Part shown: positions 1 to 64,000 of the stretch, piece after piece
Numbering within the stretch: the first letter of the stretch is position 1
Layout: the number at the start of each line of letters is the position of its first letter
Origin: Ulota crispa
Lineage: Eukaryota; Streptophyta; Bryopsida; Orthotrichales; Orthotrichaceae
DNA: 64,000 nucleotides
Assembly (NCBI GenBank): GCA_963920765.1
Contig: OY987242.1
Span: forward strand, 16,454,002-16,518,001
Direction of reading: 5' to 3'
Position numbers and translations under genes: made by a program
The notes under the pieces: model-generated
Database searches by the model: none
What the model was told of the DNA's origin: nothing
The model's input: the letters and a program-made list of their open reading frames with translations, nothing else

Positions 1-1000
1 TATGGGGTTGGCACGTGTGCGGTGAGGTGTGCCAAGCATAGCAATCACGCCAAGTGCTATTGAGGGCATGTCAAACCCTAAATGTTTGAGATATAATTGA
101 GCTAGCCCTCACTTGCATACGAGGTTGGCGTGTCTATGGTGAGGCATGCCAATCACCCAAGTGCTATTGAGGGGCAGTTACGCCAAATGCTATTGAGGGC
201 CTGTTTTGCATACAAGGGTGCAGATGCTCTAATAGAAAATCATCTGTGCAGAAGCTCTAATACAAACCATCAAGTTTCTGGTAACGAAAACCTGCATCAA
301 AAATCGAGACAAGCGTGTTTGAAAACGGAAGAATTTGTAAAACCTGAAGGCTGACGAGCTCGCCGTCCTCAGCAGCATTCTCGGACGGGCTGGGGCTGAC
401 ATTCACTGGAATCAGTTTCTTCAGTTTTCGAAACGAGGTGAACTTCGGGTACACCAGGAAGTGAAGACTGGGATATCCAAGCTTGGGATGGCGACGACCG
501 GGAGCGAAGCTTTGGCATGACCCGATGGCAAAGCATCGTGACGGGCTTGGAGGTCGAGAGAACTGGACGCCCACCATACTCTGCATGATTCGAGACTTCC
601 TTGGTGGAGATCACGCCGTGTTGAAGTCGAACTCATCCGATTTCCTGAAGAGTCAGACAGTTCAGAGGAAGACAATTCATAACCCTAATTTGTGGAAGTA
701 GCTGAATACGACAAACCACCGATTGATGCCCTTCTTCGTTCCTCCGAAAAAATACTTCTAAGCTTACTTCACAGGAAAACTGTTCTCTCAAAAACGTTAC
801 AAAAGAAGAAATGGCAGCCTACTTCAGCTCTGCATTGTATCATTTCAAACCTCGGTCTCTCGATCTCTCAAAAGCATGGAAAGAAATTTCAAAAAAGTGC
901 GGCAATTAAGACTACAGAGCAGTCTTCGATTCGAGAATCGAAATACGACAAATGGATCGCCTGTCTGTCTTTAAAGTGAAATTTCAAACTTCGATTTAAT
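1..1000. other. 5' window edge, no gene recognised
   Basis: The first 220 bases hold three or four imperfect short repeats built around a CCAAGTGCTATTGAGGG-like core. From about 300 to 960 the sequence is more GC-rich and has open frames on both strands (longest 109 codons on the minus strand), but none shows a domain I recognise and none has convincing splice borders. It could be a gene remnant. I make no functional call. Confidence 0.3.
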
Positions 1001-1006
1001 TTTCAC

Positions 1007-1475
1007 TACACTGAATATTGCGTTCAGGTTGCCCGAGCCAAATTTCTCGCCATTTTACACTACATAAATATTCACTGCTGTTACGTTACAGTAATTTTCA
1101 TCAATAATTCTTGCAACAAACAGTTTTCAAAGAGCCTTGCAACATTGCAAATTAGAGGCATCCAAGAAGTAAACCATGTGAAATCCTAGAATCTAAACAG
1201 AGTTGTATGCACTTCTAAGTGACCAAATGATGTGTCATGAGATAACTTTCTAAGGTAAGGAAACCTAATTGTCAATTGAGGCAACCTAAATGCAATATTT
1301 AGTGTACCATAGAGCCAAAATTACATCCAAGAAGTAAATCATGTGAAATCTTAGAATCTAAAGAGATTTGTATGCACTTTTAAGTGGTCAAGTGATGAGG
1401 CATGAGATAAATTTACAAAGGTAATGCAATCAGCTAATTGACAATTGAGGCAACCTAAACGCAATATTCAGTGTA
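1007..1475. mobile_element. TA-target MITE, family D, with duplicated right half
   Basis: The left terminus reads TACACTGAATATTGCGTTCA and its inverted partner occurs twice, ending at 1306 and again at 1475. The stretch from about 1158 to 1306 is repeated at about 1325-1475 with a period near 168 bp, so the right half of the element has been tandemly duplicated. A related full copy lies at 3110-3414, an inverted one at 25857-26157 and a partial one at 24841. No coding capacity is visible. Confidence 0.75.
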
Positions 1476-1778
1476 CCATGGAGGAAGCCAGAATCAGAAA
1501 AGCTCTGGCGATCGATCGGGAATGAATGAATTTTGAAAGATACCGCGCAAAAGAAAGCATTCAAAAGCGCGCGCCTACGACGTTTGAAAACTCTTGACCT
1601 AAAATGTTTGAAAATGACCAGGCTCCCGCCCCCGCGCGTTTTTCTTGTTCAACAGAAGGGGAACGATGGTCCTCGATGGTCCCCAATGGTCCCCGATGGG
1701 CTTTGGCGCCTTGACGGTGTCTAGCAGTGAAAACGTTTAGTGCTAATAATCCCTTTTTTGCTACACTAAAATTGCTGT

Positions 1779-2094
1779 AAGGTAGGAGCACCCATAAACG
1801 TCAAACTAAGGGTTTTGAACATGATGACTATCAATAAACAACTAGTAAATTATAGGATCCTATTAGGAACAAAAAAAAATGAGCCTGCATTTTTGAATAT
1901 ATTATTTGGATACTGTGAGAATAAGTTGTGAATTTTTAAAGAGCAAATTGCAGTTGCACCCATAACTACTTTCAAGATTTTATGTTCACATGTTGTACAT
2001 CCTTGTCATTACATTTATTCATTTCTACAGATTTTTCAAGATTTCAGAGGTGACGGTTATGGGGACACTGACGCTTATGGGTGTTCCTACCTTA
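1779..2094. mobile_element. TA-target MITE, family C, divergent copy
   Basis: The ends are inverted copies of AGGTAGGAGCACCCATAA, flanked by TA on both sides, which fits a Tc1/mariner-type target duplication. The interior does not match the three longer family members at 2389, 18059 and 57612 closely, so it may be an independent deletion derivative. Confidence 0.65.
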
Positions 2095-2098
2095 AAGG

Positions 2099-2312
2099 CT
2101 GATTGTTCTATAGTATTTTTTGAAAAAATGTAAAATATTTAACCAACTTTTATACACGGATTTGGAAGTAGGAGTCCGGATTTTAGGGTTCCACTTGATG
2201 TTGCCTCATCCTACTAGTGCAATATTCTAATTTCTCACAAAACTATCATGAGATTTAGCTTTGATGAAAGGTTGAAAGCATCCAACTTTACATTTGTAAA
2301 AAAAAATGTAGC
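2099..2312. repeat. dispersed repeat H, copy 1
   Basis: About 210 bp that recur as an inverted, diverged copy at about 60123-60330. Matching blocks include the run around 2220-2310 (leaf of ATGAGATTTAGCTTTGATGA type) and the AATATTTAACCAACTTTTAT block. No terminal inverted repeats are obvious, so this may be a fragment of a larger element. Confidence 0.6.
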
Positions 2313-2388
2313 CATTCTTGGTATTCAACTATTTTTTGGTTAGAAAAAAAGCTAAGGTCACTTCATCCAAAATATTTTTAGTGGTGTC

Positions 2389-2801
2389 TAAGGTAGAAGC
2401 ACCTTACTATGACACTATTCGTTTTCGGACACCTATAAATGATCCCGTATCTGAACCATTAGGTACCCAAATCAGACATGCAAGTCAATTAAAGTTGTCA
2501 CCATAATTGATGAGTATTGGAACAAAAATTGTGTAGGTGGCAGCATGTGGCATGATTTTTTTGATGTTGCATTTGCATTTCAATACAAGCAATTCAATGA
2601 GGGTCTAGTATCCACAATAGGTGTGTTTAGGGAGTTACTTTCAACAATTCATAATTTATACATACAATCTCAAAAAATTCCAAACACAAATTTTCAGCAC
2701 TCTTTGTTGGTTTCCTAACCATTCTACAATCTCAAAATCTTGATGCACACTCCTGGTGAATTGATGTAACAAAAATGTCACATTTAGGTGCTTCTACCTT
2801 A
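2389..2801. mobile_element. TA-target MITE, family C
   Basis: A 413 bp element with inverted ends AGGTAGAAGCACC and GGTGCTTCTACCT, each bordered by TA. It shares the internal block GGGAGTTACTTTCAACAATT with copies at 18059-18492 and 57612-58031. Non-autonomous: no open frame of note. Confidence 0.85.
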
Positions 2802-3109
2802 GTCGCTGTCGTCATCGTTCCAGTCGACGAGTGACGACAGCAGCAGCTTCAGAGATTCCGAGGTTGCGTAGCTTGTGCGAATTCTCATGCGAAGCTGGAG
2901 AGTGGAGGGAGGAGGGGTTTGAATGTTTGATACGGAGAATTGTCCAATTCTGTACCTAGCGAACTACTTTTAGCAGGAGACGACTTTCTACCGCATTTTT
3001 TGTGTGTCTTTGAATGGATTTGCCGTGATTCCTTGTTGTCGCTCTTTCCAAAAAGCTTCGGAGGATGACTCGAATATGTCCGAATAGGGACCACCACGCG
3101 TAATTTCAG
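2802..3109. other. unassigned GC-richer block between two MITEs
   Basis: About 300 bp of mixed composition between the family C and D elements, with a serine-rich open frame on the plus strand near 2805-2870 and a 91-codon minus-strand frame. I see no domain, splice pattern or promoter that would support a gene. Confidence 0.3.
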
Positions 3110-3414
3110 TACACTGAATATTGCGTTTAGGTTGCCCACACTAATTTCTTGACATTTCACACTATATAAATATTTACTGCGGCTATTGCATTTTTCATCA
3201 AAAATTACTACAACAAATCATTTTTAAAGGGCCTATTAACAACAGTCAAGCTTCAAAACGACAAGCTAGTGGCTTCCAAATCATAAATCATGTGGAATCT
3301 AAATATTTAATGAGTTGCATGCGCCTCCAAGTGGCCAAATGATGAGTCATGAGGTAATTTACCAAGGTAAGGCAACCTATTTGTCAAGGCAACCTAAATG
3401 CAATATTCAGTGTA
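3110..3414. mobile_element. TA-target MITE, family D
   Basis: A 305 bp element with inverted termini TACACTGAATATTGCGTTTA and its complement ending at 3414, bordered by TA. The interior matches the copy at 1007 and, in inverse orientation, the copy at 25857. Confidence 0.8.
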
Positions 3415-3420
3415 GTGGCT

Positions 3421-4362
3421 CCAGGGTTTTACAATACCTTGGGGAAGTGTGTTGAGAGATTTTGAGTTTTTTCAATTGAAAAATTACACTTCTCACTTTC
3501 ATCTGGTTTTTTCAATGGATGCACTAGCTATTCACTATATATCTACACTATAATTGGAAATTTTCCAAAAATTTAGTTAATTTTTAGATGGTTTATTTAG
3601 ATTTCAATTGGTTTTTTGCACATTTCATTTGGTTGACTTTCTATTCTTTTTTTAGCTCTCCTCGTTCATTGCCTTAGGCAGTGTGCGGGGAGTTTTTGAG
3701 CTTCTTCTGCAAAAAGCCTACATTTCTCATTTGTGAATTGATATGTTTGCCACACCCTTTCAACTATTCTACCACACCACCGGGTAATTTTTAGATTTCT
3801 ACCATCAAATAGTTGAATTTGAGAATTTGGAATTCAGATTTGGACTTACAGACCTTGATTTTGTCTAGAACCATTAAAAAAAGGTTGTAATTGAACAACA
3901 TCCAATGAAAGAGCTTAGCTTGAGGGAAAAGTGTCACTTTTACTTTTGTTTATAAAAAAGATAAGCTTTTTCATTGGGTGTTGTTCAATTACAACCTTTT
4001 TTTTATGGTTCTAGACAAAATCAAGGTCTGTAAGTCCAAATCTGAATTCCAAATTCTCAAATTCAACTATTTGATGGTAGAAATCTAAAATTTACCTTAG
4101 AGGTGTGGTAGAATAGCTGAAAGGGTGTGGTAGAATAGCTGAAAGGGTGTGGTAGACATATCAATTCCCTTCTTATTTTCATTCGGTTTTTTAGTACATG
4201 CACCAGCTATTCCCTGTATACTTACACTATAATTAGAAAAATTTCAAAAAGTTTAGTCAATTTTTTAGCTGGCTGATTTAGTTTTCAATTGGTTTTTTCC
4301 ACATTTCATTCAGCTGACTTTCTATTGTTTTTTGGCTCTCCCCGTACATTGACCTTGGGTGT
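3421..4362. repeat. repeat M, two tandem copies, second one split by a palindromic MITE
   Basis: Copy 1 runs about 3421-3668. Copy 2 starts about 3669, breaks at 3735 and resumes at 4168-4362. Both share the order: CTTCTGCAAAAAGCC-like start, GGATGCACTAGCTATTC block, TACACTATAATT block, then TTAGCTCTCC..GTACATTG end. A third copy lies at about 17417-17645 just upstream of the dynamin gene. The function is unknown. Confidence 0.7.
3735..4167. mobile_element. long-arm palindromic MITE L inserted in repeat M
   Basis: The element starts GAATTGATATGTTTGCCACA and ends with the complement. Its two arms, roughly 190 bp each, pair along nearly their whole length around a short centre near 3930. The right arm carries a two-unit 22 bp tandem repeat (AGAATAGCTGAAAGGGTGTG). 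A diverged piece of the same terminus is seen at about 61856-61893. Confidence 0.85.
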
Positions 4363-4431
4363 AGATTCATTTGCACAAGCACAATGCCCGAGGCAAAAAG
4401 CATGCTACCGCATTGAAAGTGAGATGGCAAC

Positions 4432-4937
4432 TACTATACTAAAAAATTCCAATAAAAACTTGGATGAAATCACCAAACTCCTACTTGAGCTGAAACCCAA
4501 TTTGCCATATTTTAGATGAAAGTAGCTTATGTTAGTAGTCTTTTGGATGAACTTCTACCAATTAGTCATTTGTTCCAATTTTAGCTAAGTTTTCCTTATC
4601 TACTTGCATTCTCAGGTGCGGGTCGCTCTACCTTGACAAAAAAAATAATCAAACTCTATGCTATTGTATCAAGTTTAGCATTTTGGTATTTTTGGGGAGT
4701 TTGGGCTAGGTTTATTCTTGTTTTTTTCAAGGTAGAGCGACTCGTACCCCAAAACACACACAAGTAAAGGAAAAATTGGTTATAATTGGAATGAATGGAT
4801 GATGTGTCCACATTCATCCAATAAATTTGCTAATATAAGCAACTTTCATCCAAAAGATGGCAAATTTGGTGTTTGCATGAGGAGGGAGTTGGCAATTTTG
4901 TCTACTTTTCTACCCAAATTTCTTAGTGTACCATTTG
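4432..4937. mobile_element. palindromic MITE T with a second MITE nested at its centre
   Basis: Inverted arms match from the outer TACTATACTAAAAAATT / AAATTTCTTAGTGTACCA ends inward through the AATTTGCCAT and CATCCAAAA blocks to about 4610 and 4760. The centre is occupied by a separate 134 bp element, N, at 4617-4750. Confidence 0.65.
4617..4750. mobile_element. small MITE N
   Basis: A 134 bp element with inverted ends GGGTCGCTCTACCTTGACAA and its complement (TTGTTTTTTTCAAGGTAGAG then CGACTCGTACCC), sitting inside the larger palindrome T. Confidence 0.75.
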
Positions 4938-4961
4938 CCATGGCCAGTTCAAAGCATGGTT

Positions 4962-5705
4962 AGGGAAGAACTGACCTCTAATTTAAAGCTAGCCAATTGA
5001 AATGAGAAAAACCGTTTGCAATTTACAAACATTGACTAAAAATTGATTAAAAAGCTGATTTTTTTATATTTATAGTATGAAATAGAGAAAATAACTGAAA
5101 TAATTCTTTGATAAACAGGTTCAATACTAGATATGAAGGAAACCAACTGAATAAACTCAAATATTTCCCGGACCTTGGTTCGAAGTAAGATTTTGGCAAA
5201 AACATGCCAAAAAAATTTCTAGAACTGTTTAGGTCAAAGTCTGGGAAATATTTGAGATTTTTCAGTAGAATTCCTTCAATTCCTATATCAAACTCATTTA
5301 TCAAGGAGCTCTTTTGGTTATTTTCACTATTTCATACTATAAGTATTTTTTTTAAAGATTTTTGACCGGTTTTTAGCCAAGGTTTATAAATTGTAAACAA
5401 TTATTTCTCATTGCAATTGGCTAACTAATTGACCTAGCGGTTGGTTCTTCCTGGACCTTGGTTGGAATCCGAACCAAGGTCCGGGAAGAACCGACTGCTA
5501 GGTCAATGTTAGCCGATTGAAATAAGAAATAACTGTTTACAATTTATAAACCTTGGCTAAAAACCGATCAAAAATCTTTAAAAAAATACTTATAGTATGA
5601 AATAATGCAAATAACCAAAAGAGCTCCTTGATAAACGAGTTTGATACAGGAATTGAAGGAATTCTACTGAAAAATCTCAAATATTTCCCGGACCCCGGTT
5701 CCAAC
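4962..5705. repeat. three-arm foldback array upstream of the dioxygenase gene
   Basis: Three copies of a roughly 225 bp sequence lie in direct, inverted, direct order at about 4962-5180, 5233-5470 and 5475-5705. The second and third copies meet at a short centre near 5468-5480, so they could form a near-perfect hairpin stem of over 200 bp. Each copy ends with a GGACCTTGGTTCG-like motif. No protein-coding capacity is seen. Confidence 0.8.
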
Positions 5706-5877
5706 GACGTGGGGAATCTAGTAAATTTAGACAACAAGATGCCAACCCCGAAATAGGCTCTTCATGGAACCGAATACCGCCTCTGCAGCAAAGGAACCTC
5801 TCTCTCTCTCTTTGTCTATTTGTCCCGCGACATGTCCTGCTGCAACTGGTGTCTGTCTATGCAAGTGTATTCCCTTC

Positions 5878-5884
5878 TATAAAA
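5878..5884 (+). promoter_or_regulatory. TATA box of the dioxygenase gene
   Basis: TATAAAA lies 83 bp before the ATG at 5967, a usual plant distance for a short 5' leader. A CT-rich run (5797-5813) precedes it, as often seen in plant core promoters. Position is the only support; no transcript data are available. Confidence 0.6.
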
Positions 5885-5966
5885 TCGATGTGACTCCCAT
5901 TAGAGATCATTTGACTTTTGAGTTCTTGGCTTTTGAGTTCTAATAAGAGTGAGGCGGTAGCTAGCT

Positions 5967-8900
5967 ATGGGGGTGACAAGCACGACCACAAACGAGGATC
6001 GCCATCAAAGGGGCGACGATGCGGTGGCGGTCCCGTTGTACACAATGCAAGCATTGTGGGACGGGAGGATGTCGTTGAAGGACTTCGAGGTTGCCGAGAC
6101 CGACAAGGTCGATGTGCCGCACAACGTCTTCGAGCAAGAGGAAGCTCTTCCGGTGATCGACGTCGGGGCGTTGCACGGATGTGATAAGGACGCTCGCGAC
6201 GCTAATCTGGCGCTCATGTTGGACGCGGCGAAGACGTGGGGGTTCTTCAAGATTCGAAACCACGGCATCGCCTTAGACGTGGTACGCACTCTCACTCACA
6301 TACACTCTCCATCAATTGCGTCGTAGCGTCGTAGCTTGCACATATTTCTTTCCAACTATTGCCAATCTCGTAGCGTCTCAAATCGTCACGCATAACAATA
6401 TTGCCGATCTTGTAGCTTGCACATATATGCGTCTCAAATTGTCGCCTATCTCGTAGCTTGCACATATTTCTTTCCAACTATCTCTAATTCGTAGCGCCTC
6501 AAATTGTCACGCAGAACAATTTTGCCGATCTCGTAGCTTGCACAAATTTCTTTCCAACTATTGCCGATCTTGTAGTTTGCACTTATTTCTTTCCAACTTT
6601 GTACCGAAATACATCTTAAATACTCCCTCTGTCCCAATATAAAGTTCCAAATTAGGCATAGTTCTTGTCCCACTAATGAGCTCCCTATTGCTAATTTTAA
6701 TTGTTGAGAAAGCATTTGTCATATTCAATGATATCATGGGGGTAAGTTAAGCAATTAGAGAGCATTCCTCTCCTAAAAAGCTTGGCCTTGCTCATATGAG
6801 GTACCATTGTTGCTACTAATCTTTTAAATCATCAATAATGAGGAGCTAGCAACATGTACAAGTATGGTACTTTTTGCATGAACTTTGGATGCCCAAATGG
6901 CAACAACGAAATTTGAAATTTTCCACACATTTGGTCGATGATATGTTGACTCTAGAACACATGTGTCACTAGTACAAAAACTAAAATAATGAGGGGTTAA
7001 CAGTATTCACAAACTATGCACAAACATGGTACTTTTTGCATGGAATTTGGGTGCTTAAACCACAACATAAAAACTGGAGATTTTGCAAACATTTGATAGG
7101 TGGTATATTGATTCTAGAATGCATCTGTCACTAGCATAATGACTAAAAATACAATTAATCCCTCATGAAGAAGTTTTTTGGAGCTTTATAATGGGACAGA
7201 GGGAGTGAAAATACAATTAATCCCTCATGGAGAAGTTTTTTGGAGCTTTATAATGGGACAGAGGGAGTGAATTGTAGCTTGAAAACTAAACTAATTTAAC
7301 AAACACGCCTTATAATTGAAATTTTAGCATATCTTTTGTGGCGATTTTATTGTGTGGCAGGTGAAGAAAGCAGAACGGAATGTGAAGAAGTTCTTCGAGT
7401 TGCCCATGGAGAAGAAACTGATGGTGAAAGCGTCTAATTTCGCCTTTGGCTACGTCGGAGGATCGCCTGTTAGCTGGCGGTACCGATGGTGGATGGAAGG
7501 CCTGCAGATAAAAGTGAGAGCTCCCTAAACCCTAATCCCCTTAGAGCATCACCACCCTTTCTTACAAAATGCAAGCTGATTTGCAAGCCTGTCAATTCAG
7601 TTTGCAAGCCAGGGAAGAAGGGTTGCCCTACCCACAATCTCTTTAGAGGTCATTTCCACCCAATCAGCTTTGTCCACATTCAAGTCCTTATTTGTTGAAA
7701 AAGTGTAAAAGATGTTTGTCTCATGTGATTTGCAAGTTGGTTTGCAAATTACCCTTTGGCTTGCAATAGAGCTTGGTTTTGCAAGCCACTGGAAGCTTTT
7801 GGCTTGGCCTCTTAACAAGTTTGCAAGCCGGTGGCAACAAGCCAGTAGAGGATGGGTGGCGATGCTCTGCTGCTCATCCCTGAGAAAACCTGTGCTTTTG
7901 AATCCCCTTTCTCTATGACGATAAAACATTTCCTGAAACTTACTGTCTTAAGATATGCTCTGATCCTGCTGTTGCAGGTGCACGAGGAGGCCATTCGCAA
8001 CATGGTGACGCTCGTCTGGTCCGAGGATCCCGAGTTTGCTCAGGAATTCATGTAAGCAAGCAAGTGACCATGGAAGACTCTCTTCTGCTTATTTACTTTT
8101 GCTACTCCCTCTGTCCCTCTAAAACGTCCAAATCAAACATATATTTCTTGTACCACTAAAAAGCTCCCTTTTGCTAAGTTCAAACGTTAAGAAAGCATTT
8201 GCCATGTTCAATGATCTCATGGGGGCAAGTTAAGCGATTAGAGAGCATTCCATTCCTCTCCTACCAAGCTTGGCTTTGCCCATATGAGGTACCATTGATG
8301 CTACTAATCTTTAAATCATTAATAATAAGGAGTTGGCAAAATGTACAAATATGATACTTTTGGCATGGAATTTTGGATGTTGAGCCGGTAACATCAAAGC
8401 TAGAGATTTTGCATACATTTTGTAGATGGTATATTAATTCTAGAATGCATGTATCACTAGTACAAAAACTTAAAAACACAGATAGTCCTTTGCAAGGAAT
8501 CTTTTTGGACGTTTTTAGAGGGATAAGAGGGAGTAATTTTTTTTGCTTTTTTTAGCTGTTGTCTGAAGTTTTGTTGTAAGGAATGCGAGTGCAGCGCTAG
8601 TCCTTTGCAAGGAATCTTTTTGGACGTTTTTAGAGGGATAGGAAGGAGTTTTTTTTTTTTTTTTTTTTTTTCCTTTAAGCTGTTTTCTGAAGTTTGGTTG
8701 TAAGGATTGTGAGTGCAGCGCTAGTCCTTTGCAAGGAATCTTTTTGAACGATTTTAGAGGGATAAGAGGGAGTATTTTTTTATATTTTTCTTTAAGCTGT
8801 TTTCTGAGTTTTGGTTGTAAGGATTGTGAGTGCAGCGCTAGTCCTTTGCAAGGAAGCTTTCTGGACGTTTTTAGAGGGATAGAGGGAGTAATTTTTTTTT

Positions 8901-11138
8901 GCTATTTTTTAGCTGTTTTCTGAGTTTTAGTTGTAAGGAATGCGAGTGCAGTGCTAGTCCTCTGCAAGGAATCTTTTTGGACATTTTAGAGGGATAGAGG
9001 GAGTATTTTTGTTGCTTTTTTTAAGTTGTTATCTGAATTTTGGGTTGTAAGGAATGTGAGTGCAGCGCGGATTTGACGAGCTACTTCAGCACAATGCGGG
9101 AGCTGTCGCGGCTGATGGTTGAGTGCCTGAGCGAGGCCCTGGGGCTGATTCCGGACACGTTCACCAAGCTGGAGACGCCCAACGCCACCTGTAATGCGCG
9201 CGTGAATCACTACCCGCCATGCCCGGATCCGTCCAAGGTGTTCGGCATCCCGGCGCACTCCGACCCGCAGATGCTGTCCATTCTCTACCAAGACGACGTC
9301 GGTGGCTTGCAGGTACACAATCTGGGGAGTTTTTTTAGCTTAATCGGCCAACATCCTACATTCTCTTGAGCCAACCGGTTGTCTAGAGTTTACTCCTGGC
9401 TAAGCCTATAGAAATAAAGAATATTTTCCTTTTTTCCTCTTAAAGGGTCGGTTTCTTTCCTAAACTTTTAAATACAATTTGGCAATTCTCAAAAATCAAC
9501 CGGCTAGCTTGTAATTGAACTTTGGCACTCTCCGTACGCTGGCAGGTACTCAAGGGCGACCGGTGGATCGGCATCCGCCCCGACGACTCCACCTTCGTTT
9601 GCAACCTTGGCGACACTTTCCAGGTCCACCTCCCAACCTCTAAACCCTAAACCCTGAAACCTTCAAAACCTCTAAACCCTCAGAGTCTCTCTATCCCCTC
9701 ACCTGTATTGCAAACACCAGTGTCTGTAAAGTGTGGGTTAAGGGCCTCAAGGAACAAGGGCAGAGCCCCAATGTGCAATGCTACAAATGTGAGATTGCTT
9801 GTGCATAAGGTCCTTAACTTGTGTAAATGAAGCTTGAACAAAATATTGTCATGTATTTTCTATGTTGTCAGGAATGATGTTTGTTACTCAACGTGACATC
9901 ACTAAGCATTTTTTGTTGTTATGTTCACAAGTTTAAGGGCAATAAAAATGCAAAGGATTTTGTTCAAACAACGTTTACATTCAAAGTGTAGGACACTTCA
10001 ATCTAAGCATTAGACTTGACTAGGTCTTGAGCCTCATTACAAAATAAAAATTAGAACACTTTAATCTGGGCTCTAGGTTTTGCTAGGTTCTGGGTGTCTT
10101 TGTAAACTATACAATCTAAGGTCTAGGTTTCATGAAGGCCTCTTTAATTATGGGAGGATTTCCTTGTAGATTTTAGTGTAAAATCTCCCAAACCCAAGGG
10201 TACAATAATCCTTACAAGACTATGGCATTGGTGTTCACAAATCAGCTGCACATGAAGAAGGTTGGTACTAAATGTCCACAAATCAATTAGAGATAATATT
10301 AGCGTCCGGGCCTATTTCTAAGTTGCCCCAATTTACAATCTAGTGGATCATGAATTGAGTCCAAGCTTTGTTTGAGTCCTAATATAAAAACTATTAGGTC
10401 CAATTGATGCCCCAATTTCAAACCAACAAATTGGGCCCATGTTCCTAAAGTTGGGTCAATGCATTGTGTCGACCCATTTTTTCTTGGCTTGGGCCCAACC
10501 TTTGGTGCCACTTATTTGGGCACGTCAGTGACCGTGTCATCAACAGGACCAATTGAGTCACTTTTTAACATAAAAATTTAGGGGGTGCAATTGATGTCTT
10601 AATTTTAAAATTTCGAGCAATTCCAAAATGGTTCATTGTTATAGTTCTTGAATTGGACCAACTAGTGGCCCTCACGTTCACCTTCTTATCTTAAGCTTGT
10701 CTTCTTCCCAAATTCTAGAGTACACTTGAGCTTGCGCACCAAGGCTTTTGCAACTTTTGCCTGAAGAATGAGATGCATTATTGAAATGTGTTGGTTTTTG
10801 AAGGGTTTTTGTGAAGTGAGTTTGTTTATGTTGGGATGTTTGTGAAATGTGTTTGGTTTTTGAGGAGTATTGTTTTTGGGGTGCAGGCAGTGACAAACGG
10901 TATACTGCACAGTGCAGCTCACCGAGTGGCGTTGAACACTACCAGGCCTCGGTACGCTACCATCTACTTCTACGGCATCGACAACACAATACCGCTGGAG
11001 GTGCCACCACAATTGGTGACGGAGGAGCGGCCCTTGAAGTACCGGCCTTTTACTGTGAATGAGTACCGGGCGCACTACTTGACGCAGGAAGTGCCCATGG
11101 ATGGTTTGAAGTTCCTAGAATTGCCGCCCCAAAAATGA
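5967..11138 (+). CDS. 2-oxoglutarate/Fe(II) dioxygenase, gibberellin-oxidase-like
   Basis: Six exons join in phase: 5967-6281, 7361-7513, 7978-8051, 9066-9312, 9546-9623 and 10887-11138, giving 372 aa, the usual length for plant soluble dioxygenases of the DOXC class. An N-terminal DIOX_N-type domain (LPVIDVGAL, WGFFKIRNHGI) is followed by the double-stranded beta-helix core. The iron ligands are H245, D247 (HSD) and H301. VNHYPPCPDP precedes the core, as in gibberellin oxidases, and R311 is the expected 2-oxoglutarate-binding arginine. The usual RxS motif reads R-Y-A, and HxD uses serine instead of threonine. The enzyme should hydroxylate or desaturate a small molecule in the cytosol with oxygen and 2-oxoglutarate. 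Substrate is unknown; gibberellin 2- or 20-oxidase relatives fit best (SWRYRWWMEG aligns with their SWSEAFHI region). All introns are GT-AG. Introns 1 to 3 are full of MITEs and tandem repeats. Confidence 0.88.
6322..6605. repeat. complex tandem repeat in dioxygenase intron 1
   Basis: Four to five scrambled copies of a unit built from TCGTAGCTTGCACATATTTC, TTTCCAACTATTGCC and GCGTCTCAAATTGTCACGCA blocks. It starts about 40 bp after the 5' splice site. No function is apparent. Confidence 0.7.
6621..7269. mobile_element. Stowaway-like MITE, family W, in dioxygenase intron 1
   Basis: The left end is TA then CTCCCTCTGTCCC and the right end is its complement GGGACAGAGGGAG, as known for Stowaway elements with TA targets. 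The last ~62 bp of the right end is tandemly duplicated (7145-7205 and 7207-7268). The interior matches a second copy in intron 3 (8103-8535). Confidence 0.85.
7543..7868. mobile_element. MITE R in dioxygenase intron 2
   Basis: Inverted ends AGAGCATCACCACCC and GGGTGGCGATGCTCT enclose 326 bp that is rich in TTGCAAGCC motifs in both orientations. The terminus resembles the common plant AGAGCATC-type MITE end. No target duplication is clear. It fills most of intron 2. Confidence 0.7.
8103..8535. mobile_element. Stowaway-like MITE, family W, in dioxygenase intron 3
   Basis: Starts TA CTCCCTCTGTCCC and ends GGGATAAGAGGGAG TA. The interior follows the copy at 6621 through the ATGAGGTACCATTG and AGAAAGCATTTG blocks. 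Its right terminus is the start of the tandem array that runs to the exon 4 acceptor. Confidence 0.85.
8484..9065. repeat. five-copy tandem array ending at the exon 4 splice acceptor
   Basis: Units begin AGTCCTTTGCAAGGAATCTT at 8484, 8599, 8723, 8840 and 8956 (period 115-124 bp). Each unit joins the right end of the family W MITE to the 3' end of the intron, including the sequence GTGAGTGCAG that is the real acceptor at 9065. Four upstream copies of that acceptor therefore exist near 8595, 8719, 8835 and 8951. Confidence 0.9.
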
Positions 11139-13917
11139 GTCCCCACAGTAAACCTGCTTTTTTTCCTTACAAAATAGAGTTTCTATGAAGACTAGGTATG
11201 GTTTTTGGCTATTTTGTGATTTAGTGTCTGGTTTCATGTAAATTGCTGTTTTTTTCCTTTCATATTTCACAATATAGAGTTTCTGCAGAAGCTAGAAAAG
11301 CATTTGTGTTTTTGGGAGAGGGGTTTATCCATAAACAGTTTCTTTTCCCATGTTTCACAACATGGAATTTCTGTGAAGACTACAATACCTGAAGTTTTTT
11401 GTGATTTTGTGTTTGGCTTTATGTAAACTGCTTTTTTCTTTTTCTTAATTTTCAAAATATGAAGTTTGTATAGAAAGTAGTAGAAAAGCTCTTGGATTTT
11501 GGGAGGGGGGAGGGAGATTTGAGTGTGATTTGCTAACTCTTGGAGTTTTTTTTTTTGACTTTGTTTCTATTTCATGTACAATGCCCTCCAACAAGTTCAT
11601 GAGTTCTTTGAAACTCAACTAGACACAATTGGTGAAGAACAACAATTGAGCATTCTAAAATCAATAAAATTCCACAAGGTCATATGTTAACAGTCTCAAG
11701 TCACATATTTATAAATAATGTTAATGGAAAAAGTATTAGTGGGGTTGTGGGACTTGTTATTGCTTGATGAAGTTGAAATAATGTCTACTTGAATTTCAAA
11801 GCACTTGAGAACTTGTTGGAGGGCGTTGCACGTTGTTTGCTTATTTGACAATTAGTTGAGAGTGCTGTTGTTCCATGTTAATTCTTAGATTGATTTTGTT
11901 TATTAACACCTAAGCGTCCAATATAAGTTTGCTCAAACCCAAACCCTTTGGAATTCATTCCAATCAAACTTTCACCTAAAAGAGATCCACATAAATTGAC
12001 TGTATCAATTGGTAGGGAACATATGCTTGGAGCTTCACGGAAAGGGACATGTCCTTACACCGTACCATTGGAAATATTATAATGGTCAAACCTTGAATTT
12101 TTCAAAACCAAGAGGTCACATTCTGGCCCCTTGGGCACTCACGGGTTAAGCCTTTTGTGATTTGGTTGTTTGTTTTGAGGATGGATGGTGTGTTTTTTCT
12201 TCTCTCTTTGATTTTGATCTTTGAATTATTGGAGTGGGTTTTTTTTTTGTTGTATTGGTATCTTGATCATAACATGTAGATTAGCATCTAGAATTGTAAA
12301 TTCAAAAAGAGATGGATCATGTCCAACATGTGTAAGGGTTTGTCATCTGTTTGTATGACTCATTTAACTACATATGAATTATTCATCAAATTATGGACAT
12401 TCTATGTCCTTAAACATTGAGGATTTTTTTGATACTTTGCATGTGTTTTTTTCAAAGTTTTGCGTGTTTTCTAATTTGGACATATGTTTTTGGATGTTAT
12501 GCTAGTACTGCTAGATGTTTTGCAAAACCAAAGCAATTGTAAGTTTTTGCTTGTGGACTTTGAATAATCCATATTTAGTTAAAATTTTCACACAACATGT
12601 GCCACTTGGAAAATTCTATGTATTTGAAAATGTATGGTGTTAGAAATTGTCTAGGTTCATCATATCATCTCACATTTCAACTGCACTTCATAACTGATCA
12701 TGCAAGATTTTGATTTTGTTAGGTATGAAAGTAAAACCCAAGTACAATATTGAGAAACTTGATGTATTCCAAAACTTTTTTTTTGTTTTTTTGTTTAGCG
12801 ATATTTCCAAAGTGCTCAAAGTATGGTTTTGTACAGTACATAACTTCAAAAAAGAATTAAATGTATTGACATTAGATGTATATCTTTACAATTAAAAAGC
12901 ATCATTGTTTTGTACTAATATACTTTTTTGCATTATTGTGATTATGTTTAATTTTGAACTCAATAATTGTTAATATGGAGATCAAAACTAATGACAATTT
13001 TGCATCAATTGTTCTTGCTAGATACAATCTTTTAGCAAGCAAATTGTGATTTTTTGTTGGTTACATGTTGATGTAGTTGTATAGATGAAATTGATAACAA
13101 GAAAAATCAATTCTTTTTTGCTATTGAAAATGTCATAGTAATTGAATGCATAACCTTGATTTACAATGAACCCATTCATTTTGTTCAATTCAGAAGGCAT
13201 ATTCAACTTTTCAAATATGAGCCTAGCTCACATGTTGGTTGCCTAACTAGGCCAATTAAAGTCTTTGAGTTTATAGCTTTTATGTTTTGTTTTTCTTAAT
13301 AATTTTCCACTTCATTCTCAAATTGTCCATGCAAGTTTATAAGAAAAAATCCTGATTTTAATTGTCAAACCACTTATTAAATGAGCACATAAAACATCAA
13401 AAGAAATTCAATTAAAAAGAGGTGACAGTTTGCATCAGCTTTGGTTATATATACCCAGGTTTGAATCACAAATCATTCGAATATAAATAAAAATATTTTA
13501 ATTTTGCCCATAAATCTCATATAACAAAGAGTGTTTTCAAATGAGAAGAACTCGCAGTATGGGCTTTTTATCCATGCTTTCCAATTCCTATAAAAGTATA
13601 ACTACTCCAAGAGTCGATCTACCCAATACAAAGTACAATAAACATGGAGGTTCCCTCATTTACAAACGCATTGGATATCGTATTATTAGAAAGGTTTGAC
13701 AAAGAACTAAACAAGTGTTCATTCAAATCGTTCAAGTTGAGATTTTGAAACAGGTGCTCAAACAAACCTGTAGAAAATTTTGAAGAAACATTGAAGGAAG
13801 GTGGTAAATAAGGAGGGTTTGCACATTCCCACCTCCCCTTCTCCATCCAAATTTGTCAATTACGAAGTACGATTTAAACATTCAATTTTGGCACTCTTTT
13901 TTGCCCTATTTTTTTTT

Positions 13918-14375
13918 TCAGAAAATTTCATGGACACCCTTAATCCCTGAGCGTCACATGGGATGTTTTCTGGATGTAGATACAAGGAACATCCCAATAA
14001 TCAAACTTTATGATCTTTGCATCCATATGGTAGATTCTCACAAAAATCATAAACTTGCACATGTCGGCAAGTTGCCAACAAATCTCTATAGAGAAATTTT
14101 CAAAAATGGCTTACACTCTAAGTTATTTTCAAAAGGCTCTCCCACACTTTTGTGGACCTTGTTTTGTTTGTGATGCTTAGGGGTTAAAGTTTTCAACATT
14201 TTCATAAATACCCCAGCTTTTTCAAAAATTGTGCAAATACGCATGGACCAAAACTTTCTAGTGTTTGTTTTGTTGTGCATGTCACTTCCCTTCTTCCTTT
14301 GTACGCATGCATATCAAGAAAGAAGTAGTGTGCATACAAAGGGAGAAGGAACAGGCATGCACAATTTTTAGAGCC
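13918..14375. mobile_element. MITE of family O, split by a second MITE (V)
   Basis: The family O left end AGAAAATTTCATGGACACCC is interrupted at 13941 and continues after 14186 with TTCATAAATACCCCAGCTTT and the GTGTTTGTTTTGTTG block seen in the copy at 63159. The right arm is diverged or truncated near 14375. Confidence 0.6.
13941..14186. mobile_element. MITE V nested in the family O element
   Basis: Ends are TAATCCCTGAGCGTCAC and GTGATGCTTAGGGGTTA, inverted with three mismatches and bordered by TA. Length 246 bp. The interior has a 106-codon open frame on the plus strand with no recognised domain, which may be captured host sequence or chance. Confidence 0.65.
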
Positions 14376-16357
14376 ATCCAAAACTTTTAACACAAAAATG
14401 GCAATTTTTGTGTGTAAAATTGAGAAACAACCACTTATGATCATTTGGTGTTCATTGTTGTTACTTCAAAATGGATGACTCCCCTTCCAAATCAAAGACC
14501 ACAATTTCAAAAATGAGCCTGCAATATTCAATCAAAGAGCTACCACCTAAAACAAAGAAAAAAAAATAGTTCAAGTCTTTAGCTAAAATTCATCACAAAT
14601 AAAATGAACTCAACAATGGGTGAATTTTGATTTATATAACAAAGACATTCCAAGAAAAATTAGCCAAAAACACATTTGGATTCATTAGTCGATGAATATT
14701 TGACAAAAAAGCCCTCAATGCCTAAGGAAGTGCCTAAGGGAAATCTTGAGTTTATCCTCAATTTCTTGCCTATTTTCCCAATGTGGCATCTTGTCATGAG
14801 CTCTTTAGTGACATTATTCACTACAATTTTTAGTGTGCAACAAGCATGTTTGTAATTTATCTTCCTCCAAAAAAAATAAGAATGTAATATGCAAGACATT
14901 CATATTGAATGCTAAAAGTAACTCAATCAACAATTTTCTTGAGAAAAAAAAGTTAAAACATTCAAATCTTTACCTTTAAGGTAGGAGGTTTTAGAAGTAT
15001 GTAGGCTCTAAAATGGTGCACCTCCTCAAATGTACTTTGTTTGTACATGTTGTTTTTCATAACCCCTCAACAATGTATAAACAATATGCATTTGAAGGGG
15101 TGCACCATTTCAAAGCCTTATGACCTTTTCACTTCAAAATTTCATAAATAATTCCACAAAACTCCAAAAAACATGAAACAACTTGAATTAGGTGCCAATT
15201 CCTCTGGTCTTTTAAGAAAAAAATTACTAAACAATATTTCAAGAAGTTTCACCTCCCAAAATTCAGTTTCAGCCCTTAGATGCGGAGCATCTACCCATCT
15301 TAATAAGGTTCAAAAGTTTCATGAGCACTAAAATTTGGTGCCTTGGTCATCTAGGGCTTAACTATGTAAAAGAATCGATCATGAGTCTATAATGAGAAAG
15401 ACAATCTCCCAAAAAGGAGGCCCAACCCGTGATTGCACAATCGAACAACCAATTATCATTAGTACAACTTGTCCAAAAAAATTCATTCCTCCATTTAAAC
15501 CGATTACACATCCACAAACCCTATATAGTGGTGCCTCAATAAGATGAAGGGTATTTGGACAGCATATTCATTTTGTGTAAGGAAAGCATTCATTGTAACC
15601 AAGCACATTTTTTGTAGTTCCCCAACCGTCAAGGACAGTCATCCCCTTCATCTTAACTAAGTGTTTTTTCTTATAATGGTTCATCTTAAAGAGGTACTAT
15701 TGTACTAATATGTTTCAATTTGGACAATGACATGTTTTGTCCCCAAAATCTGTTACACCGTTAACCCCTGAACATTGAGGAGGACAAAAATCGTCCTCCA
15801 ACCTTGAAAAAATATTCCGTGACTTAGAGAAAAGTTGTTTTTCATTTGATTTTTTTCAAAAGTGACCATAAACACATGGTCCATCATGGAAGACAAAAAA
15901 ATACCTCTTGAGATGCATTCATTTTTTTTTGTAACCCAAATTGTGATAAGATTCAAAAACATGGTGTTAGCTCCCAATTTGCCCTTCTTGCAATTTTCAC
16001 AAGGACACCATATACTGTTGACTTTTCCAGCTTTTTGAAGCAATGCTACTGATGCACATGTACAAAACAATGTAGAGTGCTACAGGCAGGGCAAGCCACG
16101 GTGATCCATCCGTCCTTTAAGGTTAAGCATCGTCCTCCTCTGGATGAATATTGTCAAACAGAATGAACAGAATGCGGATGATCCTCGTTGAGAAAGCTAT
16201 GCGCTTCATCCGTGGTCCTCGCCTTCGCCCTTTCCACTTTACTTCTGCGAAACCCTGGAGCTCGTCGTGCTCGCCAATCAGAAACGTTCTTCTCTCGCAG
16301 CAGATTCTGCTTCCAACGGCCTCACACGCGCATTCAATTGCTTTTCAAGCTGCGATT

Positions 16358-16645
16358 CAGGTCGTGCTGTAACGAAGGAGAATTTTCTGGCCGTTTATTG
16401 TCCAGGGAAACGTAAGATACGTGCTTTCGAGGTAGGAGTTCTTGTTCTCTGAGTAGAGAGGATGCTGGAGAGTTGGAGAGAGCAATAATTTGGAGTAGCG
16501 ATCGATTTAGGTCGTGCTGTAACGAAGGAGAATTTTCTGGCCGTTTATTGTCCAAGGAAACGTAAGATACGTGCTTTCCAGGTCGGAGTTCTTGTTCTCT
16601 GAAGAGAGGATGCTCGAGAGTGGAGAGAGCAATAATTTGGAGTAT
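16358..16645. repeat. 150 bp tandem duplication upstream of the dynamin gene
   Basis: The block starting AGGTCGTGCTGTAACGAAGG at about 16359 recurs at about 16509 with a few changes. It ends with AGAGCAATAATTTGGAGTA in both copies. It lies in the presumed promoter or 5' leader region of the DRP1 gene. Confidence 0.85.
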
Positions 16646-16823
16646 TCGGAGTTCTTCTTTTGGTCTCGTGAGCGATCGTGAGCTCTTTTGGTCTTTCATG
16701 AGGTGGCTGTCTCAGAGTTCGTGATTCTAGGATGTAAAGTTTTCAAACAAAGTTGCCATAATTGGTAACCATTGATCGTTGCTCTTGTTCCATTCGGCTT
16801 AAGTTAAGTTGTCGTGATTCGGT

Positions 16824-17290
16824 TTACAATGAATACGAGAGCCGGCGCGGTTCTGCATGATTGCGTTCTATGGATCGTCCGCTTTGCAGAACGTTTCTTG
16901 CGATTGCTGAGAGAAATGTCAATTTAATTCGACAAATTTGGATCGTTTTTTGTGGAATAAACTTACCTCGTAGTTAGGAGATGCGCCGTTCTTGTAGTTC
17001 TGTTACGTGGCACCTATTTTAGACTGTCTAAAGTAGGGTTTAAGGTGCAATGAATACGAGAGCCGGCGCTGTTTTTTTCTGCATGGTTGTGTTCTTTGGC
17101 GTCTCTGTTCATCATCCGCTTTGCAGAGCGTTTCTTGCGATTGCTGAGAGGGATCGATCATCGATGTCATTTTAATTCGACAAATTCGGATCGTTTTTTG
17201 TGGAATGACATACCTCGTGCTTAGGAGATTCGCCGTTCGTGTAGTTCTGTTACGTGGCACCTATTTTAGACTGTCTAAATTAGGGTTTGA
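16824..17290. repeat. tandem duplication of about 221 bp upstream of the dynamin gene
   Basis: Copy 1 (about 16824-17044) and copy 2 (about 17045-17290) share TGAATACGAGAGCCGGCGC, TTTCTTGCGATTGCTGAGAG and GTAGTTCTGTTACGTGGCAC. Copy 2 has small insertions. Together with the 150 bp duplication this gives the gene two layers of duplicated upstream sequence. Confidence 0.85.
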
Positions 17291-17416
17291 GTCGGTCTAG
17301 TGAGTGGTTCATATAAATGGCGGACGTGTGGCTGTTTATTGTGGAGTTATTACTGTATCATCCAAGTGTGGGTCCCGTTGTGGTGCTGCTGTTTCTGGTC
17401 GTTGTTTATCTTGATT

Positions 17417-17645
17417 GTCCAGGGCACTGTAAGTTACGGGGAGATTTTGAGTTTCTTCGGCAAAAAGCCTATATTTCTCATTTCCATCCGTCCAGCTTTT
17501 TCAGTGGATGCACCGGCTATTTCCAATATACTTACAATTAGAAATTTTTCAAAATTTTAGTTGGTTTTTAGCCGGTTGATTTAGATTTCACTCGGTTTTT
17601 TGCACGTTTCATTCGTTTCAGCTCTCCTCGTACATTGGTCCAGGG
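17417..17645. repeat. repeat M, copy 3, in the DRP1 upstream region
   Basis: Matches the two copies at 3421-4362 across GGCAAAAAGCC, GGATGCACCGGCTATT and the terminal TCGTACATTGGTCCAGGGT block. It is about 190 bp before the ATG, probably within a 5' leader intron whose acceptor I place at 17727 (GATGTGCAG). Confidence 0.65.
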
Positions 17646-17834
17646 TTTCTGTTTATAGCTGATCACTGTTCTGATTTGTAAAGTGGACGTTTTTGCTTTT
17701 GATTCTTATCCAACCTTTCGATGTGCAGGGGGTTGAGTTTTCAGATATCTTTCATCGCGAGCCTAGGAGGCGGCGGCTGCAAGCACCATTGACTGACCGG
17801 AGTTCCGCTGTGAAGCTGACTGAAAGCATTTAAG

Positions 17835-20800
17835 ATGGATACTAACTTGATTGGATTGGTCAACCGGATTCAGAGAGTTTGCACGGCTCTGGGCGACTAT
17901 GGAGGCGGGGATGCTGTAGCAAGTCTCTGGGAGTCTTTGCCATCCGTCGCGGTGGTGGGAGGCCAGGTGCGCCTGCCGGATCCTTCATACAACTATTAGT
18001 ATGTGACACTTAAAACCAACAACTATTGGCCAAACAAGAAATACTTAAGCACAATACATAAGGTAGAAGCACCCAATTGGAACACTAGCCGTTCTGCGAC
18101 ATCTAAAGTTAAACCTAAAGCAGACATTCTTGCAAATAAGACACAAATGCACCCAAATCAGACACTCAAGTTGATAGAAGGGAATAGAATTGACATAAGG
18201 GAATAGAAATTGTGTAGGTGGCAGTTTTTGATTGGGTGGGACATGCTCTTTTTGTTGTCATAACATGGTCTTGTTGTTGTCGCTTTTTCAGGGGTCTAGT
18301 GTCCACAATACCTCAATCTAGGGAGTTACCTTCAACAATTCATAATTTATTCAAACAATCTCAGAAAATTCCAAAAACAATTTTGCCTGAATCTGTACCC
18401 ATTTCCTAACAAGTACATGCCATTACATTCTCAAAAGACCCTCCAGATTACCACATCTGAGGTAAGTGTCACATTTGGGTGCTTCTACCTTATACTCATT
18501 AGCTCAAAAGTAATTCCACCACCAAGCGGGACAAACCCTAAGCTTCATCATCTTGGTGGACTCAAAATTTTGTGATAATTTTTTTTTGACAAAGCCTTAG
18601 GCTAACCACTTGAATTGGAAGTTGATGCACCATAGCTCATCCTTTTTTGAGATGCACATCCAGCGCTTCTCGGACCTGGAATTCGAAATTGATTGAATGA
18701 AAAGGATCTCCGAACAAGAGAGTTTGAAGTACATGATTCACGTTTCAAGAGAGGCCTTAACGTAGTTGTTAATCAATGAGCTTTTTCACAAAGATTAATC
18801 TAAAACCTTGATGGTGGCGATTGATCGCAATCAAATGCGGAATGGCGTACACGAACTTGTCGCAGTGTGCAACGTAAGCTTATCATACGGTAGTGTCGGT
18901 AATACCGACTATGTACTGTACAATAAAGAGATGGTTATTGCTTTATTTTCTTGTGCGCTGCCTTTACGTCAAGATGGTCCTTCCATTCGTACGTAATGCT
19001 GGTGAATGAGATGACTCCAGCACTCCTGCAACCGACAGGAGAGCAAAACGACGATATGTGTGTTTGCTGATAAAGAATTTGGAACAAAGGCAATGATTGT
19101 CGTGCTTTTGATACTTGTTTTCGTGAGGATGGTACGCTAATTAAACCCGTGTGCTGGACAGAGTTCTGGGAAGTCCTCGGTACTCGAGAGTATTGTTGGG
19201 CGTGATTTTCTTCCCCGTGGTTCAGGTGATTCTCTCCATGTTATGAAACTTTGGATTTGGTCTTCCCCTACATTCTGTTTGTTGGTGAGAGTATCAAAGA
19301 AGTAAGAATTGCATGCATTTTATATGGTTATTCTTGACCTTTTTGGCTAGGAGCTTCGTTTTTGGGGGCATGTACTGCACAATGCTTCTCTTGTTTAGGA
19401 TAGCCTGAATTAGGATTTCAGTGTTGATTCTGTGCCATCTGCTGGAGTGAAGCATTCGATCACCAAACTTTGCTGCTGAATGACAGGTATTGTGACACGG
19501 CGGCCTCTTGTGCTGCAACTGCACAAGACTGACGACAAGTACGAGTACGCAGAGTTTCTTCATATGCCGAAGAGGCGTTTTACGGATTTCGGTACGGGCG
19601 GCCTCCAGATGCCTATATATGAGCGTGCTTAATCTTGCCTTGCTCGTGCTGTTGCACTGCCTCGTTTCCTTGTCCAGCTTGATCTACGTGTTTGAAATGG
19701 CTTTATGTTTGAGCTTTAGTAGTGGGCGGGTTTTGTATCGACACTTTGGAGCGTTCCAAGTACCAATAGCTTTGTGTGCTTTGCAGCTGCTGTGAGAAAA
19801 GAGATTTCAGACGAAACTGACCGGATCACAGGCCGGTCGAAGCAGATATCTCCAGTGCCAATCCATTTGAGTGTATATTCTCCGAACGGTAAGTGTGCCT
19901 ATTCCTGATTATTAGAAGTTTTCGTGTGACCATAAGCTGTTGTTACTTGTATCTTCTGGTGCAGGGGCGGAATTTCTGGGCCACGCTCGTCACTTAGTTA
20001 TACAGATGTGAAATATGTTCAAAGTGTGAATATGTTCTCTAGTGTGTTTCTAGGATTATATACCTCTTTAGGAGCAAGTATCTGTACTAACTGGAGAATG
20101 CGCTATTGCAGTGGTGAACTTGACACTGATCGATCTCCCAGGTTTGACCAAGATCGCCGTGGGTAAGTGCTATGTTTTTTGAAATTTGAGGTTTGTTTGG
20201 CATCAAAGTGCTTCGTTTCTGTACATTCAAGTTTTGTTTCAATGGAATTTCTAGAAGCCTTACTGATTGTTTATGTTTTGCCGACTTGGTTCTAGAGGGA
20301 TGCAGTTGATTCCGTACGAGCATGCGCAGAATCTGCACTTTTTGTTCTGAATTACCTGATAAGATTTTATGCGTGTACTTCAGATGGTCAATCCGAGAAC
20401 ATAGTTGCTGATATTGAGAACATGGTCCGATCGTACATCGAAAAGGTATCGTGGTTGCTATATTGACGCTGTGAGAGATGACGATGTTGAGTAGGAGAAC
20501 GGGACCATTGGTTGCTGATGTTCAGGCTGACGTGGTTGGGGTATAATTTCAATTGTGTCTGTGATGTGGTGCCCATGGTGTTATTGCAGCCAAACTGTAT
20601 CATTCTGGCTGTATCTCCAGCCAATCAGGACATTGCTACTTCAGATGCAATAAAGATAGCCAGAGATGTCGACCCACAAGGTGAGACATGGCTTGATTAT
20701 GAAATGACTACAAGATGAAGGGCGATGACGTCTTGTGGTTTCTTTGCTGATTTGCGAAGGACTGCAGGACTAGATTGTCAATGCCCCGTTTGATCTTCTT

Positions 20801-23703
20801 GCACGCTGCACGACACTTTCTACTACTTGGTGTCGGTTTCTAGTGCGCTGTAGAAAACCGAGGTTTTTGGCATCCTCTCGCTATTACCACATGTTCTCAG
20901 TGTAGGATGTTACATTCACTGCAGGTGAGAGAACGTTTGGTGTTCTCACGAAGCTGGACCTAATGGACAAGGGTACAAATGCTAGCGACGTGAGTATATC
21001 TTTTTCTTGAGATAGGCTGCCTACTTGTACATATTTGATAGAGCTCAGTGAGGGGAGTGTGTGTCAATTGGATTAATAGCGGTTAGGGTGTGACGATTAT
21101 ATCTGGGAGTTTGTTGGGCTAAAGTTGCTATGTTGTTTGGGGTACAGGTGTTAGAAGGGCGTTCTTACAGATTGGTGCAACCATGGGTAGGAGTTGTGAA
21201 TCGCTCTCAGCAGGACATCAACAAGAACGTGGACATGATTGCTGCAAGGCGACGAGAACGGGAATACTTTCAGTCAAGTCAGGATTACGGTCATCTTCAG
21301 AGCAAGATGGGATCGGAATATCTGGGCAGGGTTCTTTCTAAGGTTTGACTATGGGTTCTTGACCTTGTGATGATTGACACTTCAAGTGGACGCGAGTGGT
21401 TCCGTGATGTTCGGTGCTCATGTTTATGGAGGTTTTTTTGTTTAATTAATACTGTATCTTTGTTTGCAATGTATTTGGGCTCTGGTATCGTGGTACGATT
21501 GTTTCATTTTTTCGGTTTTGGTGAAATATTTGGTGCAGCACTTGGAGACTGTGATCAGGTCACGCATTCCTAGCATACTTGCTATGATCAATAAGACAAT
21601 TGATGACATCGAGACAGAGTTGAACCAGATTGGAAGGCCCTTGGCAAATGATGCGGGGGTGAGTAGTAGTTTCTACTTGGGCATATTTTAATTTCTACTT
21701 TCTGTTGTTTCAGATTTAGGTAGATTTTTGAAGGTATCGAACTTCTTTAGTCTGGTTTAGAGCGCAAACTGCACACTTGTTGGGTTATTTTACATTTTAT
21801 GTGTAATTCTCCTTGCATTGTGCTGATTGCATGATGACGTACTGGCCAGGCTCAACTGTACACCATTCTGGAGCTTTGCAGATCCTTCGATCGCATCTTC
21901 AAGGAGCACTTGGATGGATCGTAAGTTCTTTCATTCATGATAGATTGGTTTTGTAAGGGCTTTAGGGAACGCACATGTTCCTGTTCACTCCTGTTTTTGC
22001 AATATGCAATCTTCCTCTTTACCCGCACATGTCGTTCATATTGGAGGACGCAATGAATTTACAAAGCTATGCCTTTTTTTCCAGGCGACCCGGTGGAGAG
22101 AAGATTTACTCGGTGTTCGATAACCAGTTGCCAGCCGCATTGAAGAAGCTCCCATTTGAGAAGCACCTGTCGATGCAGAACGTGCGGAAGATCGTGTCAG
22201 AGGCTGATGGATACCAGCCACATCTGATTGCACCCGAACAAGGTTACAGGCGGTTGATCGAGAGCTCTCTTGTTCTGTTCCGAGGACCCGCTGAAGCAGT
22301 CGTAGATGCGGTGGGTGCTTGCAGCATTTCTGATGCTTGATGGAATGGTTCGAAGATTTCTGAATGGTTTTCTGACGTGTGTGCTAGTGAATTTAGTCCT
22401 TTATTTGGAGTGGTTGTAACTTGGTATTATTGCGACACTGATATTGAGAGTTTTGAATGTGCAGACTCATTTCATTTTGAGGGATCTTGTACGAAGGTCG
22501 ATTGGCGAGTGCACAGTAAGCACGAATTGACATTTTTTGGTGTCGCTTACATTGTTGTCGGACTAGTTGTAGACTTTTGAGACGTGTACATGCTTGAAAT
22601 TTCTCATTTTTGTTTGCTGAAATGGGTTATAAATGAAATTCTTGCTTATTAAGCGTTAGGGTGCAAATCTATGTTGTGGGCGAGGACTTGATGAAGTTAG
22701 TTGTAGTGACGGTCATGCAGTCCTTTGGTACTTGGAATTGATGTATTCATGTGGATTTCGGCAGGAGTTGAAACGGTTTCCGAGCCTTCAAGCCGAGCTG
22801 GCTCAAGCAGCTACCGAGGCTCTAGAGAAGATGAGAGATGATAGCAAGAAGACCGCTTTGAGGTTGGTGGATATGGAGGCGAGTTATTTGACGGTAGATT
22901 TTTTCCGAAAACTTCCTCAAGAGATAGAGAAAGGAGGAAACCCATCTGCATCAACAATGGACCGTTACACCGATGGCCACTTGCGACGAATTGGTGAGCT
23001 CCGATGGTTTTGCCTCAAGCGGGAGTAGTGACTGGTGTTGGTATAATGCTCAGACTGGTTTTTTGTGTATGTTTAGAAGATGGAGACTTTGAACATTTCT
23101 TGGTTTCAGCAGACTTTGCCATCTTCCAGTAGAGAATCGTAGGCAAAGGGTGCTTGGTTGTTGGATGTAGATTTGGAGCTTTTCGTAATGGTTTGTTTAA
23201 TCTAAACATGACATCATGGGGATGGTGTTGACAAACGTCACAGGGTCAAACGTATCTGCATATATTGGCATGGTGTGCGATTTGCTAAGGAACTCTCTGC
23301 CGAAAGCAGCAGTGCACTGTCAAGTTCGGGAGGCGAAGCGGTCCCTGCTGGACTATTTCTATACACAAATCGGCAAGCGAGAGGTGAATGTGGTTCTTGT
23401 GTGAGGCTTCGTTTGTTTGCCAAATAATGGTGCACTTTTTATGATGTGCATTCTTTTGTGATCGTGGGCTTTTCTATGACCATTGTATTTTGCCCTTTTT
23501 TACTCCTGCAATGTGCACAGCTCGGATCATGTTGTGGGAAAGCCTCTGATTCAGGATCGGGGTTTGCTATACAGGGAAAGCAATTGGCAACCATGTTGAA
23601 CGAGGACCCTGCATTGATGGAACGCAGAGTTCAGCTGTCAAAGAGGCTGGAGCTGTTCAAACAAGCCCGGGATGAGATCGACGCTGTGGCATGGGCAAAG
23701 TAA
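17835..23703 (+). CDS. DRP1: dynamin-related GTPase, DRP1 type
   Basis: Sixteen exons join in phase to give 628 aa: 17835-17966, 19162-19225, 19487-19591, 19787-19888, 20112-20162, 20384-20445, 20590-20680, 20925-20989, 21148-21342, 21539-21658, 21850-21920, 22085-22310, 22465-22515, 22765-22993, 23244-23383, 23521-23703. The GTPase domain has the P-loop GGQSSGKS (42-49, lysine 48), switch II DLPG (142-145), TKLD (211-214) and NRSQ (242-245). A middle domain and a C-terminal GTPase effector domain follow. There is no PH domain and no proline-rich tail, which with the length identifies plant DRP1. Family members assemble on the cell plate and plasma membrane and act in cytokinesis and clathrin-mediated endocytosis. 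All motifs are intact and no stop or frameshift is seen. The first intron (about 1.2 kb) contains a family C MITE. Confidence 0.96.
18059..18492. mobile_element. TA-target MITE, family C, in DRP1 intron 1
   Basis: A 434 bp element with ends AGGTAGAAGCACCCAA and TTGGGTGCTTCTACCT, bordered by TA. It aligns well with the copy at 57612-58031, including the shared GTCCACAATA and CAACAATTCATAATTTATTC blocks. Confidence 0.9.
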
Positions 23704-24840
23704 AACCTGAACCTAGACAGACTAATCATTGTTACAGATTTATATAACGCATGAAGTAAACTGCACGAGTAGAATGGAAGTATAGGGCACAGGTGCTTGC
23801 AACTTGCAGGCGTTACATATTCAGTGTGAGAGAGTCGGAATTCATCAAGGGTTTTGTCCTGGTTATTGGACCAGGCATTTTGTGTACTGTTAGGGAAAGT
23901 AGATTAGCGAGGATTTCCTTTCTGATTGTGCAAATTTGGGTGTCACCTTTTCTTTTTTACTATATTGGCTCAGGTCAAAGATTTTTTTCTGTTCGGCTAA
24001 CACAACCTGTTGATTGTCGTTTACTTGGAGCTAGTTAGTGTTTTTTTAATCTATATCTCTCCTGTTTTAGACTGATTGCTTGCACTCCTCTCATATGACT
24101 TGGCACTAGTACGAATGAGTTTGGTGTTCATAGCTGAGTGGTTTGTGGGATTGCTTTCTATTGCTTAGGCTTCTGATTCAATTTGTTTTGCAAGCGACTT
24201 TGCAAGCAAATTGGCTTTTTTTTTAAGTTTGTATTTTTACTGGTATTACATGACTGCAAGTGTTGTATTTGTACAGTTCGACTAGATTATGATGCATTTG
24301 CAAGTGCTGGGGCTTAAGTGAGGTAGTGTATCTCTGGATGTCGTGCATTGGGAATGTCATACCTGCTGCTCCTTTTCACAATTTTCATTTGTTTTCGTTT
24401 TATTTCAAGGTGCAAGATTGTATGCAGAGAAAACACATTCCAGAGTAGAGATGGTATGGGAACTTTAGTCCTCAAGGCTTTATTGATTTTTTAAGTACAG
24501 GTCTCTCAACTCATGGTCCAATCTAGTAATCGGGTCGAATTCCCCTTTATAATTTAATACAAAATATTCTTTGGGGAAGGCCCTGTGGCATCCTGGATGT
24601 ACCGTACTGCTCCTAATCCTTTCCCACCTTCTGGATGTGAAGGTTGAGCGATGTGAAATAGGAACACGATGTAAGCATTAATGCATATGCTTACTACATA
24701 TGAGTGGTTTGAGAATCAAATGTTCTGGGCTTAGCATAGGATTTCAATATTTCTAAAGTGGGTATAGAATTCAACATTCGTAACTTAAGGTGATACTGTA
24801 GGATTTCAATAATTGTGAACGTGAGAGATGTTTTGGTAGC
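23704..24840. other. DRP1 3' flank
   Basis: T-rich sequence after the stop codon, with likely 3' UTR and polyadenylation signals spread over the first few hundred bases. No second gene, RNA or clear repeat is seen up to 24840. Confidence 0.4.
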
Positions 24841-24955
24841 TACACTAAATAGTGCATTTAGGTTGCCATACCCTGAGGCACATGGTTTATGACCTAAACG
24901 ATGAATTTATGTACTGTAAATTTTTGAGAAATTAATGTGGGGGCAACCTAATTTT
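24841..24955. mobile_element. partial family D MITE
   Basis: Begins TACACTAAATAGTGCATTTA followed by GGTTGCC, the family D terminus, and has a nearby inverted GGGGGCAACCTAA at about 24940. The interior is mostly deleted. Confidence 0.5.
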
Positions 24956-25049
24956 TTTTTATTCAGATGTAAATTGTTTTCCTTACTAACATTTGTTGTT
25001 TCTTTCTCTCAGTTCATTGCGGAACCCACGGCGATCATATTCTGCTGTG

Positions 25050-25857
25050 GTTGTTTCAAATGCTCTATATACTCCAAATGCTCCAAATGCTCCAAATGCT
25101 TCTCTTGCAGAGCTTGAAGATGTGTGCGGATTGTTTACTTTGGTCGCTCCTGTTCCAGTTCCAACCCCTCAGTTGAATTGTTAACTCTGCTTATCAAGAA
25201 TTACAAAACACACAAATAAATAACAATAAATTGTTAAAGGAAGTTTTAGAACATATTTTGGATTCTAACTAAAACTTGTTTGAAAAGTAAGCCGCAACAC
25301 AAATTCCATATTTATATGTTTAGTCGACTCACGGAAAATCTATTTACAAGTTTAGAAAACTTGTTTTTATTAAGCTGAAGGTAAACTCGAAACTTAGCGG
25401 GATAAGAAAAGAGCATTAATCCCATAGTGTGTCCTATGGTTCGGGGAGAATCGGAGGTTAGTGTAGTGGCAGTTGGTTGAAATTGCAAATAACATGGTTG
25501 TAATATGAAACTATTGGATAAAAAACTAGCTCTTTTCTTCAAAAAAATGAAATATAGTATATTTACAATAGAAAATTAGAAGAATAGAAAATAGCGCATG
25601 TAAGTGAAAGTCTGGTTGAAATTGGCAAATGTGGGGTTTTTGCAAATGAAGCTAAAAAAAATTCCCCAAACCTTGGTGTGTCCTCTTGAGATTGGAAGAC
25701 AATTATATGGATTTTGAAATTGATGTTTATTATTAAAGAAAAAATGCCATGAAAATTAAGGTTTTGAAACTAATATTTCGGTTGTTAACAAAATAGTGTC
25801 ATAAGTAAATTAGAGAAACGGAAAAGAAAAGATTGAAAGAACTCTAAGAGTAAATAT
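25050..25857. other. intergenic, short tandem run only
   Basis: Around 25070-25100 a 9 bp unit (CTCCAAATG) is repeated about four times. The rest is AT-rich without recognisable coding or inverted structure. Confidence 0.4.
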
Positions 25858-26157
25858 ACTAAATAATGCAATTAGGTTGCCTAAACAATTAGGTTGCGTC
25901 ACCTTAGAAAACAACCTCATGATTCAAAGTTTGCCCACTTGGAGGCATATGCAACTCTTTAGATATTAGGATTTTACGTGGGTTACAACCTAAATGCTAC
26001 TCATTTGTTTATTTGTAGCTTTGTTGTTGTTGTTAGGCCTTGTAAGACTTGTTTATTACAATAATTATTGATGAAAATTATTGTAGTATTGATAAATATT
26101 TTATAGTATAAAATGTCAAGAAATTAGTGTGGGGCAATGTAAATGCAATACTTAGTA
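25857..26157. mobile_element. family D MITE, inverted orientation
   Basis: The ends are diverged versions of TACACTGAATATTGCGTTTAGG, and the interior is the reverse complement of the 3110 copy (the CCACTTGGAGGCATATGCAA block). More decayed than the copies near the start of the window. Confidence 0.65.
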
Positions 26158-26672
26158 TAGCTCAAACTGTTTGGAAATTTTTTATTTAATGCATCAAGGA
26201 GGCATAAAATTTTGTATATTAGTATGGGAATTGTTTTTGTAGATACGGCTTTCAAACTTTTAGCTTTTGATGGAAGTGAAAATATACAAAGAACTTTAAA
26301 AAAATTCTATTCTTAATGATATTTAAATCCCCTTGAACACAACGATTCTAGTATATGAGCCCAGGAATGTGAGATTGTAGCATTGAGCCTACAATATAGG
26401 TACCTATAATCTACATACCACACACTAGAGAGGTGTACGTATCATAAACGCCTATAATGTGGGTATTTGTAACATATATACTCTATAACCGTAAATAATT
26501 TTTGTAGTATATACACATATAATATATGTGTGTAGTATTCTAGGCTCATGGGCTCCCACTCCTATGCTTACATAATAGCAACCTTGCAAGCATAATCAAC
26601 TAACCAAAGATATACCAACTCAATTTTTGCTAAATCCATTATCAAGTGAAATACTTATATTAGTATTACCAC

Positions 26673-28091
26673 TACACTAATAATGGTATTTAGTGTTATG
26701 TTACCAATAGTGTTACCTGCTGTTTTATCCCACTCACTCTAAATGTCAAGTAGTTTGCATTTAAAGTTGCCTCCTTATCCTAAATTGCTTTACATAATGG
26801 CCCTCCCAGCTCAACTCCCATGTGCCTCCGTACTTGGTTGCATTGCTCTTGAGACCCTACCAAACACACCACATTGCTTCTCCCCTTTCTACCGCGTCGC
26901 TCTTCCAACCCCCGCGTTGCTCTCAGGCTTGTGTGAAGAAGGTCCTGCACATCTTCATTGAGTTGAATGGTAAAGTCCTCGTGTTTGAAAATTTTCATTG
27001 ATAGCCTTGCCTCAAAATACCCCAAGATGTGCAGTACCTATCAATGAACTCTAAAGAATTTGCACAGAGATGTCGTCAGTCTTTGAGTGATCCAAACTTT
27101 GCTAAAGTCTAGCAGTTTAGTTTTTCCATATTCTAAAGTTTCTGAAATTTTATTTTTTCTCCTATATTTTTAAAAACACTCAATAATCAGATGATGTTGC
27201 TCAAGGTTTCCCAAGCAAATAAAAAGAACCCTCACGTTGAAGAATGAAGGAATTTTGTTTCCTTTAAGGTTTGCAAAGATTGGGATTTTGGAACATGGAA
27301 ATTAGATATTGACAAAGGAAAAATCCGGACTGCCTTTCTTACTTTTCATATAGATTGGCTCGCTTGTCATGCTTCCATCCTTTCCACAAATTCAGCCAAT
27401 TCATTTGCTTGTTCTGCTTCATCTTGTGCAAGTCTCGGAAATGTTTCTTTAGTTTCTCATTAATTTTGCACTTCCACCCACAATGGCTGCAAACATAAGG
27501 CTTGGCAAGTTGTGCACAACATCATCAATGGATTAGTTGCTACTCTGAAGTATGCATCTGATCACTGCATTGCTTGCACAGCTCAATATCGTTGTCTTGT
27601 ACAAATTACGATGCAACAAGAAGTACTTGACGAAGCGTAGAAATTCCTTACTTATTACAGTCAAACATCAAGTCACAAAACCTCAAACCCTAATCCTTGA
27701 ACTAGAAGTTCAAAGAACAAAGTCAACAACGCAATTTTGAATAGCCAAGCGGGCTATGAAATTGTACTGACTCAGAAGCCCCAAACTAACCTTGACAACT
27801 CTAGCTCGTTTGCAATGAGTACCATTTCTATTTTATAAAACATTATAATTGCCTTTGCTTATTAGTTCAATATTAAGTCATAAATCTGATTTGTATGTTT
27901 TAATTGTAATCAAATGAATCAATTTGTAGCACTAAATGTAGATTTGTAAAATATTTGTACTTTCAAAAATTAGAGTAGTTCACAAATGGTGTATAGGTTG
28001 ACATTTAGTGTTGGTAACATTAAGGATATTGTTGACATTTAGTATTGGGATTTGTAATTAGTGTTGCCAACTATAATTACCATTATTAATG
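26673..28091. mobile_element. inverted-repeat element S carrying a zinc-finger gene fragment
   Basis: The left end TACACTAATAATGGTATTTA matches the inverted right end near 28091 (TACATTAATAATGGTAATTA on the opposite strand). The repeated ends extend over roughly 40 bp with mismatches. The 1.4 kb interior includes a minus-strand C2H2 finger fragment at about 27350-27580. This fits a non-autonomous DNA transposon that captured host exon sequence, although independent insertion cannot be excluded. Confidence 0.45.
27300..27585 (-). pseudogene. C2H2 zinc-finger gene fragment
   Basis: On the minus strand one frame reads YVCSHCGWKCKINEKLKK then HFRDLH, a single C2H2 finger with C-x2-C, twelve residues, H-x4-H spacing, followed by a basic tract. 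The pattern resembles the finger in plant putative endonuclease (NYN-type) proteins, but that match is from memory. In-frame stops lie both upstream (two before the finger) and downstream, and no start or splice context is found. It is best read as a captured or dead exon. Confidence 0.5.
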
Positions 28092-28193
28092 TAATGCTTA
28101 AAGTACATTTATTACCTTCCTTTCTATTTGATTATTTTTTGTCATGATTAACTATTTCAAGTTTATGTTGTTTGTCACTTCACAAGTGAACGC

Positions 28194-28441
28194 GTTATTC
28201 GTTACATTGGGAAAAGAGTACATTTTGGGACTTATGGAAGTTTAAGGTGATCACCTTAAACCGAGCTCCAGCGTTTTTTTTGGTACATGTGCCCTCACTT
28301 GAGAGGAGGAATTTGCAAGGAAAAAAATCTTAGTGGCTTAGACTCAATTTGATATCTTTGAATTTGGTATAATGAAACATTTTGGGTTTAAGGTGGAATA
28401 CAAAATGGTACCTCTGTTTTTCCCAATTTAACAAATAACGC
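28194..28441. mobile_element. MITE of family E
   Basis: Ends CGTTATTCGTTACATTGGGA and its complement (TCCCAATTTAACAAATAACG) enclose 248 bp. Sub-terminal sequences (GGTACCTCTG, AAGGTGGAATAC) are shared with the element inside the MYND pseudogene at 33723-33985. Confidence 0.7.
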
Positions 28442-28739
28442 TTTAGTGATGGTTTCTTCATTCTACTACAATTAATTTGCATTTGCTGTAAGAATGACAT
28501 TTAAAAACAATGCATTCATTTCAATATGAGTACTAATTGGCTCTTTTTAAGAGATGATTATGACTTAAAATGTGATTTGTATGACAATTAAATGTACAAT
28601 ATGTTGAATCATCATTATTATGAAGGTATAAAGACCTTATTTTTTCAATTATACAATGGCTAACATAAGTGAAGCTTGAAGAGAGGCTGCCTTTCCCTCT
28701 CTTTTGGTATCATTCATGAACTTCATCTTGACAAATAAA

Positions 28740-28743
<4 letters not shown>

Positions 28744-28796
<53 letters not shown>
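28744..28796. repeat. TA dinucleotide microsatellite
   Basis: About 26 uninterrupted TA units immediately left of MITE F. A shorter TA run follows the element at about 29206-29219, so the element appears to sit inside a once continuous TA tract. Confidence 0.95.
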
Positions 28797-28799
<3 letters not shown>

Positions 28800-29206
28800 A
28801 AATACTATAGCGACACCCTAAATTGCTAACGGGACACCCCCTCTCTGCATGAAAATGTGATTTTTAATGCTGATTTTGCTGATTTTTTAATTTGGATCAA
28901 AAGATTTGTTTCACCTTTATCATTCTAAGGCTACACTATAAAAAAATAGGTGCGTTTCAATTTCAAACCAAAAATATAGGACTTTTGAGTTACTTAAAGC
29001 AGAAATATATCAAAAAATAGGATTGGTGCAATGATATTTAAAAAAAAAATTGTATTTGTCTTGTTTTCTTTCAAGGAGATGATAATGTTGTGATTGAATG
29101 AATGATGGACCACTTAATGAATAAAAAATAGCACTAAATTATCAAATTTCATGCTCAAAGGGGGTGTCTTGTTAGCAATTTAGGGTGTTGCTGTAGTAAT
29201 TCCCTA
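28795..29206. mobile_element. MITE F inserted in a TA tract
   Basis: Terminal inverted repeats of about 45 bp: the left end runs from TAGGGAAATACTATAGCGAC through CCTAAATTGCTAACGGGACA, and the right end is the complement with about five mismatches. The interior of roughly 320 bp is AT-rich and non-coding. Confidence 0.85.
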
Positions 29207-29372
29207 TATATATATATATTTCCCAACATGGTTGGGCCCTACATCAACATAAGTGCACTAAGCTAAGCCTCTTTGATAAATTTAGCCAAGTGTCCCCATG
29301 GCTAAAGAATGGTGTGGAATATTCCACATCATTCAATTGGAGGGAGGGCAGCCTGTGCTGGTGCTACTAAAT

Positions 29373-31070
29373 GTTATGTACAATTTTTTAAAATATTAGG
29401 CGTATTTAAATGTGTACATAGTGATATACTTCTTATTTACTTTTATGAGATTTTAGTTTCAAGTTTAATGGTTGTTTCTTTCTATACTTATAACAAAGAA
29501 TATTTTATTCCATAAACTTATGAAGGTATCAATTTTTGGTATGATCACATTCATCTACATAAAGAGTGGGTTGTCAGTTTGCCTTGTGGGAGAAGAAAAA
29601 GGTAAAAAAGGGTAGGAAAGGGAGGGTGAAAAGTCACTAGAGGAAAAGAAATATACTGCGCAAAACGGATGCTAGGCATACATGTATTTTATACAAATGG
29701 AATCTACTGATAGTATTTACATGGGTCCACAACTACTTATTCATAAAAGATAGTTGCCTTCTATAACTTTATTCACAATACCTTTATTCACAAGGTGTTC
29801 CAAGTCATACTTGTTAAAGTTCATTGAAACCCTTTAGCAAGAGAATTGCAACACTCAACAATACTTTCACGTATAATAGACTCCATCACTAGTTTTTACC
29901 ATTCTCGAATGATTTGCTTCTTTGATTTTTTTCAAGATAATATCATCCAACATGAATATGTGCTTTGTTATTTCTACAAAACAGGTATGACAAAGATTTG
30001 ACACGCGATTGCCAAGTAAAAGAAATAAACAATAAGGTTGTTATTCTAGAAGATTTATTACATCCATTCATCTTTGCAAATTTTTCAAAGTAAATTTAAC
30101 TTGCAATTCTGAGTGAAGTTGGAAAGTTATTTTACATAGACATAAATGTGTAAGTAGAGAGTACACACCATACACTGACTTTGCATCCAAATGTATACAT
30201 CACTTCCAAAATGGTGTTGGAAAGGAACCTAACCCATTGCCATGCAAAACTCCAAAGCTCAAAACTCAAAGCACCAACATTGATTCTGCATCCAAATGTA
30301 AGCTTATACAATACATCTCTTCCAAAATGGTGTCGGAAAGGCACCTAACCCCTTGTCATGCAAAACCCTAAAACCCAAAGCACCAAAACAGCAAGACTCA
30401 GCTCTCCAATTTACCGAAGCCCCCAAAATAGCTTTTCTAATCAAACAAATTTCCCAATTATCCCAAGACCAGCAGGGATGAGTATTTATTTATGAAGTGG
30501 TTTGTTGAGCTTCACCTCCTAAAGTGCTAAACATGCGTCATTCCTCATCCTCAACCCGTCTTTTCATGTGACCACACCACATATCCCCTATATCATTACT
30601 ACAATAACGGTAAAATACCACCAGATTTTGTCTTGCAGTTTCACAGTGAAGCTTGTATTTTTACATTTTCACCAGCTATCAACACACAAATTGTCGGCTC
30701 CTTTTGCATTTTCATTGGCTAAACACACCAACTGCCAGTTCTTCTAGTATTGTCACTACCTATAACCACATCAATTGTCGGTTTTTCCTAAGGGGCAAGA
30801 ATTCAGACCAGAAAAAAGCCATCCTTGCAAGTTCCAAGACATGCACAAAGATTTCCCCCTACCCAAGAGTGCTAGGTGGATCTAATCTGGCCCATCGCTA
30901 TGTGAGAAGCCAAATGACGCGTTCCTTGAAGGCATTGTCCGCAAGGTGCCAACGAGACTCGTCGAAGCAGGAGGCTAGGAAGACCTGTTGAACACAAAAT
31001 CAAACAAACAAAATAAACATTACAAAGCAAAGATGTGAATACAAAGCTCATACACACAATAGGAACAAGG
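29373..31070. other. intergenic with small tandem repeats
   Basis: A 106 bp tandem duplication begins TGCATCCAAATGTA at 30182 and again at 30288 and includes TCCAAAATGGTGTYGGAAAG. Around 30660-30790 three loose repeats of a CACCARCTRYCAACACACAA-like unit occur. No gene is recognised. Confidence 0.5.
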
Positions 31071-31071
31071 G

Positions 31072-32022
31072 GAAATTTCATAGAAACCCCTAAAATTTGC
31101 AATATTTTTGTAGATAACCCTGCTTTTTCAAAAATATCACAAACACCCTTAAACCAAAAATTTCAAGCGTTTGTAAAGTTGGGTACAGTAATCTTACAAA
31201 TTTTTTCGCAGTGAAATTTCAACCAACTTCAGGACCTTCCAAAGGCCATAACTTCCTCAAAAATTGTCTGTTTTTGAAACCAAAAATTGTGTTGGAATAC
31301 TACTGAAGGGTATTATATGATTTGATAAAGAAAATCTGAAATTTTATAAATGATAAAAAAAATTGGATTACTTCCTATATAGTGTATTGCCACCTCTTGC
31401 CAAAATCACCTCTTGAATTTGATTGAGCTACGCCACCACCAATGGCAAGAAAACAAGCAAAAAATGATACACATCATTCAAAGAATATGGGATGAGGTAT
31501 CCATGGAGCAACTAAAAACTTTTATTACAAGTATGCCCAATCAATTCAAGCGGTGATTTCTGCAAGAGGTGGAAGTACTAGATGGTAGATACAATATAGG
31601 AAGTAGCCAAACTTTTTTTATCAATTGTAAAGTTTCCTTTTTTTTAATCAAATCATGTAGTACTCTTTGGTGTGATTCCAATGCAATTTGCGGTTTCAAG
31701 AATGAACAATTTTTGAGGATGATATGGCTTCTTAAAGTTGCTAAACTGTTGGCTGAAATTACACTGCAAAAAAATTTGTAAGATTATTGTACCCAATTGT
31801 ACTATTGTGCATACCATTTTCCTTCTTCCTTTGTGTGCATGTTGCTTCTTTATTGTTTTGTTATATTTCCTTCTTCAACATTGATCATGAAGAAAGTAGA
31901 AGCACAACAAATGAATGCCTAAGAATTATAGTCCAAGGGTATTTGTGCAATTTCTCAAAAAGCATGGGTATGTATGCAAATATTGCAAACTTCAGGGGTA
32001 TCCATGAGATTATCCCTAGGAA
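31072..32022. mobile_element. family O MITE disrupted by a Tc1/mariner element
   Basis: The left end (AAATTTCATAGAAACCCCTA, then CCTGCTTTTTCAAAAATATC) and the right end (GCAAACTTCAGGGGTATCCA) are the arms seen intact at 63159-63475. The middle is occupied by a separate element at 31180-31789, flanked by TA within a TTGGG / CCCAA context. Confidence 0.75.
31180..31789 (+). mobile_element. Tc1-like transposon remnant
   Basis: Terminal inverted repeats of more than 40 bp begin CAGTAATCTTACAAATTTTT and are bordered by TA, the target of Tc1/mariner elements. The interior (about 31405-31607) keeps the C-terminal part of a transposase across frameshifts: an LNLIEL block matching the family's catalytic SPDLNPIE motif, RIWDEVSMEQLKTFITSMPN, and after a one-base shift IQAVISARGGSTRW followed by a stop. 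The N-terminal two thirds of the transposase are missing, so it cannot move itself. Confidence 0.75.
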
Positions 32023-32099
32023 TAACATCAGACAAAGATATGTGAAGGAACGGAGTACACATTTGTACATCTAAACTACAACAACTGTATGGTGGATGG

Positions 32100-34250
32100 A
32101 TAGACTTGTTTATTGACAACAAGACCTCGCAGTACAAGTACATGGCCTCCACGTCAAGTGGGGATAGATCCATTTGGTCGCTATGCACAACGAGCATACT
32201 GCCAAAGAGTGATGGAGTGCGTCTCCAAAGTTTGCGGTCTGGGTTGTCCACGCTGGTGTCCAGGCTTATGGCGGCCTTGTTCAGATATCAGTTCTTCGAG
32301 TAGTACTCCTTGGCAATTCTGGTTTTCATCGGCATGCTTAGGAGCTTGGAGATGCTGATCACCTGGTTGCTCTACATGGCATCCATGCTCAGTACAATGA
32401 TAGCCTTGAACGTGTCGCTATCCTTCCCTAAATCCCAGTCTGCAGGAAGTCCCACTAGCAGTGATTCCACATATGATTTCTACTTTTAGCTCAACTGGCA
32501 AAAAAACACTGCTAACAATTTAAACTATCCAAATTCAACACTCAAAAAATTCATAAGTTTTTTAGCTGGTAGCAATCCTGCCAATTTAAAAACCCTCTGG
32601 TTGTCAACCAAAACATCAATTGCGTGAAAAATGACAAGTTCCGTTCACTACAAATGGCGTAGAAGAAAATGCTGCACAATACATGTTAAGGTTCTAAGCA
32701 AGAAGGGTTATGGAACTGGAGATAATTGTAACAACCAACAATGCATGTTTAGGGGCGCTTTGATTCACACTGCGTCTCACGTATCATCACCTTTGCTCGT
32801 CCAACCTCAACACACTAAATCCCAGCTTCGTTGGATTAGCACGGGCAAAAAGAGTAAGTAAAAGAATAGAAAATCATTGAGTTTCTTTGCACAAAGATTG
32901 GTGGGATTTGGTGGGATTTATGTTGGTAATTTGGATCTAGCATCGACCCAGATCTTGAGTGAATTTCCCACCTCCCACATCTAGATGCCAAAACAATGGC
33001 AAGTCCTACCTTTGAGCTCTGCACCAACCACAGGGACTTGGGACATAGTGTGAAGCACCCCTTCATCAAATTTATTTACGAATCTTGCACTTAATCCATT
33101 GCTATGACCTCTTCTCTTTTCCCACCGTTTTTGCTCATGTTGCCATATTAAAGAAATGTACGTTACCGTGAGGTGGATCAATGCAAATTATCATGCCCTG
33201 AAGGTCAGGCAACTTGACAGCAAGTGCTAGCAGCGTCGCAATAGCCTCAAGTGTCATCCTAAACTGGTCCAGCCGCTTTGCGGCCTCAAGAATCAACCGT
33301 TCTTCTAGAATGCACGTAGGACTGGTGTGCCTCAAATTAGCAGTGTCGTCGTTCATATCAACTCCGGACTCATACAAGCGGAAGAAATCAACCACGTCCC
33401 GGAAATCAACCGTGTCTATGTGGGAGAACTCCACATCCTCGTGGCAGTTGGCTGATTTGAGAGGCATCTTCATGGCAAGCATGCCACCACGCCAACTATG
33501 ACAAGCAAGGGCTCTAGTGAGCATGGGGACACTCTAGTTCAAAGGAAGGTCATGATCTGGATCTCTGACAAGGAGGAAGAGATGCACATCATCATCTAAT
33601 TGACATCTCAATCGGATGACGTTGTTCATGATCTTGTGCTTGTTGTAGTCTTCGATTTCAAGGTAGGGTTCTAGCATATGTACTTTCTCAATTCCTAGGA
33701 TAGATATGTAGTAACACCATATTAGGTAAATTGGAAAAAATGGTACATTCTAGGACTTGGACAAAATGGTACATTTTGGGACTTTTCACTATTTCTGCCA
33801 TTATGTACATTTTAGCATATTACAAAAAAAACATGCGTGCATTGTGAAGTCTCAATGATTGCCTCCAAGAACTTTGATAATTGTAACTGTGATGAACAAT
33901 AGCTATGCCTTACATTACATTTATTGTATATGGAATTAAGGTGGAGTACAAATTGGTCCCTCTGTTGTTTTTCCCAATTTACCTATTACATCGTCCATGC
34001 AGACATTGACCCGTACAAACTTCGGTGTAGAACTATTGACTAGGAAGAAAATGCCTTGCCTAGTTGATGGATCTGGTGGCGCTATTGAATGTTGTTGCAG
34101 ATTGTTGCAAATAATGTGGTGAACCGCCCAATTTGCGCTATAGCATTCCATGGAACAGTACGTACTGCCCGCGCAACAATTGCACTTCCTTCTCGATTCC
34201 CTGTTGCACATGCTGCATTGCTTTTGCTCTATCTTTGGCTGCACTTGCTA
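32100..34250 (-). pseudogene. MYND-type zinc-finger protein, broken
   Basis: Exon 1 (about 34250 to 33167) starts with a MYND finger, CSMCNRESRRKCNCC then YCSMECYSANW and H..C, with the expected C-x2-C, C-x2-C, C-x3-C, H-x3-C order. A TA-target MITE (33723-33985) interrupts it. Coding sense resumes at EKVHMLEPYLEIEDYN, meets a TAG near 33529, and continues to a donor at 33167. Exon 2 (from 32439, acceptor CCTGCAG, phase-matched) has two further in-frame stops. MYND fingers bind proline-rich peptides in many proteins; the rest of this protein is not recognised. No initiating ATG was found. The upstream region is a 266 bp tandem duplication. Confidence 0.7.
33723..33985. mobile_element. MITE inside the MYND pseudogene
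   Basis: Ends TAGGTAAATTGGAAAAA and TTTTTCCCAATTTACCTA are inverted and bordered by TA, 263 bp in all. Sub-terminal blocks relate it to the family E element at 28194. Removing the element and one TA leaves an open frame across the junction. Confidence 0.8.
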
Positions 34251-34271
34251 TTTGTAGATCACAATTCCAAG
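34245..34271 (-). other. possible splice acceptor region of the MYND pseudogene
   Basis: On the minus strand ACAAATAG then CAAGTGCAG just before the MYND frame could act as acceptor sites for exon 1 as drawn here. A stop codon (TAG) lies in frame immediately upstream, so the gene must have had an earlier exon or a start that is now lost. Confidence 0.3.
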
Positions 34272-34800
34272 GTATGTGAGACCCTTACCACCACCGCCAT
34301 GGCAAAATCCTAGAAAAATCTGATGGTCCATGCTGTGACCATGCCTAGAATAGCATTGGCTCCAATCCGTGTCACCCGCCATTTTCAAGGACCCAATTAC
34401 AAGATCTGTCTTCAAACTAAGGTTTGAAAATGAGACCTAATCCTAATTTGGAGACTTAAACTGGCTATAGTAGGTGTTGAGATCAAATAGAACCATGGGT
34501 TTCTTTTTAATACAGTCCAACCAAAGGGTGCAATAAAGTATGTGAGACTAGTACCGCCACCACCATGGCAAAATCCTGAATTTTTTTTGATGGTTCATAC
34601 CATAACCATGCCTGTCATGTCATAACATTGGCTCAAATCTGAGTCACTTGCCATTTTCAAGGACCCAATTCCGAGATCCGTCTTTGAAATGAAGTTTGAA
34701 AATGAGACCTAACCCTAATTTAGAGACTTGGACTGGCTAGAGCAAGTGCTAAGATCAAATAGAACCACAAGTTTTCTTCTGAATTCAGAGGGTGCAATAT
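34272..34800. repeat. 266 bp tandem duplication upstream of the MYND pseudogene
   Basis: GTATGTGAGACCCTTACCAC at 34272 recurs as GTATGTGAGACTAGTACCGC at 34538. Both copies carry CAAAATCCT, TTTTCAAGGACCCAATT and GATCAAATAGAACCA. Divergence is about 15 percent by eye. Confidence 0.8.
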
Positions 34801-35560
34801 ATGGCAACCCATTACTCAATCATCTGCAAATGCCATGCAATGACAAGGTAGCATGAATGTCCTGTTCAAAGGTAGCAAATTAAGTGACCTTGCACTCAAC
34901 TACATTGCATCCATGATCCATTCTTTCAACCTCATTGAACAAAGTCAATATCATCAATAGCTCCAAAGCCACACCTCCACTCTAGGAAACCCTAAAATCA
35001 CTCTGGAAGCTCCAAGGATTTATCTTGTCTTCCTTGGTCATGCATCTTTACTGGGCAGGACATTTTGATTGGTTTTAAATTTTGAGTTTTTTTCACTTTT
35101 TTTTATTTTTGTTGAGTCACCTTTGCTTTAACTTTTCATTTAATACAACATGGCCCCTTGAATACCTAGTTGCATGTGCAGATCTATATTAGATACGATC
35201 TTGTACATAGGATAACGCTAAGTCTTGTGCCTCTATATAAGTTGTAAAAAAAATTAATGTCTTAGATTTGTAATGTACCTATATTATTTATATTAAATTT
35301 AGTATTTTCAATGTTCTCTAAGTTTTTATTTGTAAATTTTTTATAAAATTTATCTCAAATGAATAAAATCCTTGCTATATTATGTTGCACATCAATTCTA
35401 AAATGCACTAAGTGATTCATCCGGGCAAGCTTCACGTTCAAGAGCACTTCCTTGAACCTTACACCTTAAACCAGAAATTTTAGCAGTTGTAGTTTGAGGC
35501 TGGATGAATGACAATTTTAAATGTCAATTTTCATCTACAAAAGTAAAGGTGATTTCAATA
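34801..35560. other. intergenic, includes dispersed repeat I copy 1
   Basis: About 35105-35292 is the reverse complement of about 61036-61282: shared blocks TTCATTTAATACAACATGG, CCCCTTGAATACCTAG and GTTGTAAAAAAAATTAATG. Here the CCTATG..ACAAGA unit is single, whereas the other copy has it amplified. The rest is unassigned. Confidence 0.6.
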
Positions 35561-35685
35561 TGTGTATTGGCTATACAAAGGTATTGCAAATATAATACGT
35601 GTATTTAATATTTGCATACAAATACATGTATTCACTTGTATTTGGTTGGTTAAGCACACGCATTTCACTAGAAGAAAACATGAGG

Positions 35686-35973
35686 TATACAACTTTGAAA
35701 ACAAGTCTTTTTTCTCCTCTGCCAACGAACGCAGCTGTTTTCACCTTCTTCATAAAACTTGCACCAAAATCAGTGGACAAAAGTGCAGACCCTAATGCCC
35801 CGATGCTCTTCAATCGCAAGCTTCTTTGTAAAGGTAGTGGTGGAAGCTTTGATTTTGCTGTAACTGCAATTGATGCAATGCAAGCACTTGCTCCACTCCT
35901 CTTGCAAGTAATAAAGAGCTTGCTGTTGTCAGCAATGGATTTAACATACAAAATCCTAAAACCACAAGAGTAA
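35686..35973 (+). other. unassigned open frame
   Basis: The plus-strand frame here is open for 124 codons (from 35599), with a more protein-like composition than the flanks (for instance SVDKSADPNAPMLFNRKLL). The minus strand is also open across it. I recognise no domain and find no flanking exon that extends it. It may be a gene fragment. Confidence 0.25.
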
Positions 35974-36950
35974 ATCGCATGAACGTGACAGTGGATGATC
36001 ATAAGTGCATTGAAATTCACCAATTGCTATGCGACACTAATAAAAGGTAGTATTAGGTGCGGTGGGTGTACAAAAAGGAAGAGATTATGTTTGGAGTCCA
36101 ACCTTATAGTTACTTTTACGCACCTCTAAATGCAAAATCCATGTAACAAAGGCAAAAAGTTGATTGTAGATTTAGGATTTTTCAAGATATGTTTCTTCTA
36201 GAAGTTTGTGTGGTTAATTTTTTGCAATAAGGTTTGTTGCTCTCTTGTCTGCAATTAAATTATATGCAGAAGATAATTTACTAACACATGCAAGATATAA
36301 GAGCATACTAAATGGTGGCTGGCTCAAGAAATGCACATTTTATGTAATCTCTACTTCTAATCATGAAATGTATATGGTTTTTGCTACCATGGTTGACATC
36401 TTTCTTCTACAGGTAGACTTAACCCAAAATCAAATCTTTGTTATTGCAAAATAAGAATATTGGTGTATATCTTAAATACAACATCAACTCAACTGTGCAA
36501 TACTTGTTTGAAAACTCTGAAATTATCTATAAAACATTCATGAACAACTTGTAAACAATTGCTACACTACTACTTCAAGTAGATGCATTCACACTAAAAG
36601 TGAATAGAGAGAAATTGGTGATTGTTAGGGCATCACGACGAGCAGTTAAAATAACAAGGTCCTTGAAATCTTCTAAAAAACCTAACCATAGTGCTTTTTG
36701 AGTTGTTCTTGAGTAGCAGTGGAATAATGGTAGCCAGTAGTGGTACAAAACTTCAACTCTTTTGCAACTAGATGATTTAGTTGTTAGAGGAATGTCAAGA
36801 CTGCAACATATTTATCTGCTGGTAGATCTAAAATAGATAACAAAAACCAACTCCAATTTTTCTAAAGAAACTTCATCCATGACAGAGAATCATACCACTA
36901 CACTGCATTTCCTTCAACTCTATCCCTCTGTTACGATTTTGTCGTAGGTA

Positions 36951-37080
36951 TCGTCACGAATAGAAGTTGAATTGGCCGCATTTTTTTGACGTCTTTTACG
37001 AAGAGAAGGATTTCATCACGAATAGATGTTGAATCAGCTGCATTTTTTCAACGTCTTTCATGAAGATGATGATTTCATTC
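36951..37080. repeat. 66 bp tandem repeat
   Basis: Two full diverged units built on CACGAATAGATGTTGAATCA and TTTTTCAACGTCTTTCATGA, plus a partial third. It lies just 5' of the retrotransposon protease region and may be part of that element's decayed gag or leader. Confidence 0.55.
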
Positions 37081-37349
37081 TGAATAGAGGGATTAGCTGA
37101 CCTTTAAACAGCAGCTACTACTAGACTTGTAGAAATTTTGAAGTGGCCAAAAGAACTTTTCAAGAGATTACAAGGATTTTGCTACAATGAGAGGATTCCC
37201 CGCAATAAAAGACCAGAGCTGCCATCGTTCAGGAAAACGAATATACCTAGCTACAATAAGAATTGTGCGGCTGTATAATGTAATTTCACAACAACACTTA
37301 GGTTCCTCCATTTTTGCTAAACCTGCCTTTTGTTTTATTATTCCTTTAT

Positions 37350-40300
37350 CTATTGGTTCTTAGAAACTTGAATCCATTGCTTTATTAGATTCATGAGCAT
37401 TTGCTTATTTTTTGGATGAAGAATTTGTTAAAAGTCACAAACTCTCTTTAGTTCAAAAATCTCAACCCATCAATGTAGAAGTGATAGATGGACGACCTTT
37501 ATTTTCTAACAATGTCACATACAAAATAATGCCTTTAAAAGTGACATTTGAAGGCCATAATAGCCAAATTATCTTCAATGTCATCAAAACCTCGTTAAAT
37601 CCTGTTATTCTTGGTTTTTTGTAATTAGAAGAGTACAATCTGTTAATAAACTGAAAGTTACGAAAGATGGTTTTTCTCAAAAATCATCCAGTCAAGAAAC
37701 TTGTTATACAACCTGTACAAAAGCTTATTGAGAAACATATTAGCAAACAAACTAGCAAACCGCAAATGAAAAAATTTATGTTCATTGGAGCAAATGAATT
37801 TATAAAAATGGTCAAACAAGATATACCATTTGTTATCTATGTGGCTCCAATCAGTGAAGAAAAGATCACAACAATTAGTATCCCGGAGCAGTATAAAAAT
37901 TTTGAAGATGTTTTTTTGAAAAAGAATACCAACATTTTATCGGAGCACTAACCATATGATTGTGCTATAGACTTGGAGAAAGAAGTAGAATCTCTTTATG
38001 ATTTAATTTATAACTTATCTCAAATGGAGTTGGCTGAACTACGTAATTACATTGACGAAAATTTAATCAAAAATTTCATTTGTCACTTCAAATCACCTGC
38101 TGGAGCGTCTATTTTATTTGTGAAAATGAAAGATGGCTCCTTACAAATGTGCGTGGATTATCAAGGTTTCAATAAAGTGACAAAGAAAAACCGCTATCCA
38201 TTATTTTTTATTTCTAAATTTTTAGATCAATACAAAATTGCAAAGATTTTTACCAAAATCAACATACGTAGAGCTTACAATCTCATACAAATAAAAAATG
38301 GAGACAAATGGAAGATGACATTTTGTACAAGATATGACTATTTTTAATATAATGTCATGCCTTTTGGTCTTATAAATGCCCTAGCAGTCTTTCAATACAT
38401 GATGAATGACATCTTTCAAGAACATCTTGACAATTTTATTGTTACCTACTTAAATGACATTTTGGTATTTTTTAAAAATAAAAAAGATAAAGCAAAATAC
38501 GTTTGTTTGGTCTTTGAAAAATGACGTGAACGATGACTTTACTCCAAATCAGAAAAGTGTTTATTTCACCAAACTGAGATGGAGCTTTTGGGATTCATTA
38601 CAACTATAGAGGGTTTGAAGATGATTTTCAAGAAAGTAAAAACTATCTTGTCTTGAAAAATTCTGAAGATTATTAGAGAGGTACAATGTTTTTTTGGTTT
38701 TGTTAACTTTTATCGGGTCTTCATCAAATGCTATTCTTAAGTTGCTGCTCTGCTCACTCGGTTGATAAGCAAGGACAAGCTCAAGTGAGGATCATTAGCG
38801 AAGAAAGCTTATCAGGGTTTAAAGACCGCATTTACTGCGACTCTAATTTTAGTACATCCAAATTTTTTTGAAAGCATTTTATTTGGAAACCGGTGTTTCA
38901 GATTTTGCTTTGAGAGTTGTATTTTTATAACTAAGGAAAGAAAAAAAACTTCATCTCATTACACTCTACTCTCAAAATTTTTTTGCTGTCAAGATCAATT
39001 ATGAGATTTACAATAAGAATTTTTTTGCTATTGTGGATTTTTTTCAAGAGTGGCGTCATTTCTTTGAAAGAATTATGCACCTTGTGACTGTTTATACAGA
39101 TCACAAAAATTTGAAGTACTTCATATCATCTTGTGTTTTAAATCGGCATCAAGCTTGATAGAATATGTCTCTATTCCGGTTTGACTTTATTATCACATAT
39201 CGATCGGGAAAGCAATAAAGACTATCTGATACTTATCAGAAAGATCATATCTTGCACCCAAGGTTGAAGAAACAACATTTGATCAACAGCATAAAATTTT
39301 GTTGAAGCCATAATTATTTTGTTTTTGCGCTACGGTTATACTATCACCTATAAATATGGACTTCCTTAACTAAATGTGCGTTGCAACTATTGAAGATTGT
39401 GTATTCATCGACATTAAGCGTTGCATTGGTAAAGAAGACAATTTTAAGGTGGATGGAAATTTGTTATATTTTAAAAAACGTTTGTTAATCCCAAAAAGCC
39501 TAATGCAAGTTTGCGTTTTTCAATCATGTCATGACTTTCTAGCCGCGGGTCATTTTTAACACAACAAGAATTTGCAACTCATTTCTAATGATTTTCGTTG
39601 ACTCAAATAAAGAAAGATGTAAAATATTTTGTTACTTCTTGTGACATTTGTTCAAGATGCAAGAATCCTCGACATCGCCCGAATAGACTTTTGTAACCGT
39701 TGTCTATTCCATGTCGGCCGTGATCTTCAGTTTCTATGGATTTTATCATAGATTAGCCGCCATCAAATTTATTCGATAGCATCTTTATTATGGTGGATCG
39801 GTTTACAAAAATGACACATTTTGTTTCTTATAAAAAAGCTTCATCAAGTGAAATTACGATAAGACTATTTTTTGATAATGTGTATCAATATCATGATTTA
39901 TTAGACGATATTATATCAAATTGAGGACCTCAATTTGTATCAAAATTTTGAAAACATCTTTTCAAAATATTGAAGGCGGAGATCAATTTCTTTTCAGCTT
40001 TTTATTCGTAAACTGACAGTCAAATAAAACAGATTAATTAAATCCTTGAGCAATATTTATGATGTAGTATTAATTTTCAGCAAAACAATTAGACAACATC
40101 CTTGTTGTTAGCAAAGTTTGCATAAAACAATACTTTTTATGCTTTTACTCAACAAACACCATTTTATTTCAATTATGGTTATCATCCAAAGTTTGATTTG
40201 TTAAGTTCACCAACAAATAGTTCCCAGTAGCTGACAATTTTGCAAAGTAATTATCACAAACTCAAGATATTTTAAAGCTTCAACTACAATTTGCCCAAGA

Positions 40301-40770
40301 GTCTTACAAGATAACTATGGACAAATATTGCATTCGAGCACTTGATTTTCAAATCAGAGATAAGGTATGACTTATTCGACGAAATATTAAAACCAAGCAG
40401 TCATATGATAAGTTAGACTACCGGAGACTGGGACCATTTGTCATTTTAAAACAAATCAATTCAGTAGCATACCATTTGAAACTACCAGCTTCTATTAAAG
40501 TACATTCAATTTTTTATGTATCTCTTTTAGAACCTTATCGATAGTCACATTTTCTAGAAAGAATACAACCACTATTGCCGAGTATTGAAATTGAGAACCA
40601 CGATGAATATGAGGTAGAACAAGTATTAGACTCGTAACAAATGTGGAACAAAATAAAGTATTTGGTACACTGAAGCAATTATGATATGAACGAGTGAACG
40701 TGGAAACCAGCTGAGAATCTTGTAAATGTACCGGAAATGGTACAATAAATTCTTCAACTTTATTCAAATA
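37350..40770 (+). mobile_element. decayed chromodomain Ty3/gypsy retrotransposon (chromovirus) pol
   Basis: The domain order on the plus strand is protease (about 37380; the DSG active site is broken by a TGA), reverse transcriptase (37960-38480: VDYQGFNKVTKKNRYPL, then VMPFGLINA and YLNDIL, where the catalytic YxDD has become YLND), RNase H (about 38930-39250), integrase (about 39480-40250) and a C-terminal chromodomain (40600-40750: EYEVEQVLDS, then KYLVHW and TWKPAENL). Many stops and frameshifts interrupt every domain. The protease-RT-RNaseH-integrase-chromodomain order defines the chromovirus branch. The gag and the 5' LTR were not found, so the copy is 5'-truncated or too diverged to see. 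Confidence 0.9.
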
Positions 40771-40814
40771 AACCTATGGCTACTTTTAGAACTCATTGCT
40801 TAAGAAAAGGATAA

Positions 40815-41063
40815 TGTTAGAGACGTTAATTCGAAACGTTTCGTTTTTTTTGTATTTTTGATTTTAAATTATATCTTTTACTTTAGATTTCTTTCATTTT
40901 AGATCAGGGTATATATAGAAGTCAAGGCTGAAGTGTTATTCAGAATCAACAATTCATCTCTTAGAGCCATCGCTCACCTCCTTTTATATTTGTTTCTTCA
41001 TTTTTGAATACAAGTTCATTCTTAGTTCTTATCAATTATCTTTATATTTCTATATCTGTGACA
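40815..41063 (+). repeat. 3' LTR of the chromovirus
   Basis: Follows a purine-rich tract (AAGAAAAGGATAA) after the chromodomain, begins TGTTAGAGAC and ends TGTGACA, about 249 bp. It holds a TATATATAG box at about 40909. No second copy is found upstream of 37350, so the identification rests on position and TG..CA ends. Confidence 0.6.
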
Positions 41064-41934
41064 CCCTCCTCACAGTTGTTTTGCAATTGCGGTGTAGTTA
41101 TTTTGGACGTGAAGTTGTATACTTGTTAGTTAGATTTGATCCCTTTTTCTAGTGTTTAAACATGTACATATAGTATTAATTACTCAATACTATATTCAAT
41201 ACCTACTACGTACATAGATATGTAGATGTTTTTCTAAATGAAAGCCAACATTTGGATATGGTGAGGCAAAGTCTATAAATAATTTGACAATTTAACCCCT
41301 CAATGGCCCATGGATATAGTAGATGCATTGCTCTATAACAGACGTTTATTAGCAACAAGACATTTTAGTTTGGGATCACAAATAGCTCACTAAAATTGCA
41401 TTGATCTATATTTCAACTTCTTTGTTGATCTCAAATGTAATAATGGTGTGCATCCATTCCAATACAAGAAAAACACCTTGTATTATAATGGATGTGGATC
41501 CATTCCAATTACAAGAAAAATATCTTATATTGTATCGACTGTATAAGTATTTTCAGACTTTTCTAGGTTAAACTTCAGTAGTCCTACATATTACATTAAC
41601 CATTTCTTAAATATTTTGTGGGGGTAGAATAGTTTGTGTTGGTTCTACATCAAAAATACATCAATTTTGTTTCAAATAGGTACATAGCACAATTGATAAT
41701 CGTTAGATGTACATATGCATACATATAATTCACATTCAAAGGACTAATATTTGGCAACCTTGGTCTACACCAAATTCATGAATGGCTACAAATCAATATC
41801 CTAAACAATACCCTTTTGCTCTATTCTTTTACTCTTCATAAAGGAAATGAGTAGAAAATATCTCATATACTTTTTGCAGATTTTTATTGCCCATACTTGA
41901 AGAAAACAGCTTTTTGAATTGATTGTCAAGTCGA
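41064..41934. other. intergenic between retrotransposon and TRM1 3' end
   Basis: AT-rich. A short diverged tandem pair (CATTCCAATACAAGAAAAAC / CATTCCAATTACAAGAAAAA) lies at about 41453-41525. No gene is seen. The low-coordinate part should contain the TRM1 3' UTR. Confidence 0.4.
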
Positions 41935-44900
41935 TCAACTTTGGCTTGTCATTGACATAGCAATTTCAACACATTCCCCTAATGAGCAATTTGTCTTAAT
42001 TGCATTGGGCTTTATATGAGATCGGCTAGCAGCATATCCTTCCTGAAATGTGCCAACATGTCATTGTTAGGGTAGAGTCCGGGACAAAAATATTCTTTCC
42101 TCACTCAAACCCATCCCATGAGTCAATTCTTTACCAAATCTAAAATCAATTCCATATTACATAAGTGTAGGAAGGGAGACAATATTTATTAAAATTTGAA
42201 GAGTAGGTTACTCTTAATTCATGCCTTAAACCCATGACAGTTGCAATTTTTCACCATCAAATATGTTATATTTATCAACCTCAAGTCTCCCATCAATATC
42301 TTTTTAGCTTTTAATCATCTTCTAGAGTTTGAAATTGCCTCAACTCAAGCAAGCCTTTTGTACATAGCAAATAGGTTGAGAGCGTATCAATGATAGATTG
42401 ATGGTGGACTTGCAATGATTTCAAGAGCATTTTAACCATGCTTTGATGATTAAATTATTATTTTTAACTAATCCTAGTTTGATTCATGTCAAATTTTTAT
42501 ACAATATGTTGTTCTTTTTGAGCTTTCAAGAAATGAAATTATTATTTTAAGATTTGGTGAATTGCAAAGGAGGGATTTGAATGAGGAATGGATCTTTCTG
42601 ACCCCTACTCTAACTACACCTCTAATAAGAATTTACAAGCAGGACTTCTAGGGACTGATATAATTGACCTTTGTTTTACACACACTAGGATCCTCTATAC
42701 TTCAGATAGGGCTAATTTTTCTTCCATGCCCTATAGATTGCTAGCTTTGCAGACTGTATTCTTTATACTACTTCTATCCCAAAGGCTCTTTAAAACGCTC
42801 CAAAATGTACAGCGTTTGAACATTGAAATTTAAAAAAATACATATCAAAGTGTGGTTCCTATTGAAAACTAGCTGAATTTTTGATGAGCTTTGTTGACAG
42901 TTGAATTTTTTATTACCTTCTCCATGCATTTAGACATTGTGTGAATAAACTGTGGGTTTTTTAAAGACTAAATAGGAGTGTACCCAAAAACCAACCATAA
43001 ACTCTCATATTCAATAGGGTTAAGTTTAGGCAAGCTATGAGATAGACTGGTTGTGCAAGCAAGTCACAATTTGGTGCACTAATTTAAGACCACCAAATAC
43101 AGGACTCATTTCTTCAGAATTATAACCTACAATAACAGTGAATCAATTCAACATTTTCCAAAATGTCGAAGAGCACAACTTAGACCTTCTATTACTTCGT
43201 TTTTACTTTTGAAAACATCTGGTCTTATTAGAGATGTTGTCAAACACAAAAAAAGTTTAAATTTCAACACAGCAGAGTTTCAGAGTTTCAGTGCTTTTGC
43301 CACAGGAAAATAGGATTTAAAAATCTGAAAGAGTGAAAACTTAGGTACAAAGCCAGTTTGGGAAACACTGATTACCTGATGCAAGGCAGCAATGAGAGGG
43401 TCACGTCTTGGTGTTGAAGCTTTGCTCCTAGTTGAAATCTAACAAGCAAGAGTCAGGATCAGAAAAAATGTGGTTTACAGTGTATTCTTGATAGCACTAA
43501 TTAGAGTGCCTAAATGCTTAATAGTGCTGTTCCCATATTTTTAGCAGACATCAATTAGGAAATCTTAAGGAACTTCATAGACATGTACCAATAGAAAGAA
43601 GACATCAAATTTCACATTCATGAACAGCACTAACGTATTTTGAAACTTACTACAATCATCTATTACCTTGAAAGAGTGAGCATTTTATAGTTTAGATAAT
43701 GGTTAATGATCATACAAAAGTTCCTCAATTTGTACGCTTGTCTTTCCTTTCCTGACTAAACCTAAAAGAATTTGTCCATATCAAAAAGTGATCAATGTCA
43801 AAAAGTGATAGCGCCCAAACTTTAAATGTGCAGTACCTTTTTGAGTGTCCATATGTGCAAGGAAACTAAAGGAGAATTAGGCTTTCAAATTAGCTAAATG
43901 TTTTATGTGTGACAAACTAAACACTTCAAATTGTTGATATTGAACCATTGGTATAAACGTAGTTAGTTCACTAGTTCAGAATTGGGGAGTTGATTGGTAT
44001 AACTGAATCAAATTCATTGCAAGAGAGGTAGCACCAATCTGGTGACCGTCTCAACTTAGGCAGCGCCACCATTTCCAGCATTAAGTTACTGACAAAGTCA
44101 TCAAAAAACTCCAAGGAAGATGGTTGTGTATAAAAACTACATGGAACCAGCTAATGTGAAGTGAAAGCTTAGTTTCATATTGTTTCTGTGGATTCCATAA
44201 AGATGTAACTTTAGAAAACCTTCTTGGAAAACTTCTTGAACATTAACACACACATTCCTAGACAAGAACTATATGAAGCCAAGCTTGCACTAGGCATGAA
44301 CTAGTTCTAGATGGATTTTATATACAATCGTATTCCTTGGAGTTTCCTAATGAGGCAAGGCCTACAAGGCAAACACCCGACTATTAATCTCCCTACCCAA
44401 ATTTTATACCTATCTATGCGACCTTTATATTTTAGCTCTAAAATCTACCATATGCATAGACAGAGTTTAGGCACACTGGAAGGGCACTTCATGTCAACCA
44501 TTGAACAATCAAAGGAATTGCTACTTTGCTGTTAGATTCTAGGCTACGAAAGTACAAATTATTCCGTCTTTAAAATTTCTAGCAACAACATTCATGTAAT
44601 ACTTCCTATGATTTCTAAAATATTTTCCATCAAACTGCGTACTTCAGTGTTGATAATGTAGAATACAAAGAAAATTGTTCAAAGTTTAGACGGTGAAGGA
44701 TTTATGTAGCCGAATATAAAGTATTTCTTTTGTTATTTTGAGAACCTTTGTTTTGTTTGCAGTGATTTTAATGAAATCAGATATGAAGTACCTCATCAAG
44801 GTCAATATAACCAACTTGTAGAGCCGGATTACTTTCTTCAAACATAATGTCAAGCAGCTTCTTCAAGTTCCGATCCTTGGTAGGCACACAAGGTCTACGT

Positions 44901-47900
44901 CTAGATTCGTCTCTGTTTCCTTCTATCCAACCCCACGACTCAGCCATTTCAATCATTTTCTTCACGTCATCGGTATTGTGCAATGGCCCAGTCCACAAAG
45001 GTCCGTTCACAGTTAGAGAGGGAACCTACAAGCACACCAAGTCAAAGCAAAATCTTCCATATTCAAAATTTTGTTATAAACAATGGAACCAATCACAAGA
45101 CCCGCCAATAGAAACCCTGCAGTGCACTACAGAACCCTGCAGCTTTGTTAACAGGAGGGAGGGGGAGGTGAGGGATATGTCTGTGGCTGGAGTCAAATCA
45201 AACAATCAAGTAATGATAGACAAAACCAAAACCGGTGAGAAAAGACCTGGATTTTTTTATTAAGTAAGATAATTGATTAAGTAGGACAAGATGCCAACTA
45301 ATGAACAAGAAAATGCTGTATTGGAGCAAAAGTTAAACCTACACATCATTCAAAAATTAGATATCCCTTCATCCGTGATTGATTTGTGGACACCAATGCT
45401 TAGAAAGATGACCCATGCATCCCATTTTGTTTTGCCCTGAGGGGTGTTTGTGAGAATTATTGAACCCCTTGAATTTGGAAGGTATTGCACTAAAAATTAC
45501 AAGTGAATCCTGTCATACTCTCGGATAGCTGAACGGACCTAGCGAAGCCTAGAGCCTAGATTTTTAGTGAAGCCTAGAGTCTAGACTTTAAGACATTTGA
45601 TTTGGTTTTATAGACACGGGTGTCCTTAATACAAGTGAGAGGGATAAGGAAGGCACTCACGGTTGCAGAAGTCGCGCAAGAGCACTTGAGGCGCCCAAGT
45701 GCACTCCATTTGATGACTTGAGTTTCACCGCAACCATTGCAAATTGCTATGAAGTTATAATCTCTGCATAGGATGATGTTAATATTATCAGCATTTACGG
45801 AGAATTTAAGAGAGCTTAAATGGGCTAGTTTATGCTAAAGAGGACCTGAAGAGGAAACCCAGCATACAAGAGGGTTTCTTCCTCTACGTTCCATGCTTGG
45901 AAGACACGCCATACTGAGGAAGATTCCCTCGTGTATCACAAATCCAAGCAAATAGGGTTGGCGATGAGGCCACAACGGCCATCCTAATTTCGGTCCAATT
46001 ACAAGGTATAAAAAAGGGGTTGATCTCGTTAACTTTTAATTTTCAGATTATTGGCCTTCGTTACCTTCCTCTATATTACTCCTGTCCCATTGAAACGCTG
46101 TTCAATTCGATCAATATTTGCAATGAATGAGAAGTGTTGAAGAACTTAGAAACGTCTATACATGATAGGTGACTACTAAACATAAACCAGAACTAAGATA
46201 TAACACGAGCAGAGAACGCCTCAAAGAAAAAAGCCTTAGCATAGAAGTAAACAGATTTGAGTCACTTCTAATTCTTTTTTTGGCTAGACATTGTCAAAAT
46301 GAATTTAAGGAAATATTAGTACAATCTGTGCCACACTGATTGCTTGAAATCTCTCTCCACTACATGTCAACTTGACGACACTATTCATGGACAATGACAA
46401 TTGTTAGTTCTAATTGTACAATCCACTTGGCATGGACCAAGACTTCCTCTAATATTGAATAAATTTTAGGTCCTGAAGGAATTTAAGGAGGTGAAATGTG
46501 ATCAATTAGCCAGGTTTTAACGAAAAATTGTTGTCAACTACCAGAATAACTATAAATTATGTGGAATTCGCTAGAGTTAGTAACAAGAACCCCTTCGATC
46601 AACACTAGAAAAAATCAAGGAAAATATTAAGGAAAAGGAAGAAAAAGAAACAAGCATGGATGATGAAAACTCACCTGGATTGAAATTTTTTACTGGGAAA
46701 TACACGAAGCATGACCCGAAAAACGGGGCCATGAAAAGAATAATGAGAAAAGACTGGATACACGTGCATGTTGCGCAGGGCTGCCTCTCGTACTACACCC
46801 CCAATCAGCATTCGGAGGCCTATTTCATTCGCGTAACTCATTGGCCTTATATACGATCCGTATGACGCTAGAGCACTACAAGAACAAAATACCAATCAGC
46901 TTCTCTCCAGTCAACATGGTGAGCATTTGGGAGGGATTCCACTCCTGAGTTACCATTTTGCACAAACCTTTAAGCGAGAAAAGGAAACAAACGCACATAA
47001 TGAGAGAAGCTTTACAAAAAATAAAAAATAGAATTTCTTACAAAGCAGAAAGCAAGTTAACCATGAGAGAGACAAGTAATGACACTGAATATGCTCTGTA
47101 AAAGACCATGGTGTACATTTCATAAAATTAAAACATACTCATCCAATAGATAGCACTACCAAGCACAATGACACAGTAAATCAGGATTTCTTAGAAATCA
47201 GCTTAATTCAAGTAGTTTGAGACAATATTATAAAAAGAACCTTCACCACGGGTGAAAGTGATAACTCCTATGGTTATTAAAAGTGTCACCGTGATATATA
47301 GAGAGGCCTCTGTATGGCATTTGTCACCATAGGGTGATCTCCTTATGAACCATGACAAAGACTCTCCTTATGACGTTGTCAAAAGTGCTTGGAATAATTA
47401 AATTTTACTGAGATTTGTTTTTAGTGAAAGCACAGAAAGCATTCCAGCGTTCTTACTTGTAGGGACGATGGCCTCCTGACGAAAGTCCATCAGTGGAAGT
47501 TGCGTAGATGAGTCCTCCGTATGAAATTGCCGAAAGTGCAGAACCAAGAAAAACGGAATCGCTGCCGAAGGAGTCCACGTCGATGAGGTCGAAGTAATTC
47601 TTTCGCATGTAGCAGTCCAGCAAGACTTTGTTGGCATCCTGAATCGTGACTTGCCATCGCCCGTTCTCATCTTTCACGTTGGGGGCAAAATTTGATTCCA
47701 GTTCCCGCAAAGGTTGCTCCTGAAAATTCAACAGCCGAAGCACATTTAGACGCTCTCACAGCAGAAACTAGACTGCCAATATCACAACACGGACACATTG
47801 ACTTGAGTCTTTTGCAAGGGAACTTTACAGCTACAACCTAGGTAATGGCAATCAAGGCCATGATCATCCAAAATAATTTGCACTTAAGTATCTTCTGAGG

Positions 47901-50900
47901 CGACAAGGTAGTTACGTACTTGCAAATTGTTTTAATGAATGTAGCCTTAACGTTATTGCCTAATCCATAATGCCAATGCAAATGGCATCTTAAACGTCCG
48001 ACTGAAAATTTGATCCTTCCAAGAACTATTTTTGAAACACAATCTGTAATCCAACAACAGGATATTGAAGATTGTATTACATTTGTCTGCCCCTAAGAAA
48101 ATCAAAATATGCTACAAGACCATAACAATCATAAATATAGGCTTCAAAGTTCAGCGCTGTATGGATACGTTTCTGTACATGATCTCTTTGGTTCCATAAC
48201 TTCTAGATCAAATTATAAATGCAATTAAGAAGAGTTAGCATTAAGAACCTCTAACTCCCGTATCAAAAACATTGACAAAAGCTTCAAAATCATGCATGGC
48301 AATTATGGTGAAGACTCTGTACCACTTTGGAAGTAGAGGCCAGAGACAAGTTGTGCGCGATCAATGGATCCAGGTTATCACATGCGTCATTTGCCCACAC
48401 AAAATCTGCTTCAGAATGGGCTAAGTAGCGAGCAGCTCGAATCCCAGAGCCACTCAGAGCATCCAACACATGGAGCCGGCCTTTCTCTTTCTTGTACACC
48501 GCAGCTGCCAAACAGCCTAAATCTCGTCCAACAGCACTTTCCTCCCGGTAGAACGAGGATCCCACCAGAAATTGGACCCCACGCTCACTTCTCATGTTCT
48601 CTGTTTCCGGCACATGCTCGGGTTGCTCTGCCACCATGCATAATCAGACAAAAAGGGTGTGAGATGGACAAAAAAAATGGAGAACTAAACTACCGAAGAA
48701 TTGATCCACTTTTGAAGCAATCAGCTCCAAATTTTAGACATGCAGAGACGGTCAAATGAACCCGGAAAACTAAGGAATGGAAAAAGAAAGTGAATAATTA
48801 TAACGTGAATCCTCTGCAAAAATTACATAATCAGAAAAAAAATCTAGATTTCTGTCCTGCTCTTCGTTCTTTGATTCGAAAGGTGTTCACCCAGGTATAT
48901 ATCCTTACGAATGATATGAAACCTCAAGCTCACGAGATTCAAACATAAATACCGTAGAATCCAAAAGATTTAATAGGAAATGTACTGCTCACTATTCGCA
49001 AGGCTGATCAGGAGACATGCAAGCTGGCGAACCTAGCAGTGGGCGTCAAACCTGGCATATTTGAAGGTTTCCGGATAACTCTGTCCAGATTTTTTTGTAA
49101 AGTTACGGGGTGGTGACTGAACCAAATTCTCCAAAGTTATCCCCCTTTCAAAGCTTCACAAACTACATGATAAAAATTTGAGTAAATCTTCATAACTTAC
49201 TTATGGGATAATGTCACAAAGATTGATGTGTGAGGAGGGTGTGACATTAAAGAGAGAGGGTGTGATATCAAAGAGGGAGGGTGTCATATTAAAGAGGTTA
49301 GGGTGTGATATTACAGAGGTAATTTAGATTTTTGTAGTATGATTAGTAATAACAATAACATCTTTAATGTCACAATCTCCCTCTTTAATATCACACCCTC
49401 CCTATTTAGTATCACACTCTCCCTCTTTAGTATCACAGTCTCCCTCTAGAAGAGAGCTACAAGATCACTTGATAACTTTTATAAAGAGAGGCCATAACTA
49501 GTTTAAGTTTCAATCACCTCTAGAGGTGGGTGATGAAGTTATCATGCCTTACAACTTCAAAAAGTGGTTGAGTTGTGGGGAGGACCCAGCCAAACTTGTC
49601 AGGTGGGAAATAGCCAGGCTTGACACCCACTAGTGGTACTGCAAGACTTATCATGATTAAAATAATCAAACAAAATTGACTGGCCTTAAACCCTAAACCC
49701 TCAATCCTAAAATTGCAGCGGATTGTATTCTATCATGATTAGGAAATATTTCCCTCCAACTAAACATACTCACAAGATTGCCAGTGTCCCGCACCGACAG
49801 CCTAAAGGTCATGGAACTCAAACGACTCGGCCATAGAATCCAAAAGTTTTATCATAAATTTGCTGCTCACCATTCTTAAAACTGATTATGACACTTACAA
49901 ACTACGAAACCAGTCGTACTGGAAAACCAATGACATTGTCAATACTAATAACAACCCCACCATGGTTCCAGCATCCTAAACCCTAAAAATGGATGGAATT
50001 GCATTTTAAAGCGACTATGAAGTAATTAGACCCAACTAAACATACCTATCGAACTGCCAATGCTGTAACTCTGAAATTGCACAAGAAATTTGAACAGCCA
50101 TCACCAAACACTAATGACACTCCACCACAGCTCTAGACCGAAAACCCTAAACCCTAAAATTGCAGTGAATTGCATTCTAATGAGATTAGGAAGTACATGA
50201 CATACCTGTAAGACTGTCGATGTCCTGTAACTCGGAAACTGCACAAGAGATTTGAGTGACACTGCGAGTGTGTCTCAATCTGAGCGAATTTGGACACGTT
50301 TGAAAGAAGAAGACGGGTACGGGCTGCCAAACGCTCACAACGAGCCGTGGCCAGGTCGTCATTGAATGTAGCGCATGTGCTTGATGCCCCTCAAATCTAT
50401 TGTCGCAAACAAGCTTACTCACGATATTGTAAGAATTGCAATGCCCCCCAGGTCATGGTTTGGAGCAATTCCTCGTAGCCGATAAGTTCCGCGTCCTGCT
50501 CGAAAGCGATAAGCACAAGAACTTCCCAATTTTGCTGTTTGTGAGCACGACCTAGTGTTCCAAGCATGAGATCCGCTGGCTTCGAATTGTGGAAATTGTT
50601 GCTGGCTATGAGAAGTGAAACTGCTGTCACCAAAAGATGTAACGCTTCCTCTTCATTGGTGGCTAAATACACGTAGCCTCTCAACGGAGGAACCTAGAAG
50701 ATTATAAAAGCCACTATGTTCTAATCATCACGATTTCATAACATTCTTGGCGAGAGTACAATTCATCCTCTAGAGGTATCTTAATGCACACGAAATTCTC
50801 CAATTTCAAGAGCAGAAGATATATTTTTGACTCGTAACAAATTTCAACAGTTTAGTCAGCATGTATGTCACCTGAATCTTGCTGAGAATTTCAGAGTCCG

Positions 50901-51165
50901 CTCCTGGTTTCTCGTGATTGCGTTACCCAAAGGTTTCTCTTCAGCCAGTTTTGTTGAATCTTCTTAAGGAAACTATACGTACTAACGGAAGCTTTTAAGA
51001 TTGCTGACTAAGTTGCGACGCATTTAATAGCTTGTTTCGTTCTGGTTCTAAAATCTCCATACCACAATATTTTGCATCCAAATTAGGTACTCCTACCTTG
51101 GTTGTATTCACTTCTGAGTGCCAATTCCCTCTTCCTTGACAACCTGTTGTTTGAATTTCCATCGC
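41935..51165 (-). CDS. tRNA (guanine-26-N2)-dimethyltransferase, plant TRM1-like
   Basis: Minus-strand exons, all phase-continuous: 51165-51097, 50903-50872, 50693-50423, 50238-50206, 48627-48323, 47719-47457, 46875-46675, 45763-45661, 45025-44792, 43438-43376, 42042-41935. They encode about 559 residues; the first exon starts in mid-codon, so the true start lies above 51165. The enzyme methylates G26 of tRNA with S-adenosylmethionine. The SAM site DALSGSGIRAARYLA, the LIDVDSFGS segment, SSGGHRPYN and EIGLRMLIGGVVREAA are diagnostic of the TRM1 family. A small cysteine cluster (CNGCG..CSC, exon 45763-45661) and a C-terminal SRSHIKPNAIKTNC segment follow, as in the plant proteins predicted to enter plastids or mitochondria. 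About 130 N-terminal residues are not recognised. Introns are long and hold MITE Q. Confidence 0.9.
49032..49635. mobile_element. MITE Q in TRM1 intron, with inverted minisatellite arms
   Basis: Ends CTAGCAGTGGGCGTCAAACC and its diverged complement (GGCTTGACACCCACTAG). Internally AGGGTGTGATATTAAAGAGG-like units run in one direction at 49240-49320 and as complements at 49360-49450, giving a strongly pairing core. No coding capacity. Confidence 0.75.
49760..50240 (-). repeat. tandem duplication that includes a TRM1 microexon
   Basis: The 33 bp exon at 50206-50238 with its acceptor and donor is repeated 160 bp further into the intron (donor GTATGT at about 50045, exon-like sequence to about 50070), and a more diverged copy lies near 49765-49800. 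Each unit also carries an AAACCCTAAA motif. The nearest copy keeps the 5' splice site and an acceptor-like CAATTTCAG. Confidence 0.75.
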
Positions 51166-51862
51166 CTACAAACAGCCATAAATTGGGTCTCTTGAAATCA
51201 GGTCTTGGAATTTAAGGCCTGATTACCTGTTTCAATTCCTACCATCGTTATTAAATTGCAATTGCTACCGAAGACAGGTATTGGAAAGACAATATGTTGC
51301 ATATAATAACAATCTCATCCAGAGACGTAGAATGTAAATCCTGCATAGGGGATGCTCCCAGGGTTACGTATTACGTAAACTAAACCAACCCTAGCCATTC
51401 AAGTAGAAAGAAACCAATCATTCTCCATTGTTCATGGCATTTCATGCTCAAGGTCACAAACATTGTTGGCCACGGAAAATTTTCCATTCAACGAAATACT
51501 TGGGCACCTTGTTGTGCTCACATCGTGCAACTTTGAAAAGTGCAGTATTTGACTCCTATATGTATGCCTGATGCCATGCAATAGCACTAAATCAAAAGCT
51601 GTTAGTAAAGCAAAGAACGTCGTGTTCTAGAAGCGTACGAAAGGATCCTCAACATCTATGGAAATTCGTACGTGGATAAATTGTCTGTTGCAAGAGTAAA
51701 GTGTTTGAGACACCCACTCAAGGAATAGAACACTAACTGAGGAACAAAGAGAATGTCTCTTAATGCTATACAATAATTAGAAAAAACCAAGACATGTGGT
51801 CGTAGTAAGCATTAACATTGCTCCTATCCGTGTGCAAACGCAGAAATGATAAAACGCTCAAG

Positions 51863-54800
51863 TTAGAGTGATTTCCACGAGCTTAGCTTTGAATGATCCA
51901 CAACCCGCTGGTTTTTCTGGTTAACAAGAATCATGTCTTCAAATTCCGCATTCCATATCACCTGGTCGTCAAATACCGAATAATACTGCACGTGGAAGAT
52001 AGGCTGCATAGACGACCTCTCCAAACCACCCTGTCGAAAATCCACAGCTCTTTTCGGTCACTTCCATAACTGCCACGAAATTGTATTCCAGACACAACTT
52101 CTAAGCATACAATTCTACGAGCTTGGCAGGACAGAACAATTGGACATACAGCGGTAAAATACAATATATCGAGATACTGAAGACTCCAGAAATAGACCTC
52201 TGGAACAACATACATCGAAGTCTCCTCCGGGGATAAACAAATACTACTAATATTTCTGCATGGTCTACTTAAGTTAATAGACTCTACACACCAAAAGAAC
52301 AAGCACCGCATGTTTCGGAATTAAGCGAATAGGTAAGACGCACTAAGAAGATTATCTCAAGTATGCGAGGCAGAATGATTTTAAAAAATACTGATAAAAT
52401 TCCTTTAAAACTGAATTAGTATGAGTTACCTTGAAAAATGTCATCAAAATAGTAGCAAAATATTTCAATAAACAATACAAAGGAAATTTTGAATAGTACA
52501 TACTAATAATTCACTGAAATATTTATACAACTATATAGCAAAATTAGCGTGAGCATGAATTTGACTATTCAAACTACTGGAGTGTTTGAAATAAATGGCG
52601 TAGACAGTGAAAAGTTCCGCACTATTCACGTGCCACCTTGTTTCTAGGAGCAAGATCAATCAGTTGAGAAAAATAACTTGCTAAACAAAGGCTTCCCTGA
52701 TGGGTAGAGGCCATCATGCTCAATTTATACCGACAAGACTAGACTAGGTGCCCGTCGGATCCACTTACCACGCTTAAAACAAAGATGGCATCATCCAGGC
52801 GCAGCGACTGTGGAGTTTGAGAATACAGAGGACTGCTCTCATCAATAATATGGCGAACGAGCATTCCTTGGTCAAGGAGAGGTATCTGTGACCGTACCTA
52901 CTCTTAGTCAACACACATGCACGTACAAAATAGTACATTATTTTTGAACTCTTGGCAAATGCAGATGATAGAAGACGAAGATAACTTACAACCTACGCTC
53001 CTCAGTAAGTCTTACACCGCATGACTCAGCTCATATGTACATTTCATGCTGAATCTATACAGTAGACTTTGGGCCATTTCTGAAGTACTTCGAACAAAAA
53101 GCTATTTTGGTTCCAGGAGTTACTCAGCTTATGACAAGTATCTGCATCATTCTTTTTTCATAGTGACAAAGGTGAAAGTATTAAATTTAAGAACTTACCA
53201 GCTTCAAAGAATTTGAACCACGAAAGTACGAACCCTCACTAGAAAATGTGTTAAACCTGTACGTCAGATCCACCTTCACATTAACAAGCTCACATGGCTG
53301 AGGTCCAGCTAGCACGCATCTTGTTGATAGTACTCTGCACATTCACAGCCATCAAGAAGATTCATTTCACCATCGGATCAACTATTTCTTGAACGTGCGC
53401 CTCACTCAGGACAATAGTTACGGATTCACTAGAATGAATAAGAGTGAGTTTTAAGTGAGCGCACTTTTTCAAGGCTTGCCCTGTTTGACCTCTACGTTTG
53501 TTGTTGGAGCAAATAAGAGCTACATTTGAACTCCTCACAGGTTCCGAGGGCTGCAGTAGTCTTGCAAACACTGCCACGAAAATCAATGTCAGATTTCAAA
53601 ATCCCAAGTTAAGATTGAAACATTGACCTTTTATTGACTCAGCTCAATCGAGAACGACAGCTTGCCAAACGAGTGCCCGACAGTGTGATTGATCAGTATA
53701 GGAAACTAGTGGGATAATAGAGTATTATTATTACGCAGGCGATTCTATAATTCTGGATCCATGGGACATTTCGTACCTGCTGCACTCAGAAAAGCAAGAG
53801 TGAGCTGAGCGCACAAGGCATTGAGATTTGCAACCACCAAAGTGTAGGGTGAAAGGGGTGCAATGTCTGGCTGCAGGCCCGTTGAGAGGGAGAGACTGAA
53901 CATGAAAACCTGGAATAAAGTCAGCCAGGACAGCTCAAGTCCAATGGCACCATCATCAATACCTGGGAAATCAACACAGAGCCACAGATTCTTAACGAAG
54001 AGATTTATAATCACGCAACGCTCTTCAAGGCTTATGGTGAGAATAGTACAGACATGCCTTCGCTAAACCCACAGGTGCAGATCTTGCATGTTCCCATATG
54101 TTACATACATTACATAGAAAAAGTTCTAAGACAAAGCGATTCTAAATTCCAACACTACTTGGCAGTTGCAACTCGCATCCAAAAAGCCAACACCCAACCC
54201 TCCGGTATCCTGTATGACCTAAGATGAATATAAACTTTCACATATTTAATCATACTCATGAAAGTTTTTACTGTAACTACGAAAAACGTAGAGCAGGAAC
54301 TAAAACTCTCTGAAAATGAAGAAACAAAGGAGAGAGATTATCCAAAATACGAGAGAACAACTGAACACATTGACAGCCTTATGTTGAGTTTGATACCAGT
54401 AGAAGCCTTCATAAACTCCCGTACTGTGTCATCATATGCTAATCCTTGGAATTCGGGCAAGTACAAGAGAGTAAAAATTGCGCTGAGTGCCAGGGGGACA
54501 GCCGCCATTCCTAATGCAAAATCTGGGAGAGGCTTCTTCAACATAAAGAAATAAAAATCACGAAGTTTGACAAGTATCCCTTGGTCTTCTTGTAAGACTT
54601 TGTGATTCTTCAGCCCTCTCAAACCCCGGAATTCAGGACGATTAGAGGTAGCAGACTCCTCAAACTCATCTTCTGAATCTACTCCATATTTCAGAAACTC
54701 AGTCACAGAACTGGAAAACTTAGTTGCTGTTCTAGTCACGGATTCCGACACTTGAGTAGCAGTTGCGCTTATTGAGTCAACCACTTGCCCGGCAGTACTG

Positions 54801-57038
54801 GCTACTGATTCTGTAGGTAAAAAAGTACTCGAACGGACCTGCTGAACCTGCTCACTCACAAGTGCCGACACCTGCACGTATTGAAAGGTACATATAAAAT
54901 CGTTACACTAAATAACGTATTCGACGATTGAGTAAAGAACAGATAAAAGCATTTTAAGATAGAACTGCAACCAAGTGGAGATAATGACAAACTTTGATAC
55001 ACGACGTGCACAAATTGTTTGGAATGTTCTTTTAAACACATTTACAACAACTGCCACAACTTGCACTCTAAGCGCGTAGGAAGGCTACTGCAACCAACAT
55101 CCTCAAACATTTATAATTATAAAGAAAACAGTAAAAATAGTAAGCTCTTGACATCAGTTTCAAGGCTACTGGTCAACCGTTTAGTGCACACAATGTAGTC
55201 AGCGAATTGGCTGGAGATGAGCTACCTGATCAATTATAACGCCGACTTGCTCAACGACAGGTTCCGGAACAACGTCCAGAACTGGTTTTAGCACTTTCGC
55301 TTCAAGATTTTCCGATTTCTAAAACAAGGATCACATCAAGCACACCTCATCAGAAGCAAATACTTTACACACTGACATAAAACCTCGAGATATTAAAGCA
55401 ACTGGAAAAAAGAACACATTTTTGCATCACGCACCGCTTTGCCAGCTCTTCCTTGTTATCGTGGTTTTCAGATTCACCTGAGGATTTTCGGTCATCTCCT
55501 TACAGGAATCAACTTTATTATTCGCAGCCGCCTGAATTTCTACATCCGTCAGTTTTAGATCTCGCTGGTCGAACTGGGCTTCTTGATCAAAGCTTTTCGT
55601 CTTTAAAGATCCCTTAGCTCCAGGAAATTTCTTTGTTGGTCTATTCTTCAGAGCCAGTTCCGGGGCATTGGAAGTGAATGGTTGAGTAAGAGCACCCTCG
55701 TTGCTTACAACCGTCGGTTGCACATTCCCTCCATGATCGAACTTCTCTCTTCGTGCACTATCTTGAGCTGTCAGCTTGGGATTCTGTTCGATGTTGTCAA
55801 TATCCTCTAAACCTAGCAATCTCGAGAGACGAGCCCCTTCCTCAAAATCAAAAGACTTCTCTATTGATCGTTTATCTAAGAATAATTCATGCACATTCAC
55901 CGTAGCACGCTCAAGAGGTGCATCCTTCCACCCAGACTTCGCCCTACCCTGTATCGCTCGTTCAATTGGTTGGATTTTAGTCGAACGCGGACTTCTCTGT
56001 CGCTGCTGCTTGACGTCGACAAGATGGGAAGCAGCTGGAGTTTCAGAAGCAGATTCATTTAGTCGAATAGAATTTGTACGTAGATCATACGTAGCAATTC
56101 CTGCAGCGTATGCTTTTTTCTTCTTTCTTTTTATTTCCCCCATTCTTTTCCTGCCTAATGAAATATCTTGATCGTTATCTTCATTTCCACCAATTAATGC
56201 GTTCTCTCCCTGTCCTTTCTCTCCTACTCCAACATTGCCACTCTCTGCTTGAATACCATTCTCAGTGTTTGGGCTCCTTCCGTCAGATTGCCGTCGATCT
56301 ACAAAGTCCGACTCTTCTTGCAAAACGGAATCTGTACCTAGGGTATGACTGCTACCATTCTCGGCACTGGTAACACCGCGTTCGTATGTGAAACCACATT
56401 GATCGCTATCCGAACTTTTGTTGCTAATGCCTTCGACATGACTCGCCATCTGTTGCAAACTCCGGGGAATAAATTCCTGAAGTAGCATCATGTGGAGGTT
56501 AGAATTTGTATGCTAGATATATTAGTAGATGTAAAGACGAAAGAAATTTATACTTTGTATATACCTTGCTTGAATCTCTTGCATCTTCAGGATCACTTGT
56601 GGTTACAATATTCTCATGAGGCGGTGGACGAGAACGAGTCCAAGTTTTCCCGGCTTCTGAGTTCTTTAAACCCCACAATGATATGGAGGCACTAGACAAA
56701 GGAGTGGTGTGTCGATGGGTAGCTTGAACTGGAAATTGCAGCTTCACAATACTCTTCTTGATGGGCCCACACAAGGGTCGAATGCTGTAAACCACACCAC
56801 ATTCAAAAATTCCGTTTAAAAAGACTAAAAAAACTCACTAGGCAGAACTACAAGCGATTTTGAGAGAAATATATGACTCAATCAGACGCATCACGGAATT
56901 TGTGAAAAAAATTAAGGAGATGCTATGTGAATAGCATCCAGGCTCGCTTGGCTTTGCTGATAAACAAAGCAAGACATTGCTTTTAACGAAATTATAGAAT
57001 AACGCATGGAGTTAGAACATTTGCTTGAGAAGCTTACC
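51863..57038 (-). CDS. Kir-family (inward-rectifier) channel-like protein with degenerate filter
   Basis: Minus-strand coding exons: 56784-56565, 56476-55478, 55318-55226, 54871-54397, 53962-53777, 53570-53465, 53334-53199, 52897-52769, 52030-51863, about 836 residues. A further exon probably ends at 57038 (donor AAG/GTAAGC), but no in-frame ATG was found, so the start is unresolved. The first ~430 residues are polar and disordered, with a basic KRKKKK tract and a serine/arginine-rich start that could be a transit peptide. Then come an amphipathic stretch, a first membrane helix (54458-54526), a pore-like segment and second helix (exon 53962-53777), and a cytoplasmic Kir-type beta domain with VNVKVDLTYR, VRHIIDESSPLYSQTPQSL and DQVIWNAEFEDMI. 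The potassium filter TxGYG is replaced by S-T-G-L-Q-P before DIAPLSP. So the fold is Kir-like but potassium selectivity is doubtful. The donor at 53465 is the least certain border. Confidence 0.75.
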
Positions 57039-57104
57039 TTCGAGATATGATTACTCTCCGAGAAAGGATTAAAACGGTTTAATTCTTATAATTTCCGTCG
57101 ATGA

Positions 57105-57611
57105 GTCTGTTTCCGATATTTGATTTTGCCCCGAGTGCAAGTACGAATGCCGCATTTGACGACGAAAGTAATGACGGCATCATCACACCTGCTCTTTTCT
57201 ATGTCAGTTCCAAGTTTCCAGTTCATCGAACTCGCTTTGTTTCATACCTCGGCTTGATAAAACAAGATCTGCCACATGAGCTGCCATATAGATACAGTAA
57301 CTAAGAAACGCTAGAAACCAGGAAGATCACATCTCGAGTCAAAAAGAATATACAAAATATCTGGATAATACTCGCAGAAGATTTTATCCTGGTTAGCGGG
57401 TTCTCGAATTACTGCTGTCTAATACCTTTTTCATGCCTGACACTCGCACTCCCAACTGAATGTCACCTTCCGCAAAATCCTTTTTCCTACAGAACAAAAG
57501 CAAGACAACAGTGCGTGTTTCTGTTAGACACGAACTTATCTTGAGCACTCTACCAGCCTAACTACAGTATATGAAAAAGAAAGAAAGAAAAAAAGAGAAA
57601 GAAAGAGCGAC
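57105..57611. other. upstream flank of the Kir-like gene
   Basis: Contains a short ATG-initiated minus-strand frame at about 57185 that ends before the 57038 donor in another phase, so it does not supply the missing start. An AG-rich run (57570-57605) precedes the MITE. Promoter or 5' leader sequence is likely but no element is certain. Confidence 0.35.
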
Positions 57612-58031
57612 TACGGTAGAAGCACCCAAATGCGATAGTAGCCGTTTAACGACATCTAAAATTAAACCTAAAAGTAAGCACTCCTGCACCTAAACAAGAC
57701 ACGCATGCACCCAAATCAGACACGCAACATGCACCCAAATCAGACACGCAAATTGACATAAGGGAACAGAAATTGTGTAGGTGGCGGTTTATGATTGGGT
57801 GTGACATGGTCTTTTTGTTGTTGCTTTTTCAAGGATCTAGTGTCCACAATAGATCAATTTAGGGAGTTACCTTCAACAATTCATAATTTATTCATACGAT
57901 CTCAGAATTTTCTGAAAACAATTTTGCTTGAATCTGTACCATTTCCTACCAGGCACATGCCATACATTCTCAAAAGACCCTTCAAATTACCACATCTGAG
58001 GTAAGAGTTGCATTTGGGTGCTTCTACCTTA
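57612..58031. mobile_element. TA-target MITE, family C, upstream of the Kir-like gene
   Basis: A 420 bp element bordered by TA, left end CGGTAGAAGCACCCAAATGC, right end GCATTTGGGTGCTTCTACCT. It is very similar to the copy in DRP1 intron 1. A 20 bp unit (ACCCAAATCAGACACGCAA) is partly duplicated inside. Confidence 0.9.
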
Positions 58032-58539
58032 GCTCCTCCCAAACTCAGAATCGAAAACTGATAGGAATCAATAAGAATCTTGGAAACTAAGGCTAATGGA
58101 TTCGTCCATCCAATCGGGAACACAAATCACATCCTTCCTCACAAGAGGTTCTCCGTCCCTACCGATTCCATTACTTGGCCTATGAATCCGAAACTACACA
58201 GAATCGTAATACGTCTGCTAATACAATGCAACGACTTCGAAATCCAGCCGCTTCGCTCGAACTCATAGCAAATAACCAACAATAGCAAGCTTCTCAGATA
58301 GCTTCGAAAATTCAGTCTCTTCGAAATTCATCGCAGAGATTGTTCTCACGCAATATAAGCTAACTTTGCGTCAAGAATTACATATTCCTAATCCTAACTC
58401 ACCGAAACAAAGCAATGAAATGCGCAAATCAATTTTAACTACCAAAACTGCCTACGTCCATTCACCACCTCCACTGTATTCAGGAAAAATGAAAAAACAG
58501 ACCTAAGTCCTGCCCGAGCTCTCTTCGACGTCAATGGCG

Positions 58540-59335
58540 CCAGCACTCACAACTCCAAAACCAGTTTCCTCGCACAATAATTCACCTCAGAAAATCACTC
58601 AATCCGTGTAGACGCTCACCGCGATTGGAACACAAAATATGAAGCTGCAGAACATTTCGGTGCGAATTAGCCTCTTACAAACTCCATCATCGTCAAAATT
58701 GCCTTCCACTTCGATGCATCAAACAATGATCTCGCCTCAAATAACCAACCTTGAAAAGTTAAATAATCCGTGCAAAAGGCTCGTCATGATTGGAACAAAG
58801 GACGAAACTGCAAAACAACAAACATTTTCATGCGAATCAGCTGCATCGTCGTCAAGATTGCGAGCCACTAAAAATGCATCAACAACAATCTCACCTCACC
58901 TCACACAATTCACCTTCGAAAGGCGCATGATCCTTGCAAAGGCTCGTGGCTATTGGAACATGGCAAAACAACATTAAAAAAGTTATGCACATTACGCTAC
59001 ATCGTCGTCAAGATCGTTTGCCACTACAATGCCAGGAGTACGGATTTCCAATGAGTCGATCTTTAAGTGCATAAACTACCACAGAGTTACACAAAGAGCA
59101 AACATTTTTATGCGAATCAGCTGCATCGTCGTCAAGATTGCGTGTCACTAAAAATGCATCAAACAATAATCTCACCTCACCTCACACAATTCACCTTCGA
59201 AAGGCGCATGATCCTCGTAAAGGCTCGTGGCTATTGGAACATTGCAAAACAACATTAAAAAAGTTATGCACATTACGCTACATCGTCGTCAAGATCGTTT
59301 GCCACTACAATGTCGTAAGTACAAATTTTCAATGA
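58540..59335. repeat. diverged tandem array
   Basis: At least four units of a CATCGTCGTCAAGATTGC / AATCTCACCTCACACAATTC / AAAGGCTCGTGGCTATTGGA sequence. Two younger copies (about 58825-59040 and 59115-59330) are nearly identical with a period of about 291 bp, and older ones (about 58560 and 58700) are shorter and more diverged. Open frames in the units are short. Confidence 0.8.
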
Positions 59336-59830
59336 GTCGATCTTTTAAGTGCATTAAACTACCACAGAGTTACACAAAGAGCACGCGTGTAAATGAAATG
59401 TAGAGAACTAACCATGACTCACGCGTGCACCGGTTATAGTATAAATCGAGAAGGAGCAGTTTTTTAGTTTTGAAATGATGAGTTGAAACAGAGAAGCATC
59501 GGTTGTGTCGTCGTGGACCTGAGTAAAAGTGGCGATGGTGTAGGAGTGATCATAGAGACAGCAACACGACGAAATCATGCCAAGTATAAGGGCGCACTCT
59601 CCAATAACGCCTTGGCTATGGCGGCTATGGCGACTGTGACGGAAGCAGAGCTGCGGACACGCCGGCAGACATTGGAGATCCACGTCCTCCGTCCTTCGGC
59701 TTTCGTCCTTCGTCCTTGTCATGAACACCGAACCAGTGAAAATATTTTGGACGAAGTGGCCTTAGCCATTTTTTTCTCACCAAAAAATGGTTGAGTAGCA
59801 AGGATGGTTACCATAACATTCAGTAGCCTG
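59336..59830. other. intergenic, GC-richer block, no gene call
   Basis: Open frames of about 100 codons occur on both strands at 59408-59794, in part because of a GGCTATGGCGGCTATGGCGA and CCTTCGTCCTT repeat structure. No domain or splice pattern supports a gene. Confidence 0.35.
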
Positions 59831-60115
59831 AAGAGAGGTTGCCTTTCCCTCTCTTTAGGTATCATTCATGAACTTCATTTTGATATACTTCAATTCTTTG
59901 CTTTGACATGGCTGGGCCTCCACATCAATGTATGTGCACTAAACTAAGCCTCTCTTTCATACACTTTGACAAATTTTGGCAAGTGTCCTCATAGTTACTG
60001 ATGGGTGCGGAAAATGCCACACCAATTCATCTACTAGATGGAATGGTGTGAAATATTTTCCACCATTTAGTTGGAAGGAGGATAGTCCTCTCTACTGCTG
60101 TTAAATGTTATGACA
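59831..60115. repeat. dispersed repeat G, copy 2
   Basis: GAAGAGAGGTTGCCTTTCCC through TTAAATGTTATGAC, continuous here and split at 28676-29372. Identity is roughly 80 percent by eye. No terminal inverted repeats are evident. Confidence 0.7.
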
Positions 60116-60122
60116 TTTTTTT

Positions 60123-60330
60123 TGGGGATGTCAAGTTGGATGCTTTCAACTTTTCATCAAAGTTAAATCTCATGATGGTTTTGTGAGAAATTAGAATATA
60201 GCACTAGTAGAGTGAGGCAACATCAAGTGGAACCTTGAAAATTGGGCTCCTACTCCCAAACCCATATATAAAAGTTGGCTAAATATTTTACATTTTTTAA
60301 AGAATTACTATAGAACAATTAGCCACACCA
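60123..60330. repeat. dispersed repeat H, copy 2 (inverted)
   Basis: Reverse complement of about 2099-2312, sharing ATCTCATGATGGTTTTGTGA, GAGGCAACATCAAGTGGAAC and AAAAGTTGGCTAAATATTTT. It directly follows repeat G here, whereas in the first part of the window the two are far apart. Confidence 0.65.
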
Positions 60331-60611
60331 ATTTTGGTGTTGCAAAAAAAGTGATAATTAGCACAAAATAATTTCACTGCACCTAACACTGGGCTAAACA
60401 TAGCCACATTATGAATCAAAGTAGGTATGCACCATGGAAAAAACATCATTGATTTGAAAATACAACTTCAGTTGACATAGAAGTGGCAACTTCAATTTTA
60501 ATTTTTAGCTCCGGATCTTGCTCACACAATCAATAATAAAAATATAAATCATGCGGAGTTAATTTAGAATTTTTTAATTGATATGAGCAAGATCGGGAGC
60601 TAAAAAATAAA

Positions 60612-61032
60612 GGGGAAATTACAAATAGGGGCATGAAAATGTAAAATATTACAAATAGAGGTGTGGTTTCAAAATAATTATAAATAGGGGCACAATATCA
60701 AAAAAAGTTGTAATTTTTCTTTTTGGGTTTGGACATTGGTTGGTTTAGAGACAACACATTAAATGTTAGCTAATTTCCAAAAAACTTAATGGTCTCTCCA
60801 AATCAAGCATAAAAATGAAATATTAATAAAAGGGATGACAAACTTTGGAGAAACTTTTAACTTTTTTGGAAATTAGCTAAGGTTTAATGTGTTGTCTCTA
60901 AACCAACCAATGTCCAAACCAAAAAAAAAATTACAACTTTTTTTGAAATTGTACCCCTATTTGTAATTATTTTGAAACTACGCCCATATTTGTAATGTTT
61001 TACGTTTTTATGCCCCTATTTGTAATTTCCCC
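60612..61032. mobile_element. long-arm palindromic MITE J1
   Basis: Ends GGGGAAATTACAAATAGGGG and the complement CCCCTATTTGTAATTTCCCC. Arms of about 170 bp pair almost throughout; the sub-terminal AATAGGGG motif is itself repeated three times per arm. Confidence 0.85.
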
Positions 61033-61035
61033 TAA

Positions 61036-61282
61036 AAAATATATGTACACTACAAATCTAAGTCATTAATTTTCTTACAACTTATGTAGAAGCACAAGAT
61101 TTGGCATTATCCTATGCACAAGATTTGGTGTTATCCTATGCACAAGATTTGGTGTTATCCTATGCACAAGATTTGGCGTTATCCTATGCACAAGATTGTA
61201 TCTAGTATGGATCTGTACAAACAGCTAGGTATTCAAGGGGCGATGTTGTATTAAATGAAAAGTCAAAGCAAATGTGACTTAA
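61036..61282. repeat. dispersed repeat I, copy 2, with 24 bp minisatellite
   Basis: Reverse complement of about 35105-35292. From 61092 to about 61198 the unit GCACAAGATTTGGTGTTATC plus CTAT is present about 4.5 times, while the copy near 35200 has one. It lies between the two J elements. Confidence 0.8.
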
Positions 61283-61287
61283 AAAAA

Positions 61288-61744
61288 GGAAAAATTACAA
61301 ATAGGGGCATGAAAACATACAATATTACAAATAGGGGCACAATTTCAAAATAATTACAAATAGGGGCACAATTTCAAAATAATTACAAATAGGGGCACAA
61401 TTTCAAAAGAAATGTGATTTTTTATAATTTTTTGGTTTAGAAATTGATTTATTTAGGCATATCACATTAGATGTTAGTCAATTTCCAAAAAAACTTAAAG
61501 ATCTCTCCAAATCAAGCCAAATTAAAGAAGTTTCAGTAAAGGAGATGACAATTTTTGAAGACTTTTATTTTTTTTAGAAGTTAGCTAACATTTAATGTGA
61601 TGTGTCTAAACCAACCAATGTCCAAAACAAAAATTACAAAATATTAAAAAAAAATTGAAATCATGCCCCTATTTGTAATTATTTTGAAACTACATCCCTA
61701 TTTGTAATATTTTACGTTTTCATGCCCCTATTTGTAATTTTCCC
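61288..61744. mobile_element. long-arm palindromic MITE J2
   Basis: Same family as J1 with ends AAATTACAAATAGGGGC and the complement. The left arm has an extra tandem triplication of ACAAATAGGGGCACAATTTC (61324-61400). Confidence 0.85.
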
Positions 61745-61850
61745 AAAAATAAAAGTAAAGTTGCAACTTCTATGTTAAATTGTATATTCAAATTAGTGAT
61801 GTTCTTTCCATGGTACATATCTACTTTATTATCATAAATATTGGCCATAT

Positions 61851-63158
61851 ATAGTAGGTGTGGTAGAATAGTTGAAAAGGGAGTGGTACATATTGTTACA
61901 AACTAGTTCATAATGACGGTTACGTTGGTTAGAGGTTGGTTACCCTTCCTCTTTCCTTCTTAAACCAAGTGAGGAGGTTATTAATTTAACAAAATCGATA
62001 TTGGTTAGTTATTTATTATGCTTGAATGTAATTTATCCATCTCATGACTCAACTCTTCCAAAAATCTTTTCAAAATTTTCATTATTCACATTATGGCCAC
62101 TAGCATTCTTAACAAATAAACGGCAATAATGCATGAAATTGTGTTGTAACACAATTGTACATTTCTTTACTTTCTATGGCTTAAAAGGTGAGCCAGCCAA
62201 GTTTTATTGCTAACACATCTCCTTTGAAAGACGGTTCTATTGCTTGAATTTGCAACCTTGCATACAAGGCTTGCCATATGAAGTTAAATCAAGCATTTCC
62301 AATGACTATGGAATCACTTCTCCCATTAGAATTTACATAATGGATTCCACATTTTTGTGACACTACCAATGGCAAAATAACATTATCAATCTCCCATGTA
62401 TTTCACCAATTTTGTTAATCAAAACTGAAGCATAGGTAAGTCTAGAACTTGTCTCAGCCAAAGGGGCTTTCTCCAATTGTACTTTCCTACTTCTGGCATG
62501 TGAATGAGAGTAAAAGGGGGGAGTTGGAGGAGTTTATAGAGGATCAATTAGCAAAGTCTTGTTTATTTTCAATTTCAGTTCTCTTCTTCTAATTGTAAAA
62601 TGCTCCACCAATCAAGAGTTGGGTGGTTACACACCCCCTTAATAGTTTTGAGCAAGCTTTTAAAGCATCAATATGAATAAAGTAATTGATCACTAAAGTA
62701 ACCTTCAACAGAAGATCAACAGAAAACTCAACAGAAATGCACACGTGATGGAGTTTGGAAGACTCCAAGGCCAAACGAGACATGCATGGTGTAGCATTGC
62801 CTGTGGATCATATCCAATAGAGTCTAACACATGCTAAGCTATCATTAAAGCCCTAATGTAGATGGGATACTCTATCAATATGAACAAAAACACGGTGGCA
62901 AAGATTTTAAGGGTTCGCTGCCCTCTGTTCAACTGCATCATAAGTAAAATAAGCGCCAATACAAGCCACAACAAACAAAAGAGGATCACAAGTTTGCTGA
63001 AGTCGAGCTTAAACTTTGGAAAGTACCTAACTTTGTCATTCTTGTCGTCTTCTTGACTATTGAAGAAAATGCGTCCTCTGCAAACCATTGTGTTAAAATT
63101 CTGCACAATTTCAGCAGGAACATCGTTAGTTGAAAAAAAGACTGAGTGTTTATTTTTA
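61851..63158. other. intergenic, no gene found
   Basis: AT-rich. A hydrophobic open frame of 90 codons on the minus strand (62834-63106) has no recognised family and no extension. A fragment of the MITE L terminus is present at about 61856-61893. Confidence 0.4.
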
Positions 63159-63475
63159 GGGAAAATTTCATGGATATCTCTGAAGTTTGCAATATTTTCA
63201 TGGATACCCCTGCTTTTTCAAAAATATCACAAATACCCTTGGACCAAGAAATTTAGGCATTTGTTTTGTTAATATGCATGCCACTTCCTTTTCCCTTTGT
63301 GCACACACTACTTCTTTGTTGTTATGCGTGTGCACAAAGGAAGAATAAAAGTGGCATGCACCACAAAACAAACGCCTAAATTTTTTGGTCTACGAGTATT
63401 TGTGATATTTTTTAAAAAGTAGGGGTATCTATGAAAATATTTCCAACTTTAAGGGTTTCCATGAAATTTTTCCTT
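63159..63475. mobile_element. family O MITE, intact copy
   Basis: Ends AGGGAAAATTTCATGGATAT and the complement (TTCCATGAAATTTTTCCT). Arms of about 150 bp pair around a centre near 63315. This is the undisturbed form of the elements at 13918 and 31072. Confidence 0.85.
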
Positions 63476-64000
63476 ACTTTTATTGATAGTGCCGACCTTT
63501 TCATTGCTCCCAACAAGTGTACGCATGGTCACTAAAGTTCTAGAATTCCAGAGTTTGCAGCACTGGTTTCTCTCATCAAATAAATGATAATTTATAGGCA
63601 AGTCTTTTGGCTCAAACACCGCAAAGTTTGGTGACAGAAGCAACATTCTGAACTCTCAATGTTTTTGAGTTTCTACATATGGACATGACTCTCTTAAAAT
63701 TTTCATACCATGTCCATCTCTGTATGCAACTTGTAGATAGTAATCATGCAATATGTACCAAATTATTCTTCTAGTGATTCAATCTTAAACACATAGTTAG
63801 CGGTCATTTCATTTCCATCCTCTTCCTAACCATTGTGATTTGCATTCAAAACCTTTGCTCTGCGGCGCCAAGTTTGTGAGATTCATTAGATTAATGTGGC
63901 CTTATTATGGGAATCCTTTGTGAGCCAATGTACTTTGAAAGTGCCAAAAGTTTTGGTTAGGAAACACCTAGCATACTATATATCAATTGATAACTTTTGC
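63476..64000. other. window end, nothing recognised
   Basis: Mixed composition with no open frame above 65 codons, no splice pattern and no inverted repeats found. Confidence 0.4.

Follow-up and report, generated by a model that had tools for sequence, protein, structure and literature searches.

In KirBac channels the pore helix leads into T-x-G-Y-G-D-x-x-P, and few motifs in biology are as highly conserved as the K+ filter. Among the matches listed from the open-licence literature, only the bacterial NirBac proteins and TbIRK of Trypanosoma brucei were found in print as Kir relatives without this signature. NirBac1.1, NirBac1.2 and NirBac2.1, from Anaeromyxobacter and Gemmatimonas, combine a Kir/KirBac body with loops lacking TxGYG (TTGTD in NirBac2.1). 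Despite their foreign P-loops, NirBac1.1 and NirBac1.2 are stable as oligomers, whose size of about 120 kDa would fit tetramers, and flux measurements show that they discriminate little among monovalent cations (PMC4607889). TbIRK, a eukaryotic relative, also lacks the signature and carries a GGYVG filter, yet the accessible text gives it a roughly sevenfold preference for K+ over Na+ (PMC5429665).

In plant papers, as far as their available text goes, "Kir-like" denotes KCO3, a TPK derivative (PMC3694395; PMC8619664). Arabidopsis KCO3 shares that name and has two membrane helices and one pore; a review traces it to a TPK channel that lost part of its sequence (PMC3694395), and it is probably distinct from the family described below. 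The terms "Kir" and "KirBac" are absent from the available main text of an inventory of moss and lycophyte K+ transporters (PMC3410407), and no paper about a signature-free plant Kir-fold family was found among the matches listed from the open-licence literature.

The locus described here lies in a 64,000-nucleotide stretch of Ulota crispa DNA (the window), on the chromosome-sized contig C1 of a 274.8 Mb genome. Its gene resembles the NirBac proteins, as these are described in print, in having a Kir/KirBac body without TxGYG; the NirBac proteins are bacterial and have other loop sequences, whereas the window gene is known from its sequence alone. Like TbIRK, it is a eukaryotic Kir relative lacking the signature, but TbIRK matches the Pfam membrane model IRK (E=5.8e-6) and the window gene matches IRK_C, not IRK.

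The window gene and its altered filter

The gene occupies the minus strand and was predicted as nine exons (56784-51863), with 836 open codons, a stop codon at the end and GT-AG boundaries at all eight introns; no start codon was found in these predicted exons. The first three, for which no known homologue was found, encode a predicted N-terminal extension of about 440 residues that has no Pfam match. They comprise an exon at 56565-56784 that is rich in S, T, R and P by eye and could be a targeting region, a long N-terminal exon of 333 codons at 55478-56476, whose open frame had no Pfam match, and an in-frame exon at 55226-55318. Because the start codon was not found, a plastid location for the protein is only a guess. 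A stretch that is amphipathic by eye (VDSISATATQVSESVTRTATKFSSSVTE, 54781-54698, minus strand) follows the extension and precedes the slide helix.

The Kir unit consists of the last six exons (399 codons). The exon at 54397-54871 encodes an S/T/V-rich segment, the slide helix (KLRDFYFFMLKKP) and TM1, as placed by the KirBac HMM alignment. The exon at 53777-53962, bounded by a good acceptor (ccag/GTATTG) and a good donor (GCAG/gtacga), contains the end of the TM1-pore linker, the pore helix (FQVFMFSLSL), the altered filter and most of TM2. The following exon (53465-53570; donor GAAAAA/gtgcgc) completes TM2 and carries the VFARLLQPSEPVRSSNVALI linker and the start of the cytoplasmic domain, which continues through the exons at 53199-53334 (VLAGPQPCELVNVKVDLTYR) and 52769-52897 (VRSQIPLLDQGMLVRHIIDESSPLYSQTPQSL; acceptor gtag/GTACGG), the latter inside the IRK_C match. 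It ends, with the stop codon, in the last exon at 51863-52030 (DDQVIWNAEFEDMI).

Two boundaries of this model were revised. A GC-AG intron with its donor at 53480 was rejected, as comparison with the paralogues pointed to a GT donor at 53465, which leaves the junction phase unchanged and matches better, and the acceptor at 52885 was replaced by 52897. The revision raised the KirBac HMM score from 110.3 to 123.6 bits. The model with 53480/52885 was used for the first tree, dN/dS, hydropathy and the first hhalign comparison; the corrected model (53465/52897) was used for the 123.6-bit HMM score, the tree with AU tests, the Pfam and PDB searches, the regional identities and the 269-column hhalign comparison.

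The window protein is a real Kir/KirBac relative, homologous from the slide helix to the end of the cytoplasmic domain. A PDB sequence search matched it to KirBac3.1 with E=2.5e-15, the best stretch (residues 177-392) starting at the pore helix and reaching almost to the end, and its pore helix, TM2 and cytoplasmic domain align with both KirBac1.1 and KirBac3.1. The bacterial KirBac profile covers the slide helix and TM1 as well, at 15.7 bits for that stretch with the 53480/52885 model. The HMM, built from 60 bacterial KirBacs, gave the window protein 123.6 bits and its three paralogues 95.5-96.7 bits. When the four plant proteins were compared with the bacterial KirBacs by hhalign, the probability was 99.9% over 269 columns that include both membrane helices (271 columns with the 53480/52885 model). 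Two membrane helices flank a P-loop in the profile alignment, and hydropathy, computed on the 53480/52885 model, peaks at both.

Pfam gave a divided answer to the profile search proposed in the earlier note. IRK_C matched the Kir unit at E=9.4e-7 (29.1 bits against a cut-off of 22.5), whereas the IRK membrane model (PF01007) did not match the window protein at E<=10. The Kir unit had no other Pfam match at that threshold, Ion_trans_2 included; in the Pfam and PDB searches the best matches were to IRK_C and KirBac, which would speak against an origin from a tandem-pore K+ channel (TPK). The cytoplasmic landmarks that had been named for the gene (VNVKVDLTYR, DESSPLYSQTPQSL and DQVIWNAEFEDMI) are all present and in frame, and VFARLLQPSEPVRSS does follow the second helix, in the next exon (53570-53465).

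The filter reads as had been reported. The minus-strand codons at 53865-53882 spell T-G-L-Q-P-D in place of T-x-G-Y-G-D, and in the exon at 53962-53777 S-T-G-L-Q-P-D-I-A-P stands between a segment resembling a pore helix and a helix of hydrophobic residues. When T-G-L-Q-P-D-I-A-P is aligned to the KirBac T-x-G-Y-G-D-x-x-P, the threonine and the last proline coincide, as does the aspartate where KirBac has one, and V-G-Y-G of KirBac becomes G-L-Q-P. The exact register is uncertain, since another alignment opens a gap within the loop. KirBac1.1 and KirBac3.1 have TVGYG or TIGYG at this place; the window gene, with TGLQP, has neither TxG[YF]G nor the GGYVG of TbIRK. A hidden exon that restores TxGYG was not found in the minus-strand frames of 51800-57300: [TS]xG[YF]G, unsplit by introns, is absent from all three, and the single minus-strand match to [TS]xGLG there (TGGLG, at 54206) is intronic and has no pore-like surroundings. 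The earlier note's claim that the Kir architecture is kept and the K+ signature replaced is borne out by the KirBac3.1, IRK_C and hhalign matches together with TGLQP.

The bacterial filters were taken from 67 loci recovered in one scan, a non-random sample because the search pattern required the cytoplasmic motif. An open frame with the motif was obtained for 65 (L073 and L075 were dropped), and 60 of these, of 280-335 aa, made up the HMM. The filter columns of the 65 frames read SIGYG in 24, TIGYG in 17, TVGYG in 17 and TIGFG in three, with AIGYG, TVGLG and TLGFN once each and no residues there in one. The K+ signature is therefore present in 62 of 65 bacterial frames, against none of the four in the window gene and its paralogues. 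All 24 loci with SIGYG, in which serine replaces the filter threonine (L018, L022, L025 and 21 others), are recorded as cyanobacterial. Two alphaproteobacterial KirBac relatives, L072 and L079, sisters with 100/100 support, have signature-drifted filters (TVGLG and TLGFN). One scan of viral contigs gave 62 pattern matches, none of which was confirmed as a relative.

Elsewhere in the window, a 281-base unit is present in two head-to-tail copies with 94% matches (58819-59383), upstream of the Kir-fold gene. Downstream, on the same strand, lies an exon of a TRM1-type tRNA methyltransferase (48293-48643, minus strand; Pfam TRM, E=4.2e-12). On the plus strand, exons at 5961-6323 and 9037-9366 match 2OG-Fe(II) oxygenase models and those at 21966-22337 and 22660-23025 the dynamin central region, the last below the Pfam cut-off.

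A paralogous family in the same genome

A genome search with the Kir unit identified three paralogues, on contigs C10, C6 and C9; L010, L011 and L012, as they are called here, could each be assembled into an open frame. A second search, with L012 as query, returned the same four genes, a weak match to a canonical Kir and a relic on C8. Both searches scored the best candidates only, and the family size is at least four. The loops of the three paralogues are TTFGGTG, TAFGGTG and TTFGGSP, that is, T[TA]FGG[TS]. Signature loss is thus not peculiar to the window gene: four paralogues lack TxGYG, with two different replacements. Neither T[TA]FGG[TS] nor TGLQP is present in the 65 bacterial frames or in the available parts of the NirBac and TbIRK papers.

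The four genes share the two introns that flank the linker exon, in the same place and phase. IRK_C matches all four proteins at E<=0.0011, but its curated cut-off of 22.5 bits is passed only by the window gene and L010 (27.2 bits); L011 and L012 score 19.5 and 19.1 bits (E about 0.001). The Pfam IRK membrane model matches none of L010, L011 and L012. L010 and L011 are 71% identical, with a dN/dS of about 0.17. No similarity was found between the N-terminal extensions of the window protein and L012 (best E=3.9).

The canonical Kir lies on C4, a large contig, around 24313500-24314400 (L001, 967-2547, minus strand), with an SMTIGYGGDL filter in an uninterrupted frame of 526 aa. It matches both IRK and IRK_C and was the sole PF01007 match found in a whole-genome search. 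Although it belongs to the Kir family like the window gene, it keeps TIGYG and matches the signature-free family weakly (25% identity with L012, E=0.035). The relic on C8 (about 2751459-2751578; L083, 4860-4979, plus strand) corresponds to the last exon of a gene resembling L012 but is decayed and interrupted by two in-frame stops, which indicates that unconstrained copies do decay in this genome.

Together, the four genes make up a small plant family of Kir-fold proteins that lack the signature, and the filter of the window gene is the most altered among them. The label "plant", given to the gene in the earlier note, fits the genome, which contains SBP-box domains (12 exon-level matches, against none in 14 control genomes); to our knowledge, these domains are confined to green plants.

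Trees were built from the four plant proteins and 38 of the 60 bacterial KirBacs, hand-chosen for spread. The plant proteins form one group with 100/100 support, and the window gene is sister to the other three (98/93). An alternative that joins it to L012 has p=0.507, so that one or two losses of the signature are both compatible with the data. A cyanobacterial (plastid) origin is neither established nor rejected by these trees: grouping the plant four with nine of the cyanobacterial KirBacs as a constraint gave an AU p of 0.676. The constrained tree exceeded the unconstrained one by 9.2 log units, a better topology that the free search had overlooked.

Constraint on the pore and competing explanations

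The window protein agrees with each paralogue at 6-8 of 10 residues of the pore helix, 17-20 of the 30 residues of TM2 and 9 of the 15 linker residues. Identity is lower in the slide helix with TM1 (16-17 of 37), in the cytoplasmic domain (49-66 of 143) and in the loop, where 2-5 of 10 aligned positions agree. When the three TFGG genes are compared with one another, the loop is invariant at 6 of 12 positions, TM2 at 19 of 30 and the cytoplasmic domain at 55 of 143. TM2 carries a polar N-x-N and an A-Q that are common to all four family proteins. On these alignments, which come from one genome and include a pore helix of ten residues, the pore helix, TM2 and the linker appear to be the best-kept parts, with the changed filter between them; the first membrane helix does not appear clearly better kept than the cytoplasmic domain. 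Second codon positions differ between the window gene and its paralogues by 0.36-0.38 and third positions by 0.66-0.74, a pattern that points to coding constraint. With the 53480/52885 model, dS to the paralogues is saturated, and the dN/dS of the window gene is not measurable for this reason.

The best explanation, to which we give about an even chance, is that the product of the window gene belongs, as a subunit, to a plant family of Kir-fold proteins without the K+ signature and acts as a NirBac-like cation channel without K+ selectivity. A KirBac-like assembly of four subunits would surround a pore that is still lined by the loop following the pore helix and is gated by the cytoplasmic domain; heteromers with the TFGG paralogues may also form. 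On general structural knowledge, leucine and proline cannot take the backbone shape of the filter glycines that they replace. With these two residues at glycine positions of the filter, the loop would form a pore lacking the stacked carbonyl cage, and cations would pass without classical K+ selectivity, as in bacterial NirBac. A working pore is preferred over a dead one mainly because the pore helix, TM2 and the linker are the best-kept parts. Against the cation channel stand the example of TbIRK, a Kir that stays K+-selective without the signature (PMC5429665), the failure of the Pfam IRK model, and the slide helix and TM1, kept at only 16-17 of 37 positions, much like the cytoplasmic domain. 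The divergence of the window filter even from its paralogues could also reflect relaxed constraint.

The strongest competitor, unlikely but deserving serious weight, is a non-conducting subunit whose filter has degenerated because no ions flow through it, and whose Kir body is retained for assembly, to sense lipids or to exert dominant-negative control over the TFGG paralogues or over the canonical Kir. The leucine and proline at filter glycine positions would suit such a protein, as would a loop that even the paralogues share at just 2-5 of 10 aligned positions and an extension of about 440 predicted residues that could act as a scaffold or regulator. However, the pore helix and TM2, with N-x-N and A-Q in all four proteins, are more conserved than the cytoplasmic domain, which would be unexpected if the body alone mattered. 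The structural subunit that the earlier note had offered as an option is weakened by the same conservation, while keeping some likelihood.

It is improbable that the non-canonical loop still selects K+ over Na+. TbIRK provides the precedent, with its GGYVG filter, for which the available text gives K+ over Na+ as more than 7 (PMC5429665). This reading suits the paralogues better than the window gene, because T-F-G-G keeps two glycines. By contrast, TGLQP has a single glycine, which falls off the K+ filter glycine columns in the alignments, and on general structural knowledge its proline and leucine are incompatible with the backbone shape required. Sequence alone does not settle the lost or changed selectivity proposed in the earlier note: the bacterial NirBacs support it (PMC4607889), but the equally signature-free TbIRK prefers K+.

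Least probable is an artefact or a dying gene, through a mis-assembled filter, an incorrectly chosen splice site or decay into a pseudogene. No start codon was found and saturated dS leaves no dN/dS for the window gene, but 836 codons are open across nine exons with GT-AG junctions, two introns keep the place and phase seen in the three paralogues, no second copy of the window gene was found among the best-scored candidates in the genome, and the paralogues lack the signature too.

Possible implications for plant cation channels

The cation-channel reading extends to the family in a more tentative form, with the balance still tipping against it: a green-plant lineage may possess its own multi-gene family of Kir-fold channels, with T[TA]FGG[TS] and TGLQP filters, pores that are not K+-selective or are otherwise selective, and large cytoplasmic gating domains. 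Such a family would be a Kir-type branch that the available text of the moss and lycophyte inventory (PMC3410407) does not mention. Four members with two replacement loops, alongside a canonical Kir in the same genome, offer a natural series in which to ask how much change a Kir pore tolerates before it ceases to conduct. The family members are candidates for plant cation currents and, if the proposal is true, would provide a new molecular candidate for voltage-independent non-selective cation currents.
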